Source: Burkholderia sp. Nafp2/4-1b
GTDB lineage: Bacteria > Pseudomonadota > Gammaproteobacteria > Burkholderiales > Burkholderiaceae
Direction: 5' to 3'
Length of the DNA stretch: 64,000 nt
Assembly: GCF_003635165.1 (NCBI RefSeq)
Contig: NZ_ML058597.1
Span: 310,001-374,000, forward strand
Made by a program: the position numbers and the translations under genes. Of this stretch, positions 1-64,000 are shown piece by piece. The notes below the pieces were generated by a model. The model ran no database searches, was not told the origin of the DNA, and saw only the letters and a program-made list of their open reading frames with translations. Position 1 is the stretch's first letter, and every line of letters begins with the position of its first letter.

Positions 1-10
1 CGCCGCAACC

Positions 11-43
11 CGTCCATGCCGGCCCGCGAGGCCGGCATGGGCG
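11..43 (+). terminator. Hairpin terminator of a gene left of the window
   Basis: Positions 14-24 and 30-40 form an 11-bp perfect stem with a 5-base loop. Three more pairs, one of them G-T, extend it to 11-43. A short TTT follows on the plus strand. It would end a plus-strand transcript entering from the left and so separates that unit from the convergent LuxR gene at 96. The T-run is short, so termination strength is uncertain. Confidence 0.5.
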
Positions 44-95
44 TTTACTGGGTCGAACATCGCTGTCGAACAGCGGCGGTCGAACAGCGCGCGCG

Positions 96-1001
96 TCAGA
101 TCAGCTCGAGCTTCGACGTCAGGTACGTGAGCTGGATCCGGTTCGCGACGCCGAAGCGCTTGCGCAGCTTGCGCAGGTGATAGTCGACGTTGTGCGCACT
201 GGTGTCGAGACGCCGGCCGATCTCCTTGTCCGACGCGCCTTCCGCGATACCCAGCAGCAGTTCCTGTTCGAACGGCGTGAGCCCGTTGATCGCGCGTTCG
301 CGCGACGTCGCGATCAGTTGCGGCGATGCGAACTTGTGCACCGACAGCCCGATCGACAGCGCCTGCTCGATCGTCGCCGGCGTGATCCACTCGCGCGTGC
401 GGCGCGGCGCGGTGAAGCTCATGAACGCATGCAGCCGCGTGCCGGGCACGGCCATCGAATACATGATGCCGCTGCACATGCCGTCGTCCTGCATCGTCTG
501 CAGGAAACCGTCAAGCGCGGCCGGCGTCACGCACGGCGCGTCGTCGCGCTCGCGATGTTCGCGGCGCAGCTGCTGCAGGTCCCACACGATCGGCATGTTG
601 CATACGCGCGCGCCGAGCGTGCGCGGATCGATGTCGTGATGGTTGTGCCGGACGTAGTCGCCGCGGTAGGTGGTCGGCGTGAACGCTTCGTGAAGATAGA
701 GACTCTCGACGCGCTCTCGCGAGAACTCGAGCGCGAAATACGCGAACGTCGAGAAGCCCGTCAGGTGCAGCAGGCTTGCGACGATCCGGTTGCGTTCCGC
801 CGTGCTCTGCGCGTGCGCAAGCGTATCGGCGACGCCGAGCTTCGGCGCGTTGGGCTGCGTGACGTCGCCGCGCTTGACGTCGTCGCACCACACGACCTGC
901 ACCGGGCGCGCTCTCGACGCGTCGGCGCAGGTGGCCGTTCGCCGGGGCGAACGGGACAAGGTTGGGGCGACCGCTTCTTCTTGCAATGCAATATCGGACA
1001 T
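96..1001 (-). CDS. LuxR-family transcriptional regulator, autoinducer-binding-domain type
   Basis: A 301-aa DNA-binding regulator, probably cytoplasmic. The first two-thirds look like the LuxR autoinducer-binding domain: an aromatic FAYFA stretch near residue 88, the conserved Asp-Pro at 125-126 and a Trp near 140. The last 65 residues or so are a LuxR helix-turn-helix (LTPFEQELL, ASDKEIGRRL, the NVDYHLRKL recognition region). The start was set at the ATG at 1001, which has GAGGGA just upstream; the frame is open for 42 more codons, but that extension has no such site. It is divergent from a paralogous regulator at 1282 and lies at the edge of the T3SS cluster, so control of secretion is a reasonable inference. 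No luxI-type synthase is present, so it is an orphan receptor or responds to something else. Confidence 0.85.
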   Translation of the reverse strand: MSDIALQEEAVAPTLSRSPRRTATCADASRARPVQVVWCDDVKRGDVTQPNAPKLGVADTLAHAQSTAERNRIVASLLHLTGFSTFAYFALEFSRERVESLYLHEAFTPTTYRGDYVRHNHHDIDPRTLGARVCNMPIVWDLQQLRREHRERDDAPCVTPAALDGFLQTMQDDGMCSGIMYSMAVPGTRLHAFMSFTAPRRTREWITPATIEQALSIGLSVHKFASPQLIATSRERAINGLTPFEQELLLGIAEGASDKEIGRRLDTSAHNVDYHLRKLRKRFGVANRIQLTYLTSKLELI

Positions 1002-1281
1002 GAGCCATCCCTCGGAATCGACGCGCATCGCGTGGCGGCAGCCGTGTCGTGCACGGCGCTCGCGACGGTGCGATCGAGCATCTTTATGATATGCGCCGAT
1101 CGTCATCCAGACGAAACGCGGGGGCATTGTACAAAAATGCCGGTGTGCGCGTAATATGCCGTAATACTAATCGCGGCGAAAGGTTCATGCTCGCACGCAT
1201 ATAGACACAACCAGAAAATCATAAAGAAAAGACCAGATCGTAACGGGGCACGTTCACATATTGGGAAAGGGTGGGCTGCTC

Positions 1282-2115
1282 ATGACATATGCTGACGACG
1301 CGCCACGCGTCGAGTGGTTCTCGCAAGCCGATATCGCGGCGGCCGCCGCTTATTCAAAAGAAATACCCGCAATCGAGCGTGACGTTTTTACCGGCATTCA
1401 AATCGCGCCCGGTAAATCCGACCTCAATTCCGTCGATTTCGCGCAATGCCACGCGCGATTGCGGCAAATCGGTTTCAGTACCCTCGGTTACGGCGCATAC
1501 GAGATGATCGGGCGGCGCATTCTGTGCGCGCATCTGCTGCGCGACCTTGCGCCCGCGACCTTCATGCAACCGTATATCGAGGGCATGCTCTACGAGAGCG
1601 ACCCGCGGTTCGCGCAGGTGCGGCAGAGCGGCTTTCCGGTCGTGTGGCGGCTCGACGAGATCGAGGCGAGCGCGCAGGGCGGCGGCGATCGCAAGGTGCT
1701 CGCGCTGGCCGGCCATTTGCGTGCGCACGCAATGAACAGCGGCGTGATCTTCAGCCTGTCGGCGCCGCGGCTCGACCTGCGCGTCGCGGTGAACATCACG
1801 TCGGAGGCTCACGGCACCGAGTGGATCGACGATCGCGTGATCGGCGGCGCGCTGTCGGTGAGTCTGGCCGTGCACCGCGTCGCGCTGCCGTTTCTCGAGG
1901 CGCGCATCGCGCGGATGCGCGGCTTCGCGCTCGCCGACGAGCAGCAGCAGGTGCTCGATCGTCTAGTGCACGGGCTGTCCGACCAGGAGATCGCGAGCGC
2001 GCTGCGCACGTCGCTGCACAAGGTCGGACACCATATTCGCTCGCTCGAAAAACTGTTCAACGTCCAGAACCGCGCGCAGCTCGCGTATCTCGCCGCACGC
2101 CGTCTTCAGTCCTGA
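1282..2115 (+). CDS. LuxR-family transcriptional regulator, T3SS-adjacent
   Basis: A 277-aa paralogue of the divergent regulator at 96-1001. The N-terminal ligand-binding-like domain keeps an Asp-Pro (near residue 107) and a Trp (near 122) in the LuxR pattern. The C-terminal 60 residues form a LuxR-type helix-turn-helix (DEQQQVLDRL, LSDQEIASAL, KVGHHIRSLEKL). A TTG at 1261 is in frame, but the ATG at 1282 lies behind a GGAAAGG stretch and is preferred. The 238-bp gap to sctV is the presumed control region of the T3SS operon, making this gene a strong candidate for its regulator. The acyl-homoserine-lactone pocket is only partly conserved, so the ligand is unknown. Confidence 0.85.
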   Translation: MTYADDAPRVEWFSQADIAAAAAYSKEIPAIERDVFTGIQIAPGKSDLNSVDFAQCHARLRQIGFSTLGYGAYEMIGRRILCAHLLRDLAPATFMQPYIEGMLYESDPRFAQVRQSGFPVVWRLDEIEASAQGGGDRKVLALAGHLRAHAMNSGVIFSLSAPRLDLRVAVNITSEAHGTEWIDDRVIGGALSVSLAVHRVALPFLEARIARMRGFALADEQQQVLDRLVHGLSDQEIASALRTSLHKVGHHIRSLEKLFNVQNRAQLAYLAARRLQS

Positions 2116-2353
2116 TTCGGGCCGCCCGCGCGGCGGCCGCCGTCCGATGGAAGCGGTTCCGGCGATGCGCACGCGCACGCATCGCCGGGTTTCGTAGTCC
2201 GATCCGTTCGTCATACGAAAACCGCCGCGGCGCTACGAGGCGCGCCCCTTTCAACGCGGTTTCGCGTCGCTACACTCGTCCCATTCAACGGTCCGAGCGA
2301 CACGGGGCATGACCGCCCGCGCCCGCCGGAAACAACGACAGGACGACGGCACG

Positions 2354-4567
2354 ATGGCAGAACCGAAGGCGCTCCCCCGCGACTGGCAGCGGATCTTTTC
2401 CGCCGGCCGCAGCGTGTCCGGGCGGCGTCTCGGAGCGTCGCCGCGCGCCGACCTGTTCCTTGCCGCGTTCATCGTGTCGGTGGTGGCGCTGTTCATCCTG
2501 CCGCTGCCGCAGGCCGCGCTCGACGGGATGATCTCGCTGAATCTCGCGGCGAGCGTCGTGCTGCTGACGGTGTCGACCTACGTGCCGTCGGCGGTCAGCT
2601 TCTCGTCGTTTCCCGCGCTGCTGCTGTTCACCACGCTGTTCCGGCTCGCGCTGAACATCGCGTCGTGCAAGCTGATCCTGCTACATGCGAACGCGGGCCA
2701 CGTGATCGATGCGTTCGGCCGGCTCGTGGTCGGCAACAACGTCGTGGTGGGCGGCGTGGTGTTCCTCGTGATCGCCGTCGTGCAGTTCATCGTGATCGCG
2801 AAGGGCTCGGAGCGGGTCGCCGAAGTCGGTGCGCGCTTCTCGCTCGACGCGATGCCGGGCAAGCAGATGAGCATCGACGCGGACCTGCGCGCGGGCATCA
2901 TCAGCGCCGACGAAGCGCGCGAGCGCCGCGAGAAGCTCGAGCAGGAATCGCAGATGCACGGCGCGATGGACGGCGCGATGAAGTTCGTGAAGGGCGATGC
3001 GATCGCGGGCCTCGTGATCGCGTTCATCAACATCGTCGCGGGCATCGCGGTGGGCACGCTGATGCACGGGATGGATATCGGCGAGGCGCTGCAGCGCTAC
3101 GCGATCCTGACGGTCGGCGACGGGATGGCGTCGCAGATTCCGTCGCTGCTGGTGTCGATCGCGGCCGGTATCGTGACGACCCGCGTCGCGACGCGCGACA
3201 CGCGCCAGCGCCAGCTCGGCGAACAGCTGGGCGAGCAGCTCGGCGCGCATCCGCGCGCGCTGCTGATCGCGGCGCTGGTGCTGGCCGGGTTTCTCGTCGT
3301 GCCCGGTTTTCCGAAGTGGTCGTTCGCGCTGATCGCGTTCGGCCTCGGTGCGTTCGCGTTCACGCAATTGAAGCGCAAGACCACCGCGCCGAGCTTCAAC
3401 CTGATTCATATCGCCGGACGCATCGGCGCGACCGATGACGGCCAGCCCGCGAAGGTGTCGCATGCGGCGGGCGTCACGTCGCTGATCGCGGTGTCGCTGT
3501 CGGACGATCTGCGCACGACGCTGAATCTCGCGCAACTGCAAACGGCGCTGTCGAGCGCGAAGGCGCGCGTCGACGCGGATATCGGCACCGTGTTCCCGCG
3601 CATCACGCTGAACGACGACGAAGGCGCGCCGGCCGGCACCTATCGGATCTATCTGCAGGACGTGCTGGCCGCGCATGGCGCGCTGAAGCCGGGCTGGCTG
3701 CTGTGGGACGGCGTCGCACCGCTGCCGGAACGCGCGGAGCGCCAGCCGGCCGAGGCGTTCGGTCCGTTCGCGACCGCGCTGTGGATCAAGCCCGACGGCG
3801 CGGCACCGGACGGCAAGTGGCTGACCAGCGAAGGCGCGCTCGCCGCGCACGTCGAACAGATCGTGCGCCAGCATGCGGACGAACTGCTCGGCATCCAGGA
3901 GACGCAGGCGCTCGTCCATCTCGTGCGCCGCGAGCATCCGGAGCTCGTCGGCGAGCTTACGCGCCTGGTGCCGCTGCAGCGCGTGACCGAAGTGCTGCGC
4001 CGGCTGCTCGCCGAGCAGGTGCCGATCCGCAATCTGCGCGTGATCTTCGAGAGCCTGATCACGTGGGCGCCGAACGAGCCGGACGACGTGATCGCGCTGG
4101 TCGAACTGGTGCGCGTCGACCTGCGCCGGATGATCACCGATCGCCATGCGGGCGCGGCGCGCCAGTTGCGCGTCGTGCTGTTCGAACAAAACCTGCAGGA
4201 GCGGATCGAGAGCGCGGTGATGCGCACGAAGCAGGGCAATTTCCTCGCGCTGTCGAGCGCGATCAAGCAGGACATCGGCGAGCAGGTGCGCGCGATCGTG
4301 CAGGCCGCGACGGCCGCGCAGGCGTCCGGCCCCGGCGGCCACGGCAACGCGCAAGGCACGCCGCGGCTCGCGGTGATGGTCGCGCTCGGCGCGCGCCGCT
4401 ACGTGAAGACGATCCTGCAGCCGGTGCTGCCCGAACTCGCGGTGCTGTCGTACCAGGAGGTCGAGGAGGACGTGCAACTGCATACGATCGGCTGGGTGAA
4501 GAACCCGCCGGACGACGGCACGCTCGGCGCGGGCGCCGGCGTGCGTGCGCCGGGAGTCGTGCAATGA
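2354..4567 (+). CDS. sctV: T3SS export gate protein SctV (HrcV/FlhA family)
   Basis: Large inner-membrane export-gate subunit whose cytoplasmic domain forms a nonameric ring receiving chaperone-substrate complexes. The 737-aa product has about eight N-terminal membrane segments within residues 35-330. Residues 155-180 carry the FHIPEP-family core (ERVAEVGARFSLDAMPGKQM). The soluble C-terminal domain contains the usual LVRREHPELVGEL and VTEVLRRLLAEQ blocks. An in-frame start 15 codons upstream (2309) exists; the ATG at 2354 follows an AGGA and matches the usual family start better. It is the first gene of the long plus-strand operon, and its stop overlaps the sctS start as ATGA. Confidence 0.97.
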   Translation: MAEPKALPRDWQRIFSAGRSVSGRRLGASPRADLFLAAFIVSVVALFILPLPQAALDGMISLNLAASVVLLTVSTYVPSAVSFSSFPALLLFTTLFRLALNIASCKLILLHANAGHVIDAFGRLVVGNNVVVGGVVFLVIAVVQFIVIAKGSERVAEVGARFSLDAMPGKQMSIDADLRAGIISADEARERREKLEQESQMHGAMDGAMKFVKGDAIAGLVIAFINIVAGIAVGTLMHGMDIGEALQRYAILTVGDGMASQIPSLLVSIAAGIVTTRVATRDTRQRQLGEQLGEQLGAHPRALLIAALVLAGFLVVPGFPKWSFALIAFGLGAFAFTQLKRKTTAPSFNLIHIAGRIGATDDGQPAKVSHAAGVTSLIAVSLSDDLRTTLNLAQLQTALSSAKARVDADIGTVFPRITLNDDEGAPAGTYRIYLQDVLAAHGALKPGWLLWDGVAPLPERAERQPAEAFGPFATALWIKPDGAAPDGKWLTSEGALAAHVEQIVRQHADELLGIQETQALVHLVRREHPELVGELTRLVPLQRVTEVLRRLLAEQVPIRNLRVIFESLITWAPNEPDDVIALVELVRVDLRRMITDRHAGAARQLRVVLFEQNLQERIESAVMRTKQGNFLALSSAIKQDIGEQVRAIVQAATAAQASGPGGHGNAQGTPRLAVMVALGARRYVKTILQPVLPELAVLSYQEVEEDVQLHTIGWVKNPPDDGTLGAGAGVRAPGVVQ

Positions 4568-4842
4568 CGAGCTCGACGATTCTCGACCTGACCCGCCAGG
4601 CGCTGATGCTGGTGCTGCTGCTGTCGCTGCCGATCGTGCTGATCGCCACCGTCACCGGCCTCGTCGTCGCGATCCTGCAGGCGGTCACGCAGGTGCAGGA
4701 CGCCAACATCGGCATCGCGGTGCGGCTCATCGCCGTGATGGTCGCGCTCGTGCTGCTGTCCGGCTGGCTCGGCAGCGAAGTGCTGCGCTTCGCGCAGCAG
4801 GCGCTGGAACGCATGTTCGTTTCTTCCCCAGGAGTGCTTTGA
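4564..4842 (+). CDS. sctS: T3SS export apparatus protein SctS (HrcS/FliQ family)
   Basis: A 92-aa inner-membrane protein, the usual FliQ-family length. It has two hydrophobic helices (about residues 14-40 and 52-74) separated by the conserved loop QAVTQVQDANI. In the SctR5-S4-T1 export gate it wraps the outside of the SctR/T core. It overlaps sctV upstream by 4 bp and sctC downstream by one base (TGATG), indicating translational coupling. Short size and membrane topology leave little doubt. Confidence 0.96.
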   Translation: MTSSTILDLTRQALMLVLLLSLPIVLIATVTGLVVAILQAVTQVQDANIGIAVRLIAVMVALVLLSGWLGSEVLRFAQQALERMFVSSPGVL

Positions 4843-6899
4843 TGCGTCGACGCGTCGCCCCGATTCCGTTTCAACCGCGCCGCCTGCAACGGGCCGCGCT
4901 CGCCATGTGCGCGACCGCGCTGCTCACGGCCACGCTGTGCATGACGATCGCGCAGCCGGCCCGCGCGGCGGACCTGCGCTGGCGCAACAAGCCGTTCACG
5001 ATCGTCGCGAACGGCAAGAAGATCGGCGACTTCATCCGCGAACTCGCGTCGTCGCAAGGCGTGACGGCCGTGGTCGATCCGAAGGTCGACGGCGTGATCA
5101 GCGGACGCTTCTCGGGCACGCCGCAGCAGACGCTCGATACGATCTGCTCGACCTACGGGCTCACGTGGTACTACGACGGCTCGTTCCTCTACGTCGATCC
5201 GGCCGACCAGTCGCAGACGCAGATGATCGCGATCCCGCCGAACGCGGCGGGCGAGATCGGCCGCGCGCTGCAGGCGATGCAGATTCCGGACAAGCGCTAC
5301 ACGCTCGTGATCAACGACCGCGCGAACAGCGTATACGTGGCCGGTCCGCGCCGCTACGTCGAGCTCGTGCGGCAGGCGGTCGGCTCGGTCGGCGATCCGT
5401 CGGCGAACGGCGCGCACGCGGACATTCGTGCGTTCCGGCTCAGGTACGGCTGGGCGTCCGACTTCACGATCAACCGCTCGGGCAAGGAAGTGACCGTGCC
5501 GGGCGTCGCGACGATCCTGCGCCGGCTGTTCGGCAAGGTCGGCGACACGGCGGCGGCGCCGTCGAGCACGCCGCTCGGGCAGGCGGCGCGCCAGGTGAAG
5601 CTCGGTTCGGGGCTGACGATCGCGGTGCCGCGGCTCGACTTCCCCGATATTTCCGGCGGCGCGCGGCAGGGCGGCTACGGCGGCGCGGACAGCAGCGCGG
5701 GCAGCGGCATCTCGCCGTTCTCGAGCGGTGGCGGCGGCGACACGCTGCCGCAGATCGTCGCCGATCCGGCGATCAACGCGGTGATCGTGCGCGACCTGCC
5801 GGAGAACATGTACCGCTACCAGTCGCTGATCAACCAGCTCGACGAGCGGCCGCGCATCGTCGAGATCAACGTGACGATCATCGACATCAACGAGGATTCG
5901 CTCGACAGCCTCGGGATCGACTGGCGCCTGCACACGACGCACGGCGACGTGCAGATCGGCAACGGCCAGAACCCGCTGAACGGCAACACGCAGTACAACG
6001 GCGCCGGCAATCCGCCGCTGACGTTCGGGATCGGCGCGTCGGAAACGGGGCAGACCGGCACCTTCATGCCGACCGGCATCGCGCTGACCGCGTCGATCGG
6101 CGGCTCGCTGCGCAATTACCTGCTCACGCGCGTGAATGCACTGGCACAGAAGGGGCAGGCGCAGCTGCGCTCGAAGCCGAAGGTGCTCGCGCTCGACAAC
6201 ACCGAGGCCATTCTCGAGAACCTCACGCAGTTCTACGTGCAGGTGCAGGGCTACCAGGATTCGTCGCTGTACAGCGTGACGACCGGCACCAGCATCAAGG
6301 TGACGCCGATGATCGTCGACGAGGCGATCCGCAACGCGGCGGCCGTGTCGGCGGTAGCCGTTCGCAACCCACAGAGCGTGATGATGTCGATCGACATCCA
6401 GGACGGCAACATCGTGCCGGGGCAGGCCGTGTCGAACGTGCCGGTGATCCAGCAGCGCAACATCGTCACCAAGACGATGATCGACGAAGGCAAGAGCCTC
6501 TTGATCGCGGGCTTCAACGACGACGAGGTGCGGCTGAACAAGAGCGGCGTGCCGTGGCTGTCGGACATTCCGCTGATCGGCAACCTGTTCAAGTACACCG
6601 ACAAGTCGGGCAATCACATGGAGCGGTTCTACCTGCTGACGCCGCGCGTGGTGACGACCGCGTCGATGTATGCGCCGGACGGCTCGCCCGTGAATCCGGG
6701 CGCGGACAGCCCGGCCGATCCGAACGCGATGTCGATGTATCGGCCGCCGGACAACGATGTCGCGGTACCGCTGACGCCGAAGCCGCTGCCCGGCACGAAG
6801 TTCGGTCCGCCCGCACTGCCGCCGCCGCCGAAGGACACGGCGGCGCAGCCGGTGGCGTCGACCGCAGGAGCACCCGCCCATGTCGACGACCATCATTGA
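4842..6899 (+). CDS. sctC: T3SS outer-membrane secretin SctC (HrcC/YscC family)
   Basis: A 685-aa secretin forming the outer-membrane ring. It has a Sec signal peptide with likely cleavage after Ala42 (QPARA then ADLRW). N0/N1 ring domains follow (KIGDFIRELASSQGV, YTLVINDRANSVYVAGP), then a T3SS-type insertion rich in Gly and Ser near residues 270-300. The conserved secretin barrel domain includes RSKPKVLALDN and the GKSLLIAGF, GVPWLSDIPLIGNLFKY blocks. The C-terminal tail is Pro-rich (near 630-685). The ATG overlaps the sctS stop. No pilotin gene was recognised nearby. Confidence 0.97.
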   Translation: MRRRVAPIPFQPRRLQRAALAMCATALLTATLCMTIAQPARAADLRWRNKPFTIVANGKKIGDFIRELASSQGVTAVVDPKVDGVISGRFSGTPQQTLDTICSTYGLTWYYDGSFLYVDPADQSQTQMIAIPPNAAGEIGRALQAMQIPDKRYTLVINDRANSVYVAGPRRYVELVRQAVGSVGDPSANGAHADIRAFRLRYGWASDFTINRSGKEVTVPGVATILRRLFGKVGDTAAAPSSTPLGQAARQVKLGSGLTIAVPRLDFPDISGGARQGGYGGADSSAGSGISPFSSGGGGDTLPQIVADPAINAVIVRDLPENMYRYQSLINQLDERPRIVEINVTIIDINEDSLDSLGIDWRLHTTHGDVQIGNGQNPLNGNTQYNGAGNPPLTFGIGASETGQTGTFMPTGIALTASIGGSLRNYLLTRVNALAQKGQAQLRSKPKVLALDNTEAILENLTQFYVQVQGYQDSSLYSVTTGTSIKVTPMIVDEAIRNAAAVSAVAVRNPQSVMMSIDIQDGNIVPGQAVSNVPVIQQRNIVTKTMIDEGKSLLIAGFNDDEVRLNKSGVPWLSDIPLIGNLFKYTDKSGNHMERFYLLTPRVVTTASMYAPDGSPVNPGADSPADPNAMSMYRPPDNDVAVPLTPKPLPGTKFGPPALPPPPKDTAAQPVASTAGAPAHVDDHH

Positions 6900-8238
6900 T
6901 CCGCACGGCGACGGCGCATTGCCCGGCAGCGCGGCGGGCGCGGGGGGCGGTGCGGCCGCGCTCGCGTCGCCGTGGAACCTGTGCTTCCTCAGCGGGCCGA
7001 TGTACGGACGCACTATGTCGCTCGCGCGCGGCGCGAACTGGGTCGGCACGGCGGCCGATTGCGAAGTGATCCTGCCCGATCGCGAGATCGGCGCGAAACA
7101 GGTGTGCCTGCAGGTCGGCGCGCTCGCGGTGACGGTGCAGAACCACGGCGACGACGGCGGCGCACCGGTGCTGTTCAACGACGAGCCGCTCGGCGCGGGC
7201 CGCCGCTCGATGACGCCGCAGGACGTCGTGACGATTGGCTCGATCAAGCTCGGCATCGCGCGGCACGCGCTGGCGAGCGTCGCCGTGCCGGACGAGGCCG
7301 GCGCGCCGGACGCCGCGCGCGAGGCCGCATGGCTCGGCTGGCTGACGGGCGGGCTGCGGCGTCTTGGCAGCCGGCGGCTCGTGATCGCGCTCGTCGCGCT
7401 GTGGATCGGCGTGCTGCTTGGCGCACTCGGCTACGGCTTCGTCGCGTGGTCGGGGCGGCTGCCGTGGCAGCACGAATCGGTGCTCGCGCGCACGCACCGG
7501 CTGCAGCAGCTGCTGCATGCGTATCCGGAGCTCGCGGTCGCGCCGCGCGACGACGGCGTGATCGTGTCGGGCTACGTGAGCGACCCCGCCGCGCGGGAAC
7601 GCGTCGCGCAGATCGTCGCGGGCGTCGACAACGCGGCGCTCGGCAACATCTACGTGGTCAGCGATCTCGTCGCGACCGCGCAGACGTATTTCAGCGATAC
7701 GGCGCTCACGGTCACTTATCTCGGCCGCGGCCGGATCGAATTGACGGGCGCGGCCGAGCGCGCGCAGATCGAGCCGCGCATCCGCAACTACATGAAGGAC
7801 GCGCGCCCGGCGCTCGAAGTGGTCGACCACGTGCGCGACGCCGATGGCGCCGCGCCGCGCACCGCGACGACGCTCGGCGGCGTGGCCGGGATTCCGGAGA
7901 TCACGACGGTATTCGCCGGCGACGGCGACCAGCGCTACATCGAGACGGTCGACGGCAGCCGCTATTTCGAAGGCGCGCGGCTGAAGGAAGGGCCGACCGT
8001 CGTGTCGATCGGGCCGGACGCCGTCGTGTTCGAGCGCAACGGCCAGCGCATCACGATGCCGCTCGGCGGTGCGTCGGCGAGCGCGCCGGAGCGGGCGCCG
8101 GCGGCGCCGGTGGCACCGCTCGCGAGCGGGGCGGCGGCGGGCGTCGCGCAGCCGGTGCCGGGGCCGACGCTGCTGCCGGATGCGCGGGCGACGCCGGCCG
8201 TCGCGGCAGCCGGCGCAACGAAGGGGGCGGCGCACTAG
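6880..8238 (+). CDS. sctD: T3SS inner-membrane ring protein SctD (FHA domain)
   Basis: A 452-aa bitopic protein building the outer part of the inner-membrane ring. Residues 34-128 form an FHA-like cytoplasmic domain (SGPMYGRTMSL, DREIGAKQVCLQV). A single membrane helix spans about 166-189 (LVIALVALWIGVLLG). The periplasmic part contains BON-like ring-building repeats (VIVSGYVSDPAARERVAQIV and following). The last 70 residues are Ala/Pro-rich low complexity. It starts 20 bp inside sctC. SctD is the least conserved ring protein; the call rests on architecture plus position. Confidence 0.93.
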   Translation: MSTTIIDPHGDGALPGSAAGAGGGAAALASPWNLCFLSGPMYGRTMSLARGANWVGTAADCEVILPDREIGAKQVCLQVGALAVTVQNHGDDGGAPVLFNDEPLGAGRRSMTPQDVVTIGSIKLGIARHALASVAVPDEAGAPDAAREAAWLGWLTGGLRRLGSRRLVIALVALWIGVLLGALGYGFVAWSGRLPWQHESVLARTHRLQQLLHAYPELAVAPRDDGVIVSGYVSDPAARERVAQIVAGVDNAALGNIYVVSDLVATAQTYFSDTALTVTYLGRGRIELTGAAERAQIEPRIRNYMKDARPALEVVDHVRDADGAAPRTATTLGGVAGIPEITTVFAGDGDQRYIETVDGSRYFEGARLKEGPTVVSIGPDAVVFERNGQRITMPLGGASASAPERAPAAPVAPLASGAAAGVAQPVPGPTLLPDARATPAVAAAGATKGAAH

Positions 8239-8382
8239 CGCCGCGACAGGATCTGCGCATCGCGACTCGCGCGGTGCGCGCATAACGCGACACGCCGCAC
8301 GGATGCGGCGCGTCACGTCGCCGGCGGGGCATGGGGCCGCCGCCGGACAGTGGATGATGTTCTTTACGCAAAGGAGCGAATC

Positions 8383-8604
8383 ATGGGTGCTTCAGCAGCC
8401 GGCAACGCGGGTGGTGCAACCGACACGAACCAGGTCCAGCAGCAGGCGGACGACCTGACCAAGACGCAGCTCGAACTGACGAAGATCAACTTCCAGGTCC
8501 AGCAGTCGACCGCGACGTTCGAAACCAGCAACGCAGTGACCGCGCAGGAGGGGACGGCGAATGCCCAGGTTGCGCAACACCTGAGCTCGGCCGGCCGCGC
8601 ATGA
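8383..8604 (+). CDS. Small T3SS filament/needle-like protein (candidate SctF)
   Basis: A 73-aa protein behind a strong AAAGGAG site 8 bases from its ATG, placed between sctD and sctI. Most of it is a predicted amphipathic helix rich in Gln, Thr, Ala and Asn (TKTQLELTKINFQVQQSTAT). It has no Pro, Cys, Trp or Tyr and no membrane segment or signal peptide. Size, composition and position match T3SS needle or Hrp-pilin subunits, but I do not recognise a needle signature and no other needle gene was found in the cluster. It could instead be a small export chaperone. Existence as a gene is well supported; function is inference. Confidence 0.7.
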   Translation: MGASAAGNAGGATDTNQVQQQADDLTKTQLELTKINFQVQQSTATFETSNAVTAQEGTANAQVAQHLSSAGRA

Positions 8605-8728
8605 CGCCGGTCGCCGGCCGCGCCGTGCGTCGGCGCGCGCCGGGCGGCCCGTCGTGGGCGCTCGGCCGCGGCGGCGTGCGTGCCGGCCGGCTCGTTTGCG
8701 GATCTGCCAGCCAAGGAGGGCATGAATC

Positions 8729-9217
8729 ATGTCAGTGACAGGCGTAGGCGCGGCGCCGCCCGGCGCGGCCGCGCTCGCGGGTGCCGCGCAGCAGGCGGGC
8801 ACGGCGTCCGATCCGGCGCAGGTGCGCCAGTTCGATGCGCTGATGCAGCCGGGGGCGTCGCCGGCCGCGGCATCGCCATCGGCGTCGGGTGTCGCGATGT
8901 CGCGCGCGCCGGCCGATGCGGCGCCGGCGGTGCAGATGACGCCCGCGACGCCCGCGCAGGCGAACCATTCGTCGCTGGTCGAGCGGTTGCGCACGTACGG
9001 CAACGATCTCGACACGCGGTACGCGAACATCGACAAGCATCGCACCGAGATGCTGACGTCGATGGCGGACAACCGCAGCGATCCGCTGATGACGATGGTG
9101 AAGGCGATGGATTTCCAGTGGACGGCGACCACCACGATTTCCGAATACCAGTTGAGCCTGTCGGTCGCGCAGGCGGCGAACGGCTTCACGCACACGGTGC
9201 TGAAGACGCAGGAGTAG
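8729..9217 (+). CDS. sctI: T3SS inner rod protein SctI (HrpB2 family)
   Basis: A 162-aa protein whose C-terminal 70 residues match the HrpB2/SctI pattern (DPLMTMVKAMDFQWTATTT then YQLSLSVAQAANGF), which forms the inner rod linking export gate and needle. The first 75 residues are Ala/Pro-rich, with the family-typical DPAQVRQFDALM near residue 30. AAGGAGG lies 11 bases upstream; a nearer ATG at 8722 is out of frame. It is followed by sctJ, the gene order seen in Ralstonia-type hrp clusters. Confidence 0.92.
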   Translation: MSVTGVGAAPPGAAALAGAAQQAGTASDPAQVRQFDALMQPGASPAAASPSASGVAMSRAPADAAPAVQMTPATPAQANHSSLVERLRTYGNDLDTRYANIDKHRTEMLTSMADNRSDPLMTMVKAMDFQWTATTTISEYQLSLSVAQAANGFTHTVLKTQE

Positions 9218-9272
9218 CGAAAGCCGGTGCGTGCGCCTGCAACCAGGCCGCGCGCCCTGAAGCGGACAAACG

Positions 9273-10157
9273 ATGACGACGATCGATTCGACGCCGCGCA
9301 TGCATGCGTGGCGCAGCCGGGCGGCGCGTGCGCTGCTCGCGGGACTGCTCGCGCTGCTCGCCGGCTGCCAGAAGGAGCTTTACTCGGGCCTGTCGGAGCG
9401 CGATGCGAACCAGATGGTCGCCGTGCTCGGCGATGCCGGCATCAGCGCGTCGAAGGACAACGACGCACGCGACACGTCGGATCGCAACGCGTGGCTGGTG
9501 AGCGTCGCGGACGGCGACATGCAGTCGGCGCTCACCGTGCTGCAGGCGAACGGGCTGCCGAAGCCGAGCTATGCGAGCCTCGGCGAACTGTTCCAGAAGC
9601 AGGGGCTCGTATCGACGCCGGCCGAGGAGCGCGTGCGCTACCTGTATGGCATCTCGCAGGACCTGTCGCGCACGCTGCAGGACATCGAGGGCGTGGTGGT
9701 CGCGCGCGTGCAGGTCGTGATTCCGGAGAACGATCCGCTCGCGGACAAGATCAAGCCGTCGTCGGCGGCCGTCTATATCCGCTACCGGCCCGGCGTCGAC
9801 CTGCGGGCGATGGCGCCGATGGTCAAGGACCTGGTCGCGCACAGCATCGAAGGGCTGCAGTACGACAACGTGTCGCTGTTCCTGCAGCCGGCCGCCGCGC
9901 GCACGACGCGCGTCGACGGCATCGGCAGCGCGCTATCGGACATCCTGCGGCTGCGCTCGCCGCTCGGCTGGCTCGTGTTCGCGCTGATCCTGCTGACGTT
10001 CGCGGTGATCGCGCTGTCGGCCGCGCGGCGCGGGATGTTCGGCGCGCGGCTCGCCGCGGTGGTCGGCACGCCGCGCGGTGCGAACACGGCGGGCGGTGCG
10101 TCCGCTCAGGGCGGCGGCAGCCTGCGCACGCCGGACGGCGCGCGCGACGGCGCATGA
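9273..10157 (+). CDS. sctJ: T3SS inner-membrane ring lipoprotein SctJ (HrcJ/YscJ)
   Basis: A 294-aa lipoprotein forming the inner part of the inner-membrane ring. A signal peptide ends in the lipobox LLAGC with the lipidated Cys at residue 32. Two ring-building domains follow (ELYSGLSERDANQMVAVL and RVQVVIPENDPLADK are characteristic YscJ/FliF blocks). A C-terminal membrane helix spans about 232-251, with a Gly/Ala-rich cytoplasmic tail. It overlaps sctK by 4 bp (ATGA). Confidence 0.97.
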   Translation: MTTIDSTPRMHAWRSRAARALLAGLLALLAGCQKELYSGLSERDANQMVAVLGDAGISASKDNDARDTSDRNAWLVSVADGDMQSALTVLQANGLPKPSYASLGELFQKQGLVSTPAEERVRYLYGISQDLSRTLQDIEGVVVARVQVVIPENDPLADKIKPSSAAVYIRYRPGVDLRAMAPMVKDLVAHSIEGLQYDNVSLFLQPAAARTTRVDGIGSALSDILRLRSPLGWLVFALILLTFAVIALSAARRGMFGARLAAVVGTPRGANTAGGASAQGGGSLRTPDGARDGA

Positions 10158-10903
10158 GCGACCCGCATGCGCTGCCGCAGGGCGCCGCGCCAGACGCGTC
10201 GTCGCTGCCATCGCTGCCGTGGCTGCATGCGATCGCGCCGCCGCCTGCCGGGCGGCGCGCGGCGTTTCATGCGCTCGTCTGCGAATTCAACCTGCGGCCC
10301 GATCGCTATCTGCACGTGACGCGCGTGCCGGCCGACTGGCCCGCGCGCTATCGCTCGCCCGACGCGTTCGGCCCGGCCGGCCGCAAGCTGCTCGCGCGCC
10401 ATCTGCTCGACGCCAACGGAGTCGCAGAACGTCACGACTTCGACGTCGCGAACCCGTGCGCGCGGCTCGCGCTGCTGCCCGGCGCGGCGCTCGAACAGCT
10501 CGCTTCGTATGCGGGGCTGCTGCTGCATCGCGGCTGGCTGCGCGACGCGCTGAACGTGCGGCGCATTCGCGCGGAAGTCGCGGCGAAACTCGGCGGCGAT
10601 GCGCTGGAGCTCGCGCTGGAACGCGCGCCGGAGTTCGGCGCGCTCGCGGACACGCTCGAACCGTGGCGGGCCGATCCGGCTGCGCTGCCGGTCGTGATCC
10701 GCGCGCGCGGCGGCCGGCTGCTCGCGGATTTCATCGGCGTGGCCGGCGACGCGGTCGCGCGGCGCGTGCGCCTGAAGTTCAACCGCGCGATCGACGACGA
10801 AGCGCCGTACTGGCTGAACCGCGCGCAGCGCGACCAGTTCGGCGAATTGCTGTTCCTGTTTCTGATTCCCGAGAGGCTTGCGTCATGGGACTGGCTTTTC
10901 TGA
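10154..10903 (+). CDS. sctK: T3SS sorting platform protein SctK (HrpB4 family)
   Basis: A 249-aa soluble protein matching the HrpB4/SctK family, which links the cytoplasmic sorting platform (SctQ/L/N) to the inner-membrane ring. Visible hallmarks are [17 protein letters not shown] near residues 38-54, an [20 protein letters not shown] helix region and the C-terminal [13 protein letters not shown]. These proteins vary widely, so the call also leans on its slot between sctJ and sctL. Its 3' end overlaps sctL by 19 bp. Confidence 0.9.
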
Positions 10904-11514
10904 TCACGAGCGACAACCTGCAGCTGCTGTCGGAGCGCAAGGTGCTCAAGGAGCGCGAATACGCGGCGCTGCTCGACGCGTCCGCGGTGATCGCGACCGC
11001 GCGCGACGAAGCCGCGCGCATCGTTGCCGATGCGCAGCGCGAATTCGACAAGCGCCAGGCGGCCGGCTACGACGAAGGGATGCGCCGCGCGCAGCGCGAG
11101 CATGCGGCGCAGACTTATACGCAGGCGCTGGCCGCCGCGCGCACGATGGAATCGATGAAGGATTCGATGGCCGACATCGTCGTGAAGGCCGTGCGCGCGA
11201 TCGTCGGCGAGATGGGCACGCAGAAGCTGTACGAGGCCGCGCTCGCGCGGATCGCGCCGCTCGTGCGCGACGAGCCGTTCCTGATCGTGCGGGTCGCGCC
11301 CGGCCGCCAGGACGAGATGCGCGACGCGCTCGACCATGCATTCGCCGGGCAGTCGAACCGTCAACGCATCCGCATCGTCGAGGACCCCAAGCTCGAACGT
11401 CATGCGTGCACGGTCGAGACGCCGTCCGGGCGCATCGACGCGAGCCTCGACCTGCAGATCGATGCGCTGCGCCAGGCGATCCGCCGCGACGCGCTGAAGG
11501 GCACGACGCGATGA
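10885..11514 (+). CDS. sctL: T3SS ATPase stator SctL (HrpB5/YscL/FliH family)
   Basis: A 209-aa cytoplasmic stator that binds and restrains the SctN ATPase and tethers it to SctQ. The start [20 protein letters not shown] is typical of the family. A long Ala/Arg/Glu-rich helix (residues 30-90) with [20 protein letters not shown] resembles the glycine-spaced helix region of FliH-type stators. A globular C-terminal domain follows ([30 protein letters not shown]). It lies between sctK and sctN with overlapping ends on both sides. Confidence 0.95.
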
Positions 11515-12902
11515 ACGCGCCGCTCGACGATCCGCAGCCGTTCGGCCGCGACGGTGACGGCGACGACGATGCTGCGCCGTTCGATCGCGGCCGCCTCGTC
11601 GGCGATCTCGACGCTGGGCTCGCGTTCTTCTCGCCGGTGTCGGTGCAGGGCCGCGTCAATCACGCGGTCGGGCAGATCCTCAACGCGACGGGCATCCGCG
11701 CGCGGCTCGGCGAAATCTGCGAGCTGCGCACGCCGAACCAGCCGACGCTGCTCGCCGAAGTGGTCGGCTTCTCGCGGCAGACCACGTTGCTCACGCCGCT
11801 CGGCGACGTGGCCGGACTGTCGCCGGAAACGACCGTCGTGCCGTCCGGGCGCGAGCACGTGTTTCCGGTCGGCGAAGCGCTGTTCGGCCGCGTGCTCGAC
11901 GGGCTCGGCCGGCCGCTCGACGACCGCGGGCCCGTGACGGGCGCCGCGTGGGTGTCGACGCAGCAGGACCCGCCGAACCCGCTTGCGCGCAAGATGATCG
12001 ACACGCCGTTTCCGACCGGCGTGCGCGTGATCGACGGCCTGATGACGCTCGGCATCGGCCAGCGCGTCGGTATCTTCGCGCCGTCCGGCGTCGGCAAGAG
12101 CACGCTGCTCGGGATGATCGCGCGCGGCGCGCAGGCCGACGTGAACGTGATCGCGCTGGTCGGCGAACGCGGCCGCGAAGTGCGCGAGTTCATCGAGCAC
12201 AGCCTGTCGCCGGAGGTGCGCGCGCGCTCGATCGTCGTCGTGTCGACGTCCGATCGTCCGGCGATGGAGCGCGTGAAATCCGCGCTGGTGGCGACCGCGA
12301 TCGCCGAGCACTTCCGCGATGCGGGCAAGCGCGTGCTGCTGCTGGTCGACTCGCTGACGCGCTTCGCGCGCGCGCAGCGCGAGGTCGGTCTCGCGAGCGG
12401 CGAGCCGCCGACCCGGCGCAGCTTCCCGCCGTCGACGTTCGCGGTGCTGCCGCGCCTGCTCGAACGCGCGGGGCAGGGCGCAACCGGGTCGATCACGGCG
12501 CTGTACACGGTGCTGGTCGAGGGCGATGAGGAATCCGATCCGATCGCCGAGGAAGTGCGTTCGATCCTGGACGGCCATATCGTGCTGTCGCGTAAGATCG
12601 CGCTGGCGAACCGCTATCCGGCGATCGACGTGCTCGCGAGCCTGTCGCGTGTGATGCCGCTCGTCGCGAGCCGCGCGCATCAGCAGGCGGCCGCGCGCGT
12701 GCGCGAGTTGATCGCGAAGTATCAGGAGATCGAGCTGCTCGTGCAGATTGGCGAGTATCGCGAGGGCAGCGACCGGCTCGGCGATCTCGCGCTGCGCGCG
12801 CGCGACGCGATCGGCGCGTTCTGCGCGCAGGCGTCGCACGAGGACGTGCGCTTCGACACGCTGCTTGCGAAGCTGACGAAACTCGCGAACGACCATGTCT
12901 GA
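11511..12902 (+). CDS. sctN: T3SS ATPase SctN (HrcN/FliI family)
   Basis: A 463-aa cytoplasmic hexameric ATPase that unfolds and releases chaperone-bound substrates at the export gate. Walker A is APSGVGKST (190-198) and Walker B is VLLLVD (275-280). The F-type/T3SS signature [18 protein letters not shown] follows at about 304-321. Other landmarks are GLGRPLDD and the [18 protein letters not shown] block. The first 40 residues carry an unusually acidic Asp/Gly stretch. The start overlaps the sctL stop (ATGA) and the end overlaps sctO by 8 bp. All catalytic residues look intact. Confidence 0.98.
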
Positions 12903-13656
12903 AGCCGACGACCGCCTCGTGCTCGCGACGCTCGCGCGCCTGAAGCGCGTGCGCGAGATGCGCAGCCAGATCGCGCGGGTCGCGGCCGCGCGCCAGCAGG
13001 GTATCGCCGCGGAGAGCCGGCGCGCGCTCGACGCAGCGCACGCGCAACTCGCGCAGCAGGTCGCCGCGAAGGCCGCGATCCAGACGCGGCTCGCCGACGA
13101 CGTGCGCGAAGCGCGCGCGCTGCAGAACGCCGCGGCCGATACGCGCACGTTCGATCGCCATATCGGCGTCGCGAACGCGTCGGTCAGCGAGGCCACGCAC
13201 GTGCATCGCGATCACGAAGCGACGCTCGCCGACCTGCAGCGCGCCGCACGCAAGGCGAAGGCCGCCGAGGACAAGCTCGACAAGGCCGGCGAGAAGGCGC
13301 TGCACGCGCGCGCCGCGCGGGTCGAGCGCGACGCCGACGAGGTCGCGGATGCGCATGCGGTGCGGCGCTTCGCGACGGCCGGTGTGTGGGCGAGCGATGC
13401 GGACGGGCATGCTGCGGGGCCGGCGGAACTGGCCGCCGTGTTCGATGCGGAGATGGTGTCGCGACCGGCGGATGCAGACGCGGCGGACACGACGAACACC
13501 GCAGATACGACGGACACCGCAGACACGTCCGACGCCGCGGACACGTCCGACCCGGGCGCTGCAGCCGCCAAGACCGACCCGATCGCCGCCCCCGCCCCAG
13601 CACCCGCCGCTCCCGTCGACGACACCGCACGCGCCGCAGCGGAGCGCCGATGCTAG
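12895..13656 (+). CDS. sctO: T3SS stalk protein SctO (HrpB7 family) with repetitive acidic tail
   Basis: A 253-aa protein. Residues 1-165 are a long antiparallel coiled coil rich in Ala, Arg, Lys and Gln, fitting the HrpB7/SctO stalk that links the ATPase to SctV. The remaining 85 residues or so are low complexity: short Thr/Asp/Ala repeats ([17 protein letters not shown]) followed by a Pro/Ala stretch. That tail makes it longer than typical SctO (about 150-170 aa). It sits between sctN and sctT and overlaps both. The family call rests on coiled-coil form and position. Confidence 0.88.
13485..13555 (+). repeat. Short tandem repeats in the sctO tail
   Basis: Degenerate 9-21 bp repeats built on GAC ACG/ACC blocks, including a perfect GACACGTCCGAC pair near 13522 and 13540, encode the Asp/Thr/Ala repeats at the SctO C-terminus. 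All units seen are multiples of three, so length changes would keep the frame. Confidence 0.6.
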
Positions 13657-14459
13657 ACCACGCGGCGAACTTCAACGATATCGCCGGCACGCTGCGACCG
13701 CTGCTCTATGTGATGCCGCGCCTGCTGCCGATCATGTTCGTCGTGCCGGTATTCAACGAGCAGATCATCACGGGCCTCGTGCGCAACGGCATCGCGGTCG
13801 TGATTGCCGCGTTCGTCGCGCCGGTGATCGACCCGGCGCAGGTCGCCGCGCTGCCGTTCCTGATGTGGTGCCTGCTGGTCGCGAAGGAAGCGGTGGTCGG
13901 CATGCTGCTCGCGGGCGCGTTCAGCGCGGTGCTGTTCGCGATCCAGGGCGTCGGCTACCTGATCGATTTCCAGACCGGCAGCGGCAGCGCCGCGTACTTC
14001 GATCCGATGGGCGGGCACGAGGGCGGCCCGACGTCAGGGTTCCTCAATTTCGTCGCGATCGCGCTGTTCGTCACCGCGGGCGGGCTGCAGGTGCTCGTAC
14101 AGCTGTTCGCGCAGTCGTATGCGTGGTGGCCGATCGGCTCGCTCGGCCCGGATTTCTCGTCGATGCTGGAGACCTTCTTGGTGCGGCAGACCGACACGAT
14201 CTTCGAATGGATGGTGAAGCTCGCCGCGCCGGTCATCATCGTGCTGGTGCTCGTCGAGCTCGGCATCGGCCTGGTCGGCCGCGCGGTACCGCAACTGAAC
14301 ATCTTCGTGTTCGCGCAGCCGGTGAAGAGCGCGCTCGCGGTGCTGATGATGGTGCTGTTCCTGCCGGTGGTGTACGCGTCGCTGCATGCGCTGCTGAGCC
14401 CCGACAGCGGGCTGATGGCGCTGCTGCGCGCGCTGTTCGCCGCGCACGGCGGCGCGTGA
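13650..14459 (+). CDS. sctT: T3SS export apparatus protein SctT (HrcT/FliR family)
   Basis: A 269-aa integral membrane protein of the export gate. It has about six hydrophobic segments with the conserved loop VGYLIDFQTGSGSAAYFDP (residues 98-116) and a C-terminal region FVFAQPVKSALAVLMM seen in HrcT proteins. In the gate one SctT joins five SctR and four SctS. The ATG at 13650 overlaps the sctO stop by 7 bp. A 24-bp gap separates it from sctU. Confidence 0.96.
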   Translation: MLDHAANFNDIAGTLRPLLYVMPRLLPIMFVVPVFNEQIITGLVRNGIAVVIAAFVAPVIDPAQVAALPFLMWCLLVAKEAVVGMLLAGAFSAVLFAIQGVGYLIDFQTGSGSAAYFDPMGGHEGGPTSGFLNFVAIALFVTAGGLQVLVQLFAQSYAWWPIGSLGPDFSSMLETFLVRQTDTIFEWMVKLAAPVIIVLVLVELGIGLVGRAVPQLNIFVFAQPVKSALAVLMMVLFLPVVYASLHALLSPDSGLMALLRALFAAHGGA

Positions 14460-14483
14460 GCGCGCGCCGGAACCGGAGCCGCC

Positions 14484-15515
14484 ATGGCCGAAAAGGACCA
14501 GAAGCCGACCGCGAAACGCTTGCGCGACGCGCGCCAGAAAGGCGACGTGCCGAAGAGCGCGGAAACGATTTCGTCCGCATTCTTCGTCGGCGTGTGCGTC
14601 GCGCTTGCGGTCGGGCTCGGCACGCTGTTCGCACGGCTGCAGGCGCTGTTCCGGCTCGTGTTCGACGCGGCCGGCGCGGCCGATCCGTCCGCGCGGCTCG
14701 CGGCGCTGATCGACGGCGCCGCGCGCGACTGGGCGACGCTGTCCGCGCAGATCGTCGCGGCCGGGCTGCTGGCGGGGCTGCTCGCGGGCTTCGTGCAGGT
14801 GGGCGGCGTGATGGCGTGGAGCCGCCTCGTGCCGCAGCTGTCGCGGCTCAATCCGGCCGAGGGGCTGAAGAACATGTGGTCGATGCGCAACCTCGTGAAC
14901 CTCGCGAAGATGCTGCTGAAGACCGTGCTGCTGGTCGCGACGCTCGGCTGGCTGATCGTCGAGTCGCTCGATCCGTCGGTGCAGTCGGGCTTCACGCGGC
15001 CGATCTCGATCCTGGCGCTGATCGTGAAGCTGCTGATGCTGCTGTTCGGCTGGGCTGCGCTGATCTATCTCGTGATGGCGCTGATCGACATCGTGCACCA
15101 GCGCCACGAGTTCAACCAGAAGATGAAGATGTCGATCGAGGAAGTGCGGCGCGAGCACAAGGAAGACGAGGGCGATCCGCATATCGAGGCGAAGCGCCGG
15201 CAGCTCGCGCGCGAAGCGCAGTTCTCGTCGCTGCCCGACCGGATCGGCTTCGCATCGGTGGTCGTCTATTCGTCGAGCGTCGCGGTCGCGCTCTATTACG
15301 GCGGGATCGGCACGCTGCCGTGGGTGCTGGCGCGCGGCGAGGGCGAGGCGGCCGAGCGGATCGTGAAGCTCGCGCGCGACGCGCTGCGCCCGACGCTCGC
15401 GAATGCCGGGCTTGCGCACGCGCTGTACGAGAGCACGCCGGAAAAGGGCACGATCCAGCAGCAGCATTTCCGCGAGGTCGCCCAGTTGCTGAAGTGGGCG
15501 ACCGGCGCACAGTGA
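14484..15515 (+). CDS. sctU: T3SS export switch protein SctU (HrcU/FlhB) lacking NPTH
   Basis: A 343-aa member of the substrate-specificity switch family. Residues 1-210 hold the amphipathic N-terminus (KPTAKRLRDARQKGDVPKS) and four membrane segments. The linker EEVRREHKEDEGDPHIEAKRR (about 219-239) is canonical. Where SctU and FlhB normally carry VVVTNPTHYAVAL, this protein reads VVVYSSSVAVAL (about 259-270): Asn, Pro, Thr and His of the autocleavage site are all missing and one residue is deleted. The C-terminal domain (LARGEGEAAERIVKLA, LAHALYEST) is otherwise full length. Self-cleavage as known for the family should be impossible, so switching is either absent or works differently. Confidence 0.95.
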   Translation: MAEKDQKPTAKRLRDARQKGDVPKSAETISSAFFVGVCVALAVGLGTLFARLQALFRLVFDAAGAADPSARLAALIDGAARDWATLSAQIVAAGLLAGLLAGFVQVGGVMAWSRLVPQLSRLNPAEGLKNMWSMRNLVNLAKMLLKTVLLVATLGWLIVESLDPSVQSGFTRPISILALIVKLLMLLFGWAALIYLVMALIDIVHQRHEFNQKMKMSIEEVRREHKEDEGDPHIEAKRRQLAREAQFSSLPDRIGFASVVVYSSSVAVALYYGGIGTLPWVLARGEGEAAERIVKLARDALRPTLANAGLAHALYESTPEKGTIQQQHFREVAQLLKWATGAQ

Positions 15516-15762
15516 GGGCACCGCCGGCGGGGGCGGATCGGGGCGGCGATTTCGATCGCGATGACGGGCGTGCCGCCGGCGGCGTTTCGTCTGACGGTGT
15601 GCCAGACGCTTGACGCGCCTTTTTTTCCGGTTTTCGCTCGCATTCACGGGCGAATTATTGCTGATTTATTTCTTCGTAATATGGCTCGACCGTCAGTCGG
15701 ACGGCGGGCCGCGAGGTTGCGCCGCGCGTGACGGAACAGGTCAACACGAGCGGGACAAATCA

Positions 15763-17730
15763 ATGTGCGGAATCGACGGCTTTCTGAATAGCGTCGCCTT
15801 CGATGAGGAGACAGCGCGCGGCACGCTCGCGCGAATGACGGCGAGCCTCGCGCATCGCGGGCCGGATGCGCAGGGGCTCTGGGTCGACCCGGAGGCCAGT
15901 ATCGCGCTCGGCCACCGGCGGCTTGCGATCGTCGATCTGTCGGTCCATGGCCGGCAGCCGATGGCGTCCGCGTGCGGCCGCTACGTCATGGTCTTCAACG
16001 GCGAAATCTACAACCATCGCGAGCTGCGCGTGGAGCTCGAGCGCGCGGGTCGCGCCCCGGCGTGGCGCGGCCACTCCGACACCGAGGTGCTGATCGCGGC
16101 GATCGCCGCTTGGGGCGTCGACGCAACGTTGCGGCGCGCGACCGGCATGTTCGCGTTCGCGCTATGGAATCGCGCATCGCGGGTGCTGACGCTCGCACGC
16201 GACCGGCTCGGCGAGAAGCCGCTCTATTACGGGCGGATCGGCGACGCACTCGTGTTCGCGTCGGAGCTGAAGGCGCTGCGCGGCTATCCGGGCTTCGACG
16301 GCGAGATCGATCGCGATGCGCTGTGCCTCTATCTGCGCCAGTCGAGCGTGCCGGCGCCGCACACGATCTATCGTGGCATCAGCAAGCTGCCGCCCGGCAC
16401 GTTCATCCAGTTCGAACATGCGCGCGACACGCCGCGCGCGCGTGCGTACTGGACGCTCGAGCAGGCGATCGAAGCGGGCCGCGAGCAGCCGTTCGACGGC
16501 AGCGCCGACGAGGCCGTCGAGCAGCTCGACACGATCCTGCGCCAGGCGGTCGCGCGGCAGATGGCAGCCGACGTGCCGCTCGGCGCGTTCCTGTCGGGCG
16601 GCGTCGATTCGTCGGCGATCGTCGCGCTGATGCAGGCGCAGTCGGCGCATCCGGTCGACACGTTCACGATCGGCTTTCACGAGGCCGGCTACGACGAAGC
16701 CGGCTATGCGAAGGCGGTCGCGCGCCATCTTGGCACTCGACACACCGAGTTGTACGTGACGGCCGACCATGCGCTCGATGTCGTGCCGAAGCTGCCGACC
16801 ATCTACGACGAACCGTTCTCCGACGCGTCGCAGATTCCGACCTTCCTCGTGTCGGAGATGACGCGCCGGCACGTGAAGGTGAGTTTGTCAGGCGACGGCG
16901 GCGACGAACTGTTCGGCGGTTATACGCGCTACTTCCTGACGCCGCGGCTGTGGCGCAAGCTGCATCGCGTGCCGGCGGCGGTGCGCGCGCGGATCGCGGC
17001 CGCGCTGCATGCGCTGCGTCCCGATCATGCGGACCAGCTCGCGGCGGTCGCTCAGGGTGCGTGGAGCGGCGTGGAAGCGCGCGACTCGGCGACCCGCATC
17101 GGCGACCGGCTGCACAAGCTCGGCCACGTGATGACGGCCGAGAGCCGCATCGGGCTGTACCGTCTGCTGATGTCGTCGGTGCATCATCCGGAGCGCCTCG
17201 CGCTCGCCGGACAGGAGCCGCCGACGCCGCTCGATACCGTCTCCGCATGGCCCGCGAACCTGAGCTTCGCCGAGCAGGCGATGGCGATCGACACGCTCAC
17301 GTACCTGCCCACCGATATTCTCGCGAAGGTCGATCGCGCGGCGATGGCCGTGAGCCTCGAGACGCGCATGCCGTTCCTCGATCATCACGTCGTCGAATTC
17401 GCGTGGCGCGTGCCCGCCGCGGTGCGGTTGCCGGAAGGGCAGCCGAAGGCGCTGCTGCGCCGGCTGCTGGATAGGTACGTGCCGTCGTCGCTGATCGACC
17501 GGCCGAAACAGGGCTTCTGCGCGCCCGTCGATCACTGGCTGCGCGGCGCATTGCGCGACTGGGCCGATGCGCTGCTGCAGCCGTCGCGGCTGCGCGACGA
17601 GGGCTTCTTCGATGCGGCGGCGGTCGAGCGGCTGTGGCACCAGCACCAGTCGGGCCGGATGAACTGGCAGCACCAGCTGTGGACGGTGCTGATGTTCCAG
17701 GCATGGCTGGAGGGGCAGCGCGCTGCATGA
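15763..17730 (+). CDS. asnB: Glutamine-hydrolysing asparagine synthase (AsnB type) in the T3SS locus
   Basis: A 655-aa class II amidotransferase expected to transfer glutamine-derived ammonia to aspartate or a related carboxylate with ATP. The N-terminus is MCGI, leaving Cys2 as the glutaminase nucleophile; HRGPDAQG and FNGEIYNH follow. The synthetase half has the PP-loop SGGVDS (278-283) and SLSGDGGDELFGGYTRYF. The frame is open for 51 more codons upstream, but only the ATG at 15763 gives a free Cys2. It lies 247 bp after sctU on the same strand and converges on the transglycosylase gene. Its role beside a secretion system is unknown: primary asparagine supply or modification of another molecule are both possible. 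Confidence 0.92.
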   Translation: MCGIDGFLNSVAFDEETARGTLARMTASLAHRGPDAQGLWVDPEASIALGHRRLAIVDLSVHGRQPMASACGRYVMVFNGEIYNHRELRVELERAGRAPAWRGHSDTEVLIAAIAAWGVDATLRRATGMFAFALWNRASRVLTLARDRLGEKPLYYGRIGDALVFASELKALRGYPGFDGEIDRDALCLYLRQSSVPAPHTIYRGISKLPPGTFIQFEHARDTPRARAYWTLEQAIEAGREQPFDGSADEAVEQLDTILRQAVARQMAADVPLGAFLSGGVDSSAIVALMQAQSAHPVDTFTIGFHEAGYDEAGYAKAVARHLGTRHTELYVTADHALDVVPKLPTIYDEPFSDASQIPTFLVSEMTRRHVKVSLSGDGGDELFGGYTRYFLTPRLWRKLHRVPAAVRARIAAALHALRPDHADQLAAVAQGAWSGVEARDSATRIGDRLHKLGHVMTAESRIGLYRLLMSSVHHPERLALAGQEPPTPLDTVSAWPANLSFAEQAMAIDTLTYLPTDILAKVDRAAMAVSLETRMPFLDHHVVEFAWRVPAAVRLPEGQPKALLRRLLDRYVPSSLIDRPKQGFCAPVDHWLRGALRDWADALLQPSRLRDEGFFDAAAVERLWHQHQSGRMNWQHQLWTVLMFQAWLEGQRAA

Positions 17731-17736
17731 AACGGG

Positions 17737-17763
17737 ATGACGCGGCGCGCCGCGCCGCGTCAT
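17737..17763. terminator. Hairpin between convergent T3SS operons
   Basis: Positions 17737-17747 and 17753-17763 form an 11-bp perfect stem with a 5-base loop, 7 bp after the asnB stop and 44 bp before the end of the opposing transglycosylase gene. There is no T-run on either strand, so it is at most a weak or Rho-assisted, two-way terminator. Confidence 0.45.
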
Positions 17764-17806
17764 GTCGTGCAGGTCACGCCGGTGTCGCGTCGACGCTCAC
17801 CGACGC

Positions 17807-18613
17807 TTACTGATCGAGACACCGCACGCACAGCCGCCTGGCCTGGCTCGCCGGCAAGCCGCGACACATCATCACGACCGGGCGCGCATGGCACGACGGC
17901 GCGTCGGCCGATGCCGCGGGCGCTGCGAGCCTGCGCGCGCGTTCGGGCGGCGTCGTGGCGGCTGCTTCCATGCGCCGCTGCCGCGCCGGCGGCGGCACGT
18001 CGCGCACCACCGGAATCGGTTCGACGCCGCCTTCGCGCGCGTTGCGCTGCGCGCTCGCGACGACGCGGCTCACATAGCCGCTCGAGAACCCGGTCGTGAA
18101 GTTGCCGCTGTAGTAGCACGACAGCGCCGCGCGCAGCGCGGCCTGCGCGGGGCGGCCGGTGTTCGACGATCGCCCGAAGCATTCGGTCAGGATCGCGCCG
18201 CCCGCCCGCAGGTTGTGGCACGGCTCGAACATCGTCGAGTCGTCGAGGCCGTATTTCGCGAAATTGCGCTCGTTCACCTGCGCGAGGCCGACACTGTAGC
18301 TGAAGCCGCGTGCGGCCAGCTCGCTCGCGGTCGCGCGTGCTTCGTCGAGCGATGCGGGCTGGCGCGTCAGATGGCCGCCGACGACGCCGATCGCATACGG
18401 ATTGAATCCGGACTCCGTGCGCACCAGCGCGGCGAGCGTATCGGGGTCGACGTTCGGCGCGCAGGCGCGCGCGAGCTGCGCGAAGCCGGCGGCGCTGCCG
18501 GCCGCGTGTGCGTTGCGCGGCTGCATGCCCGCGCAGGCGAGCGCCAGTGTCAATGTCAATGCGAGCACCGCACACAGGCTTGCCGCGGCGCCGCGCAGGC
18601 CGCGCGCGTTCAT
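17807..18613 (-). CDS. VirB1/IagB-type lytic transglycosylase
   Basis: A 268-aa exported peptidoglycan lytic transglycosylase, expected to open the cell wall for secretion-system assembly. A signal peptide (about residues 1-35, ALTLTLALACAG core) precedes the SLT domain: RTESGFNPYAIG contains the catalytic Glu and FSYSVGLAQVNERNFAKYG the second motif. The ALSCYYSGNFTTGFSSGYV block is typical of VirB1-like enzymes of type IV systems. The tail holds four Cys residues (SCHA, MMCRG, RRLCVRC), which could form disulfides. Its start overlaps the sctR stop by 4 bp, so it belongs to the sctQ-sctR operon. Confidence 0.92.
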   Translation of the reverse strand: MNARGLRGAAASLCAVLALTLTLALACAGMQPRNAHAAGSAAGFAQLARACAPNVDPDTLAALVRTESGFNPYAIGVVGGHLTRQPASLDEARATASELAARGFSYSVGLAQVNERNFAKYGLDDSTMFEPCHNLRAGGAILTECFGRSSNTGRPAQAALRAALSCYYSGNFTTGFSSGYVSRVVASAQRNAREGGVEPIPVVRDVPPPARQRRMEAAATTPPERARRLAAPAASADAPSCHARPVVMMCRGLPASQARRLCVRCLDQ

Positions 18614-19284
18614 CCCGCCCCCGCCACGCGATACGACAGCACGAGCCCGTGCACGAGCAGCGACCAGCCGTCGAGCGCGACGAACAGCAGCAGCTTGAAC
18701 GGCACCGAGATCGTCGTGGGCGAAATCATCTGCATCCCTAATGCAAGCAGGATGTTCGCGACCAGCAGGTCGACGACGATGAACACGATATAGATCACGA
18801 AGCCGATCTGGAACGCCTTGGTCAGCTCGGCGAGCGTGAAGCTCGGCACCAGCACGAGCAGGTCGTCGTCCTTGATGCCGTCCGCGCGATTCTTCGGCCA
18901 TACCGACGTTGCGGTGCGCACGAAGAATTCGCGGTCGCGCTGCCGCGTATGCGACACCAGGAAATCCTTGATCGGCGGCAGCGCGGCATCGGCGAGCACG
19001 CCGATATCGGCGGTCGACAACTGCCCCGATGCATCGAAGTGGCGCGATTGCAGCGCATCGCGAATCGACATGCCGACCGGCGCCATGATGAACAGCGACA
19101 GGATCAGCGCGATGCCGTTCAGCACGAGGTTCGGCGGCACCTGCTGGATCCCGAGTGCGGAGCGCAGCAGGCCGAGCACGACCACGAGCTTCGTGTAGCT
19201 CGTCACCATCAGCGCGGCGAACGGCGCGATGCCGAGCGCGGCGATTACCGCGATCAGCGCGACCGGATTCGGCAGGCTGCCCAT
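18610..19284 (-). CDS. sctR: T3SS export apparatus protein SctR (HrcR/FliP family)
   Basis: A 224-aa inner-membrane protein; five copies form the core of the export gate. It has four membrane segments (about 9-30, 50-70, 160-180, 187-210). Landmarks are MVTSYTKLVVVLGLLRSALG near residues 26-45 and LVPSFTLAELTKAFQIGF near 143-160. It begins 3 bp after sctQ and overlaps the transglycosylase gene. The split of sctQR from the main operon, on the opposite strand, is the main rearrangement in this cluster. Confidence 0.97.
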   Translation of the reverse strand: MGSLPNPVALIAVIAALGIAPFAALMVTSYTKLVVVLGLLRSALGIQQVPPNLVLNGIALILSLFIMAPVGMSIRDALQSRHFDASGQLSTADIGVLADAALPPIKDFLVSHTRQRDREFFVRTATSVWPKNRADGIKDDDLLVLVPSFTLAELTKAFQIGFVIYIVFIVVDLLVANILLALGMQMISPTTISVPFKLLLFVALDGWSLLVHGLVLSYRVAGAG

Positions 19285-19287
19285 CGT

Positions 19288-20460
19288 TCAACGCTCGCGC
19301 GGCGCGGGCTGCGTCAGCGTGACGACGCGCACGCCGAGCTTCTGGCCGACCGCGATCAAGTGGCCGGTGCCGATCAGCATCCCGTTCGCGACGAGACGGA
19401 TCACGCTCTGGTTGATGCCTTGCTGCAGTTCGATCACCGCGCCCGGCTGCAGCGCGCCGAGTTCGCCGAGCGGGATCGACGTGGGCGGCAGCTCGAAACG
19501 CAGGTCGACCGCGAGGCCGTCGAGCGTGCGCGGCGCATCGTCCGGCGCCGCGTCGTGCGCGGTCGCGGGCGGGGTGTCGGTGCGGGTCGGTTCCAAAGGC
19601 ATCTCCCTGATTCGTTCGACGGTCAGCCGGGTTCCCGACGGCCGTCCGGTGATCTCCCACGCCGGCGCGGCCGGCACGCGCGCGACGCACAGCAGGTTCT
19701 GCTCGTGCGCGCGCCAGTGCTCGATCGCGATGATGTCGCCGGCGACGACGTCGGCCAGCTCGGCCATCGTCAGCTCGGTCCGGCCGATCTCGAACACCAG
19801 CGGCACCGGCAGGCTTGCATACGCGGCGCGCGTCTCGGGCCGTGCGGCCGGCGGCGCCGCGAAGAACACGGCGAGCGCGTCCGGCGCATCGAACAGCAGC
19901 GCGCCGTGACAGCGCCACGCGCCGTCGGCGCGCCGCAGCTCGCAGCGCAGCGCGGCCGGTGCGGTGCGCCACGCGGGCACGTTCGCGGGCGGCGGCAGCA
20001 ATTCCACGCGTTGCCGTGTCGCGGCCTGCAGCACGGCCGCGAGCGGCGCGGCGAGATCGGCGAGCAGCGCCGCGCGAATCACGGCCGGGACGGCCGGGTC
20101 GGCCGCGTCGCCGAGCCATTCGGTTTCCGCGAGCGGATCGATCCACAGCGTGCCGGCCGCCGGGCCGACGACGAAACGGTACGCATGCGCGTCGGCCGCC
20201 GGCTCGGCATCGACGCGCCAGCGCACCTCGTACGCGTGTTCGCCGAGCGTGACCGGAACCGCGGCTGTCATGCCGTACGCATGCGACAGCCCGCGCGCGG
20301 CGGCGGGGGACAGGCGCGGCAGGTAGGGCGACGCGTCGAGCGCGATCGCGGCCGGCGGCGGCGGGATGGCCGGCGCGGCGGCGGCCGGGGTGGCAGCGGC
20401 GGGCGGGGCCCGGTTCGCGGCGTCGCCGGCGTCGGCATTCGTCAGGGACAGCGCAGGCAC
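19288..20460 (-). CDS. sctQ: T3SS C-ring/sorting platform protein SctQ (HrcQ)
   Basis: A 390-aa cytoplasmic protein forming pods of the sorting platform. The C-terminal 70 residues are a SpoA domain (LGALQPGAVIELQQGINQ then VRLVANGMLIGTGHLIAVGQ, read approximately). A second SpoA-like region lies near 220-300 (FEIGRTELTMAELADVVAGD). The N-terminal 50 residues are Ala/Pro-rich. The start is a GTG at 20460 without a clear ribosome-binding site, so the true start could differ. First gene of the minus-strand T3SS operon. Confidence 0.94.
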   Translation of the reverse strand: MPALSLTNADAGDAANRAPPAAATPAAAAPAIPPPPAAIALDASPYLPRLSPAAARGLSHAYGMTAAVPVTLGEHAYEVRWRVDAEPAADAHAYRFVVGPAAGTLWIDPLAETEWLGDAADPAVPAVIRAALLADLAAPLAAVLQAATRQRVELLPPPANVPAWRTAPAALRCELRRADGAWRCHGALLFDAPDALAVFFAAPPAARPETRAAYASLPVPLVFEIGRTELTMAELADVVAGDIIAIEHWRAHEQNLLCVARVPAAPAWEITGRPSGTRLTVERIREMPLEPTRTDTPPATAHDAAPDDAPRTLDGLAVDLRFELPPTSIPLGELGALQPGAVIELQQGINQSVIRLVANGMLIGTGHLIAVGQKLGVRVVTLTQPAPRER

Positions 20461-20911
20461 GGCGGGATCAGGGCGGATTCGGCGTTGGTTCGACGGTTGT
20501 TGTGGCCGGCGGCGGGGGAGGCACGCGGCTGCTGCGTCGATTGTAGGGACGGCGCCGGCCGCGTGCCGCGCCGGAATCCGTAGTCGTGTGCAGCGCGTGG
20601 GGCGGTGGGTGGCGATGGGCTACGAAGGCTGTTGCGCGGGGGGCGATGCGGTGGTGGTGCGGTGGCGATGTGGAGGTGCTGCGATAAGGCGATAAGGCGT
20701 GGCGATGAGGCGGTGCAGTGGTGTGACGGGCGTGGCCGCGACCGTCGGTGAGCGCGCCGCTATCACCGTTCCAAGAACACCCGCCGCCCGCCGGCGGTGC
20801 TCATGTCGCGGCGAGGCACGCGTGCCGGGGCCGCGAGACGCCCCGCGAGACGCCGCACGTCGAACATGCAGCGCAGCGGGTCGCGGAATCCTGGCGCCGC
20901 GCCGCGCCGCG
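20461..20911. other. Intergenic region, G-rich low-complexity plus strand
   Basis: No convincing gene between sctQ and the OmpR-type regulator. About 20,595-20,760 is strongly G-over-C on the plus strand with runs such as GGTGGTGGTGCGGTGG and a GATAAGGC direct repeat (near 20,683 and 20,691). A 34-codon minus-strand ORF (about 20,763-20,867) follows the regulator but has no recognisable feature. The sctQ promoter should lie here, though I see no clear -35/-10. Confidence 0.5.
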
Positions 20912-21310
20912 TTACGCGTAGTCCGCGGCCAGTGCCGACTGCGGCGCGGCGCGCAGGATCGGCGCCGCGTCGTGGCGTTCGACGTGCGTCATGGCCGCGC
21001 CGAACAGCACCAGCCGATAGCCGACGGCATAGATCGGGATGATGCGCAGGTTCTTGTCGTGATCGAGCTGCAGCTTCGAACGGATGCGCGAGATGTGGGT
21101 GTCGAGCGTGCGTGACGACACGCCGAGCTCGCGGCCCCACACCGCTTCCTGGATCGCTTGCCGCGGCACGATCTTGTTCATGTTGTCGAGCAGGAATTCG
21201 ACGACATCGAATTCACGCGGCGTGACGTCGACGACTTTATTGTCGATTTCGATCGTGCGGCGCACGAAGTTGATTTTTATATTGTCGATGTACAGGTATT
21301 TGCAATCCAT
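20912..21310 (-). CDS. OmpR/PhoB-type winged-helix regulator without receiver domain
   Basis: A 132-aa protein that is almost only a Trans_Reg_C winged-helix domain: VDVTPREFDVVEFLLDNMNK, the SSRTLDTHISRIRSKL recognition helix (residues 65-80) and the YAVGYRL wing. The usual N-terminal receiver domain is absent, so control by phosphorylation of a receiver within this protein is not possible. A GAGGG lies 7 bases from the ATG. The first 50 codons use many AT-rich codons (Ile, Asn, Lys, Tyr), unlike its neighbours, suggesting separate origin. Location at the T3SS edge suggests it regulates the cluster, in the way OmpR-type HrpG does, but this is inference. Confidence 0.85.
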   Translation of the reverse strand: MDCKYLYIDNIKINFVRRTIEIDNKVVDVTPREFDVVEFLLDNMNKIVPRQAIQEAVWGRELGVSSRTLDTHISRIRSKLQLDHDKNLRIIPIYAVGYRLVLFGAAMTHVERHDAAPILRAAPQSALAADYA

Positions 21311-21519
21311 GTTGGCCCTCGCATGTCCGTAAAGGAGTGTTGCGGGACATGTACTGCAACTTCCGGGCCAAGGACTCGCCCTCAGGAAACGACGGTGGAA
21401 GCGGGCAGGGCCGACGGCGTGCCAGCCTTGAATCTAAAAGAATTCTTAACGCTGGACCGCCGTGCTCTCATTGAAGGGTCCGAGCAACATTGAAGGATTG
21501 TTACGTAGCATCAAACCGG

Positions 21520-21551
21520 AACGTTACGGGCGTTACGGGCTGTGTAACGTT
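21520..21551. promoter_or_regulatory. TTAC inverted/direct repeat cluster, possible operator
   Basis: AACGTTAC (21,520-21,527) and GTAACGTT (21,544-21,551) form a perfect 8-bp inverted repeat enclosing a further direct copy CGTTACGGG (21,531-21,539). Another TTACG is at 21,501. The cluster lies about 210-240 bp upstream of the OmpR-type regulator start. Function is not demonstrated. Confidence 0.35.
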
Positions 21552-21610
21552 GCGCGACCGCGGGGACGTGCTCGCGCCTGCCGGGTTCGACTGGACCGCG
21601 AGCCTGCGGG

Positions 21611-21725
21611 GAACCCTACATCGAACCCTAAATGGAACCCTGCTCGGGCGAGTCGGTTTTCTAGATGAATCAAAGCGTTGGAGCGGTTTTTTGCCGACCT
21701 GGAACCCTACTTTGAACCGCACTTC
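21611..21725 (+). repeat. 12-bp tandem repeats (GAACCCT units)
   Basis: GAACCCT occurs at 21,611, 21,623 and 21,635, exactly 12 bp apart. It recurs at 21,702, followed 12 bp later by the diverged GAACCGC at 21,714. The flanking five bases of each unit vary. Confidence 0.6.
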
Positions 21726-21778
21726 GGCCCCCTGCATCGGAGCCGGCTTCACCGACATTTTCCCGCCGCGCCGGCAAT

Positions 21779-21816
21779 AAAAAACCGGCCGCGTAACGTT
21801 CCCGTTACGCGGCCGG
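21779..21816 (-). terminator. Rho-independent terminator of iorAB
   Basis: A perfect 14-bp stem (21,785-21,798 with 21,803-21,816) and a 4-base loop. On the minus strand it is followed directly by six T residues (complement of the A-run 21,779-21,784). It lies 25 bp past the iorB stop, the right place to end that transcript. Confidence 0.9.
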
Positions 21817-21840
21817 CCCGGCGTTTCTGCTACTCGCCCG

Positions 21841-24051
21841 TCAAGCCTTCGCGGTATCGCCCGAATCGAACGGCAGCACGTAGTGCCGCTTGCCGGTGGC
21901 CGCGAAGATCGCGTTGGCCACCGCCGGCCCGATCGGCGCGACGCCCGGCTCGCCGACCCCGGTCGGTGCCTCCGCCGACGGCACGATATGCACCTCGACC
22001 TTCGGCATCTCGGCCATCCGCAGCACGTGATAGCCGTCGAAGTTGCGCTGCTCGACCTGGCCGTCCTTCAGCGTGATCGCGCTGTGCAGCGCCGCGCCGA
22101 GCCCGAAGCCGATGCCGCCTTCCATCTGCGCGGCGACGATGTCCGGGTTGATCGCGATCCCGCAATCGACCGCGCAAACCACGCGTTCGACCTTCACCTT
22201 GCCGTCGGCGTCGACCGACACCTCGGCCACCTGCGCGACATAGCTCTTGAACGCCTCGGCCACCGCGATCCCGCGCCCGCGGCCCTTCGGCAGCGGCTTC
22301 GCCGGATCCCAGCCGGCCTTCTGCGCGGCCAGCTCGAGCACCGCGCGCATCCGCGGCTCCTTCGCGAGCAGGTCGCGGCGGAACAGGTACGGATCCTTGC
22401 CCGCCGCGTGCGCGGCTTCGTCGACGAACGCCTCGACCGCATACGCGGTGTGCGAGCTGCCGACCACGCGCCACCACAGCACGGGCAGGCCGACCTTGGT
22501 GGTGGTGAGCTCGACCGACACGTTCGGCACCTCGTACGGCAGGTTCGCCGCGCCCTCGACCGACGTCGCATCGATCCCGTTCTTCACCATGAACGCTTCG
22601 AACGGCGTGCCGGCGAGAATCGACTGCCCGACGATCCGATGGCGCCAGCCGACCAGCCGGCCGTCCGCGGTCAGCCCCGCATCGAGCTTGTGGAAGTACA
22701 TCGGGCGATAGAAGCCGCCCTGGATGTCGTCCTCGCGCGTCCATTGCAGCTTGACCGGCTTGCCGTCCGCGCCGAGCGCCTTCGCGATCGACACGGCCTC
22801 GACCACGTAGTCCGACCACGCGTTCGCGCGCCGGCCGAAGCTGCCGCCTGCATACAGCGTGTGGATCTGTACCTGCTCGGGCTTCAGGCCCGCGACCTTC
22901 GCCGCATTGCCCTGGTCGACCGTCTGGAACTGGTCGCCGGCCCAGATCTCGCAGTTGTTCGCGCTCAGCTTGACGACCGCGTCGAGCGGCTCCATCGGCG
23001 CGTGCGCGAGGTACGGGAATTCGTACGTCGCGCTGACCTTGCGCGCCGCGCCGGCAATCGCCGCATCGGCATCGCCGTCTTTGCGCGCCGACGCGCCTGG
23101 CTTCGCGGCGAGTTGCCGGTATTCGCGCATCAGTTCGTCCGAGCCGCGCTTCTCCGCCTTCGTTTCGTCCCAGTCGATCTTCAGCGCATCGCGGCCCTGT
23201 TTCGCGGCCCAGAAGCCCGTCGCGACGACCGCGACGCCGCCCGGTACCTGCACGACCGAGACGACGCCCGGCACGGCCTTCGCGGCGGTTGCGTCGAACG
23301 ATTTCACCGTCGCGCCGAAGCGCGGCGGGCGCTGCAGCAGCGCGACGCGCATGCCGGGGAAGGTGGTGTCGAGCGTGAAATGGGCGGTGCCGTTCGACTT
23401 GGCCGACGCGTCGACACGCGGAATGCGATGGCCGATCAGCTTGAAGTCGGCCGGCTGCTTCAGCGTGACCTTGTCGGGCACCGGCAGCTTCGATGCGTCG
23501 GCGACGAGCGTGCCGTACGCCGCGGTCTTGCCGGTCTTCGCGTGCGTGACGACACCGTTGGCGGTGGTCAGCTCGCCGGCCGGCACCTTCCAGCGCGCGG
23601 CCGCGGCCGACACGAGCATCGCGCGCGCCTTGCCGCCGGCTTCGCGCAACTGCTGCCACGAGTTCGACATGGCCGAGCTGCCGCCCGTGCCCTGCATCGT
23701 GCCGAACGCGAGGTTCGCATAGCGCTTCGCATCGGCCGGCGCGCTTTCCACGCGCACGCGCGACCAGTCGGCGTCGAGCTCTTCGGCGACGATCGTCGCG
23801 ATGCCCGTGTACGCGCCCTGGCCCATTTCGACGTGCTTGGCGATCACGGTGACCGCGCCGTCGGGCGTGATGCGCAGGAACGCGTTCGGCGCGAAGTCGG
23901 CGGCGGGTGCCGGCGCGGCGAGCGCTCGGCGGCCGAGGCCGGCCCATTCGAAGCCGATCGTCAGGCTCACCGCGGCAGCTGCCCCCGCGGCCTTCAGGAA
24001 CGTGCGCCGCGACGGACGCACCGAACCGGCATTATCGAGTTCGATCGTCAT
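21841..24051 (-). CDS. iorB: Isoquinoline 1-oxidoreductase-like molybdoenzyme, large (beta) subunit
   Basis: A 736-aa molybdopterin-binding subunit of the aldehyde oxidase/IorB branch of the xanthine dehydrogenase family, hydroxylating an N-heterocycle or oxidising an aldehyde. A twin-arginine signal is visible ([11 protein letters not shown], residues 13-23), so it is probably exported with its partner. Conserved cofactor regions include [31 protein letters not shown] and [12 protein letters not shown]. The C-terminal [19 protein letters not shown] carries the catalytic Glu. It follows iorA with 2 bp between them. No cytochrome c subunit, which some membrane-bound relatives use, is adjacent. 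The substrate cannot be read from sequence. Confidence 0.92.
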
Positions 24052-24053
24052 GG

Positions 24054-24515
24054 TCAGGCTCCCAGCGTCGCGGCCGCGTCGTGGATCGCGGCCCGGATGC
24101 GGGCGTAGGTCGCACAGCGGCAGAGGTTGCCGTTCATCGCGGCGTCGATGTCCGCGTCGGTCGGCTTCGGGTTCTGTTCGAGCAGCGCGGTGGCCGACAT
24201 GATCTGGCCGGACTGGCAGTAGCCGCACTGCGGCACCTGCAGCTTCACCCAGGCGGCCTGCACGGCCTGCGCGGGCTTGCTCTGCAGGCCTTCGATCGTC
24301 GTGACGTGCTTGTCCGCGATGCCGGCGAGCGGCAGCACGCACGAGCGCACGGCCTGGCCTTCGAGATGAACGGTGCACGCGCCGCACTGCGCCATGCCGC
24401 AGCCGAACTTCGTGCCGGTCAGCCCCGCGTGCTCGCGGATCGCCCAGAGGACGGGCATCGACGGATCGGCGTCGAGCGTCACGCTCTTGCCGTTCAGGAC
24501 AAACGTGGTGGGCAT
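24054..24515 (-). CDS. iorA: Isoquinoline 1-oxidoreductase-like small subunit, [2Fe-2S] protein
   Basis: A 153-aa electron-transfer subunit with two [2Fe-2S] clusters. Cys39, 44, 47 and 59 form the plant-ferredoxin-type site ([21 protein letters not shown] region). Cys97, 100, 132 and 134 form the second (CGYCQSGQ and NLCRC). Length and spacing are standard for this family. The ATG at 24,515 follows GGAG 7 bases upstream; an upstream in-frame start lacks one. It is first in the iorA-iorB operon, divergent from the AraC gene at 24,697, its probable regulator. Confidence 0.95.
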
Positions 24516-24595
24516 TGTGTTGTCTCCGTGGGGAAAACCCGGCATGCGCCGGTTTAGCCGCGAGTGTGCGCGACACGTCCCGTTTTGCGTCTACC

Positions 24596-24629
24596 CAATC
24601 CTGCAAATTTATTGAACAATCCTGCAAAT
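24596..24629. promoter_or_regulatory. 13-bp direct repeat, probable AraC-family operator
   Basis: CAATCCTGCAAAT occurs perfectly at 24,596-24,608 and 24,617-24,629, a 21-bp register or two helical turns. The pair lies in the 181-bp gap between divergent iorA and the AraC-type regulator. Tandem half-sites on one face of the helix are how AraC-family dimers bind. The match is exact in the sequence; the assignment to this regulator is inference. Confidence 0.7.
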
Positions 24630-24696
24630 CCCCGGCACGGCGCCGGGCGTTTCGCTATCCTCCCGCGATTCAGGGAAATGAAGCGAGGAACCCGCC

Positions 24697-25623
24697 ATGG
24701 ATATGACCGATATCGCGGCGTCGCGCGAATCCGGGCGGCGCGAACTGGCGTCGCTCATCGGCCGTTTCGCGCCGACGGACGGCTCCCATTCGACCGCCGT
24801 GCCTGCGCTGATGCTGCACCGACATACGCATCCGGTCGATCTCGGCTGCGGCGTGTCGCGCGCCGCACTCGTGATCGCCGCGCAAGGGGCGAAGCGCGTG
24901 ATCGTCGCCGGCCAGGCCTACGAATACGACGCGCAGCATTGCCTGATTACGTCGATCGACTTGCCGATTCTCTCGCGCGTCACGCAGGCATCGCCGGCCG
25001 CCCCGTATCTGTGCCTGACGCTGACGCTCGACCTGGAACGCATCGTCGAGCTCGCGGCCGAGATGCGGCTGCCCGAGCCCGATGCCGGCTCCGAAGGCGA
25101 GGGCATCGCGGTCGGCGAGCTCACGCCGCCGCTGCTCGATGCCGCGCTGCGGCTGGTGCGTCTGCTCGATACGCCGGCGGACATTCCGGTCGTCGCGCCG
25201 CTGATCGAAAAGGAATTGCTGTACCGGCTGATGACGAGCGGGCAGGGCACGCGACTGCGGCACATGGCCGTCGCCGGCAGCCAGACGCACCGGATCGCGC
25301 GCGCGATCGAATGGATCCGCGATCACTACGCGGAGCCGATGCGCGTCGAGGCGCTCGCGCAGGCGGTGAACATGAGCGTGTCGTCGCTCCACCATCACTT
25401 CAAGCATGTGACCACGCTGAGCCCGCTGCAGTACCAGAAGCAGTTGCGGCTGCACGAGGCGCGGCGGTTGCTGCTGCGGCAGGGCGGCGATGTCGGTTCG
25501 GTGGCCGCGACCGTCGGCTACGAAAGCGCGTCGCAGTTCAGCCGCGAATACAGCCGGCTGTTCGGCGCGCCGCCGATGCGCGACGTCGTGCATCTGCGCA
25601 AGCGGGAACTGCTCGGTACCTGA
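24697..25623 (+). CDS. AraC-family regulator, likely controller of iorAB
   Basis: A 308-aa regulator with the cupin-like N-terminal domain of the AraC_N type (VDLGCGVSRAALVIAAQGAKRV, YDAQHCLITSIDLPI). The C-terminal AraC/XylS domain has two helix-turn-helix units (ALAQAVNMSVSSLHHHFKHV and VAATVGYESASQFSREYSRLFG, about residues 215-300). GAGGAA precedes the ATG. Divergent orientation and the shared direct repeat point to control of iorAB, perhaps by the enzyme's substrate. Confidence 0.9.
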   Translation: MDMTDIAASRESGRRELASLIGRFAPTDGSHSTAVPALMLHRHTHPVDLGCGVSRAALVIAAQGAKRVIVAGQAYEYDAQHCLITSIDLPILSRVTQASPAAPYLCLTLTLDLERIVELAAEMRLPEPDAGSEGEGIAVGELTPPLLDAALRLVRLLDTPADIPVVAPLIEKELLYRLMTSGQGTRLRHMAVAGSQTHRIARAIEWIRDHYAEPMRVEALAQAVNMSVSSLHHHFKHVTTLSPLQYQKQLRLHEARRLLLRQGGDVGSVAATVGYESASQFSREYSRLFGAPPMRDVVHLRKRELLGT

Positions 25624-26254
25624 CGGGGGCGCCGGCCATTTCCATTGCATTGCGCGCGACACGCCGAAATCGGCGGCCCTCGGAATCCGCGTGCCATGCA
25701 CGCCGCACGCACGCATGCGCGATCGCGGTGTCAGCGCATGCAGCCGCGCCGCGCATGTACTTTTGTTTCATGCATGAGCGAATTGCACGCGTCACGAGCC
25801 TGTTTCAGGATGACGTTCCTGGTCGCTATCCCGGCGGAAATGTTTCTCGCGCGTATCACATGCCGCCATCCGGCCGTTTAAATGCGATGGTTACACGCAT
25901 TGAATGCAGGGCAATGGCATGAGCGATTCGATGCGCGCGGGAAGGCGGCGGACAACCGTCACACGCGGCGCGGGCGCTTCTCGGGTTTGAAACACCTGGT
26001 CACGAAGCCATGGCGCGACGGGTTTCGTGCCGCATTCGTCCGTTTTTTTACCGCCATCGCTTCGCGCTGTTCAACGATCGCCGCGAGACGCTGAATGTTG
26101 TCGCGATACATTCCTGAAACAAAACAGATCATTCCCCGCAAAAAGCCTGTGTATCGCAGGCGGTGCGCGACCCGCGGCGGTCGGTGGAATAACGCATGGC
26201 ATGCCGCTTGCGGTATGGGTCACATCGGCGAGCGGTCGAGATGATGCCATCGAG
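25624..26254. other. Long intergenic region upstream of the sigma-54 activator
   Basis: No gene with recognisable features in about 630 bp. It is less GC-rich than its flanks between 25,740 and 26,150. An imperfect inverted repeat ATGCG...CGCAT lies at 25,882-25,900. A good sigma-54 promoter match is at 26,197-26,212. Short overlapping ORFs on both strands have no ribosome-binding sites and are not reported as genes. Confidence 0.5.
26197..26212 (+). promoter_or_regulatory. Sigma-54 (-24/-12) promoter
   Basis: TGGCATGCCGCTTGCG matches the consensus TGGCAC-N5-TTGCA at 14 of 16 positions counting free bases, with the invariant GG and GC exactly spaced. It lies 45 bp before a small ORF and 275 bp before a gene for a sigma-54 activator, so it may be autogenously controlled. 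Confidence 0.6.
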
Positions 26255-26488
26255 ATGTTGAACGAGCAGACCCTCGTGAACGCCGCGAGCGTCCAGCAGG
26301 CGCTGACGACACACGCTCGCCCGCACAACACGGCATGTGTGCCGATGATGGTCGGCGATCCGCAAATGATTTGCATGATGCCGGGGGAAGGGTACGCACC
26401 GTCGTGGCAGTCGCCGGTATACGGCCGCCGCGCACCGTTTCACGCCGCGTGCCGCGCCAGAAAACTGCAAGCGACGAGGCCATCGTGA
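26255..26488 (+). CDS. Small hypothetical ORF coupled to the sigma-54 activator
   Basis: A 77-codon ORF starting just after the sigma-54 promoter. Its TGA (26,486-26,488) overlaps the GTG start of the downstream regulator (26,485) as GTGA, the usual sign of translational coupling. Most third positions are G or C until the last 15 codons. The product has seven Met and three Cys (PMMVGDPQMICMMPGEG) and matches nothing I know. The ribosome-binding site is weak. It may be a leader peptide, a small protein or non-coding. Confidence 0.4.
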   Translation: MLNEQTLVNAASVQQALTTHARPHNTACVPMMVGDPQMICMMPGEGYAPSWQSPVYGRRAPFHAACRARKLQATRPS

Positions 26489-27906
26489 ACCATCGCTGTC
26501 CGATCAGACTGTCAGGCCCGCCGGAAGGCGAATGGGCCGCCTGCACGCCGCCGTTCGTCGCGCTCGGGCGTCACCATACCGTGCTGCCGCGCCCGCTCGT
26601 CTACCTGTCGCAGCGTCCCGACGCGGGGCTCGTCGACAGTCTCGCCGCGCGCGGCTGGGACGTGTGGCGCGCAAAATCCGTTGCGGACGCACTCAATCTG
26701 CTGAAGACGAATCGACTGCATGCGGGCATCGTCGATTTCGGCGACTTCGCGGCCCCCGACGTCGTGTCGTTCGAGGCGCTGCTGCGCGATCCGCGAATCG
26801 GCTGGGTCGCGCTCGCCGACCACGCGCGGCTGCGCGACGGCATCACCGCGCGCCTGATTCGCCAGTGTTGCTTCGACTACGTGCGCAATGCGACGGCCTA
26901 CACGACGATCGGTTATCTCGTCGGCCACGCGTACGGAATGCTGAAGCTCGGAGAAGGCGATCCGGCCGCCGATGTCGCGCCGCCCGGCGGGGCGATGATC
27001 GGCTCGTGCGACGCGATGCGCCGCCTGTTCGCGACGATCCGCAAGGTTGCGAACACCGAGGCCGCCGTGTTCGTCGCCGGCGAATCGGGCACCGGCAAGG
27101 AGCTGACCGCGGCCGCGATCCACCAGCATTCGTCGCGTGCCGACGCGCCGTTCGTCGCCGTGAACTGCGCGGCCATTCCGTCGACGCTGCTGCAGGCCGA
27201 GCTGTTCGGTCACGAACGCGGTGCGTTCACCGGCGCGTACCAGCGCAAGATCGGCCGCATCGAGGCCGCGCACGGCGGCACGTTGTTTCTCGACGAAATC
27301 GGCGACATGCCGTTGGAGAGTCAGGCGAGCCTGCTGAGGTTCTTGCAGGAAGGCAAGATCGAGCGGCTCGGCGGCCATGCGTCGATTCCGGTGGACGTGC
27401 GGATCATATCGGCGACCCACGTCGACCTCGAGGCCGCGATGCAGGCGGGGCGATTCCGTGCGGACCTGTATTACCGCCTGTGCGTGCTGCGCATCGACGA
27501 GCCGCCGCTGCGCGCGCGCGGCCGCGACATCATGCTGCTTGCCGATCACATGCTGCGGCGCTATCGCGGCGACAGCGCGCACCGGATTCGCGGCTTCATG
27601 CCGTGCGCGATCGAGGCGATCCACAACTACGCGTGGCCCGGCAACGTGCGCGAATTGATCAACCGGATCCGCTTCGCGGTCGTGATGACCAACGGGCCGC
27701 TGATTTCGGCCGTCGATCTCGAACTGCACCCGTACACGTCGCCCCGGCCGCCGACGCTCGTCGAAGCGCGCCGTCAGGCCGAGCGGCTCACGATCGAGGA
27801 AACGCTGTTGCGGCATCGGCACCAGCATGCCGACGTCGCCGCGGAACTCGGGATTTCGCGCGCGACGCTGTATCGCCTGATGACCGCGCACGGGCTGCAC
27901 GGCTGA
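26485..27906 (+). CDS. VpsR-like sigma-54-dependent activator
   Basis: A 473-aa enhancer-binding protein. The N-terminal 150 residues resemble the divergent receiver of VpsR-like regulators ([17 protein letters not shown]; Asp84 in GIVDF near the phosphoacceptor position). The AAA+ domain has Walker A GESGTGKE (199-206), the sigma-54 contact loop GAFTGA (246-251) and Walker B GGTLFLDE (264-271). A Fis-type helix-turn-helix ends the protein ([18 protein letters not shown]). Upstream in-frame codons exist, but the GTG at 26,485 with GAGG 6 bases before it is preferred. Relatives regulate exopolysaccharide and biofilm genes, some by binding c-di-GMP; no polysaccharide genes are in this window. 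Confidence 0.9.
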
Positions 27907-28014
27907 TGCCGGTTGCGTTCATGCGTTCGCGCGGTCGCGCGGTCGGGCCGCGGATGGCGGCTCCAGCTCCAGCTCGCGTGGCCACCGTCGGCTGCCGGCC
28001 CGATGGCCTCGGCG

Positions 28015-28506
28015 TCAGGCCGGCCGTTCGAAGCCGGATTCGACCCAGCGTGCGGCGCTGGCCTGGTTGAGCTTGAACCCGGCGGACACCTTCGCGTCGG
28101 CCAGCAGCTCGCCGTATGGGTCGAATGCCTTCAGTTGCGCATACGGCTCGAACTCGTCCGGCACGATGTCGAGCGTGACCGACACGTCCTGCCCGTCGTC
28201 GTCCTGGACCGTCACTTCCTTGTGCAGCAGCGCGCGGCGCTGCTGCTCGTGACGCATCAGCACTTCGGTCGCCGTCTTCACGAGCGTGCGGAACGCGTTC
28301 GCGTCCATCGGCTTCGGATTCTTCTTGTCGCGGCCCATCGTCCAGGGGCCGACGAGCGCGGGCTCGGATTCGCCGTCCTTGATCATCTCGACGGCCCAGC
28401 CGTCGTCGTCTTCGTTCTTGATGATGCGGGCCGTCCAGCCGTTGTCGCGCCAGAGGCCGCTTTCGTGGATGGTGGTGTCGTCGGATTGCAGATCGGATTC
28501 GGTCAT
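28015..28506 (-). CDS. Conserved hypothetical protein
   Basis: A 163-aa soluble protein with no domain I can name. It is acidic at the start, contains GWTARIIKNEDDDGWAVEMI and WTMGRDKKNPKPMD near the N-terminal half, and ends in a region rich in Asp, Glu and Ala. No signal peptide or membrane segment. The ATG at 28,506 has no ribosome-binding site, and the frame continues open upstream for 85 codons through a repeat that would encode Gly-Cys-Pro-Tyr-Ala units, so the start is uncertain. It converges on the sigma-54 activator gene. Confidence 0.75.
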   Translation of the reverse strand: MTESDLQSDDTTIHESGLWRDNGWTARIIKNEDDDGWAVEMIKDGESEPALVGPWTMGRDKKNPKPMDANAFRTLVKTATEVLMRHEQQRRALLHKEVTVQDDDGQDVSVTLDIVPDEFEPYAQLKAFDPYGELLADAKVSAGFKLNQASAARWVESGFERPA

Positions 28507-28528
28507 GGGGAAGCGGGAGTAGGGGTGG

Positions 28529-28586
28529 CCGGCGTACGGGCAGCCGGCATACGGGCAACCGGCGTACGGGCAGCCGGCATGCAGCC
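28529..28586. repeat. 15-bp tandem repeat, nearly four copies
   Basis: Units at 28,529-28,543, 28,544-28,558 and 28,559-28,573 are CCGGCRTACGGGCAR. A fourth begins at 28,574 and decays after eight bases. Units 1 and 3 are identical. The period is a multiple of three, and the minus strand reads Gly-Cys-Pro-Tyr-Ala in frame with the downstream hypothetical gene. Confidence 0.8.
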
Positions 28587-28846
28587 ACCACGGCGAACCG
28601 GCGGGGCGCGCGGCCGGAAGGCGCGCTGCCGTCGGCTGGTCGCCCGGAGTGGCATGCAAAGGGCGCAATTTTACCCCGCGGGCCGTCCGGGCGGCCTGCG
28701 TCGCCGCAACGTTGGCCGTCCGGCCGATTCCGGCTGCGGCCGAACGATCGAACCGGCGCAAATATCAAACTCGTATTACGTTCCCGCACGCCAATCTATA
28801 CGCCGTCCGATATCCCGGCCGCGCGCCGCTTCCTAAAATGACGGTC

Positions 28847-28862
28847 GGGATAAAAATATCCC
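28847..28862. promoter_or_regulatory. GGGATA-N4-TATCCC palindrome, possible operator
   Basis: A perfect 6-bp inverted repeat with an AAAA spacer, 77 bp before the response-regulator start. A further TATCCC lies at 28,811. It could be an operator for the adjacent regulator; no functional evidence. Confidence 0.35.
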
Positions 28863-28938
28863 AAACGTCGATTCAACGCCGATCCGGCCGTGCACGCATT
28901 CCGCGCTGCGCGGCCCGGCGAACCTTCTGGAATTGCGC

Positions 28939-29616
28939 ATGGGGAAATTCAGGATTCGCACTGTTTTCGCGTACGACTGGCCGTTGACGCTCGCAGGCAT
29001 GGAGCACATTGCCGTCGACGCGTGCGCGATCGATCTCGTCGGCGTCTGCCGGACGCCGGAACAACTGATCGAGGCGCTCGGCAGCATCGGCTGCGACATC
29101 GTGCTGGTCGACTACGCAATCCGCGGCGACACGCAGATGGACGGCCTCGCGCTGTTCGACTGGCTGCGTCGCACGCACCCGAACATCGGAATCGTCGCGC
29201 TGGTGGGCAACGAGAATCCGGTGATCTTTCGCTCGATTCTCGCGCAAGGCGGCGCGAGCCTCGTCAGCAAGTTCGACGAGGTTGGTCACATCGTTACCGC
29301 GATTCATTCGAGCTACAGCGGCGGGCGCTATCTGTCGCCGCTCGTGCGGCGCGAACTCGATGCGCTCGCCGAACACGACCAGCCGCCGGTGAAGCTGTCG
29401 ACGCGCGAAATCGAGGTGATTCGCCTCTATCTGGCCGGCGTGCCGATCAAGACGATCGCGCAGCGGCTCAACAAGGGCAAGCAGACGGTCAGTGCGCAGA
29501 AGATCAGCGCGATGAAGAAACTCGGCGTGACCAACGACATCGAGCTGGTTCAGCGAGCGTCCGGCCTCGGGCTCGGTGGCGCCCGAGCCGTGAGCCGGCC
29601 GGGCGGCGCGGGGTAG
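28939..29616 (+). CDS. Orphan NarL/RcsB-type response regulator
   Basis: A 225-aa two-domain regulator. The receiver has the acidic residue near Asp13, a phosphoacceptor Asp58 in the block DIVLVDYAIRGD and a Lys near 111 (LVSKFDE). The C-terminal LuxR-type helix-turn-helix begins at about residue 150 (KLSTREIEVIRLYLAG, IKTIAQRLNKGKQTVSAQK). The pattern is closest to RcsB/BvgA-like regulators. A TTG two codons upstream is possible; the ATG is preferred. No histidine kinase gene adjoins it, so its partner lies elsewhere. Confidence 0.9.
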   Translation: MGKFRIRTVFAYDWPLTLAGMEHIAVDACAIDLVGVCRTPEQLIEALGSIGCDIVLVDYAIRGDTQMDGLALFDWLRRTHPNIGIVALVGNENPVIFRSILAQGGASLVSKFDEVGHIVTAIHSSYSGGRYLSPLVRRELDALAEHDQPPVKLSTREIEVIRLYLAGVPIKTIAQRLNKGKQTVSAQKISAMKKLGVTNDIELVQRASGLGLGGARAVSRPGGAG

Positions 29617-29663
29617 CGGCGGCAGAAGGGCGGAATTCGCCAGATTCCGTCCCGCGCGCGACG

Positions 29664-31217
29664 TCAGGCCGGCAATGCGAAGCGCGTAACCGCGTCGCGC
29701 AGCGCTTCGGCCTGGTCGCGCAGCGAGTGCGCGGCGGCCGCGGCTTGCTCGACGAGTGCCGCGTTCTGCTGCGTGACCTGGTCCATCTCGCCCACCGCGC
29801 GGTTGACCTGCTCGATCCCCGCGCTCTGCTCGCGCGACGCATGGCTGATCTCGTCGAGGATCTCGTTTACGCGCCGCACCGACTGCACGATCTCGGCCAT
29901 CGTCTCGCCCGCATGCGTGACGAGCGTCGCGCCCTGCTCGACGGTTTCGTTCGACGACACGATCAGCGACTTGATCTCCTTCGCGGCGGTCGCCGAGCGT
30001 TGCGCGAGCGAGCGCACTTCGGCCGCGACCACCGCGAAGCCGCGGCCCTGTTCGCCCGCGCGCGCTGCTTCGACGGCCGCGTTCAGCGCGAGAATGTTGG
30101 TCTGGAACGCGATCCCGTCGATCACGCCGATGATGTCGCCGATCTTGTGCGAGCGGTCGGTGATCTCGTTCATCGTGCGCACGACGTTGTCGACCACCTC
30201 GCTGCCGCGCGTCGCGACCTGCGCGGCCTGGCCGGCGAGCGTCGCGGCCTGCGCGGCGCTGTCCGCGTTCTGCTTCACGTTCGCGGTCATCTGGTCCATG
30301 CTCGAGGCGGTCTGCACGAGCGCGGCCGCCTGTTCCTCGGTGCGCTGCGACAGGTCGGTGTTGCCCGACGCGATCTCGCCCGCACCGACATTGATGTTCT
30401 CCGTGCCCATCCGCACGCGCGACACCATGTCGATCAACCCGCTCTGCATCGTATGCAGCGCATGCAGCAGGCTGCCGCGGTCGTCATGCTTAACATTCAC
30501 GCGCGCGGTGAGGTCGCCCTGCGCGATGCGCTGCGCGGCGTCCAGCGCGACTTCGAGCTCGCCGCCGAGGTTTGCGCGCACGCTTCTCAGCACGAGCACC
30601 ATCACGGCGGTCGCGATCGCGCCGAGCACGGCCGTCATCACGAGCCAGCGGCCGACGCTCGCGAGCACGGCCGAACGCACGTCGTCCATGTACATGCCCG
30701 TCACGAGATACCAGTCCCACGGCGCGAAGCGCTGCACCGCGCTGGTCTTGTCCTGCGGCTTGTCGGCACCCGGCTTCGGCCACAGATACTCGACAAAGCC
30801 CTTGCCGCCTTCCAAGTTGCCGGCCTTCACGATCTCGACGAACAGGTGCTTGCCGTTCGGGTCCGCGAAATTCGATACGTCCTTGCCGTTGAGCTCGGCC
30901 TTGATCGGATGCATCACGATCACCGGCTTCGAATCGTTGACCGAGATATAGCCGTCGGTGCCGTGACGCATCGCGGCGATCGCCTCGAGCGCCTTCTGTT
31001 TGGCCTCGGCTTCCGGCAACGCGTTCTGCTGCGACAGCTTGTAGTAGTGGTCGGTGACGCTCGTCGCCTGCGCGACCAGCGACGCCAGCTGGTCGCGGCG
31101 GTCAGAGATCATCGACGCACGCGTCTGCCATGCGCCGATCCCGGCGATCACGAGCAGGCCGAGCCACAGGATGACGATCATCGAAGCGAGTTTCTGGTTC
31201 AGGGAAAGGGTGCGCAT
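29664..31217 (-). CDS. Methyl-accepting chemotaxis protein with Cache sensor
   Basis: A 517-aa inner-membrane chemoreceptor. TM1 (about 10-30) and TM2 (about 190-212) bracket a periplasmic single-Cache-type domain ([50 protein letters not shown]) usually binding small carboxylates or similar ligands. A HAMP segment follows, then the signalling domain with the conserved hairpin [20 protein letters not shown]. No CheW-binding pentapeptide or chemotaxis gene is next to it, so it is a dispersed receptor. Ligand unknown. Confidence 0.95.
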
Positions 31218-31473
31218 GGAGTGTGAGGTCGGTCGGTCGAACAGGCGCGCCGGAACGGCGTGACGGGATAAGTCTTTGACGGCGCGCGACGCAGGTTGCC
31301 GTAGGCGGGAAATCCCTTAGATACGGCGGACGCCCGATGCCACCGAGCGCGGCGCGGTCATCTATGCATATACATATTCGACGTCGCTATACTGTCGGGC
31401 GATGGCGGCTGCGCTGTTCGTCCGGCAGCCCGGGCAGAAGGGCGACGCCGAACGAACCCGAAAGGAGGCAACG

Positions 31474-32412
31474 ATGCGAATTCTGGTGGTAGGAGCCGGC
31501 GCGGTCGGCGGATATTTCGGCGGCCGGTTGGCAGCGGCGGGGCGCGACGTGACGTTCCTGGTGCGCGACGGCCGCGCGGCCGCGCTCGCGCGCGACGGGC
31601 TCCTGATCCGCAGCCCGCGCGGCGACCTGACGCTCGCGAACGTGCAGACGCTGCGTGCGAGCGATACGGCCGCACCGTTCGACCTGGTGCTGCTGAGCTG
31701 CAAGGCGTACAGCCTCGACGATGCGATCGCGTCGTTCGCGCCGTTCGTCGGACCGTCGACGCTGATCCTGCCGATGCTCAACGGAATGCGCCATCTCGAC
31801 GTGCTGCGCGAGCGCTTCGGTGCCGCGCAGGTGCTGGGTGGCCTGTGCGTGATCGCGGCGACGCTCGATCGCGAGCAGCGGATCGTGCACCTGAACGACA
31901 CGCACGGCGTGTCGTTCGGCGAACTCGCCGGCGGCGATTCGGCGCGCGTGCGTGCGGTGGCCGACGTGCTCGGCGGCGCGGGCTTCGATGCGACGCTCAG
32001 CGACGACATCGCCGCGCGGATGTGGGACAAGTGGGTGTTCCTTGCGACGCTCGCGGCGAGCACGTCGCTGTTTCGCGGGTCGATCGGCGACATTCTCGCC
32101 GCGCCGGACGGCCGCCGCCTGCTCGAAACGATGCTCGCCGAATGCAGCGCGATCGCCGCGTACAACGGTCACCAGCCCGATCCGGCCGCGGTCGAGCGGA
32201 TGCAGCGCATGGTGCTGACGCCGTCGCCGCTGACCGCGTCGATGTTGCGTGACGTCGAGAACCGTGCGCGGGTCGAAGCCGATCACGTGATCGGCGACCT
32301 GCTGGCGCGGCGCGATCCGCACGCGGCGGATGCGCTGTCGCTGCTGCGGATCGCGTACAACCACCTGAAGACGTACGAGGTGCGCGTCGCGCGGGAAAGC
32401 GCGGCCGCGTAG
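31474..32412 (+). CDS. panE: 2-dehydropantoate 2-reductase family protein
   Basis: A 312-aa ketopantoate reductase-type enzyme (NADPH-dependent reduction of 2-dehydropantoate to pantoate in pantothenate synthesis). The N-terminal Rossmann motif is VGAGAVGGYFGGRLA (residues 6-20). The family's catalytic Lys is in DKWVFLATLAASTSL near residue 187, and the C-terminal helical domain contains SMLRDVENRARVEADHVIGDL. A strong AAAGGAGG precedes the ATG at 31,474. Bacteria of this group carry several paralogues, so pantothenate synthesis is likely but not certain. Confidence 0.85.
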   Translation: MRILVVGAGAVGGYFGGRLAAAGRDVTFLVRDGRAAALARDGLLIRSPRGDLTLANVQTLRASDTAAPFDLVLLSCKAYSLDDAIASFAPFVGPSTLILPMLNGMRHLDVLRERFGAAQVLGGLCVIAATLDREQRIVHLNDTHGVSFGELAGGDSARVRAVADVLGGAGFDATLSDDIAARMWDKWVFLATLAASTSLFRGSIGDILAAPDGRRLLETMLAECSAIAAYNGHQPDPAAVERMQRMVLTPSPLTASMLRDVENRARVEADHVIGDLLARRDPHAADALSLLRIAYNHLKTYEVRVARESAAA

Positions 32413-32501
32413 GGACGGTAGCGGCCGAGGTGTCGGCCGCGAGGTTGCGGCGCGCCGGTTGGTGAGCGCGCCGGCAAATGCGACACGGGCCGCACGCCCG
32501 G

Positions 32502-32645
32502 CTAAATGGGATCCTTGCTCGGCGGCCCGTCCGGTTGCTGCGGATTGTCGTGAGGATGTCCCGGCGGCGGTGGCGACAGCGGATCGTCTTCCGGGTCGCG
32601 GTTCGGGTCGGCCGGGGGCTCGGGCATCGGGGTCGTGTGGTCCAT
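32502..32645 (-). CDS. Small proline-rich hypothetical protein
   Basis: A 47-aa product starting MDHTTPMPEPPADPNRDPED and ending PDGPPSKDPI. Seventeen residues are Pro, with many Asp and Glu; it is soluble and probably unfolded. Third-position G/C bias is strong. The ribosome-binding site is weak (GAG 7 bases upstream). Similar tiny proline-rich ORFs are commonly annotated in Burkholderia, but function is unknown. Confidence 0.5.
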   Translation of the reverse strand: MDHTTPMPEPPADPNRDPEDDPLSPPPPGHPHDNPQQPDGPPSKDPI

Positions 32646-32806
32646 GGGGAACTCGCGCAATGCGTGACGGCGGTGGCGCGGCGGGTGCGCCTCGTCTCCG
32701 TTATAGGCAATCGGGCGACGGTTTGCTGCGCGATTCTCGCGGCGGCGGGCGGATGGCCGGCGATTCGCGCGCCCCTGCAGGTATCGCGCCGGCTCATGCG
32801 ACGACA

Positions 32807-32841
32807 GCGATGTGCGATGTGCGATGCGCGATGCGCGGTGC
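32807..32841. repeat. Five-copy 7-bp tandem repeat
   Basis: GCGATGT, GCGATGT, GCGATGC, GCGATGC, GCGGTGC in exact 7-bp register, between the proline-rich ORF and the MocA-like gene. Seven is not a multiple of three and the repeat is non-coding. Confidence 0.8.
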
Positions 32842-32919
32842 GGCCTGCGAGCGTCTTGCCGGCATGCAGCGCGAAGCCGACGTCGATCAGCGCATCGCCG
32901 CCGCGCCGGTGAGCCGGTG

Positions 32920-33504
32920 TCAGCGCAGATCCGCGGGCGTATCGACGTCGCGCAAGATGCCGGGATCGTCGACGTCGAGCAGGTTCACCGGTGCGCTGGC
33001 GAACAGCGCGCGGGCGCCCGTATCGCCGTCGAGCGCGGCCAGCGCTTCGTAATGCAGGGCGGCGAAGCCGACGGGATGGCCGCGCACGCCACCATGTGCG
33101 GGTGCGACGATCGATGCGTCGTCGGCGTCGAGCGCGCGCGTGACCGCTTCATAGGTGGACGCTGCGATCCACGGCATGTCGCCGAGCGCGACCAGCCAGC
33201 CCGTTGCTTCCGGCGTCGCGCGCACGCCTGCCGCCAGGCTCGCGCCCATGCCGCGCATCGCATCGGGCGCATAGACGACCTGGCAACCGGCTTCGTTCAG
33301 CAGAGTCGCGAGTTTTTCGGCGCCGGGGCGCACGACGGCGATCACGTCCGCTGTGGCCGCGGCGAGATGACGGGCGGCCGCGACCGCAACCGGCGTGCCG
33401 TCGGGAAGCAGCGCGAGCAGCTTGCTGTGCAGACCGCTTGGGTCGAAGCGTTGACCGAGACCGCCGGCGAGCAGGACGCCGGTGGCGAGTGACGCATAGG
33501 ACAT
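32920..33504 (-). CDS. MocA/MobA-like molybdenum cofactor nucleotidyltransferase
   Basis: A 194-aa NTP-transferase-like protein. The nucleotide-binding start is GVLLAGGLGQRF (residues 9-20) with a Lys (SKLLALLPDG) shortly after; LVALGDMPWI supplies the metal-binding Asp, followed by HPVGFAALHY and the C-terminal DVDTPADL. This matches MocA, which attaches CMP to molybdopterin for xanthine-oxidase-family enzymes, and is close to MobA. The molybdoenzyme iorAB lies 8 kb away and would need such a cofactor, which supports the MocA reading. Confidence 0.85.
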   Translation of the reverse strand: MSYASLATGVLLAGGLGQRFDPSGLHSKLLALLPDGTPVAVAAARHLAAATADVIAVVRPGAEKLATLLNEAGCQVVYAPDAMRGMGASLAAGVRATPEATGWLVALGDMPWIAASTYEAVTRALDADDASIVAPAHGGVRGHPVGFAALHYEALAALDGDTGARALFASAPVNLLDVDDPGILRDVDTPADLR

Positions 33505-33747
33505 CGGCGCGGGGGGACAAAGGCAGGTGGCCCGATTGTGCGGGAGCGGGCGGGGATCGGCAAGTGCGGATGTTACCGATCCGGCGGCGATGGCGTCGGA
33601 AAGAATGTCGAGGAGCGGGTAATTCGCATCGCCCTCGCAGTGCGTGTGGTGCGCCGGGTAATCCGTTGTGGGCGAACTTATCCGACGAATCGCCGCGGTA
33701 GGCCGCCGGAAGCGGGGTGTCGGCTTCGCCTGACGGTGGTGTGCGGC

Positions 33748-34143
33748 TTACCAGAGCGTCTTGACGTGCGCGTATGCGCGGATTTTTTCGTCACGGGTGA
33801 CGAGCGGCGCACCGAGCCGCCGAGCGGTGGCAACGATCATGCGGTCGGCCGGATCCCTGTGGAACGCGCCGGGCAGCGCGGTGGACTTGGCGGCGATGTC
33901 TGCGTCGATCGGCACGAAGCGCATGCCGTCGATCTGCGCGACCGTGGCGAGCCACGCGTCGACGTCCATCGTCAGCGCGAGGCGCTCGTTGCGCACCAGC
34001 ATCGCGATTTCCCATGCGGAAATTGCGGACGCAGCGAGCGCGCCTTCGCCGAGCGCACGATCGATTGCGCTTCGGGCCTTCTTGCTGAGCGACGGATCGC
34101 CCGCCACCCACCACACCAATGCATGTGTATCCAGCACGATCAC
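33748..34143 (-). CDS. VapC-type PIN-domain toxin
   Basis: A 131-aa PIN ribonuclease. Conserved acidic residues are Asp5 (VIVLDTHALVWW), a Glu in SAISAWEIAML and the Asp pair in HRDPADRMIVATA, enough for the metal site. The preferred GTG start (34,143) overlaps the antitoxin stop as GTGA; a TTG five codons upstream is possible. It is the second gene of a two-gene toxin-antitoxin operon with the Phd-type protein. VapC toxins usually cleave tRNA or rRNA. Confidence 0.9.
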   Translation of the reverse strand: MIVLDTHALVWWVAGDPSLSKKARSAIDRALGEGALAASAISAWEIAMLVRNERLALTMDVDAWLATVAQIDGMRFVPIDADIAAKSTALPGAFHRDPADRMIVATARRLGAPLVTRDEKIRAYAHVKTLW

Positions 34144-34379
34144 CGCGACGCCTCCCAATCATCTTCCGCAATCGGATCGAGAGGATTGTCGTAGCGCATG
34201 ACCGAGCCGCGCAATATGTCCAACGGCCGGGTTTCGCGTGCGCGGTACGGCCGGATTTCCAGCGCCGGCTTGCCGTGGTCGGTGACGATGAGGCTTTCAC
34301 CCGACGCCTCGACGAGCCTGAAATATTCGAGTGCGCGAGCCTTGAATTCGGATTTCGATACGGGTGCGTGCGGCATCAT
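34140..34379 (-). CDS. Phd/YefM-type antitoxin
   Basis: A 79-aa antitoxin. The N-terminal Phd/YefM DNA-binding fold (VSKSEFKARALEYFRLVEAS, then SLIVTDHGKPALEIRPY) precedes a flexible acidic C-terminus that would neutralise the PIN toxin. There is no ribosome-binding site in front of the double ATG; a perfect palindrome lies immediately upstream instead. It pairs a Phd-type antitoxin with a VapC-type toxin, a common mixed arrangement. Confidence 0.9.
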   Translation of the reverse strand: MMPHAPVSKSEFKARALEYFRLVEASGESLIVTDHGKPALEIRPYRARETRPLDILRGSVMRYDNPLDPIAEDDWEASR

Positions 34380-34380
34380 G

Positions 34381-34398
34381 ATATGAGCATGGTCATAT
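34381..34398. promoter_or_regulatory. Palindrome at the toxin-antitoxin promoter
   Basis: ATATGA (34,381-34,386) and TCATAT (34,393-34,398) form a perfect 6-bp inverted repeat, 2 bp upstream of the antitoxin start. A second TGGTCAT follows at 34,404. Such sites are where Phd/toxin complexes repress their own operon; binding here is inference. Confidence 0.5.
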
Positions 34399-34498
34399 GA
34401 CAGTGGTCATTTTAGACGCGCATGGTGCTCCGATGCAAGCGACGGGGGCAGAGGCTTCGCGGTGTCTTGGCCCGCGATCGCGGCGTTATCGGCTCACC

Positions 34499-35182
34499 CT
34501 ACGCATCCGCCCACTTCCTCAACAGGTTGTGATAAATCCCCGTCAATGAAATGACCATCGGGTCGCTCGCGCCTTTTTCCGCGGAAAGCGCCTGAATCTG
34601 CGTATCGAGCTGAAACAGCAGCGTGCGGTCGCCGTCGTCGCGCACCATGCTCTGGATCCAGAAGAACGACGCGACGCGCTCACCACGCGTCACAGGCATC
34701 ACGCGGTGCAGGCTCGATGCCGGATACAGCACGAGATCGCCGGCCGGCAGCTTCGCGCGATGCACGCCATACGTATCCTCCACGCACAGCTCGCCGCCGT
34801 CGTACGCATCGGGTTCCTCGAGAAACAGCGTCGCCGACAGATCGCTGCGCACGCGAAAATCCGTGCCGCGCAGCAGCCGGATCGCATTGTCGACATGCGT
34901 GCCGAACGTCTCGCCGCCTTCGTAGCGATTGAACAGCGGCGGAAATACCTTCAGCGGCAGCGCCGCCGAAAAGAACAGCGGATGTCGCGCGAGCGCATCC
35001 TGGATCGCATCGCCGATCGCACGCGCGACCGGCGAATCTTCCGGCAACTGCCGGTTCCGTTTTGCCAGCGCCGACTGCGCGCCGGAAGTCGCGTTGCCGT
35101 CGACCCAGTCGGCGGTATCGAGCATCTCGCGGCATTGCGCGACCAGTGCCTTGGTCAGCACGCCGGGGATATGAAGCATCAT
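34499..35182 (-). CDS. piuC: PiuC-type Fe(II)/2-oxoglutarate dioxygenase
   Basis: A 227-aa PKHD-type hydroxylase. The iron ligands His96, Asp98 (FGTHVDNAI) and His159 (SSLHRVMPV) and the 2-oxoglutarate-binding Arg169 are present. PiuC genes typically sit beside PiuA-type siderophore receptors in iron-regulated clusters, as here: its start overlaps the Sel1 gene, which follows the receptor gene, on one strand. The substrate is not known with certainty for the family. Confidence 0.93.
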
Positions 35183-35934
35183 GATTCACTTTCCATGCCG
35201 TAAGACGGCAACTGCAGCGCCGCCGCGCGCAACGCATCGAGCGGCGACGCTGCGAGATACGCGCGCATCTTCGCGACGAACGCAGGCGTTGCCGTGGCCG
35301 GCACGCGCGCGAGCCAGCGGAGCGCGTCGTCGATGCGCCCGCGATCGGCAAGCAGCCGCGCATAGTTGAACTGGCCACGAAAATCGCCGGCCTCGGCGGC
35401 ACGGCGATAGTGGTCGAACGCGGCGTCGGTATCGGCGGCGACGACCCAGCCGTCCTCGTAGAAGCCGCCGATCAGGTTGATCGATTTCGCATGGCCGAGC
35501 GCGGCCGCACGGCGGAACCAGTCGAGCGCGGCGGTGCGATCCTCGTCGACGCCGCTGCCGAGCGCGAGCGCCGTCGCGTAGTTGTACATGCCCCAGTCGA
35601 GCCCGGCCTGCGCGGCGAGCCGATACCAGTACACGGCCACCGGCGCGCACGCGGCCGTTCCCCAGCCGAACTCGTAGCAGCGGCCGAGCATGTTCATCGC
35701 CATCGGGTGGCCGGCGCGCGCCGCGTGCCCGAACCAGCCGAACGCGGCGGCCGGATCGCGCGCGACGCCGTGTCCGTCGAGCAGGTACTGTCCGTAGACG
35801 GCCTGCGCATCGACGATGCCATTTTCGGCGGCCGCCGCGACCCACGCGGCGGCGCGCTCGGGCGGCCCCGCCAGGATGTCGGCGAACGCGCGCGGCGACA
35901 CCGATGCGAGCGCCTTCAGCGAGACGGCCTCCAT
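35179..35934 (-). CDS. Sel1-repeat (TPR-like) protein of the iron module
   Basis: A 251-aa protein of about five Sel1-like repeats (for example [62 protein letters not shown]) between residues 40 and 205. Sel1 repeats form a helical scaffold for protein contacts. No signal peptide, so probably cytoplasmic. It lies 3 bp after the TonB receptor gene and overlaps piuC by 4 bp. Such a gene between piuA and piuC is often seen, but its role is not known to me. Confidence 0.9.
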
Positions 35935-35937
35935 CGA

Positions 35938-38181
35938 TCAGTAGCGCGCATTCAGCGTGACGAACGCCGACCGGCCCGGCGCGATCGACGCGTAGTGCGC
36001 CGGATACGCCTGATCGAAATACGTGCGGTTGAACAGGTTGTTCACGTTCAGCTGCAGGTCGAGCTTTTTGTTGATCCGGTATTGCGCCATCGCGTCGAAG
36101 CGCCAGTACGACGGCACCGCACGCAGGTTCGCCGGATCGCCGAACACTTCCGACATGTAGAACGCACCGCCGCCGACGGTGAACTTCGGCGTCACGTCGT
36201 AGTTCGACCACATCGTCAGGCTGTGCTTCGGCGTGTTCGGAAAGCGGTGGCCGTCGTTCGCGGCGTCCCTGCCGTTGTCGCGCAGTTCGCTCTTCATGTA
36301 CGTGTAGCCGCCGAACACCTGCCACTGCTTCGTGATCTGCCCGGCGACACCGAGCTCGAGACCCTGTACGCGCTTGTTGCCGACCATCGCGTACTGGTTG
36401 TTCGGCAGCGTCACGCGCGCGTTCGTCGTGTCGATCTGGAACAGCGCGGCGGTCAGCGACAGCTTGTCGTTCAGCACGTTCCATTTCGTGCCGAGCTCGA
36501 TGCTGCGGTTTTTCTCGGGCGCCATCTGGTCGGCGTTCGGGCCAACGCCGCCGCGGCCCGGCGTGAGCGACTGCGTTTCGCTGCCTTCGCCGAGCAGCAT
36601 GCCGGCCGGCGTCGACGACGTCGCGTAAGACGCGTAGATGCTGCCGTTCTGCGCGGGCTTGAACACGAGGCCGGCCTGCCAGTTGAACAGCGTGTCGTCG
36701 CGCGTATAGGTCTTGCCGCCGTTCGCCTTGGTGTCGGTGAAGCGGGTCGAGTAGTCGTCGACGCGCACGCCGGCGTTCACCTGCCAGCGCGGCGTGAGCT
36801 CGATCGTGTCGAAGCCGTAGATCGACTTCGTCGTGGTGCGCGCATGCGCATAGTCGTTGTTGCGCGTGACGGAGCCGGCCCACGGATCGTTCGGGTTCGG
36901 CGACCACAGGCTCGTGCAGTTGTAGCCCGACGGCGCGCCGATGCCTTTCTGGCAGATCGTGCCCTTGTCGGTCGCGATCGTGTACGAATCGCGCTTGCCC
37001 CATTCGCGCGACAGCTCGATGCCGGTCGTGAAGCTGTGCCTGAACGGGCCGGTGCGGAATTCGCCGAACAGTTCGGTCAGGTTCGCGATGCTGTTGATCG
37101 AGCTGTTGCGGTTGTTGTTGCGGCGCCAGACACGGCCGTTGACCACGTTGCCCTGGCTGTCGTCCGGCTGCGTCCAGATGTAGTCCTGCGTCGATTCCGT
37201 GTAGCGCGTGGTGTTGCGCACCGTCAGGTTCGGCGTGATGTCGTGCTCGATCTTGATCGTGCTGATGTCCGACGTGGTCTTGCGGAAGTCGCGGTCGATC
37301 AGGCCGTAGAAGTTGTGACGGTCGACGGGCGCCGGATAGATCGTGTCGACGTTCGCGGGCTTGTTCGACGCCGTGTAGAAGTACGGAATGCCGCCGTCGG
37401 GCATGTCGTCCGTCTGCAGGTGGTAGTAGCTCGCGGTCACGCGCGTCGGCGTGCCGAGGCCGAACGCGATCGACGGCGCGACGCCCCAGCGCTCGTTGTT
37501 GACGGCGTCGCGGCCGGCGACGTCGTTGTTGTGGGTCATCAGGTTCAGGCGGAACGCGGCGTGATCGGCGAACTGCCAGTTGCCGTCGGCCGTGAAGCGG
37601 CGATAGCGGTCGGTGCCGAGGCCCGCGCTCGCGGCGGCCGTCGTGCCGAGGTGCGGCGCCTTCGTGATCAGGTTGATGCTGCCGCCTGCGCCGCCGCGGC
37701 CGCCGTACGCGCCGTCGGAGCCCTTGGTGACCTCGACGCGCTCGGTGTTGAAGATCTCGCGCGTGGTCGCGCCCGTGTCGCGCATCCCGTCGACGAACAT
37801 GCTGCCCTGGGTGTCGTAGCCGCGGATGAACGGACGGTCGCCGAGCGGGTTGCCGCCTTCGCCGGCGCCGAACGTGATGCCGGGCACGGTGCGCAGCGCT
37901 TCGGTGAGTGTTGCCGCGCCGCTGTTCTGGATCAGTTCCTGCGGGATCACGGTGACCGACTTCGGGGTGTCGACGAGCGGCGCGGTGAATTTCGCGGACG
38001 CGGAGAAGTCGGCCTTGTAGCTGTGCTCGGTCTTGCCCTGGATCTCGATCGGCGCGAGATGGCCTTCGGTGCTGACGGGCGCGGGCGGCGGCGTGCCATC
38101 GGCGAACGCGGGACTCGCCGCGAGCACGCTGCACAGGGTGGTGAACTTGCCGAGCTTCAACTCTTCAGGACGGGACTTCAT
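35938..38181 (-). CDS. piuA: TonB-dependent catecholate siderophore receptor (PiuA/Fiu type)
   Basis: A 747-aa outer-membrane ferric-siderophore transporter. A short signal peptide ends near Ala27 (AASPAFADG). The plug domain has VDTPKSVTVIPQELIQNSGA (TonB-box/plug start), VPGITFGAGEGGNPLGDRPF and ERVEVTKGSDGAYGGRGGAGG. The beta-barrel ends in the terminal aromatic signature FVTLNARY. It is first in the piuA-sel1-piuC operon. Upstream lies a Fur-box-like sequence, so iron repression is likely. PiuA/Fiu receptors take catecholates and also admit siderophore-antibiotic conjugates. Confidence 0.95.
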   Translation of the reverse strand: MKSRPEELKLGKFTTLCSVLAASPAFADGTPPPAPVSTEGHLAPIEIQGKTEHSYKADFSASAKFTAPLVDTPKSVTVIPQELIQNSGAATLTEALRTVPGITFGAGEGGNPLGDRPFIRGYDTQGSMFVDGMRDTGATTREIFNTERVEVTKGSDGAYGGRGGAGGSINLITKAPHLGTTAAASAGLGTDRYRRFTADGNWQFADHAAFRLNLMTHNNDVAGRDAVNNERWGVAPSIAFGLGTPTRVTASYYHLQTDDMPDGGIPYFYTASNKPANVDTIYPAPVDRHNFYGLIDRDFRKTTSDISTIKIEHDITPNLTVRNTTRYTESTQDYIWTQPDDSQGNVVNGRVWRRNNNRNSSINSIANLTELFGEFRTGPFRHSFTTGIELSREWGKRDSYTIATDKGTICQKGIGAPSGYNCTSLWSPNPNDPWAGSVTRNNDYAHARTTTKSIYGFDTIELTPRWQVNAGVRVDDYSTRFTDTKANGGKTYTRDDTLFNWQAGLVFKPAQNGSIYASYATSSTPAGMLLGEGSETQSLTPGRGGVGPNADQMAPEKNRSIELGTKWNVLNDKLSLTAALFQIDTTNARVTLPNNQYAMVGNKRVQGLELGVAGQITKQWQVFGGYTYMKSELRDNGRDAANDGHRFPNTPKHSLTMWSNYDVTPKFTVGGGAFYMSEVFGDPANLRAVPSYWRFDAMAQYRINKKLDLQLNVNNLFNRTYFDQAYPAHYASIAPGRSAFVTLNARY

Positions 38182-38504
38182 GGTGCGCTTCGACCTCGCT
38201 GTGTGGCCCCCGCGGATGACGTGCTACGGAAACGTGTACGCCGCCGGGGATTATTACGATTTGTTTTCAGCCCGCATTCTATGTAATTTTCTGTTGAATG
38301 AGAAGCGTTCTTGTTTGCGTTTGTAAGATGAAGGTTGACGAATGTTACGGAGGGGGCGAAAGCTTGTGGGGCGGGGAAGGATGACCGATTGGCCGAGTGT
38401 TGCGGGCGTGGCGGGCGGCTTACAGTGGTTGTATCTTCCCTCGTCCAAGATGACAGCAGAGTGATAATATGACTGCATTGAAAGCAAATTTGGTGAGGCG
38501 CATC
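38182..38504. other. Divergent intergenic region, iron receptor and fitAB
   Basis: A 323-bp gap with below-average GC. It carries the Fur-box-like site (38,297-38,315). Nearer fitA is a GATAAT-like -10 candidate (about 38,462) with no clear -35. No gene seen. Confidence 0.5.
38297..38315. promoter_or_regulatory. Fur-box-like site upstream of piuA
   Basis: AATGAGAAGCGTTCTTGTT agrees at 15 of 19 positions with the Fur-type sequence AATGAGAATCATTCTCATT and is itself an imperfect palindrome. It lies 116 bp upstream of the piuA start. Confidence 0.55.
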
Positions 38505-38744
38505 ATGCCCGTGATCACTGTTCGAAATCTGCCCGACGAGGTGCATCGCGCACTTCGAATCCGTGCTGCACAACATGGCCGCAGTACCGAGGCCGAGGTC
38601 CGCGACATCCTGGAGCAGGCTGTTCGGCCCGGAGGGCGGCCGAAACTGGGAACGTTGCTCGCTGATATCGGGCGAGAGGCCGGCGGCATCGATTTCGAGA
38701 TTCAGCGCGACAACACGCCAACCGATCCGATGAGCTTCGAATGA
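38505..38744 (+). CDS. fitA: FitA-type ribbon-helix-helix antitoxin
   Basis: A 79-aa antitoxin. The N-terminal ribbon-helix-helix is PVITVRNLPDEVHRALRIRA then HGRSTEAEVRDILEQAV, the FitA pattern. The C-terminus (LLADIGREAGGIDFEI) is the toxin-wrapping part. GAGG precedes the ATG at 38,505; an upstream in-frame ATG at 38,469 is less likely. Its stop overlaps fitB as ATGA. Normally FitA with FitB represses its own promoter. Confidence 0.92.
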   Translation: MPVITVRNLPDEVHRALRIRAAQHGRSTEAEVRDILEQAVRPGGRPKLGTLLADIGREAGGIDFEIQRDNTPTDPMSFE

Positions 38745-39160
38745 TCCTGGTCGATACCAACGTCATTTCCGAGCCGCTGCGGCGCGAGCCGAGCGCAGCG
38801 GTGATCGAATGGCTCGACGCGCAGAACGTCGACACGTTGTTTCTAGCCGCGATCAGTCTGGCGGAGATGCGATTCGGCGTGGCCGCGTTGGCGGTGGGGC
38901 GCAGGCGGGACTCGCTGCACCAAAGCCTCGAGCAGCGCGTCGTGCCGTTGTTTCGCGGCCGGATCCTGCCGTTCGACGATGCGGCCAGCCAGGCGTATGC
39001 GAGCCTTCGCGCGAAGGCGCGTGCGACGGGCAACGCGATGGCGCCCGCCGATGGCTTCATCGCGGCAATCGCCGCAGCGAACGGCCTGATCGTGGCCACG
39101 CGCGACGTCGCGCCGTTCGAAGCAGCAGGCCTGCGCGTGATCGACCCGTGGGCCAACTGA
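38741..39160 (+). CDS. fitB: FitB/VapC-type PIN-domain toxin
   Basis: A 139-aa PIN ribonuclease with Asp5 (MILVDTNVISEPL), Glu near 42 (ISLAEMRFGVAAL), Asp near 104 (APADGFIAAIAA) and Asp near 122 (VATRDVAPF), the full four-acid site of FitB-like toxins. It overlaps fitA. It is the second PIN toxin in 5 kb; the two toxins flank the piu iron module. Confidence 0.92.
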   Translation: MILVDTNVISEPLRREPSAAVIEWLDAQNVDTLFLAAISLAEMRFGVAALAVGRRRDSLHQSLEQRVVPLFRGRILPFDDAASQAYASLRAKARATGNAMAPADGFIAAIAAANGLIVATRDVAPFEAAGLRVIDPWAN

Positions 39161-39200
39161 CGCGGGGTTGGCTGCGCCTGCATTGCCTGCATCGAGCATG

Positions 39201-39228
39201 AAAAACGCGCCGTGCAAGGCGGCGCGTT
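39201..39228 (-). terminator. Terminator of the HTH-ATCase gene
   Basis: Positions 39,204-39,211 pair perfectly with 39,221-39,228 (8 bp, 9-base loop). On the minus strand the stem runs straight into TTTTT (complement of 39,201-39,205). It lies about 75 bp beyond the pyrB-like stop. Confidence 0.65.
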
Positions 39229-39301
39229 GGGTGCGTTACGTCAGCGCGCGACCGGTGAACCGAAGCAATCCCAAGTCCGGCCGCGCAACACCGGGCTCAG
39301 A

Positions 39302-40594
39302 TCAATCGATCCCGTGAAACACCGCATCCTCGGGCCCGAGGTATGCCGGCGGGCGCCACGTCGCGTCGCGCATCGAATGCTGGACGAGATTCTCGACGCC
39401 GAGCAGCACCGCGAAGATCGCCATCCGCACCGGAATGCCGTTGTCCGTCTGGCGGAAGATCGCAAGCCGCGGGTCGCGGTTCAGGTCGACCGACAGGTCG
39501 TTCGCGCCGGGCCGGCTGTCGCGCGGCAGCGGGTGCATGATCAGCGTGTCCGGCTTGCACGCGGAATCCACGAGCGCCTGGTTGATCTGGAAATCCGGCG
39601 TGTAGCCTTCGAACGACTCGTCGGTGAAGCGCTCCTTCTGGATGCGCGTCGCGTAGACGACGTCCGCGCCGCGCAGGCCGGCCGCGAGGTCGTTCGTCTG
39701 CTCGATCACGTGGCCGTTGGTCGCGATCTGGTCGATGATGTACGCCGGCATTTCGAGCGTCGGCGGCGACACGAGCGTGAACTTCAGCCCGCGGTACAGC
39801 GCAAGCAGCTTGACGAGCGAGTGCACGGTGCGGCCGTACTTCAGGTCGCCGACGAGCGCGATGTGCGCGCCGTCGACGATCTTGCCAAGCCGCGAGAACT
39901 CGCGCTGGATCGTATAGAGGTCGAGCAGGGCCTGGCTCGGGTGTTCGCCCGGGCCGTCGCCGCCGTTGATCACCGGCAGGTTGGTCGCGCGCGCGAATTC
40001 GGCAACCGAGCCTTTCTCCGGGTGGCGGATCACGAGTGCATCGACGTAGCCGGCCATCACGCGGCTCGTGTCGTAGATCGATTCGCCCTTGGCCATCGAC
40101 GAGAACGTGAAGCCGGTCGTGTCGCACACCGAGCCGCCGAGCCGGCAGAAGGCCGCGCCGAACGATACGCGCGTACGCGTGCTGGCCTCGAAGAACAGGT
40201 TGCCGAGCACCGCGCCTTCGAGCACGCGCGAGATCTTGTGGCGGCGCGCGATCGGCTGCATCACGTCGGCGACGCGGAACAGCGCCTCGACCGAGTCCCG
40301 AGAGAACTGGTCCACCGAGATCAGCTGCGGCTTGCCTTCGAACAGGAATTGCTTCGCGAGGCCTTGTTTGTCTACGCTTTGCGTATAGTCTCCGCCATCC
40401 GGCGAGCGTTCGACGATTTCCGACACGAAGCGCTCGACGATCTCGGGCATCCCGCGCGATTCCTGCGAGTCGTCCGGCAACAACCAGGTATCCAGTGCAC
40501 GACGGCTGACGCCGATGCGGCTCGCGAACGCTTCGCGGGTCATGTTGAGGCGGCGCATCGCGTCGCGCAGGAAGGCTTGCTGGGGAACGGTCAT
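39302..40594 (-). CDS. pyrB: Aspartate carbamoyltransferase with N-terminal helix-turn-helix
   Basis: A 430-aa protein, about 100-120 residues longer than a normal ATCase catalytic chain. Residues 8-62 look like an XRE/Cro-type DNA-binding domain (MTREAFASRIGVSRRALDTW, then RGMPEIVERFVSEI). From about residue 78 on it is a complete ATCase: FFEASTRTRVSF (134-145) for carbamoyl phosphate, GGDGPGEHPSQ, LVGDLKYGRTVHSL and the HPLPR aspartate loop. ATCase makes carbamoyl-aspartate in pyrimidine synthesis. The start at 40,594 follows AGGGTG. No pyrI or pyrC is adjacent. The gene's promoter is overlaid by a perfect palindrome, with a near copy inside the gene, suggesting the protein represses itself. 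Confidence 0.9.
   Translation of the reverse strand: MTVPQQAFLRDAMRRLNMTREAFASRIGVSRRALDTWLLPDDSQESRGMPEIVERFVSEIVERSPDGGDYTQSVDKQGLAKQFLFEGKPQLISVDQFSRDSVEALFRVADVMQPIARRHKISRVLEGAVLGNLFFEASTRTRVSFGAAFCRLGGSVCDTTGFTFSSMAKGESIYDTSRVMAGYVDALVIRHPEKGSVAEFARATNLPVINGGDGPGEHPSQALLDLYTIQREFSRLGKIVDGAHIALVGDLKYGRTVHSLVKLLALYRGLKFTLVSPPTLEMPAYIIDQIATNGHVIEQTNDLAAGLRGADVVYATRIQKERFTDESFEGYTPDFQINQALVDSACKPDTLIMHPLPRDSRPGANDLSVDLNRDPRLAIFRQTDNGIPVRMAIFAVLLGVENLVQHSMRDATWRPPAYLGPEDAVFHGID
40372..40388. promoter_or_regulatory. Intragenic copy of the pyrB palindrome
   Basis: Read on the minus strand it is TATACGC-AAA-GCGTAGA, differing from the promoter palindrome core only in the 3-base spacer and one arm base. 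It encodes residues 70-75, the junction between the helix-turn-helix and the ATCase domain, about 240 bp from the promoter copy. Confidence 0.5.
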
Positions 40595-40613
40595 CGGTGG
40601 CACCCTGATGAAA

Positions 40614-40634
40614 AATATACGCGATGCGTATATT
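40614..40634. promoter_or_regulatory. Perfect palindromic operator at the pyrB promoter
   Basis: AATATACGC (40,614-40,622) and GCGTATATT (40,626-40,634) form a perfect 9-bp inverted repeat with a 3-base spacer. It covers most of the -10 element and the expected transcription start of the HTH-ATCase gene, the classic repressor position. Confidence 0.75.
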
Positions 40635-40657
40635 AGTTCGCAGGTGGGCGAAGTCAA
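40630..40657 (-). promoter_or_regulatory. Sigma-70 promoter of pyrB
   Basis: On the minus strand TTGACT (40,657-40,652), 16-bp spacer, TAATAT (40,635-40,630). Transcription should begin near 40,622, about 28 bases before the start codon. Confidence 0.7.
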
Positions 40658-40734
40658 GGAAAATCTGCGCGAGCGATTGCGCGGCCGCCCGCAACGTCGC
40701 CTCGGTCTCTACTGGCGCGCGGCAGCCGTCTCCG

Positions 40735-40740
40735 TATAAT
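40735..40740 (+). promoter_or_regulatory. -10 element before the entericidin gene
   Basis: A perfect TATAAT 90 bp before the entericidin ATG; no good -35 hexamer is visible 16-18 bp upstream, so recognition may depend on another factor. Confidence 0.4.
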
Positions 40741-40830
40741 CAGGTCAGGCCCCGTGTCCTGCGCGCCGCAGGGCGCCACGCCGCACACGATTCGCCCGGT
40801 CGGGCTTGTTGATTCGAAAGGAGAACGAGA

Positions 40831-40965
40831 ATGACGCGTACGATTGCTGCAGTGCTGCTGGTGGTGACCGCCGCGCTCGCCGGTTGCAATACCGTTGCAG
40901 GCGTGGGGCAGGACATTTCGAAGGGCGGCCAGGCGATCAGCGACTCGGCTGAAAAGGCCAAGTAA
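40831..40965 (+). CDS. Entericidin A/B-type small lipoprotein
   Basis: A 44-aa lipoprotein precursor: hydrophobic signal (IAAVLLVVTAALAGC) with the lipobox LAGC and lipidated Cys19, then NTVAGVGQDISKGGQAIS, the entericidin signature. The mature peptide would be only 26 residues, anchored in a membrane. An AAAGGAG site is 8 bases from the ATG, and a strong terminator follows 25 bp after the stop, giving a single-gene unit. In Escherichia coli entericidins act as a stress-linked antidote/toxin pair; only one is here. Confidence 0.9.
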   Translation: MTRTIAAVLLVVTAALAGCNTVAGVGQDISKGGQAISDSAEKAK

Positions 40966-40987
40966 GCCGCCGGGTTCCGGTATGCAG

Positions 40988-41035
40988 AAGGCGCCGGCCC
41001 GTCCCGCGATTGCGGGGCGGGCCGGCGCCTTTTTT
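40988..41035 (+). terminator. Rho-independent terminator after the entericidin gene
   Basis: An 18-bp GC-rich stem (40,990-41,007 with 41,012-41,029, one G-T pair) and GATT loop, followed by six T residues. Confidence 0.9.
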
Positions 41036-41055
41036 ATCGTTCGCGGCGCGCGGCG

Positions 41056-41604
41056 TCAGGCGGTTTCCACGAACGCGTAGCGGCCGTCGACCTTGCGCGG
41101 CGTGAACCAGCCGAAATCCGGGAACAGCCGGTTGCGGACGAACCAGACGTAGCCGACGAGCACGACGGTCACCACGAGGCTCGGCACCGCGGACGACGGA
41201 TCGTGCCCGAGAGAGGCAATGATCTTCGGCAGTTGCAGCAGCGACAGAATGATGAACGCGTGATACGCGCCGACGCGATGGGTCGCGAAGCCCCAGATGA
41301 ACAGCAGCGACAGCGGCACCGTCACGGCGAGGAACAGCAACGACGCGCCCTTGCTGAGGGTCTCCACCAACAGCAGGTACGCCAGCCCGATGCTGATCAA
41401 TAGTTGCGCGATGCCGAGCCCGACCAGGATGAGGGTGTGCACCTTGTTCTTCCGGCACAGCTCGGGGTCCGCGCGCGACGCGATCAGGCGTGCGAGCACG
41501 TGCTCCTTGAGCCCCTGTCCGGCCAGTTCGGCCAGCACGTCGGCTTTCCTCGCGCCCGCGGACAGGAGTGCCGCGATTCTTGTTTTGGCTTCCTTCTTGT
41601 TCAT
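41056..41604 (-). CDS. Hypothetical four-helix membrane protein
   Basis: A 182-aa protein of unknown function. Residues 1-45 are a soluble helical region (NKKEAKTRIAALLSAGARKA, ELAGQGLKEHVLARLIAS). Four hydrophobic segments follow at about 55-77, 83-103, 110-128 and 136-156. The C-terminus is FGWFTPRKVDGRYAFVETA. No ribosome-binding site is seen before the ATG at 41,604; the longer in-frame start is less likely. No domain recognised. Confidence 0.75.
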   Translation of the reverse strand: MNKKEAKTRIAALLSAGARKADVLAELAGQGLKEHVLARLIASRADPELCRKNKVHTLILVGLGIAQLLISIGLAYLLLVETLSKGASLLFLAVTVPLSLLFIWGFATHRVGAYHAFIILSLLQLPKIIASLGHDPSSAVPSLVVTVVLVGYVWFVRNRLFPDFGWFTPRKVDGRYAFVETA

Positions 41605-41799
41605 GTCGATGCGAATTATTGTTCGATGGTTGTCAAATGGCCCGGCCACGCGAATATTGCATCTTGCGCGACGGTGCGCAACGGTTTTGCCGCGCGCGGA
41701 CACATTCCTACAGTCATTGTCGAGGTAGGGCTGCGGCGGGCTATCGAAAGACGGGTGGCGCCGTCGTGGACGCTCCGCGTGCCGCGCGCCGGACGCAGA

Positions 41800-42765
41800 T
41801 CAATCGGTGCTGGTCGGTGCGCACGCTACCGATTTGGCAGTCAGCCTCGACCGCACGTCCGTTTCAGGTTCGCGTGCCGGCGATTCACGTCGCCGCGTCG
41901 CGCCCACCAGCATCCCGGCGACGACGAGTGCGATGCCGAGCAGTTGCGTGCCAACCAGCGTCTCGCCGAACAGCGTGACCGCGAACAGCACCGCCGACAC
42001 CGGCGCGACCGCGGTGAACAGCGCGGCCTCGGTGCCGCTCGTGCGTGCCGAGCCCGCATACCAGCACAGGTAGCCGAGTACCGTCGGCACCAGCGCGTAA
42101 TACGCGATCGCGGACACCGCGCCGACGGTCCAGCCCGCGGCCAGTTCGTGCCATTCGAACACGGCCGGCACCAGCGCGAGCGCGAAGCCGAGACCAGACA
42201 TCGCCGTCGACAGCGCGAGCGGCGGCAACGGCGCCGACAACCGGCGGTTCAGCAGGATGAACACGGCTTCGCATGCGACGGCAGCCAGCACCAGTGCGTC
42301 GCCGGCGAGCGTGCGGAGCGATGGCAGCGCCTGGCCGGGCGCGAACGTGATGAACAGCACGCCGGCGGTGGCAAGTGCGGCCGCGCCCCAGTCGCGCGGC
42401 GTCTGCCGCTCGCGCAGCACGACGGCCGCGATCAGCGTCGACATCGCGGGCAACGTGCCGAGCATCACGCCCGCATCGACCGGCGACGACAGCTTCGTGC
42501 CGCTGATCAGCAGCACCGTATAGCCGACGCCGCCTGCCGCCGCCTGCACCACCAGCAACACGGCGTCGCGTGCGCAGACGCGGGGCCACCGCATCCGTTG
42601 CGCCCGCATCAACGCGAACAGCAATGGTGTCGCGATCAGGAAGCGCAGCGCCGTGGCCGCGAACGGCGGCAGGCCACCGGCCGCGAGGCGGCTCGCGATG
42701 ACGGTGCTGCCGACGCCCGCCATCGCGGCGGCGAGATAGAGATAGCCGATCAGTCGTGTCTTCAT
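41800..42765 (-). CDS. EamA-family (DMT) transporter
   Basis: A 321-aa inner-membrane exporter of the drug/metabolite transporter superfamily. Ten hydrophobic segments form two EamA repeats (first half starting GYLYLAAAMAGVGSTVIAS, second half with LSTAMSGLGFALALVPAVFEW). Motifs include the PFAATALRFLIATPL helix and GTEAALFTAVAPVSAVLFA. Substrate unknown; relatives export amino acids or metabolites. The start is uncertain among three Met within five codons. It points away from the AraC gene at 42,969. Confidence 0.88.
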   Translation of the reverse strand: MKTRLIGYLYLAAAMAGVGSTVIASRLAAGGLPPFAATALRFLIATPLLFALMRAQRMRWPRVCARDAVLLVVQAAAGGVGYTVLLISGTKLSSPVDAGVMLGTLPAMSTLIAAVVLRERQTPRDWGAAALATAGVLFITFAPGQALPSLRTLAGDALVLAAVACEAVFILLNRRLSAPLPPLALSTAMSGLGFALALVPAVFEWHELAAGWTVGAVSAIAYYALVPTVLGYLCWYAGSARTSGTEAALFTAVAPVSAVLFAVTLFGETLVGTQLLGIALVVAGMLVGATRRRESPAREPETDVRSRLTAKSVACAPTSTD

Positions 42766-42968
42766 GCGCCGCATCATCGCGTGCAGCGCTATGGGCGTCT
42801 TGAACGAAATTGCAGCGGCGTTACCGAACGCAGCGGAAGGCCACCAGTGTGCTGCAGCCTGTGTCTCCCGATGATCGGGCGTGCCGGCATCATCGGTCGT
42901 CGCCGCCGATTCGCAGCGATCGGCACCGTCGCGCGACCGTCGCTGTGTCTCGTCGACTGTAGTACCGG

Positions 42969-43763
42969 TCAGCCGGCCTGCGTGAAGCGTCCCGGCGTGA
43001 TGCCGAACTGGCGTGCGAACGCGCGCGTCAGGTGGCTCTGGTCGGCAAAACCGGCTTCGGCCGCGGCATCCGCGATCGGCCGGCCGCTCGCGAGCAGTGC
43101 GCGAGCCAGCCGCGTGCGCGACTGCACCAGATACGCATGCGGCGTGATGCCCAACTCGCGCGCGAACCCGCGCAGCAACTGGAACCGGCTCACGCCGCTC
43201 AGGCTGGCGAGTTCCGCGAGCGAAACGGGCGTGGCGGGCGCCGCATCGAGCCGCTCGCGGGCCACGCGGATCGCCGGTGCGACACCGGCGGCCGGCAGCG
43301 TGCGATTCGCATGCCGCGCGAGCAGCCCGGCGACCAGCATCACGAGCGCCTCGTCGCGGGCGAGCGGCGGCGTGTGTCCCGCGACGATCCGCGCATGCAG
43401 CCGGCCGAAAGCGGCGGCAAGGCGGGCGTCGCGCACGGCCGGATGCGCGAGCTCGATACCGCCCAAGCCTTCTTCCGCCGCGACGCCCGCGACCAGCGCG
43501 GGCGCGAGGTACAGCATCCGCCAGCGCCGGCCCGTATCCGCGTCGATCGGCATGCCGTCATGCATTTCGCCCGGATTGACCATGATCGCGTCGCCGGCCA
43601 GCGCGTCGACCTGCCCGCGGCCGCTCCACGACCGGTGCGCGCCGCTGACGATCACGCCGACCCCGAATTCGTCGTGCGCATGCCGCGGAAATGCGCGATC
43701 GGACTCGAGGCTGATCGCCTCGATTCCTTCGTTGGTCCGTCGGTAATGGGTGACACGGTGCAT
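42969..43763 (-). CDS. AraC-family regulator with cupin N-terminus
   Basis: A 264-aa regulator. The N-terminal AraC-binding cupin carries FPRHAHDEFGVGVIVSGAHR and MVNPGEMHDGMP. The C-terminal AraC domain has SLAELASLSGVSRFQLLRGF and IADAAAEAGFADQSHLTRAF (about 170-255). GAGGAG precedes the ATG. It is transcribed in the same direction as the EamA transporter (gap about 200 bp), which it may control; regulators of this subtype often govern amino-acid exporters. It is divergent from the moaF-SDR pair. Confidence 0.9.
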   Translation of the reverse strand: MHRVTHYRRTNEGIEAISLESDRAFPRHAHDEFGVGVIVSGAHRSWSGRGQVDALAGDAIMVNPGEMHDGMPIDADTGRRWRMLYLAPALVAGVAAEEGLGGIELAHPAVRDARLAAAFGRLHARIVAGHTPPLARDEALVMLVAGLLARHANRTLPAAGVAPAIRVARERLDAAPATPVSLAELASLSGVSRFQLLRGFARELGITPHAYLVQSRTRLARALLASGRPIADAAAEAGFADQSHLTRAFARQFGITPGRFTQAG

Positions 43764-43933
43764 GGGCGCTCCTCGCGCCGGCAGCGGCGCGGATCACGTG
43801 CACTTTAGCGCGTTCCGGCGCCGCGCGCCCTTCATCCTTTTGGCCGATACCGCGCGGCGCGCGCAGCCGGCACCATGTGCACATGAGCAGCGTACATGGC
43901 CCGCCGGGCCTGAGGCTGCGCGGGAGACGGCAG

Positions 43934-44767
43934 GTGGAACGACAGGATCCGGTATTCATTCAGGTTGGCGCGCTCGCGGACGGTTTCGCGCCGGACGCGA
44001 ACATCCTCACGCCCGTGAACGCGCTCGTCGGGCGCTCGCTCACCCTCGGCGACGCATCGGGCGCGTGGCGCGTCTATACGTTCGACGCGGACGCGGTGCA
44101 ATGGCGCGACGCGGCGACCGACACGGGCGGCCGTGCGCCGTGCCGCGTCACGCGGCTGCGCGACGACCTGTATTTCGTCGACTACATCGATCCGAACGCG
44201 CGCGCGACGTCGGTGAGCCTCGTGATCGACGTAGGCAGCGGTGTATGGACATCCGTGATCGGCACGCTGCCGACCGAAGCCGACACGCATATCGACGCGT
44301 TCACGCGTGTCGCGCGCGGGCTGCCGCTGACCGGCGTCGATGCGGCGTTCCGCCACGGCACGCTCGGCGGCCATGCGCAGCCGGGCGCGCTGCACGGGCC
44401 CACGCGCGAACTGATCGGCAAGCGGACGATGTACCGCTACAGCCCGACCGAGTGCTACGAGCACATCTACCTGAACGAGAACTTCTATGCATGGCAGTGC
44501 CTGCAGGGTGTCGAGGGCGGGCTCGCCGATGTGGACCGCTGCCATTACTTCAGGATCGCCGAGCAACTGTATCTGTTCGTATGGCGCGAGAAGGTGGTGC
44601 CGACGCTCGGCGTCGTGCTGATCGACCTCGCGCAGTGCAAGACGGACGGCAAGATCTTCGGTTATCAGGGCGGCGATTTCGGCTCGCTGTCGAACTTCCC
44701 GGTCGGCGCGCATGCGCAGGTGCTGAACGAAACCGTGCATCCGCTCGACGGCGAGGCGCCGCGATGA
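43934..44767 (+). CDS. moaF: MoaF-like protein
   Basis: A 277-aa protein matching MoaF (originally linked to molybdenum-cofactor/monoamine genes in Klebsiella). Two related halves are visible: PVFIQVGALADGFAPDANIL and RSLTLGDASGAWRVYTFDAD in the first, YSPTECYEHIYLNENFYAWQ and LADVDRCHYFRIAEQLYLFVW in the second, both with lipocalin-like beta-barrel character. The GTG at 43,934 follows GGGAG and gives the usual MoaF N-terminus; in-frame ATGs 17-19 codons earlier are possible. It overlaps the SDR gene by 4 bp. Its biochemical activity is not established to my knowledge. Confidence 0.85.
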   Translation: MERQDPVFIQVGALADGFAPDANILTPVNALVGRSLTLGDASGAWRVYTFDADAVQWRDAATDTGGRAPCRVTRLRDDLYFVDYIDPNARATSVSLVIDVGSGVWTSVIGTLPTEADTHIDAFTRVARGLPLTGVDAAFRHGTLGGHAQPGALHGPTRELIGKRTMYRYSPTECYEHIYLNENFYAWQCLQGVEGGLADVDRCHYFRIAEQLYLFVWREKVVPTLGVVLIDLAQCKTDGKIFGYQGGDFGSLSNFPVGAHAQVLNETVHPLDGEAPR

Positions 44768-45573
44768 ACGCCGTGCTCGGCAGCGGCAGGCTGCGCGCGG
44801 ATTTCAGCGGTCGCGTCGTGCTGGTCACGGGCGCCGCGCAGGGAATCGGTGCGGCGATCGCGCGCCGTTTCGCGGAATCCGACGCGTTCGTCGCGCTCGC
44901 CGATCTCAACGGCGATGCGGCTGCCGCGCAGGCGGACGCGCTCGCCAGCGCGTGCGGCAATGCGCGTGCGTATCGCGTCGACGCCGCGAGCCGCGACGAA
45001 CTCGTTGCGCTCGTCGCGGCGGTCGAGCGCGACGGTGGCAGGCTCGATGTCGTCGTTCACAACGCCGCGTATTTCCCGTTGGTCCCGTTTGCGCAGATCG
45101 ATGAGCCGACGCTCGAACGCACGCTGTCGGTCAACCTGTCGGCGCTGTTCTGGCTCGCGCAGGCAGCGCTGCCGGCATTCGAGCGCGCGGGCACCGGGCG
45201 GCTGCTCGTCACGTCGTCGGTGACCGGGCCGCGCGTCGTCTATCCGGGGCTCGCGCACTACGCGGCGTCGAAGGCCGGCGTGAACGGCTTCATCCGCGCG
45301 GCCGCGCTCGAACTCGCGCGCCGCAACGTGACGGTCAACGGCGTGGAGCCGGGGATGATTCGTACGCCGGCGGCAAGCAATCTCGGCGATGCGTCGGTGG
45401 CCGCGCTGATCGCGCGCGACATTCCGCTCGCGCGAATGGGCGAGCCGGAGGACATCGCGAACGCGATGCTGTTTCTCGCATCGGCCGATGCGGCGTACAT
45501 CACCGGGCAGACGATCGTCGTCGATGGCGGCGCGACGCTGCCGGAGAGCGGGGCCGTGCTGGGCGGCGGGTGA
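44764..45573 (+). CDS. Short-chain dehydrogenase/reductase coupled to moaF
   Basis: A 269-aa classical SDR. The cofactor motif is TGAAQGIG (about 23-30), NAAYF follows, the catalytic Ser is in VTSSVTGPR and the catalytic Tyr-x-x-x-Lys in HYAASKAG. Asp at the end of the second strand (ALADLNGD) favours NAD. The end VDGGATLPE is standard. The moaF-SDR overlap suggests one function for the pair; the substrate is unknown. A hexanucleotide repeat lies just downstream. Confidence 0.9.
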   Translation: MNAVLGSGRLRADFSGRVVLVTGAAQGIGAAIARRFAESDAFVALADLNGDAAAAQADALASACGNARAYRVDAASRDELVALVAAVERDGGRLDVVVHNAAYFPLVPFAQIDEPTLERTLSVNLSALFWLAQAALPAFERAGTGRLLVTSSVTGPRVVYPGLAHYAASKAGVNGFIRAAALELARRNVTVNGVEPGMIRTPAASNLGDASVAALIARDIPLARMGEPEDIANAMLFLASADAAYITGQTIVVDGGATLPESGAVLGGG

Positions 45574-45601
45574 CTGGCGCGCGATGATGGTGCAGGCGAA
45601 G

Positions 45602-45655
45602 GAAGGCGAAGGCGAAGGCGAAGGCCAACGCCAACGCCAACGCCAACGCCAACGC
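45602..45655. repeat. Compound hexanucleotide repeat
   Basis: Four perfect GAAGGC units (45,602-45,625) pass directly into five perfect CAACGC units (45,626-45,655), between two convergent genes. Perfect short units are prone to slippage and could serve as a variable-number marker. Confidence 0.9.
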
Positions 45656-45713
45656 GCGGTTCGCCGGGCGTGCCGGCCGGTGCGTCGGCAGTCGGCCCCG
45701 CGCGGCGGCGCCC

Positions 45714-46391
45714 CTACAGCCAGCCGTTTTGAATGAACTCGACGATCGAGTAGCGGCGCGGTTCGAGCTCGTGCTGCCGGACGGCGTCGACGATGCGCGA
45801 CACACCGTCCGCGTAGGGCGACGCGCCGTACACGCGCGATTCGAACTGCAGGCTGCAGGCGCCGTCCTCGATGACGATCCGGTGGAATGCATGGCGGCCG
45901 AGCTGATCGTCGGGAATCTGCAGCGTGTCGCGCTGCTCGGCGGCGTCGCGCACGGAACGGATATCGTGTGCGGGAACGCCGAGCGAGCGGCCGATGCCGA
46001 CCGCGGTGCCGGGCACCGACGTCTTGCTGGCCTGATGCGACTCCGTCACGCTGATGCGACAGTCGCGAAACAGATGGCCGCTGGTTTCCAGCATGCTCAT
46101 GAATTTGAGCATCAGGATGTTGGTGTTCGGGCAGAGCACGACCGGGAAGTCGTGCGCGCCGGTTTCGATATCGGAGCCGGTGGACAGCTCGACGAGCGGC
46201 GAGTGCGTGGCGCGGCAGAATTCGATCGCGGCGGGCAGCTCGCGGCCGGATCCGGCGTGCACGACGATCGAACGGGCATCGATGCGTGCGCGGTCCGACC
46301 ACGCCATCACGCGACAGGTTGCCGGATCGAGCCGGTGAGAGCCGAGCAGTTCGGTTGCGAGCTTGCCGGTGCCTACGACGAGTACTTGCAT
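45714..46391 (-). CDS. DapB-like dihydrodipicolinate reductase family oxidoreductase
   Basis: A 225-aa protein with an N-terminal Rossmann start VLVVGTGKLATELLGS (residues 3-18) and LVELSTGSDIETG, CPNTNILMLKFM resembling the DapB GTTG and SPN(M/T)S regions. The DapB active-site region (E-x-HH...K-D-x-P-S-G-T-A) reads ESHQASKTSVPGTA, keeping Lys, Gly, Thr and Ala but losing the catalytic His pair. It is shorter than DapB (about 265 aa). It probably reduces or cleaves something other than dihydrodipicolinate. Divergent from the SDR at 46,722. Confidence 0.75.
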   Translation of the reverse strand: MQVLVVGTGKLATELLGSHRLDPATCRVMAWSDRARIDARSIVVHAGSGRELPAAIEFCRATHSPLVELSTGSDIETGAHDFPVVLCPNTNILMLKFMSMLETSGHLFRDCRISVTESHQASKTSVPGTAVGIGRSLGVPAHDIRSVRDAAEQRDTLQIPDDQLGRHAFHRIVIEDGACSLQFESRVYGASPYADGVSRIVDAVRQHELEPRRYSIVEFIQNGWL

Positions 46392-46721
46392 GGGATGGAT
46401 GGGGTGAGGTTCGAGTTTCGATTTGCAACCGGCGCAGCGCGTTCGAAAGACTGGCGACATCGCGGTGCCCGTTGTGCCGCGCAGCGTAGCGGCCTCGGCA
46501 TTATGCCCGCGCGGACGCCCGAGTGCGGGCGCGCATCGGTTTCGCTCACACGTCGGTGCATCGACTTGGCGGATTCGTCGGCGCCCGCTCGTTCGCCGTG
46601 GTTCGCACGCAAGCGTGAACGGCGCTACGCTGTTGAAACGTCGAACGAGTCTGTCCGTGTCGCGGCCGCACGGCTCCGAACCGCGTATCATCCAACCCCC
46701 TCGACCCTGGAGAGCACATCG
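46392..46721. other. Divergent intergenic region
   Basis: 330 bp between the DapB-like and SDR genes, ordinary base composition. I see no clear operator, promoter or small gene beyond the GGAG before the SDR. Confidence 0.4.
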
Positions 46722-47435
46722 ATGGAACATGACCTGGAAGGCAAGGCAATCGCGATTACCGGCGGATTCGGCCATCTCGGCGTCGCCACCGCGGCCTGGC
46801 TCGGTCAGCGCGGCGCGCGCGTCGCGCTGATCGGCCGCGGCGCCGCGCCCGACGCGCAGTCCTTGGCCGGCGTGCCGGCCGATGCGCTGTGCATCGGCGG
46901 CATCGACCTCGTCGATCCGCAGGCGGCCGCGCACGCGCTCGACACCGTGAATCGCGAATTCGGCCGCGTCGACGCGCTGCTGAACATCGCGGGCGCGTTC
47001 GTGTGGCAGACCATCGCCGACGGCGATGCGGCCACGTGGGACCGCATGTACGAGCTCAACGTGAAGACGGCGCTGAACGCGTCGAAGGCCGCGCTGCCGT
47101 ACCTGGTGGCAAGCCAGGCCGGCCGCATCGTCAATATCGGCGCGGGCGCGGCGTTCAAGGCCGGCGCGGGGATGGGCGCGTATGCAGCCGCGAAGGCGGG
47201 CGTCGCGCGGCTCACCGAAGCGCTGGCGGCGGAACTGCTCGATCGCGGCGTGACCGTGAATGCGCTGCTGCCGAGCATCATCGACACGCCGCCGAACCGC
47301 AAGGACATGCCCGACGCCGATTTTTCGCGCTGGGTGCGGCCCGAGCAGCTCGCGGCCACGATTGGATTCCTGCTGTCGGCCGACGCGCAGGCGATTACCG
47401 GCGCGTCGATTCCGGTGAGCGGTCGGGTGGTGTAG
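46722..47435 (+). CDS. Short-chain dehydrogenase/reductase
   Basis: A 237-aa SDR. The cofactor motif is TGGFGHLG (residues 14-21), NIAGAF (about 86-91), a Gly-Ala run in place of the usual Ser segment (NIGAGAAFKAG) and YAAAKAG for the Tyr/Lys pair. The catalytic Ser position appears to be Gly or Ala, which would weaken classical SDR chemistry. Divergent from the DapB-like gene and followed by a convergent RidA gene. Confidence 0.88.
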   Translation: MEHDLEGKAIAITGGFGHLGVATAAWLGQRGARVALIGRGAAPDAQSLAGVPADALCIGGIDLVDPQAAAHALDTVNREFGRVDALLNIAGAFVWQTIADGDAATWDRMYELNVKTALNASKAALPYLVASQAGRIVNIGAGAAFKAGAGMGAYAAAKAGVARLTEALAAELLDRGVTVNALLPSIIDTPPNRKDMPDADFSRWVRPEQLAATIGFLLSADAQAITGASIPVSGRVV

Positions 47436-47468
47436 CGAGGGAGCGGACTACCTGACGCGACTACGACA

Positions 47469-47879
47469 TCAGGGCGTGCGAAATCTCACCCGCGGAATCT
47501 CCGCGACCGCCGCGATTTCGATCAGCAGATCGGGGTGGTAGAGCCGCTCGACCTGGACGGTCGTCGTCACGGGATAGGGCTCGGCGAAGAACGCCTTGCG
47601 AATGTCGCCGGCCTGCATGAACGCGTCGATGTCGGTTGCGTAGTGAACCAGCGAGATCACGTCCTGCATCTGTCCGCCCAGCGCGGCAAGCACGTCGCGA
47701 ATGTTGACGAGCGTCTGCCGGACTTGCGCCCGCATGTCGCCGGCACCGACGACATGTCCGTCCCGGTCGAGCGCGACTTGCCCCTTCAGATGCACGATGC
47801 GGCCATCGCCCTGGATCACGGCCATCGAGAACGCGCCGAACGGCGCCCAGACTTCCGGCGGATTCACTGCTTCGGGCAT
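47469..47879 (-). CDS. RidA/YjgF/YER057c-family protein
   Basis: A 136-aa trimeric-type RidA-family protein, which hydrolyses reactive enamines/imines or related intermediates. Visible are HLKGQVALDRDGHVVGAGD, RQTLVNIRDVLAALG and the C-terminal VERLYHPDLLIEIAAVAEIP. The Arg that anchors substrate carboxylates in true RidA (usually in C-x-(V/I)R near residue 105) is not evident, so it may be a divergent subgroup. Start at 47,879; the upstream extension is unlikely. Confidence 0.88.
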   Translation of the reverse strand: MPEAVNPPEVWAPFGAFSMAVIQGDGRIVHLKGQVALDRDGHVVGAGDMRAQVRQTLVNIRDVLAALGGQMQDVISLVHYATDIDAFMQAGDIRKAFFAEPYPVTTTVQVERLYHPDLLIEIAAVAEIPRVRFRTP

Positions 47880-48001
47880 GACGCGACTCCTGTTCGTCGA
47901 CGGCGGATGGGCGGATGGACGGATGCCCGGACGCACGGTGCCGTGGCGGTGCATGGCTGCATGCCGCCGACCATCACTTTATACTGGCCGTTCAACCTCA
48001 T

Positions 48002-48220
48002 ATGACCGAAGCCGTGACCAAGCCTGCCCCTGCGGATTCTGCGGATACGCTGCCCGACGATCCGCGTCCGACCCCACCCGTCCAACCCGAACTGGAAGAC
48101 TGCTGCAACAGCGGCTGCTCACCGTGCGTATTCGATCTGTACGACGAAGCGCTGGCGCGCTATCGCATCGAACTGGCCGAATGGGAGGCACGCCACGCGC
48201 AACAGAAGCAGCACTCGTGA
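48002..48220 (+). CDS. Oxidoreductase-like domain protein, Cys-rich
   Basis: A 72-aa protein with the OXLD-type signature PELEDCCNSGCSPCVFDLYD (four Cys, residues 29-48) and a C-terminal helix ALARYRIELAEWEARHAQQ. The Cys cluster may bind metal or form disulfides. The N-terminus is Pro/Asp-rich. In bacteria this short protein has no proven function. It is divergent from RidA. Confidence 0.85.
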   Translation: MTEAVTKPAPADSADTLPDDPRPTPPVQPELEDCCNSGCSPCVFDLYDEALARYRIELAEWEARHAQQKQHS

Positions 48221-48300
48221 CGTGATCCCGTTACCGCCCGGCGGTGGAGCAGGCACCGTTTCAGTTTCACTGCCGCCAACGTGTTCCGAACCAAGTTGCG

Positions 48301-49794
48301 TCACGCACCGGCCCGCACCCGTCGATGCATCGGCCCCAACGCGGCCGACAACGCGACGCACACGAGCAGCACGGCCGTCAGCGCCCACATCGTTGCTCTG
48401 AACCCCTGCACGTAGTCGAGCGCACCGGGCTGCGCACCGAGCCGCGCGAAGAACAATCCGCCGAGCGTTGCCGCGCCGACGGCGGCACCGATCTGCAGCA
48501 TCGCGGTGACCATGCCGGACGCGACTCCGGCGCGCGACGCGTCGACTTCCGCGAGCACGATCCGCACGACCGACGGCAGCACGAGCCCTTGGCCGATGCC
48601 GATCGCCGCGATACCCGCATAGAAGCCGGGGCCGGGCGCGTGGTCGCCGGCCAGCGCGGCGGCGGTCGCGACGCCGGCTGCGAGCATCGCGAAGCCGAGC
48701 GTGAGCACGCGATGGCCGCCGAACCGTTCGACGAGGCGCGGCATCAGCAGCGGGCTCGCGAGGAAGCCGATGCCGAGCGGCAGGATCGCCAGCCCCGACG
48801 CGAGCGGCGACCAGTTCAGGCAGCCCTGCAGATAGATCCCGTAGCTCAGGAAGAACGCGCTCAGCATGTAGAACAGGAACGCGAGCGTGAGCCCGAGCGC
48901 GACGATCGGGTTGCGCAGCAGGCGCACGTCGAGCAGCGGATCGCGACCGCCGGCGAGCCGGCGCGCTTCGACCGCCAGCAGCGCGCCGAGCATCGGCAGC
49001 GCGCCGACGACACACGCAACCATCCACAGCGGCCAGCCGGCCTCGCGTCCGTGCGTGAGCGGATAGACGAGCATCAGCAGGAACAGCGACAGCAGCACGG
49101 TGCCGGGCACGTCGATGCGCTGGCCGCGCGGCGGCCGGCTTTCCGGGATGAAGCGCCAGCTGCCGAGCAGCGCGAGGACGCCGATCGGCACATTGACGAG
49201 GAAGATCGCGCGCCAGCCGAGCCCGAACGGATGCAGGCTGATCAGCGCGCCGCCGCCGAGCTGGCCGATCACGGCCGCGAGGCCGAACACGAACCCGTAG
49301 AAGCCCATCACGCGAACCTGCTCCTGCGGGCTGAACACGCTGCGGATCGTCGCGAGCACCTGCGGCGCGAGGATCGCGGCGAACAGGCCCTGCAGCACGC
49401 GCCCGCCGACCAGCACCGCGCCGCTGCCGGCGAGCCCGCACAGCGCCGATGCGATGACGAAGCCGGCCATCCCGATCATGAACATCCGCTTGCGCCCGTA
49501 CAGGTCGCCGAGCCGGCCGCCGGTGATCTGCACGACGGCGTTCGCGCACGCGTAGGCCGACACGACGAGTTCGAGCTCGGCCGGCCGCGCGCCGATGCCG
49601 TCGCGGATGGCCGGCAGGGCGAGATTCACGATGAAGTAGTCGAGCGGCGGCAGAATGGCGCCGACCAGCAGGACCACGAGCGCCCAGCCGTGATGGCTGC
49701 GCGGCGGGCCGCGGCGGCCGCGCCGGCTGGCGCGCAACGGGCGAGGGTGTTGTCGGTCATGAGCGGAGTCCGGAAGAATGAGGGCCGTAAGCAT
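48301..49794 (-). CDS. DHA2-type (EmrB/QacA) MFS efflux pump
   Basis: A 497-aa proton antiporter with about 14 membrane helices. The cytoplasmic motif A GGRLGDLYGRKRMFMIGM (about 92-109) and the helix-1 motif LDYFIVNLALPAIRDGIG are typical; motif C occurs as GFVFGLAAVIGQLGGGAL. The start at 49,794 is the first reasonable Met; the first 35 residues are Arg/His-rich and the real start could be later. Divergent from the LysR gene at 49,926, its likely regulator. Confidence 0.92.
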   Translation of the reverse strand: MLTALILPDSAHDRQHPRPLRASRRGRRGPPRSHHGWALVVLLVGAILPPLDYFIVNLALPAIRDGIGARPAELELVVSAYACANAVVQITGGRLGDLYGRKRMFMIGMAGFVIASALCGLAGSGAVLVGGRVLQGLFAAILAPQVLATIRSVFSPQEQVRVMGFYGFVFGLAAVIGQLGGGALISLHPFGLGWRAIFLVNVPIGVLALLGSWRFIPESRPPRGQRIDVPGTVLLSLFLLMLVYPLTHGREAGWPLWMVACVVGALPMLGALLAVEARRLAGGRDPLLDVRLLRNPIVALGLTLAFLFYMLSAFFLSYGIYLQGCLNWSPLASGLAILPLGIGFLASPLLMPRLVERFGGHRVLTLGFAMLAAGVATAAALAGDHAPGPGFYAGIAAIGIGQGLVLPSVVRIVLAEVDASRAGVASGMVTAMLQIGAAVGAATLGGLFFARLGAQPGALDYVQGFRATMWALTAVLLVCVALSAALGPMHRRVRAGA

Positions 49795-49925
49795 GCCGAA
49801 TCCCGTATTGCGTCGAAACGGGTTCAGGCTGGCCGTTGAACCGATATTCTGCAAACCGCCGATGAATCGGAAAAGCGGGAATAGGTGGTAGCATCCATCG
49901 GGTTATTCGATGGATGGAGAAGGCG

Positions 49926-50798
49926 ATGCGCGGTTTCGACCTGGATCAATTACGCACATTTGCGGCGGTGGCGGATGCGGGCAGCCTCACGGCGGCCGCG
50001 CCGCTGCTGCATCTGTCACAGTCGACGGTCAGCGAGCAGGTGCGCAAGCTCGAATCGCGCGCCGGCGTGCCGCTGTTCGTGCGCAGCAAGCGCGGCGTCG
50101 AGCCGACGCCGGCCGGCGCGCGCCTGCTGCAGCATGCACGGCGCATCGTCGCGCTGAACGAGGCCGCGTTCGACGAACTGCGCGGCCAGGCGATCAAGGG
50201 CGAGCTGCGCGTCGCGATCACCGACTACTACCGGACGCATGAAGTCGCGGGCCTGCTCGCGCGGCTGCGGGAGTGCTACCCGCAACTGAGCCTGCACGTG
50301 AGCGCGATGAAGAGCGCGGAGATCGAGGCCGCCCATGCGCGCGGGCAGATCGATCTCGGTGTCGTGATGAACCTGTCGAGCGGCCCGTTCCGGCCCGCGT
50401 CGGCCGATACGCGCTGGGTGCTGCGGCGCGAACCGCTGTCGTGGGTCGCGTCGCCCGCACTCGCCGAGCAGCTGCCCGCGCCGTTGCCGCTCGTGCTGCT
50501 GCCGGACGACTGCATGATGCATCAGATCGCGGTGCGCTCGCTCGACGAGCAGCACGCGCCGTACGTGCTGGTGCATAGCGCGTCGGGCGTCGCCGGGCTG
50601 CAGTCGATGCTCGCGGCGGGGCTCGGCGTCGGCTGCCTGTGCGCGTCGGCGATCGGCGACGGCCTCGTGCGGCTCGGCGCGAAATACCGGCTGCCGGCGC
50701 TGCCGGACGCGGTGTTCTCGCTGACGCCGCCGACGCCGGGCGAACGCGAGACGGTCACGCAGGCGCGCGAGGTGCTGTCGCGGCAGTTGCTGATGTGA
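49926..50798 (+). CDS. LysR-family regulator of the divergent MFS pump
   Basis: A 290-aa LysR-type regulator. The winged helix-turn-helix is at residues 4-60 (FDLDQLRTFAAVADAGSLTA, LHLSQSTVSEQVRKLE). The effector-binding domain begins near residue 87 (GELRVAITDYYRTHEVAGLL). The ATG at 49,926 is preceded by GGAGAAGG, better than the in-frame ATG 12 bp upstream. Position suggests it controls the efflux pump. Confidence 0.9.
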   Translation: MRGFDLDQLRTFAAVADAGSLTAAAPLLHLSQSTVSEQVRKLESRAGVPLFVRSKRGVEPTPAGARLLQHARRIVALNEAAFDELRGQAIKGELRVAITDYYRTHEVAGLLARLRECYPQLSLHVSAMKSAEIEAAHARGQIDLGVVMNLSSGPFRPASADTRWVLRREPLSWVASPALAEQLPAPLPLVLLPDDCMMHQIAVRSLDEQHAPYVLVHSASGVAGLQSMLAAGLGVGCLCASAIGDGLVRLGAKYRLPALPDAVFSLTPPTPGERETVTQAREVLSRQLLM

Positions 50799-50851
50799 AG
50801 TCGTGCCGCGCGATCGGCACGTTTCCGGGGAACCGGCAAGGGACGATACGC

Positions 50852-51172
50852 ATGAACGACGAACTGAAAGGCCAGATGGCCGCGCGGCTTCAGCATGCGC
50901 TCGAGCGGGTGGTCGACGAGCGCTCGCTGATCCATTTCCTGCGCGTGCTTGGCCACGACTGGCACAAGGAGCGCCAGCTCGAGGCCGACGTGCCGTCGGC
51001 GCCGTACGCAGCGGCCGCGCTCGGCTGGGAAAACCGCTCGATCGGCGAGTACCTGGAGGCGATGGTCGACTGGGCCGAAGCGTCCGAGGAAGGGTTGCGC
51101 TGCTACGACCTGCCCGACAACCCATGGCGGCGCATCGCCGACATCCTGTTCGCCGGCAAGATCTACGAATAA
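50852..51172 (+). CDS. Conserved hypothetical protein (DUF7660-like)
   Basis: A 106-aa soluble acidic protein. The core pattern ALERVVDERSLIHFLRVLG then AALGWENRSIGEYLEAMVDW and DNPWRRIADILFAGKIYE resembles a domain family of unknown function often found near immunity proteins. AAGGGA lies upstream of the ATG. It follows the LysR gene by 53 bp but probably has no link to it. Confidence 0.75.
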   Translation: MNDELKGQMAARLQHALERVVDERSLIHFLRVLGHDWHKERQLEADVPSAPYAAAALGWENRSIGEYLEAMVDWAEASEEGLRCYDLPDNPWRRIADILFAGKIYE

Positions 51173-51221
51173 CGAATACCGCGCGCCGCGGCGATCCGCG
51201 TGCGCGGTCGGCGCGAACGGC

Positions 51222-52121
51222 CTAGTCGGGCGTGCCTTCCGCATACGCGCGCAGCCCGTTCGCCAGCGCATCGAACACGGCCCGGCAACGCGGGCTCGTG
51301 CGCAGATCCTCGTGCATGACCACCCAGGTTTCGAGTTTCATCGCGGGGGCGTCCGGCAGCACGCGCACGAGCCGCGCATCGCGTTGCGCGAGCCGGTTCT
51401 GGCAGAAGCCGATCCCGTAGCCCGCGCGAATCATCGCGAGATGCGCGAGATTGCTGTCGGTGCGCAGCGCGAACGCGTCGCGCCTCCAGAACGGCATCCC
51501 GCGCCCGGCTGAACGAATGAACGGCGTCACCGTATCGAAGCCGATCAGCGCGTGATGCGCGAGTTCGTCCATCGTCGACGGCGTGCCGTTGTGCGCCAGG
51601 TAATCGTCGCGCGCATGCAGCCCGACGTCGATCTCGCCGACGCGCCGCGCGACGAGCGCTTCCTGCACGGGCGGCGCCATCCGCACCGCGATGTCGGCCT
51701 CGCGGTTCAGCACGTCCTGGATGCGGTCGGTCGCCACCAGCTCGATCACGAGCCCCGGATGGTCGCGCCGCAACTGCGCGAGCATCGGTGGCAGCACCTC
51801 GACTGCGATCACGTCGCTGGCCGAGATCCGCACGGTGCCGCGCACGCCGGCGCCGTGGCTTGCGGCGGCCCGCTCGAACGCGGCCGCCGCGCTGCGCAGC
51901 GCCTCCGCATGGCCGCGCAGCGCGAGGGCCGCCTCGGTCGGCAGCAACCCCGACGGCGAACGCGTAAACAGCGTCTGGCCGAACGCGGCTTCGAGCGCCG
52001 CGACGTGGCGGCCGGCCGTCGGCTGCGTGATGCCGAGCGCGCGTGCCGCGCCCGACAGCGAGCCTTCCGTCAGCACGGCGAGGAAGGTGCGGTAGCGTTC
52101 CCAGTTCAGATCGATGGCCAT
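51222..52121 (-). CDS. LysR-family regulator
   Basis: A 299-aa LysR regulator with the helix-turn-helix at residues 6-62 (NWERYRTFLAVLTEGSLSGA, LGITQPTAGRHVAALE) and a substrate-binding domain from about 92 (GTVRISASDVIAVEVLPPML). There is no ribosome-binding site before its ATG; a palindrome covers the start codon instead. Divergent from the NAD(P)-binding epimerase-like gene, its probable target. Confidence 0.92.
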   Translation of the reverse strand: MAIDLNWERYRTFLAVLTEGSLSGAARALGITQPTAGRHVAALEAAFGQTLFTRSPSGLLPTEAALALRGHAEALRSAAAAFERAAASHGAGVRGTVRISASDVIAVEVLPPMLAQLRRDHPGLVIELVATDRIQDVLNREADIAVRMAPPVQEALVARRVGEIDVGLHARDDYLAHNGTPSTMDELAHHALIGFDTVTPFIRSAGRGMPFWRRDAFALRTDSNLAHLAMIRAGYGIGFCQNRLAQRDARLVRVLPDAPAMKLETWVVMHEDLRTSPRCRAVFDALANGLRAYAEGTPD

Positions 52122-52133
52122 ACATAAATGTAT
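52120..52133. promoter_or_regulatory. ATACAT-AA-ATGTAT palindrome over the LysR start
   Basis: A 6-bp inverted repeat with a 2-base spacer overlapping the LysR ATG (52,121). It is unusually AT-rich for the region. It may be an autoregulatory site and would fit a leaderless or very short-leader transcript. Confidence 0.4.
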
Positions 52134-52220
52134 AGCCGATCGGTTTTGTTAGGCAATTCCTTTGGAGGAGATCAATGGCCAGAATGCGTGCTGACAACGG
52201 TTCATTCACGGAGAACGGCA

Positions 52221-53201
52221 ATGACGGCGAACGCAGGCGGAACGCAACGACAGGCACTCGTGCTCGGCGCGAGCGGGGGAATCGGCGGCGAGGTCGCGCG
52301 GCAACTGCGCGATGCCGGCTGGCAGGTACGCGCGCTCAAGCGCGGGCTCGACGCCGAGACGGTAGAACGCGACGGTATCTCGTGGCTGCGCGGCGACGCG
52401 CTCGACCGCGAGGCGGTGGTCCGCGCGGCACGTAGGTGCAGCGTGATCGTGCATGCGGTGAACCCGCCGGGCTACCGGAACTGGAGCGAGCAGGTGCTGC
52501 CGATGATCGACAACACGATCGCGGCGGCGACGGTGGCGCAGGCGACCGTCGTGCTGCCGGGGACGGTCTACAACTTCGGCCCGGACGCGTTCCCGGCGTT
52601 GCACGAAGAAGCGCCGCAGCACCCGGTGACGCGCAAGGGCGCGATCCGCGTCGAGCTGGAGCGGCGGCTGCAAGCGGCGACCGCACAAGGGGTCCGGACG
52701 ATCATCGTGCGGGCCGGCGATTTCTTCGGCGCGCACGCGGGCAACAACTGGTTCGGGCAGGGCGTCGTCAAGGCCGGGCGGCCCGTGGCCGCCATCAGCG
52801 TGCCGGGCCGGCCGGGCGTCGGCCATCAATGGGCTTACCTGCCGGACGTCGCGCGCACGATGGTCGAACTGGTCGAACGACGCGACACGCTGGAGCCGTT
52901 CGCGCGCTTCCATCTCGGCGGCTACTGGGACGCGGACGGCACGCAGATGGCGCAGGCCGTGCGCCGCGTTGCGCAGCGGCACGGAATGCAGCCGACGGTG
53001 CGGCGGTTCCCGTGGTGGCTCGTGTGGGTCGCGGCGCCGTTCGTCACGACGATGCGCGAGATGCTCGAGATGCGGTACCTGTGGCGCGAGCCGCTCCGGA
53101 TGGACAACGCGCGGTTGACCGCCGTGCTCGGTCGCGAGCCCGTGACGCCGCTCGATACGGCGGTGGAGGCGACGCTGGCGGGGCTGGGGTGCTTGCGATG
53201 A
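52221..53201 (+). CDS. NAD(P)-dependent epimerase/NmrA-like oxidoreductase
   Basis: A 326-aa extended-SDR-like protein. The nucleotide-binding motif is VLGASGGIGGEVARQL (residues 14-29); GDALDREAVVRAA, VIVHAVNPPGY and VLPGTVYNFGPD follow. The usual YxxxK is not clearly seen (HPVTRKGAIRVELERRL at that place), as in atypical NmrA-like members. GGAG precedes the ATG at 52,221. A second ATG (52,175) with a stronger GGAGGAG site opens a short ORF in another frame. Divergent from the LysR gene. Confidence 0.85.
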   Translation: MTANAGGTQRQALVLGASGGIGGEVARQLRDAGWQVRALKRGLDAETVERDGISWLRGDALDREAVVRAARRCSVIVHAVNPPGYRNWSEQVLPMIDNTIAAATVAQATVVLPGTVYNFGPDAFPALHEEAPQHPVTRKGAIRVELERRLQAATAQGVRTIIVRAGDFFGAHAGNNWFGQGVVKAGRPVAAISVPGRPGVGHQWAYLPDVARTMVELVERRDTLEPFARFHLGGYWDADGTQMAQAVRRVAQRHGMQPTVRRFPWWLVWVAAPFVTTMREMLEMRYLWREPLRMDNARLTAVLGREPVTPLDTAVEATLAGLGCLR

Positions 53202-53294
53202 CGGCGAGGGTGGCAGAGAGTGGTGACGGCGGTTAGCGGCGCGGTACGCGGTTCATGCCCTTTATTGCGTTGGCTGGCCATCGGCCGTCTTCCG

Positions 53295-53996
53295 TCACGC
53301 GACGACCGGCAACACCTCGACCGCATACCGGTGCCGCAGGCTGCGCCCGAGCACCGGATCGTGCAGTTCCATCTCGAACGCGTCGCCGTCTTCCATCGCC
53401 GCGATCGCGCCGTGCACGGCGACGGTCCCGCCGAACATCGCGCAGCGTGCGGGCATCGTGCGCCGATCGTCGAAGCGCTGCCACAGCGCAGCCGGCGCGA
53501 GCAGCCCGCTGACCGCGCCGTGCTGATACGCGACGCGTTCGCCGCGGGGCTTCACCAGCCACGAACGCATCTCGATCGCGTCCCAGTGAGCGGCGACGTC
53601 GGCATGACGCCACGCGTCGCGGCCCAGCGGTTTCGCGCACACCTGTTTCGATACCGCGACGCCGTACGCTTCGACTTCCCGATCCGTATGGTCGGAACCG
53701 AGCGTCACCAGCGTGCCGGCCGGGCTGTCGATCAGCACGCATTCGATTTCGCCGCCCGAGCGCGTGCCGAGCACGCCGATCGACGGCGCCTGCGTGAGCA
53801 GCGCGGGCGACACGCGATAGAAACACGGCGTGGTCGACGGCGGCGCGACGCCGAGCGCCGCGAGTTCGTCGATGTGCGCGCGGATCGCGGCCGGGTCGCG
53901 GCCGGCCCAGCCGGCAATCACGACGCGTTCGATCTCGACGTCGACCTGGGCCGGCGTGCCTTGCAAGGGCATCACGTTGAACGACAGGGCTTGCAT
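53295..53996 (-). CDS. DUF2848-family protein
   Basis: A 233-aa protein matching the DUF2848 pattern: LVTLGSDHTDREVEAYGVAV in the middle and CAMFGGTVAVHGAI with the C-terminal DPVLGRSLRHRYAVEVLPV. The family is related to fumarylacetoacetate-hydrolase-like or trehalose-utilisation-region proteins by neighbourhood, but its activity is not known. It lies 57 bp downstream of the MHS transporter gene on the same strand, so a catabolic operon is likely. Confidence 0.85.
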   Translation of the reverse strand: MQALSFNVMPLQGTPAQVDVEIERVVIAGWAGRDPAAIRAHIDELAALGVAPPSTTPCFYRVSPALLTQAPSIGVLGTRSGGEIECVLIDSPAGTLVTLGSDHTDREVEAYGVAVSKQVCAKPLGRDAWRHADVAAHWDAIEMRSWLVKPRGERVAYQHGAVSGLLAPAALWQRFDDRRTMPARCAMFGGTVAVHGAIAAMEDGDAFEMELHDPVLGRSLRHRYAVEVLPVVA

Positions 53997-54052
53997 GCTG
54001 ATATCCGTTTGAGGTGCGAATGAATGACGGAGTGAGTCGGTCGACCGGACGC

Positions 54053-55372
54053 TCAATCGGCGAGCGGCCGGTGCGCGGTTTCGCGCGCGGCGAGCAGCGC
54101 GATCGACGTGACGACGAGCGCCGCGGTGACGTACAGCGACACGGCCGTCGTCGTGCCCGTCTCGCGGAACAGCGTGGCGATCACGAGCGGCGCGAAGCCG
54201 CCGCCGACGATGCCCGCGAGCGTGTAGGCGAGCGACGAGCCCGCATACCGCACGCGGGTCGGGAATTGTTCGGTGACGAACGCGCCTTGCGGGCCATACA
54301 TCACCGCATGAATCACGAGGCCGATCGCGACGGCCGCGACGATCGGACCGGGCCGCGCCGAGTCGAGCATCGTGAAGAACACGAACGCCCACACGATCCC
54401 GGCGATCGCGCCGGCGAGATAGACCGGACGGCGCCCGAAGCGATCCGACAGCGCGCCGAAGAACGGCACCGCGAGCGCGTTGCAGGCCGTGCCGACCATC
54501 ACGGCCGTCAGCGCGACCGGGCGCGACAGGTGCAGCACGGTCGTCACGTAGGTCAGCGTGAACACGACGATCAGCGCATACAGCACGTCGGAGCCGATCC
54601 GCGAGCCACCGGCGATCAGCAGGTGCCGCCAGTGACACTTCAGCACTTCGGCGACGGGCACGTCGGCCGTCGCATGCGATTCGGCGAGCTGCTCGAACTG
54701 CGGCGTTTCGTCGACGCCGCGGCGCAGCCAGAAGCCGAACACGACGAGCAGCGCGCTGGCCGCGAACGGCACGCGCCAGCCCCACGACAGGAAGTCGCCG
54801 GACGTGGTGGCCAGCGTCACGAGCGCGATGCAGCCGGTGCCGAGCAGCGTGCCGAACGACGGGCCGATCTGCGTCCACGACGCGGACAGCCCGCGCCGCT
54901 TCTGGTCGCCGTGCTCGACCGACAACAGCACCGCTCCGGCCCACTCGCCGCCGAGCGCGACGCCTTGCACGAAGCGCAGCGCGACGAGCAGGATCGGGCT
55001 CAGGATGCCGGCCTGCGCATAAGTCGGCAGCGCGCCCATCAGCGCGGTCGTCACGCCCATCAGCACGAGCGTGAGCATCAGCACCGCGCGGCGGCCGATG
55101 CGGTCGCCGAGATTGCCGAACACGAAGCCGCCGAGCGGACGCGACACGTAGCCGACCGCGTAGGTCGAGAACGCGAGGATCGTGCCGGCCAGCGGATCGA
55201 CCGACGGAAAGAACAGATGGTTGAAGACGAGCGCGGCGAGCGTGTTGTAGATCGTGAAGTCGTACCACTCGAGCGACGTGCCGATCATGCTCGCGGTCGC
55301 GAGTCGGCTGTTGCGGACACGGCGGGGCGCGTGGGCGGCGGGCTGGGCGAGAGTGCTCATGGTGTCGGGCAT
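54053..55372 (-). CDS. MHS-family MFS transporter (metabolite:H+ symporter)
   Basis: A 439-aa permease with 12 membrane helices. MHS hallmarks are ASMIGTSLEWYDFTIYNTLA in helix 1, GGFVFGNLGDRIGRRAVLML for motif A and FVQGVALGGEWAGAVLLSVE in helix 4. Relatives import shikimate, ketoglutarate, proline/betaine or citrate. Two close starts (55,372 and 55,360) are possible. It belongs with the DUF2848 gene downstream and the EthD-like gene upstream, all minus strand. Confidence 0.92.
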   Translation of the reverse strand: MPDTMSTLAQPAAHAPRRVRNSRLATASMIGTSLEWYDFTIYNTLAALVFNHLFFPSVDPLAGTILAFSTYAVGYVSRPLGGFVFGNLGDRIGRRAVLMLTLVLMGVTTALMGALPTYAQAGILSPILLVALRFVQGVALGGEWAGAVLLSVEHGDQKRRGLSASWTQIGPSFGTLLGTGCIALVTLATTSGDFLSWGWRVPFAASALLVVFGFWLRRGVDETPQFEQLAESHATADVPVAEVLKCHWRHLLIAGGSRIGSDVLYALIVVFTLTYVTTVLHLSRPVALTAVMVGTACNALAVPFFGALSDRFGRRPVYLAGAIAGIVWAFVFFTMLDSARPGPIVAAVAIGLVIHAVMYGPQGAFVTEQFPTRVRYAGSSLAYTLAGIVGGGFAPLVIATLFRETGTTTAVSLYVTAALVVTSIALLAARETAHRPLAD

Positions 55373-55472
55373 GTCGTGAAGGATGGCGGGGTGGCGAGCG
55401 GCGCCTGATGCGCGGGCCGCGTGCGGTGCAGGCACGCGGCGGCCGATGTCGGGTCGCGGGCCGCGGTCGGGT

Positions 55473-56162
55473 TCAGGCGGGTAGTTCGGCTGCAGCCGCC
55501 GGCTGTGTTTCGGTATCGCGATGTGCAGCGGGCAGCGGCGCGGCGGCGCGCCACAGCAGGTCGAACGTGCGCACGTCGTCGTGGCCGGCGATCGCGGCGG
55601 CGACGCGGCGGGTGGCCGCGGCGTCGCTGCCTTCGATCAGCACGAGCGCGTCGGCGGCCGGGCGCGCGGCTGCATCGGCACCGATCGGCGCGGAGAGGTC
55701 CGGTGCGGTGCGGAACAGCCGCGCCGCATGAATGCCGGGTTCGCGCAGCGCCAAGTCGAAGCGTTCGCGCAAGTGCGGCACGTCGATACGGTCCGGCGGC
55801 AGCACGAACAGCGCGAGATGCATGCCCTCGCCGTCGCCGGCCTCGATCGTCAGGTCGCCGACGCGCCGCTGCGTGCCCGTCATGCGTTCGAAGTTCGCGA
55901 GCGACCAGGCGGTCTGCTGCGCGAACGCGCGCCGGTACGCATCGCTGCGGAACACGTCGAGCGCGTCGGTGACGTACAGCGCGAGGTACTTGCGCGGGCC
56001 GCCGTCGGTCGCGCGAAACCGCCGCGCATGCGTGAAGCCGGGAATCGCGACACGCTCCTGCATGTGCTCGCGGTCGTACCACGCATTGAAATCGGCTTCG
56101 TGCGCGGGGTCGATATCCGTCCAGACGCAGAGCTGGCCGTGCGGAAGGGAAAGACGGGTCAT
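55473..56162 (-). CDS. EthD/DUF4286-like dimeric alpha-beta barrel protein
   Basis: A 229-aa protein with two ferredoxin-like halves. The first has CVWTDIDPAHEADFNAWYDR, HMQERVAIPGFTHARRFRA and KYLALYVTDALDVFRSDAYR, the pattern of small monooxygenase-like or EthD-type barrels; the second half is a diverged repeat. No cofactor motif. It lies between the LysR and MHS genes on one strand, suggesting a part in the same degradation pathway. Confidence 0.8.
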   Translation of the reverse strand: MTRLSLPHGQLCVWTDIDPAHEADFNAWYDREHMQERVAIPGFTHARRFRATDGGPRKYLALYVTDALDVFRSDAYRRAFAQQTAWSLANFERMTGTQRRVGDLTIEAGDGEGMHLALFVLPPDRIDVPHLRERFDLALREPGIHAARLFRTAPDLSAPIGADAAARPAADALVLIEGSDAAATRRVAAAIAGHDDVRTFDLLWRAAAPLPAAHRDTETQPAAAAELPA

Positions 56163-56261
56163 TGCGGGTTCCTTGCGACGCGGTGTGTCAGGAATTGCAG
56201 TGTCCCGAAGACGGGCCGCGCCCGTCCAACAAGAAAACAAATTCGCGGTGAACAGGTTTTC

Positions 56262-57311
56262 TTATGAGCGGCGCGGGAGGCGTTTCGCCGGCGCGGCGGA
56301 TGGTGCGGATTTCGATGTGCGTTTTGCCGCTGCGGTGTTCGTTTTGGTCTTGGTTTTGGCCGCTGGTCGGGCCGGTGCGTTGTCGACGGAATCAGTCTTG
56401 ACTGCCGATGCGCCGAGCGTCGCATGACTCGCCGCCGCCGACATCGCGCGGGCGACTTCGCTCGCCAGTTCTGCGATGCGCGCGGCGACCGGCAGGCCCT
56501 GCGTGCGATACGACGCGACGAGCGGCAGCGCGGGGAATTCGGGTTCGACGTCGAGCAGTTCGAGCGCGCCTTCCTGCAATTCGCGGCCGATGATCGCGGG
56601 CGGCAGCGCGGCCACGCCGAAGCCGTCGGCGACGAGCCGGATCATCGCGGCGACCGACGTGATGCAGTTGATGCTGGCCGGCCGTTCGACGGCCGCGAAC
56701 AGCCGCTCGATCGTCGCGTGCGGCCCCGAGTGGCGCGAGAAGCTGATGATCGGGTACGCGGCGAGCCGTGCGACGTCGAGCCGTTCGCCGCCGAGCGCGA
56801 GACGCGGGCTCGCTGCCCAGCGCACCGGGAATTCGCACAGCGGCAGGTTCGTGAAGTCGGGGCCCGGCACCGGGTCGGTCTGCAGGATCAGGTCGACGCC
56901 GTCGGTGCTCAGCAGGCGGATCAGGTGCAACGTCGTGTCGCTCGTGATCTCGACGTCGAGGCGCGGATAGCGCTCGCGCAATTGCGCCATCAGCGCCGGA
57001 AACCAGCTGTGCACGATCGATTCGATCACGCCGATCCGGATCAGGCCCGCGTCGCTCGCCGCGTCGATGTCGCGCCGCATCTCGCCGTCGAGCCGCACGA
57101 TCCGCTCCGCGTACGCGAGCATGCGCCGGCCCGCGGGCGTGAGCGTGGCCGAGCGCGTGTTGCGGTCCAACAGCCGCACGTCGAAGGCCTCTTCCAGCGA
57201 CGCGATGCGGCTCGACACGGCCGCCTGCGTCGTGTGAAGTTTCTCGGCCGTGAGCCGGAAGTTTTCCAGCTTCGCGAGCCAGACGAAGGTTTCCAGAAAC
57301 CGGATGTTCAT
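56262..57311 (-). CDS. LysR-family regulator with long basic tail
   Basis: A 349-aa LysR regulator. The helix-turn-helix is at residues 3-60 (RFLETFVWLAKLENFRLTAE, LHTTQAAVSSRIASLE) and the effector domain at about 90-295. Unlike normal LysR proteins (about 300 aa) it has a 45-residue C-terminal extension rich in Lys, Thr, Ala and Ser (AKTKTKTNTAAAKRTSKSA), similar to histone-like tails and probably adding DNA affinity. It heads the catabolic block and is likely its regulator. Confidence 0.9.
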   Translation of the reverse strand: MNIRFLETFVWLAKLENFRLTAEKLHTTQAAVSSRIASLEEAFDVRLLDRNTRSATLTPAGRRMLAYAERIVRLDGEMRRDIDAASDAGLIRIGVIESIVHSWFPALMAQLRERYPRLDVEITSDTTLHLIRLLSTDGVDLILQTDPVPGPDFTNLPLCEFPVRWAASPRLALGGERLDVARLAAYPIISFSRHSGPHATIERLFAAVERPASINCITSVAAMIRLVADGFGVAALPPAIIGRELQEGALELLDVEPEFPALPLVASYRTQGLPVAARIAELASEVARAMSAAASHATLGASAVKTDSVDNAPARPAAKTKTKTNTAAAKRTSKSAPSAAPAKRLPRRS

Positions 57312-57500
57312 CGAAGTCCGAACGGTGAGGCAGTGTCGCGCGGGGCGACGGGATCGGTCGATGTTAGCGGATTTCCGCGGCGGGAAACGCAGGGCGCGCG
57401 CTTCGCGCCAGAGCGGAGCGCCGGCGTGCCGGAGCACGCGCATGAAACGTCGTGCGGCCGACGGCCGCGAGCCGTCGCGCTGGTGGCGCGTTCCCGGACG

Positions 57501-58292
57501 TCACAGCTTGTCGAACGCGAGTGTCGGCACATCGACGACCATTGCGCCGCCGTCGGCGACGAGCGTCGCACCGGTCACGAACGACGCGTCCGGCGAAGCC
57601 AGGAACGCACATACGGTCGCGATCTCGTCCGGATCGGCGGCGCGCCGCAGCGGCACGTCGGCGCTGACGCGCGCGTACGCGCCGTCGAGCGTGTCGCCGT
57701 ACGCTGACATCAGCGGTTCCATTTCCGCATCGGCCATCGGCGTGCGGACCCAGCCGGGACACACTGCATTCGCGCGCACGCCGTAGGGCCCGTAGTCGCG
57801 TGCGAGCGATCGCACGAGCCCGAGCAGTGCATGCTTGCCGACCGTGTAGCCGCATACGCCGGGCCCGGCCGCGAGCGCGGCGATCGACGCGACCAGCACG
57901 ATGCTGCCGCGCTGCTCGATCAGGTCGGGCAGGCAGGCGCGTGCGCTGACGAACGCGGTGTCGAGATTCGCGTGCATCGCGTCACGCCACAGTGCGTCGT
58001 CGGTTTCGTCCGCGCGGCCCAGGCCGTGGCCGCCCGCGCATGCGACGAGCGAATCGACGGGGCCGAAGCGTTCTCCGATCGCCGGCAGGAAGCGGGCCCA
58101 GTCGGCCGTGCTCGCGGCGTCGCCGGCCAGTGCGAGGCCGCCGATCTCGGCGGCGAGCGCGTCGAGCGGTGCGCGACGCCGTCCGAGCAGCACGACGTGG
58201 TCGCCGCGGGCGGCGAAGCGGCGCGCGCACGCAGCGCCGATGCCGGTGCCTGCGCCGGTGATCGCGATCGTGCGGGGTTGCGGGTGCGTCAT
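57501..58292 (-). CDS. Short-chain dehydrogenase/reductase
   Basis: A 263-aa classical SDR: TGAGTGIG (residues 12-19), CAGGHG, Ser in VLVASIAAL and the YTVGKHA Tyr/Lys pair. Arg residues after strand 2 (LLGRRRAPL) suggest NADP. The end is VADGGAMVVD. Start at 58,292; the longer frame is less likely. It lies 190 bp upstream of the LysR gene on the same strand and may be part of the same catabolic region. Confidence 0.9.
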   Translation of the reverse strand: MTHPQPRTIAITGAGTGIGAACARRFAARGDHVVLLGRRRAPLDALAAEIGGLALAGDAASTADWARFLPAIGERFGPVDSLVACAGGHGLGRADETDDALWRDAMHANLDTAFVSARACLPDLIEQRGSIVLVASIAALAAGPGVCGYTVGKHALLGLVRSLARDYGPYGVRANAVCPGWVRTPMADAEMEPLMSAYGDTLDGAYARVSADVPLRRAADPDEIATVCAFLASPDASFVTGATLVADGGAMVVDVPTLAFDKL

Positions 58293-58781
58293 GTCGTTCT
58301 CCGGAAGGGGGGCGTTTCCGGTCACTTTAGGGGGCGTCGACGCACGCCGGTATCCGCCGAAAGGATGAACGCGGACTGGCCGGATGGCCGGCACCCGTTC
58401 CGTGCAACGCGGTCCTCCGGCGACCGCCGACCGCCAACCTGCAGCCGGCGAAATGGCACGTTAGCAAGATAGCGAAACACCCAAACACCGCCCCATTTTG
58501 CAAAGGCTGACGATGTTCGATGCCGAATCGCTCTATCCTCCGTATTTTTGCGATAAGTCGCGAAAGCCCGGCAAAATAGAGCAGGTGAGCCCGCGCATCG
58601 ACGCGCGGCGCGCCGGCCGGTCGATTCCGTCGTGCAAGCGGAGCGGCCGCCGGCGAGATCGGCGTGAGCGTGCGCCCTATGCGGCTTAATCGCGTCCGCC
58701 GATGGTGGATGTCACGGTGACGGATCGCCCGGTTGCGCATCGCGCGGTCGGGCCATCGACAAGGACAGGGAGGGGCCGGCA
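58293..58781. other. Divergent intergenic region
   Basis: 489 bp between SDR and the YpfJ-type gene. An AT-richer part (58,470-58,575) may hold promoters. A 58-codon plus ORF from 58,513 has no ribosome-binding site and no family resemblance. Nothing firm seen. Confidence 0.4.
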
Positions 58782-59660
58782 ATGAGGCTGGACGACGAAA
58801 CAGAAAGCGCAAACGTAGAGGATCGACGCGGCGGCGGCGGGTTTGGCGGCGGCCGCGCGACGATCGGCATCGGCACGATCGTGGTCGCGCTGGCCGCGTC
58901 GTATTTCTTCGGGATCGACCCGCGCGTCGTGCTCGAAGGCGCATCGGCATTGCAGGGCCGGCAGCAGCAGTCGCAGCCCGCGCCCGCGCAGCGCCAGGGC
59001 GCGCCGGCGAGCGACCCGGGCGCGGTGTTCACGCGCAAGGTGCTCGGCAATATCGAGCGCACGTGGACGGGCGTCTTCAATACCCAGTTGCGCGCACAGT
59101 ACGAAGCGCCGAAGCTCGTGATGTTCACGAACTCGACGCCGACCGCGTGCGGCACCGGCCAGACCGCGATGGGGCCGTTCTATTGCCCGGGCGACCGCAA
59201 GGTATATATCGATCTCGGTTTCTATGACGAACTGCGCAAGCGCTTCGGCGCGGGCGGCGATTTTGCCCAGGCCTACGTGATCGCGCACGAAGTCGGCCAC
59301 CACGTGCAGAACCTGCTCGGCATTTCCGACAAGGTCGACGCCGCACGTCGTCGTTCCAGCGAAGCACGCTCGAACGCGCTGTCGGTGCGGATGGAACTGC
59401 AGGCCGACTGCTTCGCCGGCGTGTGGGCGAACAACGCGCAGCGCGCGAACCAGCATCTGATGGAACCCGGCGATTTCGAGCAGGGGTTGAAGGCGGCGGC
59501 CGCGATCGGCGACGATCGGCTGCAGCAGCAAGGCCAGGGCTACGTCGTGCCGGAGAGCTTCACCCACGGCAGCAGCGAGCAGCGCGTGTACTGGCTGCGG
59601 CGCGGGATGGAGTCGGGCGAGGTCAGTGCCTGCGACACGTTCGCCGCGAACGCGCACTGA
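58782..59660 (+). CDS. ypfJ: YpfJ-type neutral zinc metallopeptidase
   Basis: A 292-aa membrane-anchored putative zinc protease. One N-terminal membrane helix (about 26-44), a Gln/Pro/Ala linker (60-80), then the YpfJ domain: CGTGQTAMGPFYCPGDRKVY and the zinc motif HEVGHH (169-174), with MELQADCFAGVWA supplying the third ligand region. The C-terminal THGSSEQRVYWLRRG is conserved. Substrates are unknown. Single gene with its own promoter region. Confidence 0.93.
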   Translation: MRLDDETESANVEDRRGGGGFGGGRATIGIGTIVVALAASYFFGIDPRVVLEGASALQGRQQQSQPAPAQRQGAPASDPGAVFTRKVLGNIERTWTGVFNTQLRAQYEAPKLVMFTNSTPTACGTGQTAMGPFYCPGDRKVYIDLGFYDELRKRFGAGGDFAQAYVIAHEVGHHVQNLLGISDKVDAARRRSSEARSNALSVRMELQADCFAGVWANNAQRANQHLMEPGDFEQGLKAAAAIGDDRLQQQGQGYVVPESFTHGSSEQRVYWLRRGMESGEVSACDTFAANAH

Positions 59661-59987
59661 TCGTGACTGACACGACGGGGCGCACACACTCCGGCGCCTC
59701 GGTGTCGAGGCCGCACGCGCGGCCGTCCCGAACACTTCGCTGATTGTTCCGATCGCGCTGGATCGGTGCGAGCGATGTCTCGCGCCACCTTCGACGTCCA
59801 TCGTGGACGGCACGCTGCACGGCGCATGATTGCCCGACGCAGATCCTGTTGGCGCGATACGACCTACGACCGGTGCGCCCACCGCTCACCGCTCGCAGAC
59901 GACTTGCCGATTTGGGCTCACCGGCCCATTTCCGCGCCGGTAGGCTGGCCCGAACTTCGACGCGTTCGGCCGCCGGCCGCTCCCATC
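59661..59987. other. Intergenic region before the LuxR regulator
   Basis: 327 bp without a recognisable gene. The regulator's frame is open through it, but the sequence is Arg/His/Pro-rich and not convincing as coding. No clear promoter seen. Confidence 0.4.
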
Positions 59988-60719
59988 ATGCCGACCTCAT
60001 CCGTTCCCGCCGAGCACGAAGCCGCCGACTGGCAGCGCGCGCTGCGCGCGTGCGTCGACGCGTTCGACGCATTCGCGAGCCCGTCCGCGATCGTGTTCTA
60101 CCGGCTCGACCTGAGCGGCGAGCCGGCCGATTTCGAACTGTTCGGGATGCCGGAAGCGATGCATCGCACCTACATCGCGCGTTACCGGATGCTCGACCCG
60201 CTGCATCCGTCGCGCTGCGCGGCAGGCGAACGCGCGGTCGTGACGCTCGCATCCCAATTGCCTGACGAGCGACGCGACGCGTCCGCGTACTGGACCCGCT
60301 TCCTGCGGCGACACGATGTGGCCGACGTCGTCGAGATCTGGCTGCGCGACGCTGCGGGCCGCACCGTCGGCGCATTTTCCCTGCTGCGCTTCGGAAACGG
60401 CGACGCGCGCGCCAACGGCGCGGCCGGCCCGTTCGCACCGGGTGAGATCGACGCGCTGGCCCGGCTGCAGCCGGTCGCCGAAGCCGCGCTGGGCCCGCTG
60501 CTGCGCGCGCGGCGCGGGATTCACCGCATCGATTGCGAGGAGCGGCTGACCTACCGGGAGGAACAGATCGCCCGCCTCGTGCGCGACGGCCGCTCGAACA
60601 AGGAAATCGCCCGCGATCTGGCGCTCGGCCAGCCGACCATCAAGACACACCTGATGCGCATGTACCGGAAGCTCGGCGTATCGAACCGCACCGAACTCGT
60701 CGGCGCATTGTTCCTGTAA
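59988..60719 (+). CDS. LuxR-type regulator of the amine-catabolism module
   Basis: A 243-aa regulator with a C-terminal LuxR helix-turn-helix (LTYREEQIARLVRDGRSNKE, QPTIKTHLMRMYRKLGVSN; about 180-240). The N-terminal 170 residues show a GAF-like or unknown sensory fold (AIVFYRLDLSG, YWTRFLRRHDVADVVEIWL) with no receiver Asp pattern. It is 226 bp upstream of an aldehyde dehydrogenase and aminotransferase pair on the same strand and is a likely regulator of them. Confidence 0.85.
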   Translation: MPTSSVPAEHEAADWQRALRACVDAFDAFASPSAIVFYRLDLSGEPADFELFGMPEAMHRTYIARYRMLDPLHPSRCAAGERAVVTLASQLPDERRDASAYWTRFLRRHDVADVVEIWLRDAAGRTVGAFSLLRFGNGDARANGAAGPFAPGEIDALARLQPVAEAALGPLLRARRGIHRIDCEERLTYREEQIARLVRDGRSNKEIARDLALGQPTIKTHLMRMYRKLGVSNRTELVGALFL

Positions 60720-60945
60720 TTTTTCCGTACTCGTATTCACGCCGCGAGATTCATCTGACGATAACGCGGCGTTCTTGCGCCGCCGCATCACGCAGCTGCG
60801 CCATCGCGCTTCCATGTCACCCGCATTTCAACCGCCCACGCGCTGCCAATTTGCGCTCACCGGGCGCCTTCCCCCGTCGATAAAGTGGTCCGAAACCGCA
60901 TGCCGACGCGCACGCGGCCCAGCCACGACAACTATCGAGACGCCC

Positions 60946-62448
60946 ATGAGCACCACGAACTTCGTCGCCGTCAGCGACACCGTGCGCACCTTCGTCGCAC
61001 GCGAATTCGGCCTCTTCATCGACGGTGAAATGCAGCCTGCACGCTCGCCCGCGCGGCTCGACGTATACGACCCGGCGACGGGCGAGCGGCTCGCGACGGT
61101 CGCGGATGCGAACGCGCACGACGTCGATCGTGCGGTCGCCAGCGCGAAGCACGCGTTCGACACACGCGTATGGAGCGGGCTGCGTCCGGCCGACCGCGAG
61201 CGCATCCTGCTCAAGCTCGCCGACCTGATCGAAGCCGACGCCGAAACGCTCGCCCAGCTCGAAACGCTGAACCAGGGCAAGTCGATCCACGTGTCGCGCG
61301 CGATCGAGGTCGGCGCGAGCGTCGAATACGTGCGCTACATGGCCGGCTGGGCGACCAAGATCACCGGCCAGACGCTCGACGTGTCGATCCCGTTTCCGCC
61401 CGGTGCGCGTTATACGGCCTATACGCGCAAGGAGCCGGTCGGCGTGGTCGCGGCGATCGTGCCGTGGAATTTCCCGTTGATGATCGCGGTGTGGAAGCTG
61501 ATTCCCGCGCTCGCGGCCGGCTGCACGATCGTGCTGAAGCCGTCCCCTGAAACGCCGCTCACCGCGCTGCGCCTCGCCGAACTCGCGCGCGAAGCCGGCG
61601 TGCCGCCCGGCGTGTTCAACGTCGTCACCGGCGGCCGCGTCTGCGGTGCCGCGCTCGCGAGCCACCCGTCGATCGCGAAGATCTCGTTCACCGGGTCGAC
61701 CGCGACCGGCAAGCTGGTCGGCGCGGCGGCCGTGCAGAACATGACGCGCTTCTCGCTCGAGCTCGGCGGCAAGAACCCGATCGTGATGCTCGACGACGTC
61801 GACGTCGCGCAGGCGCTCGACGGCGTCGCGGCCGGCGCGTTCTTCAACCAGGGGCAGGTGTGCGCGGCCGCGTCGCGCATCTACGTGCACCGCAGCAAGT
61901 TCGCGCAGCTCGCGGACGGCCTCGCGGGCGTCGCGCAGTCGATGAAGCTCGGCGCCGGCCTCGACACGACCGCGCAGATCAACCCGCTGGTGTCCGCGCA
62001 CCATCGCGACAAGGTGGTCGAGCACATCGAAGGCGCGCGCCGCGCGGGCCTCACGTTCCTCGCCGGCGGCACGCCGGCCGACGACCTGCCCGGCTACTAC
62101 GTGAAGCCGGCGGTGATCGCCGATCCGCATCCGGACAGCGCGATCGTGCGCGACGAGGTGTTCGGCCCGGTGATCGTCGTCGTGCCGTTCGACGATGCGG
62201 CCGACGCGGTGCGCCTCGCGAACGCGTCGCCGTACGGCCTCGCCGCAAGCATCTGGAGCAACGACCTGAAGCGCGTGATGAACCTCGTGCCGCAGATCGA
62301 GGCCGGCACCGTGTGGGTGAACTGTCACATTCCGCTCGATCCGTCGATGCCGTTCGGCGGCTACAAGCAATCGGGCATCGGCCGCGAGTTCGGCCAGTAC
62401 GCGATCGAAGGCTTCACCGAAACCAAATCCGTCTGCATCGCGCACTGA
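60946..62448 (+). CDS. NAD(P)-dependent aldehyde dehydrogenase
   Basis: A 500-aa ALDH superfamily enzyme. PWNFP (173-177) holds the catalytic Asn, SFTGSTATGK the cofactor loop, LELGGKNP the general base Glu272, and FNQGQVCAAASR the nucleophile Cys306. The pattern is nearest the phenylacetaldehyde/aminobutyraldehyde group. With the class III aminotransferase 52 bp downstream it would oxidise the aldehyde produced by transamination of a diamine or omega-amino acid. Exact substrate not determinable. Confidence 0.92.
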   Translation: MSTTNFVAVSDTVRTFVAREFGLFIDGEMQPARSPARLDVYDPATGERLATVADANAHDVDRAVASAKHAFDTRVWSGLRPADRERILLKLADLIEADAETLAQLETLNQGKSIHVSRAIEVGASVEYVRYMAGWATKITGQTLDVSIPFPPGARYTAYTRKEPVGVVAAIVPWNFPLMIAVWKLIPALAAGCTIVLKPSPETPLTALRLAELAREAGVPPGVFNVVTGGRVCGAALASHPSIAKISFTGSTATGKLVGAAAVQNMTRFSLELGGKNPIVMLDDVDVAQALDGVAAGAFFNQGQVCAAASRIYVHRSKFAQLADGLAGVAQSMKLGAGLDTTAQINPLVSAHHRDKVVEHIEGARRAGLTFLAGGTPADDLPGYYVKPAVIADPHPDSAIVRDEVFGPVIVVVPFDDAADAVRLANASPYGLAASIWSNDLKRVMNLVPQIEAGTVWVNCHIPLDPSMPFGGYKQSGIGREFGQYAIEGFTETKSVCIAH

Positions 62449-62500
62449 CGCGCGGGCCCATCCAACAACCGCAAAAACCGATCCCCAAGTGGAGACTGCA

Positions 62501-63841
62501 ATGAGCTACAACGAAGCAAAGTTCTGGCACCCGATGCTGCACCCGAACGAGATGAAACAGCGCAAGCCGATCCGCATCGTGCGCGGCGACGGCTGCTACG
62601 TGTTCGACGAAACCGGCAAGCAGCTGGTCGACGGCGTCGCGGGCCTGTGGAACGTGAACGTCGGGCACAACCGCCAGGAAGTGAAGGACGCGATCGTGCG
62701 CCAGCTCGACGAGCTCGAATACTTCCAACTGTTCGACGGCATCTCGCACCCGCGCGCGGAAGAATTGTCGAAGAAGCTGATCGACATGCTGGAGCCGGAA
62801 GGGATGCGCCGTGTGCTGTACAGCTCGGGCGGCTCCGATGCCATCGAGACCGCGCTGAAGATCGCGCGCCAGTACTGGAAGGTGCGCGGGCAGGCCGACC
62901 GTACGAAGTTCATCTCGCTGAAGCAGGGCTATCACGGCACGCACTTCGGCGGCGCGTCGGTGAACGGCAACACGGTGTTCCGCCGCAACTACGAGCCGAA
63001 CCTGCCGGGCTGCTTCCACGTCGAGACGCCGTGGCTGTACCGCAACCCGTTCACGCAGGATCCGGAGGAACTCGGCCGGATCTGCGCGGAAATGCTGGAG
63101 CGCGAGATCCAGTTCCAGAGCCCCGACACGGTCGCCGCGTTCATCGCCGAGCCGGTGCAGGGCGCGGGCGGCGTGATCGTGCCGCCGGCCAACTACTGGC
63201 CGCTCGTGCGCGAGGTGTGCGACCGCTACGGCGTGCTGCTGATCGCCGACGAAGTCGTGACGGGCTTCGGCCGCAGCGGCAGCCTGTTCGGCAGCCGCGG
63301 CTGGGGCGTGCGCCCGGACATCATGTGTCTCGCGAAGGGCATCTCGTCCGGCTACGTGCCGCTCGGCGCGACGGCCGTGAACGCGCGAATCGAAGATGCG
63401 TTCGCCGCGAACGCGGATTTCGGCGGCGCGATCATGCACGGCTACACGTATGCCGGGCACCCGGTCGCGTGCGCGGCCGCGATCGCGAGCCTCGACATCG
63501 TCGTGAAGGAAGACCTGCCGGCGAACGCGGCGAAGCAGGGCGCGTATCTGCTCGAAGCGCTTCGATCTTTCCCGGAACGCTTCCCGGCGGTCGGCGAAGT
63601 GCGCGGCAAGGGGCTGATGCTCGCGCTCGACCTCGTCGCGAACAAGCAGACCCGCGAGCCGATCGACCCGCTGTCGGGCTATGCGAACGCGGTCGCGGAA
63701 GTGGCGCGCGAGCACGGCGTGCTGGTGCGTCCGGTCGGCACGAAGATCATCCTGTCGCCGCCGCTCGTGATCCAGCGCGAGCAGCTCGACCGGATCGTCG
63801 ACGCGCTCGCGGCCGGCTTCGAGGCCGTGCCGTTCGCATGA
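62501..63841 (+). CDS. Class III PLP-dependent aminotransferase (omega-amino acid or diamine)
   Basis: A 446-aa fold-type I aminotransferase. SGGSDAIETALKIAR (109-123) binds the phosphate, LIADEVVTGFGRSG includes Asp250 contacting the pyridine nitrogen, and the PLP Lys279 lies in LAKGISSGYVPLGA. HPVACAAAIASL is conserved near the C-terminus. Similar enzymes use putrescine, beta-alanine, taurine or GABA with pyruvate. GGAG precedes the ATG at 62,501. Co-transcription with the aldehyde dehydrogenase is likely. Confidence 0.92.
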   Translation: MSYNEAKFWHPMLHPNEMKQRKPIRIVRGDGCYVFDETGKQLVDGVAGLWNVNVGHNRQEVKDAIVRQLDELEYFQLFDGISHPRAEELSKKLIDMLEPEGMRRVLYSSGGSDAIETALKIARQYWKVRGQADRTKFISLKQGYHGTHFGGASVNGNTVFRRNYEPNLPGCFHVETPWLYRNPFTQDPEELGRICAEMLEREIQFQSPDTVAAFIAEPVQGAGGVIVPPANYWPLVREVCDRYGVLLIADEVVTGFGRSGSLFGSRGWGVRPDIMCLAKGISSGYVPLGATAVNARIEDAFAANADFGGAIMHGYTYAGHPVACAAAIASLDIVVKEDLPANAAKQGAYLLEALRSFPERFPAVGEVRGKGLMLALDLVANKQTREPIDPLSGYANAVAEVAREHGVLVRPVGTKIILSPPLVIQREQLDRIVDALAAGFEAVPFA

Positions 63842-63886
63842 CGGTATGACGGCGCGGCGGCGTGACGCCGTGAGCGTGTGACGACG

Positions 63887-63930
63887 AACCGGCGGCGGGG
63901 GGCGGGATAACCCGCTGCCCACCGCCGGTT
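63887..63930 (+). terminator. Possible terminator after the aminotransferase gene
   Basis: AACCGGCGG (63,887-63,895) pairs with CCGCCGGTT (63,922-63,930), with further GC pairing inside. Only a weak TTT follows, so function is uncertain. The last 70 bases of the window turn AT-rich and may be the promoter of the next gene. Confidence 0.4.
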
Positions 63931-64000
63931 TGCCGATTTGCGCTATGACCGGATTATTTTGCCTGCGTATTTTTTCGACATCGGAGCAGGATTGCAACGA

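Follow-up and report, generated by a model that had tools for sequence, protein, structure and literature searches.

The aspartate carbamoyltransferase (ATCase) of Burkholderia sp. Nafp2/4-1b analysed here carries an XRE-like helix-turn-helix (HTH) domain ahead of an intact catalytic part, and it very probably binds two sites of its own gene and regulates its own expression. The sequences support the domain, the two sites, the position of one of them on the promoter, the uniqueness of the motif in the genome and selection on both sites; from these we infer direct binding, and repression rather than activation. An enzyme acting on its own promoter had been proposed in a preliminary description of this DNA, and the proposal has gained ground, as the site is conserved in six families, lies on the -10 box, is found only at this gene in its genome and is absent from six close relatives that lack the HTH. 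The gene, called HTH-ATCase below, lies in a window of 64,000 nucleotides (the whole stretch of DNA that was analysed, to which all positions refer) and has the following features.

39302..40594, minus strand: HTH-ATCase gene (PyrB-like), 430 aa, with its ATG at 40594 and matches to NF008853 and to Pfam OTCace_N and OTCace
40409..40582, minus strand: predicted XRE-like HTH domain, residues 5-62
39350..40327, minus strand: catalytic part, residues 90-415, with active-site residues intact and a CP-loop reading F164-S-S-M-A-K
40630..40657, minus strand: predicted sigma-70-like promoter, TTGACT (from 40657), 16 bp, TAATAT (to 40630)
40614..40634, unstranded: predicted operator 1, a perfect 9+3+9 palindrome, AATATACGC-ATC-GCGTATATT, lying on the -10 box; the genome has one other match
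40371..40387, unstranded: predicted operator 2, intragenic, TATACGCAAAGCGTAGA, beginning at codon 70, in the stretch that links HTH and enzyme, and under synonymous constraint

HTH-ATCase is a full-length member (residues 1-430 of 430) of NF008853 (PRK11891), the long second ATCase of Burkholderia, with 896.3 bits against a curated cut-off of 560; the description line of that family is silent on an HTH, operators or autoregulation. Pfam carbamoyltransferase domains match residues 91-230 and 242-396, and the closest named matches, among them B. ambifaria, B. latens and B. seminalis, are 99% identical. The open reading frame originally assigned to the enzyme, 39302..40660, does contain the ATCase gene, but its upstream part is a TTG extension and the start used by the family is the ATG at 40594. 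The description of the enzyme as catalytically intact agrees with the 13 catalytic positions checked, all of which are kept in 182 of 182 HTH-bearing relatives; in E. coli numbering and by their roles we take these positions to be S52, T53, R54, T55, S80, K84, R105, H134, Q137, R167, R229, Q231 and L267. The same genome also carries a class-A ATCase (contig C65) that is followed by a dihydroorotase-like ORF, both named by reading their translations and the ATCase also by TIGR00670. This class-A enzyme is 33% identical to HTH-ATCase, which is thus the second ATCase of this genome. In 6 of 17 HTH-bearing genomes HTH-ATCase is the sole ATCase above the TIGR00670 cut-off, and it is therefore presumably the working enzyme in those six.

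Burkholderia has been described as having an ATCase of ~430 residues with the motif HPLP beside one of ~340 residues with HPGP, and whether one of them is catabolic was left open (PMC4581275). HTH-ATCase has the HPLP motif. Neither "DNA-binding" nor "DNA binding" occurs in the main text of PMC4581275, and its passages on the two ATCases bring up no HTH, operators or autoregulation. Duplicated aspartate carbamoyltransferase genes are on record for B. thailandensis (PMC3966863), and a gene listed as a pyrB in B. pyrrocinia (ABD05_RS25685) was reported to show a log2 decrease of 1.02 in response to root exudate (PMC10061817).

The extra N-terminal HTH had been placed at residues 8-62, and its XRE-like character holds up in profile comparison. 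A profile of 44 family members matched a profile of 13 XRE domains from the same genome with an hhalign probability of 93.3% (E 2.7e-7), while 60 column-shuffled profiles gave at most 3.6% and the reversed profile 0.1%. Pfam HTH_3 aligns to residues 9-34 below its gathering cut-off of 23 (15.5 bits for the full chain; 18.9 bits, E 0.0015, for the isolated domain) and is matched at E up to 0.1 by 22 of the 44 members. Searching the PDB with a profile built from the HTH alignment turned up nothing significant (best E 0.2), and the AF2 model of the full-length chain (from an alignment of 36 sequences) was poor, with a mean pLDDT of 47 and low-confidence helices at residues 5-15, 20-27, 31-37 and 44-62. 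Thus, the label XRE-like is well supported by the profile, not by structure. When 398 Pseudomonadota genomes were scanned with the HTH profile (up to 15 candidates scored per genome), the domain was present in 6, once in each and always on this ATCase.

A domain that serves merely for oligomerisation or for docking of a partner, on an enzyme without a regulatory role, would suit the Pfam score below the cut-off and would have a parallel in other ATCases, whose assembly relies on additional subunits or partners. It is nevertheless hardly credible, since the profile comparison says HTH and the domain goes with the palindromic site described below. Additionally, the mean frequency of the top residue is 0.85 in the domain (residues 5-62) versus 0.89 in the enzyme, compared with 0.51 and 0.53 in the linker stretches that flank codons 70-74. 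The domain is read here as a probable DNA-binding HTH.

The promoter proposed earlier, TTGACT-16 bp-TAATAT, is the sole sigma-70-like promoter detected in 39150-40900, where shuffled sequences average 0.2. The perfect 9+9 bp palindrome said to overlie it is exact at 40614-40634 and does overlap the -10 box, covering five of its six bases; what had been missed is that the motif recurs within the gene. The palindrome is the single match within 3 mismatches in the 64-kb window, and 100 shuffles gave none. Its 17-bp core was the motif used in the whole-genome search, and TATACGCNNNGCGTATA occurs at up to 1 mismatch in two places in the whole 7.79-Mb genome, both of them in the HTH-ATCase gene (backwards control, 0). 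Among 16 other HTH-bearing genomes, 18 of the 23 motif matches lie at the HTH-ATCase gene, and the other 5 equal the count of the backwards control (5). Two of these five, from two genomes of a single genus, precede a receptor-like gene, and the rest lie within or beside ORFs that have no visible link to pyrimidines; all five are taken as background. Three of the 16 genomes (G178, G250 and G152) have no site at 1 mismatch, and four HTH-less genomes have no motif match at up to 1 mismatch. The sequence before the receptor-like gene is identical in the two genomes (L119 1501-1517 and L218 1501-1517), and that gene is possibly a second target, or the sequence the site of another regulator.

The upstream site was followed through 182 HTH-bearing loci, which comprise 83 near relatives from Burkholderia and Paraburkholderia (the 80 best of 424 loci, together with the gene itself, L084 and L085) and 99 others (the 14 loci L086-L099 and 85 of L125-L211), with L223-L225 outside the 182; L085 and L058 lie on contigs of equal length and share the same upstream sequence, so that one genome or more has probably entered the count twice. 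The motif TATRCGCNNNGCGYATA is found with at most 2 mismatches upstream of 176 of the 182 loci, in six families of the order and down to ~64% identity, and 180 of the 182 upstream 80-mers differ. A sigma-70-like promoter whose -10 box lies on or adjoins the left arm accompanies 154 of the 176 upstream sites, versus a mean of 44.0 and a highest count of 65 in 200 runs with the -35 region shuffled. The six exceptions are five reduced AT-rich genomes (region GC 0.31-0.32), in which the HTH is retained in diverged form and no site can be recognised, and L159, which has only a variant 4 mismatches away. Upstream of L090 a perfect 17+1+17 bp palindrome surrounds the operator core, from about -53 to -19 relative to the ATG. 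HTH residue 30 covaries with the third base of the spacer (81 cases pair S with C, 69 pair K with T and 25 show other combinations; n=175), but this covariation was set aside as confounded with clade.

Six close relatives (55-68% identical; L100-L103, L157 and L158) lack the HTH, and the site is found in 0/6 of their upstream stretches, measured from the start of the match and not from a known start codon. In a tree of the catalytic part, three of them, L100, L157 and L158 (genomes of 0.7, 0.9 and 2.0 Mb), nest among HTH-bearing rows and have therefore probably lost both HTH and site, with long branches that leave their exact placement unsure. An independent-pairs sign test of HTH loss against site loss was underpowered and not significant, with 2-4 pairs and few independent events. 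Among 11 more distant HTH-less carbamoyltransferases there was one weak upstream match (L110, 2 mismatches). The small-genome relatives L152-L158 and L100 have kept the enzyme and show no site; three of them are also without the HTH.

This distribution bears on whether the palindromes might be operators of a separate transcription factor, with the HTH of the ATCase doing something else. Candidates for such a factor are at hand in the 21 HTH_3 domains that the genome encodes at E 1e-6 or better, HTH-ATCase not being among them, and both the site-like sequence upstream of the HTH-less L110 and the five reduced genomes that retain the HTH without a site lean in this direction. Weighing against a separate factor are the confinement of the motif to the HTH-ATCase gene in its own genome and the occurrence of the site at 176 of 182 HTH-bearing ATCases versus none of six close HTH-less ones. 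A regulator with a single target that is absent wherever the HTH of its target is absent would be the less simple account, and a separate factor is judged very improbable. Binding by the HTH of the ATCase itself is the reading that these occurrences favour.

Operator 2 (40371-40387) lies 245 bp, centre to centre, from the core of operator 1 (40616-40632) and begins at codon 70; codons 70-74 read TAT ACG CAA AGC GTA in close relatives. The codon of V74 is GTA in 82 of 82 close relatives, though GTA makes up 6.7% of the Val codons in the gene. Mismatches to operator 2 in close relatives stand at 0.145 observed versus 3.43 expected under random synonymous choice (lowest of 2000 permutations, 2.99). 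For family f4 (82 sequences, motif TATRCGCNNNGCGYA) the figures are 0.94 observed versus 3.51 expected (lowest, 3.05), with five reduced genomes and 3 rows gapped at codon 70 omitted from the permutation; of the 106 genomes over the cut-off in this family, 92 were examined. Synonymous entropy at codons 70-74 is 0.066, the lowest among 257 five-codon windows, the next being 0.216. Because the codon bias goes beyond random synonymous choice, the intragenic site is not a mere by-product of the protein sequence and, judged by codon usage, is held by selection on synonymous codons. It is present at no more than 2 mismatches in 145 of the 182 HTH-bearing loci and missing in 37.

Since operator 2 lies within the mRNA and each site could form a 5-bp stem with a 3-nt loop (UACGC-loop-GCGUA), the repeats might instead be RNA hairpins that the protein binds to control translation or mRNA stability. 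However, the -10 box lies on or adjoins the left arm, so that transcription should start within operator 1 and leave the left arm of this site out of the transcript. Stem-breaking combinations of the type A..C are present at 5 of the 176 upstream and 12 of the 145 intragenic sites, and there was no Rfam match in 39000-41000; on these two grounds the hairpin was rejected, with next to no probability left to it. Both repeats are thus best taken as candidate DNA sites.

The spacing between the two sites ranges from 232 to 281 bp across 144 loci, and strict helical phasing was sought in these loci and not found. This variable spacing without strict phase lends no support to a rigid loop; the linker may be flexible, or the role may be one other than looping. 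With up to 2 mismatches allowed, 32 of the 182 loci, including L097-L099, show the upstream site alone; in L097 a second, weaker copy with 3 mismatches lies 30 bp from the upstream site, which has 2. In family f23 (5 genes found among 28 genomes), which has a different linker, two upstream sites lie 45-46 bp apart, the weaker of them with 3 mismatches. Two sites at one gene thus seem to be a frequent theme although their placement differs. The varying spacing and the loci with an upstream site alone would also suit a protein that binds both sites but activates transcription, or acts as an elongation roadblock at operator 2, instead of repressing through a loop. Activation sits poorly with the general observation that proteins bound over a -10 box usually obstruct RNA polymerase, and a roadblock leaves unexplained the two sites of f23, both of which are upstream. 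These modes of action are regarded as unlikely, and repression is the reading preferred.

In the mechanism that we propose, HTH-ATCase would be a trigger enzyme whose N-terminal HTH binds the two operators of its own gene and represses transcription. At operator 1, which covers the -10 box, it would block RNA polymerase, and operator 2, ~245 bp downstream in the coding sequence, would strengthen the repression, most likely via DNA looping; for looping itself the chances are put at about even. ATCases of this fold are catalytic trimers. A palindrome would take one pair of HTHs, and pairing between or within trimers would free HTHs for a second palindrome; catalytic trimers whose HTHs act in pairs would thus have HTHs to spare, which fits two operators and looping. 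The loop would then be made by one ATCase oligomer carrying several HTH pairs. The probable signal would be occupancy of the active site, with UMP bound there (as in plant ATCase) favouring repression, and carbamoyl phosphate together with aspartate relieving it.

The candidate effector comes from the CP-loop. In Arabidopsis ATCase, replacement of F161 by Ala abolishes inhibition by UMP, and the abstract of the same paper calls the CP-loop exclusively conserved in plants (PMC7878868). The corresponding residue of HTH-ATCase, F164 (window 40103-40105), is shared by 181 of 182 HTH-bearing relatives and by all 6 of the close HTH-less ones; none of 10 more distant carbamoyltransferases has it, the class-A ATCase of the same genome included. 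The rest of the loop, set against S162, A164 and A165 of Arabidopsis, has Ser in 182/182 and Ala in 180/182, but A164, a UMP contact in the plant enzyme, is Met in 182/182. As the Phe of the CP-loop is needed for UMP binding in Arabidopsis ATCase and is present here, UMP is a plausible co-repressor, although by this analogy the assignment is tentative, possible rather than probable. The near-fixed Phe in a bacterial clade also bears on the origin of UMP-inhibited ATCase. The plant enzyme (Arabidopsis PYRB, 6ypo) is the best PDB match by a small margin, with 244 bits over residues 90-398 only and without the HTH. The complete picture, in which a single polypeptide closes a feedback loop on pyrimidine synthesis, is doubtful as a whole: the oligomer would read UMP against carbamoyl phosphate at its active sites, its HTHs would draw promoter and coding sequence into a loop that represses the gene, and operator 2 and the linker peptide would constrain each other.

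By kind, HTH-ATCase would belong with the trigger enzymes PutA and BirA. The DNA-binding fold of PutA is a ribbon-helix-helix, a ligand made in the active site of BirA drives its DNA binding, and PepA and PyrH are not known to have a fused HTH. PutA, a proline dehydrogenase, directly represses its own put operon (PMC6978683), and BirA, a biotin ligase and bio repressor, has its DNA-binding domain at the N-terminus of the enzyme and has lost it in some lineages (PMC5343134). HTH-ATCase resembles PutA as an enzyme that would repress its own operon and differs in being another enzyme and in having one operator within the coding sequence; whereas BirA represses the bio genes, the only target of HTH-ATCase detected in its own genome is its own gene. 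PepA and PyrH are described as E. coli trigger enzymes in the transcriptional control of carAB, which serves carbamoyl-phosphate synthesis (PMC6245113). They act on carAB, whereas HTH-ATCase would act on the ATCase gene. The lac operon combines a main operator at the promoter, an auxiliary operator inside lacZ and an oligomeric repressor. Unlike lac, HTH-ATCase would unite the repressor and the regulated enzyme in one chain, and its intragenic operator encodes the interdomain linker.

Among the matches listed in a search of open-licence PMC titles and abstracts (a scope outside which subscription papers and theses fall), there was no HTH on an ATCase and no DNA-binding ATCase. As far as seen within that literature, three things are new: the enzyme involved, its restriction to a single target gene, and an operator that forms part of the sequence coding for the interdomain linker. 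ATCase is a textbook case of allosteric feedback, and this bacterial group seems to regulate it at the level of the gene, by means of the enzyme itself and with an operator inside the coding sequence. If the proposal is true, it would help to answer what the long second ATCase of Burkholderia does (PMC4581275), and the committed enzyme of pyrimidine synthesis would join the trigger enzymes as a compact model of an active site signalling to DNA. The proposal can be tested directly, given two sites defined to the base and natural variants without HTH or sites.

The class A PyrB-PyrC' arrangement (Pseudomonas type), represented in this genome by the C65 copy, is expected to catalyse the same reaction; it has HPGP, no HTH and no operator-like site. 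HTH-ATCase departs from class A in having HPLP, not HPGP, and in having no adjacent pyrC', its flanks being a FitA-like/PIN pair and a small lipoprotein-like ORF. The neighbouring features are as follows.

38469-39160, plus strand: VapBC-type pair, convergent with the ATCase gene and immediately downstream of it, of a FitA-like ribbon-helix-helix antitoxin and, after it, a PIN-domain protein
40831-40965, plus strand: 44-aa lipoprotein ORF, divergent from the ATCase gene
34499-38181, minus strand: row of genes for a TonB-dependent receptor, a Sel1-repeat protein and a PKHD-type 2OG-Fe(II) hydroxylase
33748-34379, minus strand: second PIN protein with a Phd/YefM-like antitoxin (below the Pfam cut-off), ~5 kb away

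The 44-aa ORF we take to be an entericidin-like lipoprotein, and the row at 34499-38181 is, we presume, possibly an iron-uptake operon.
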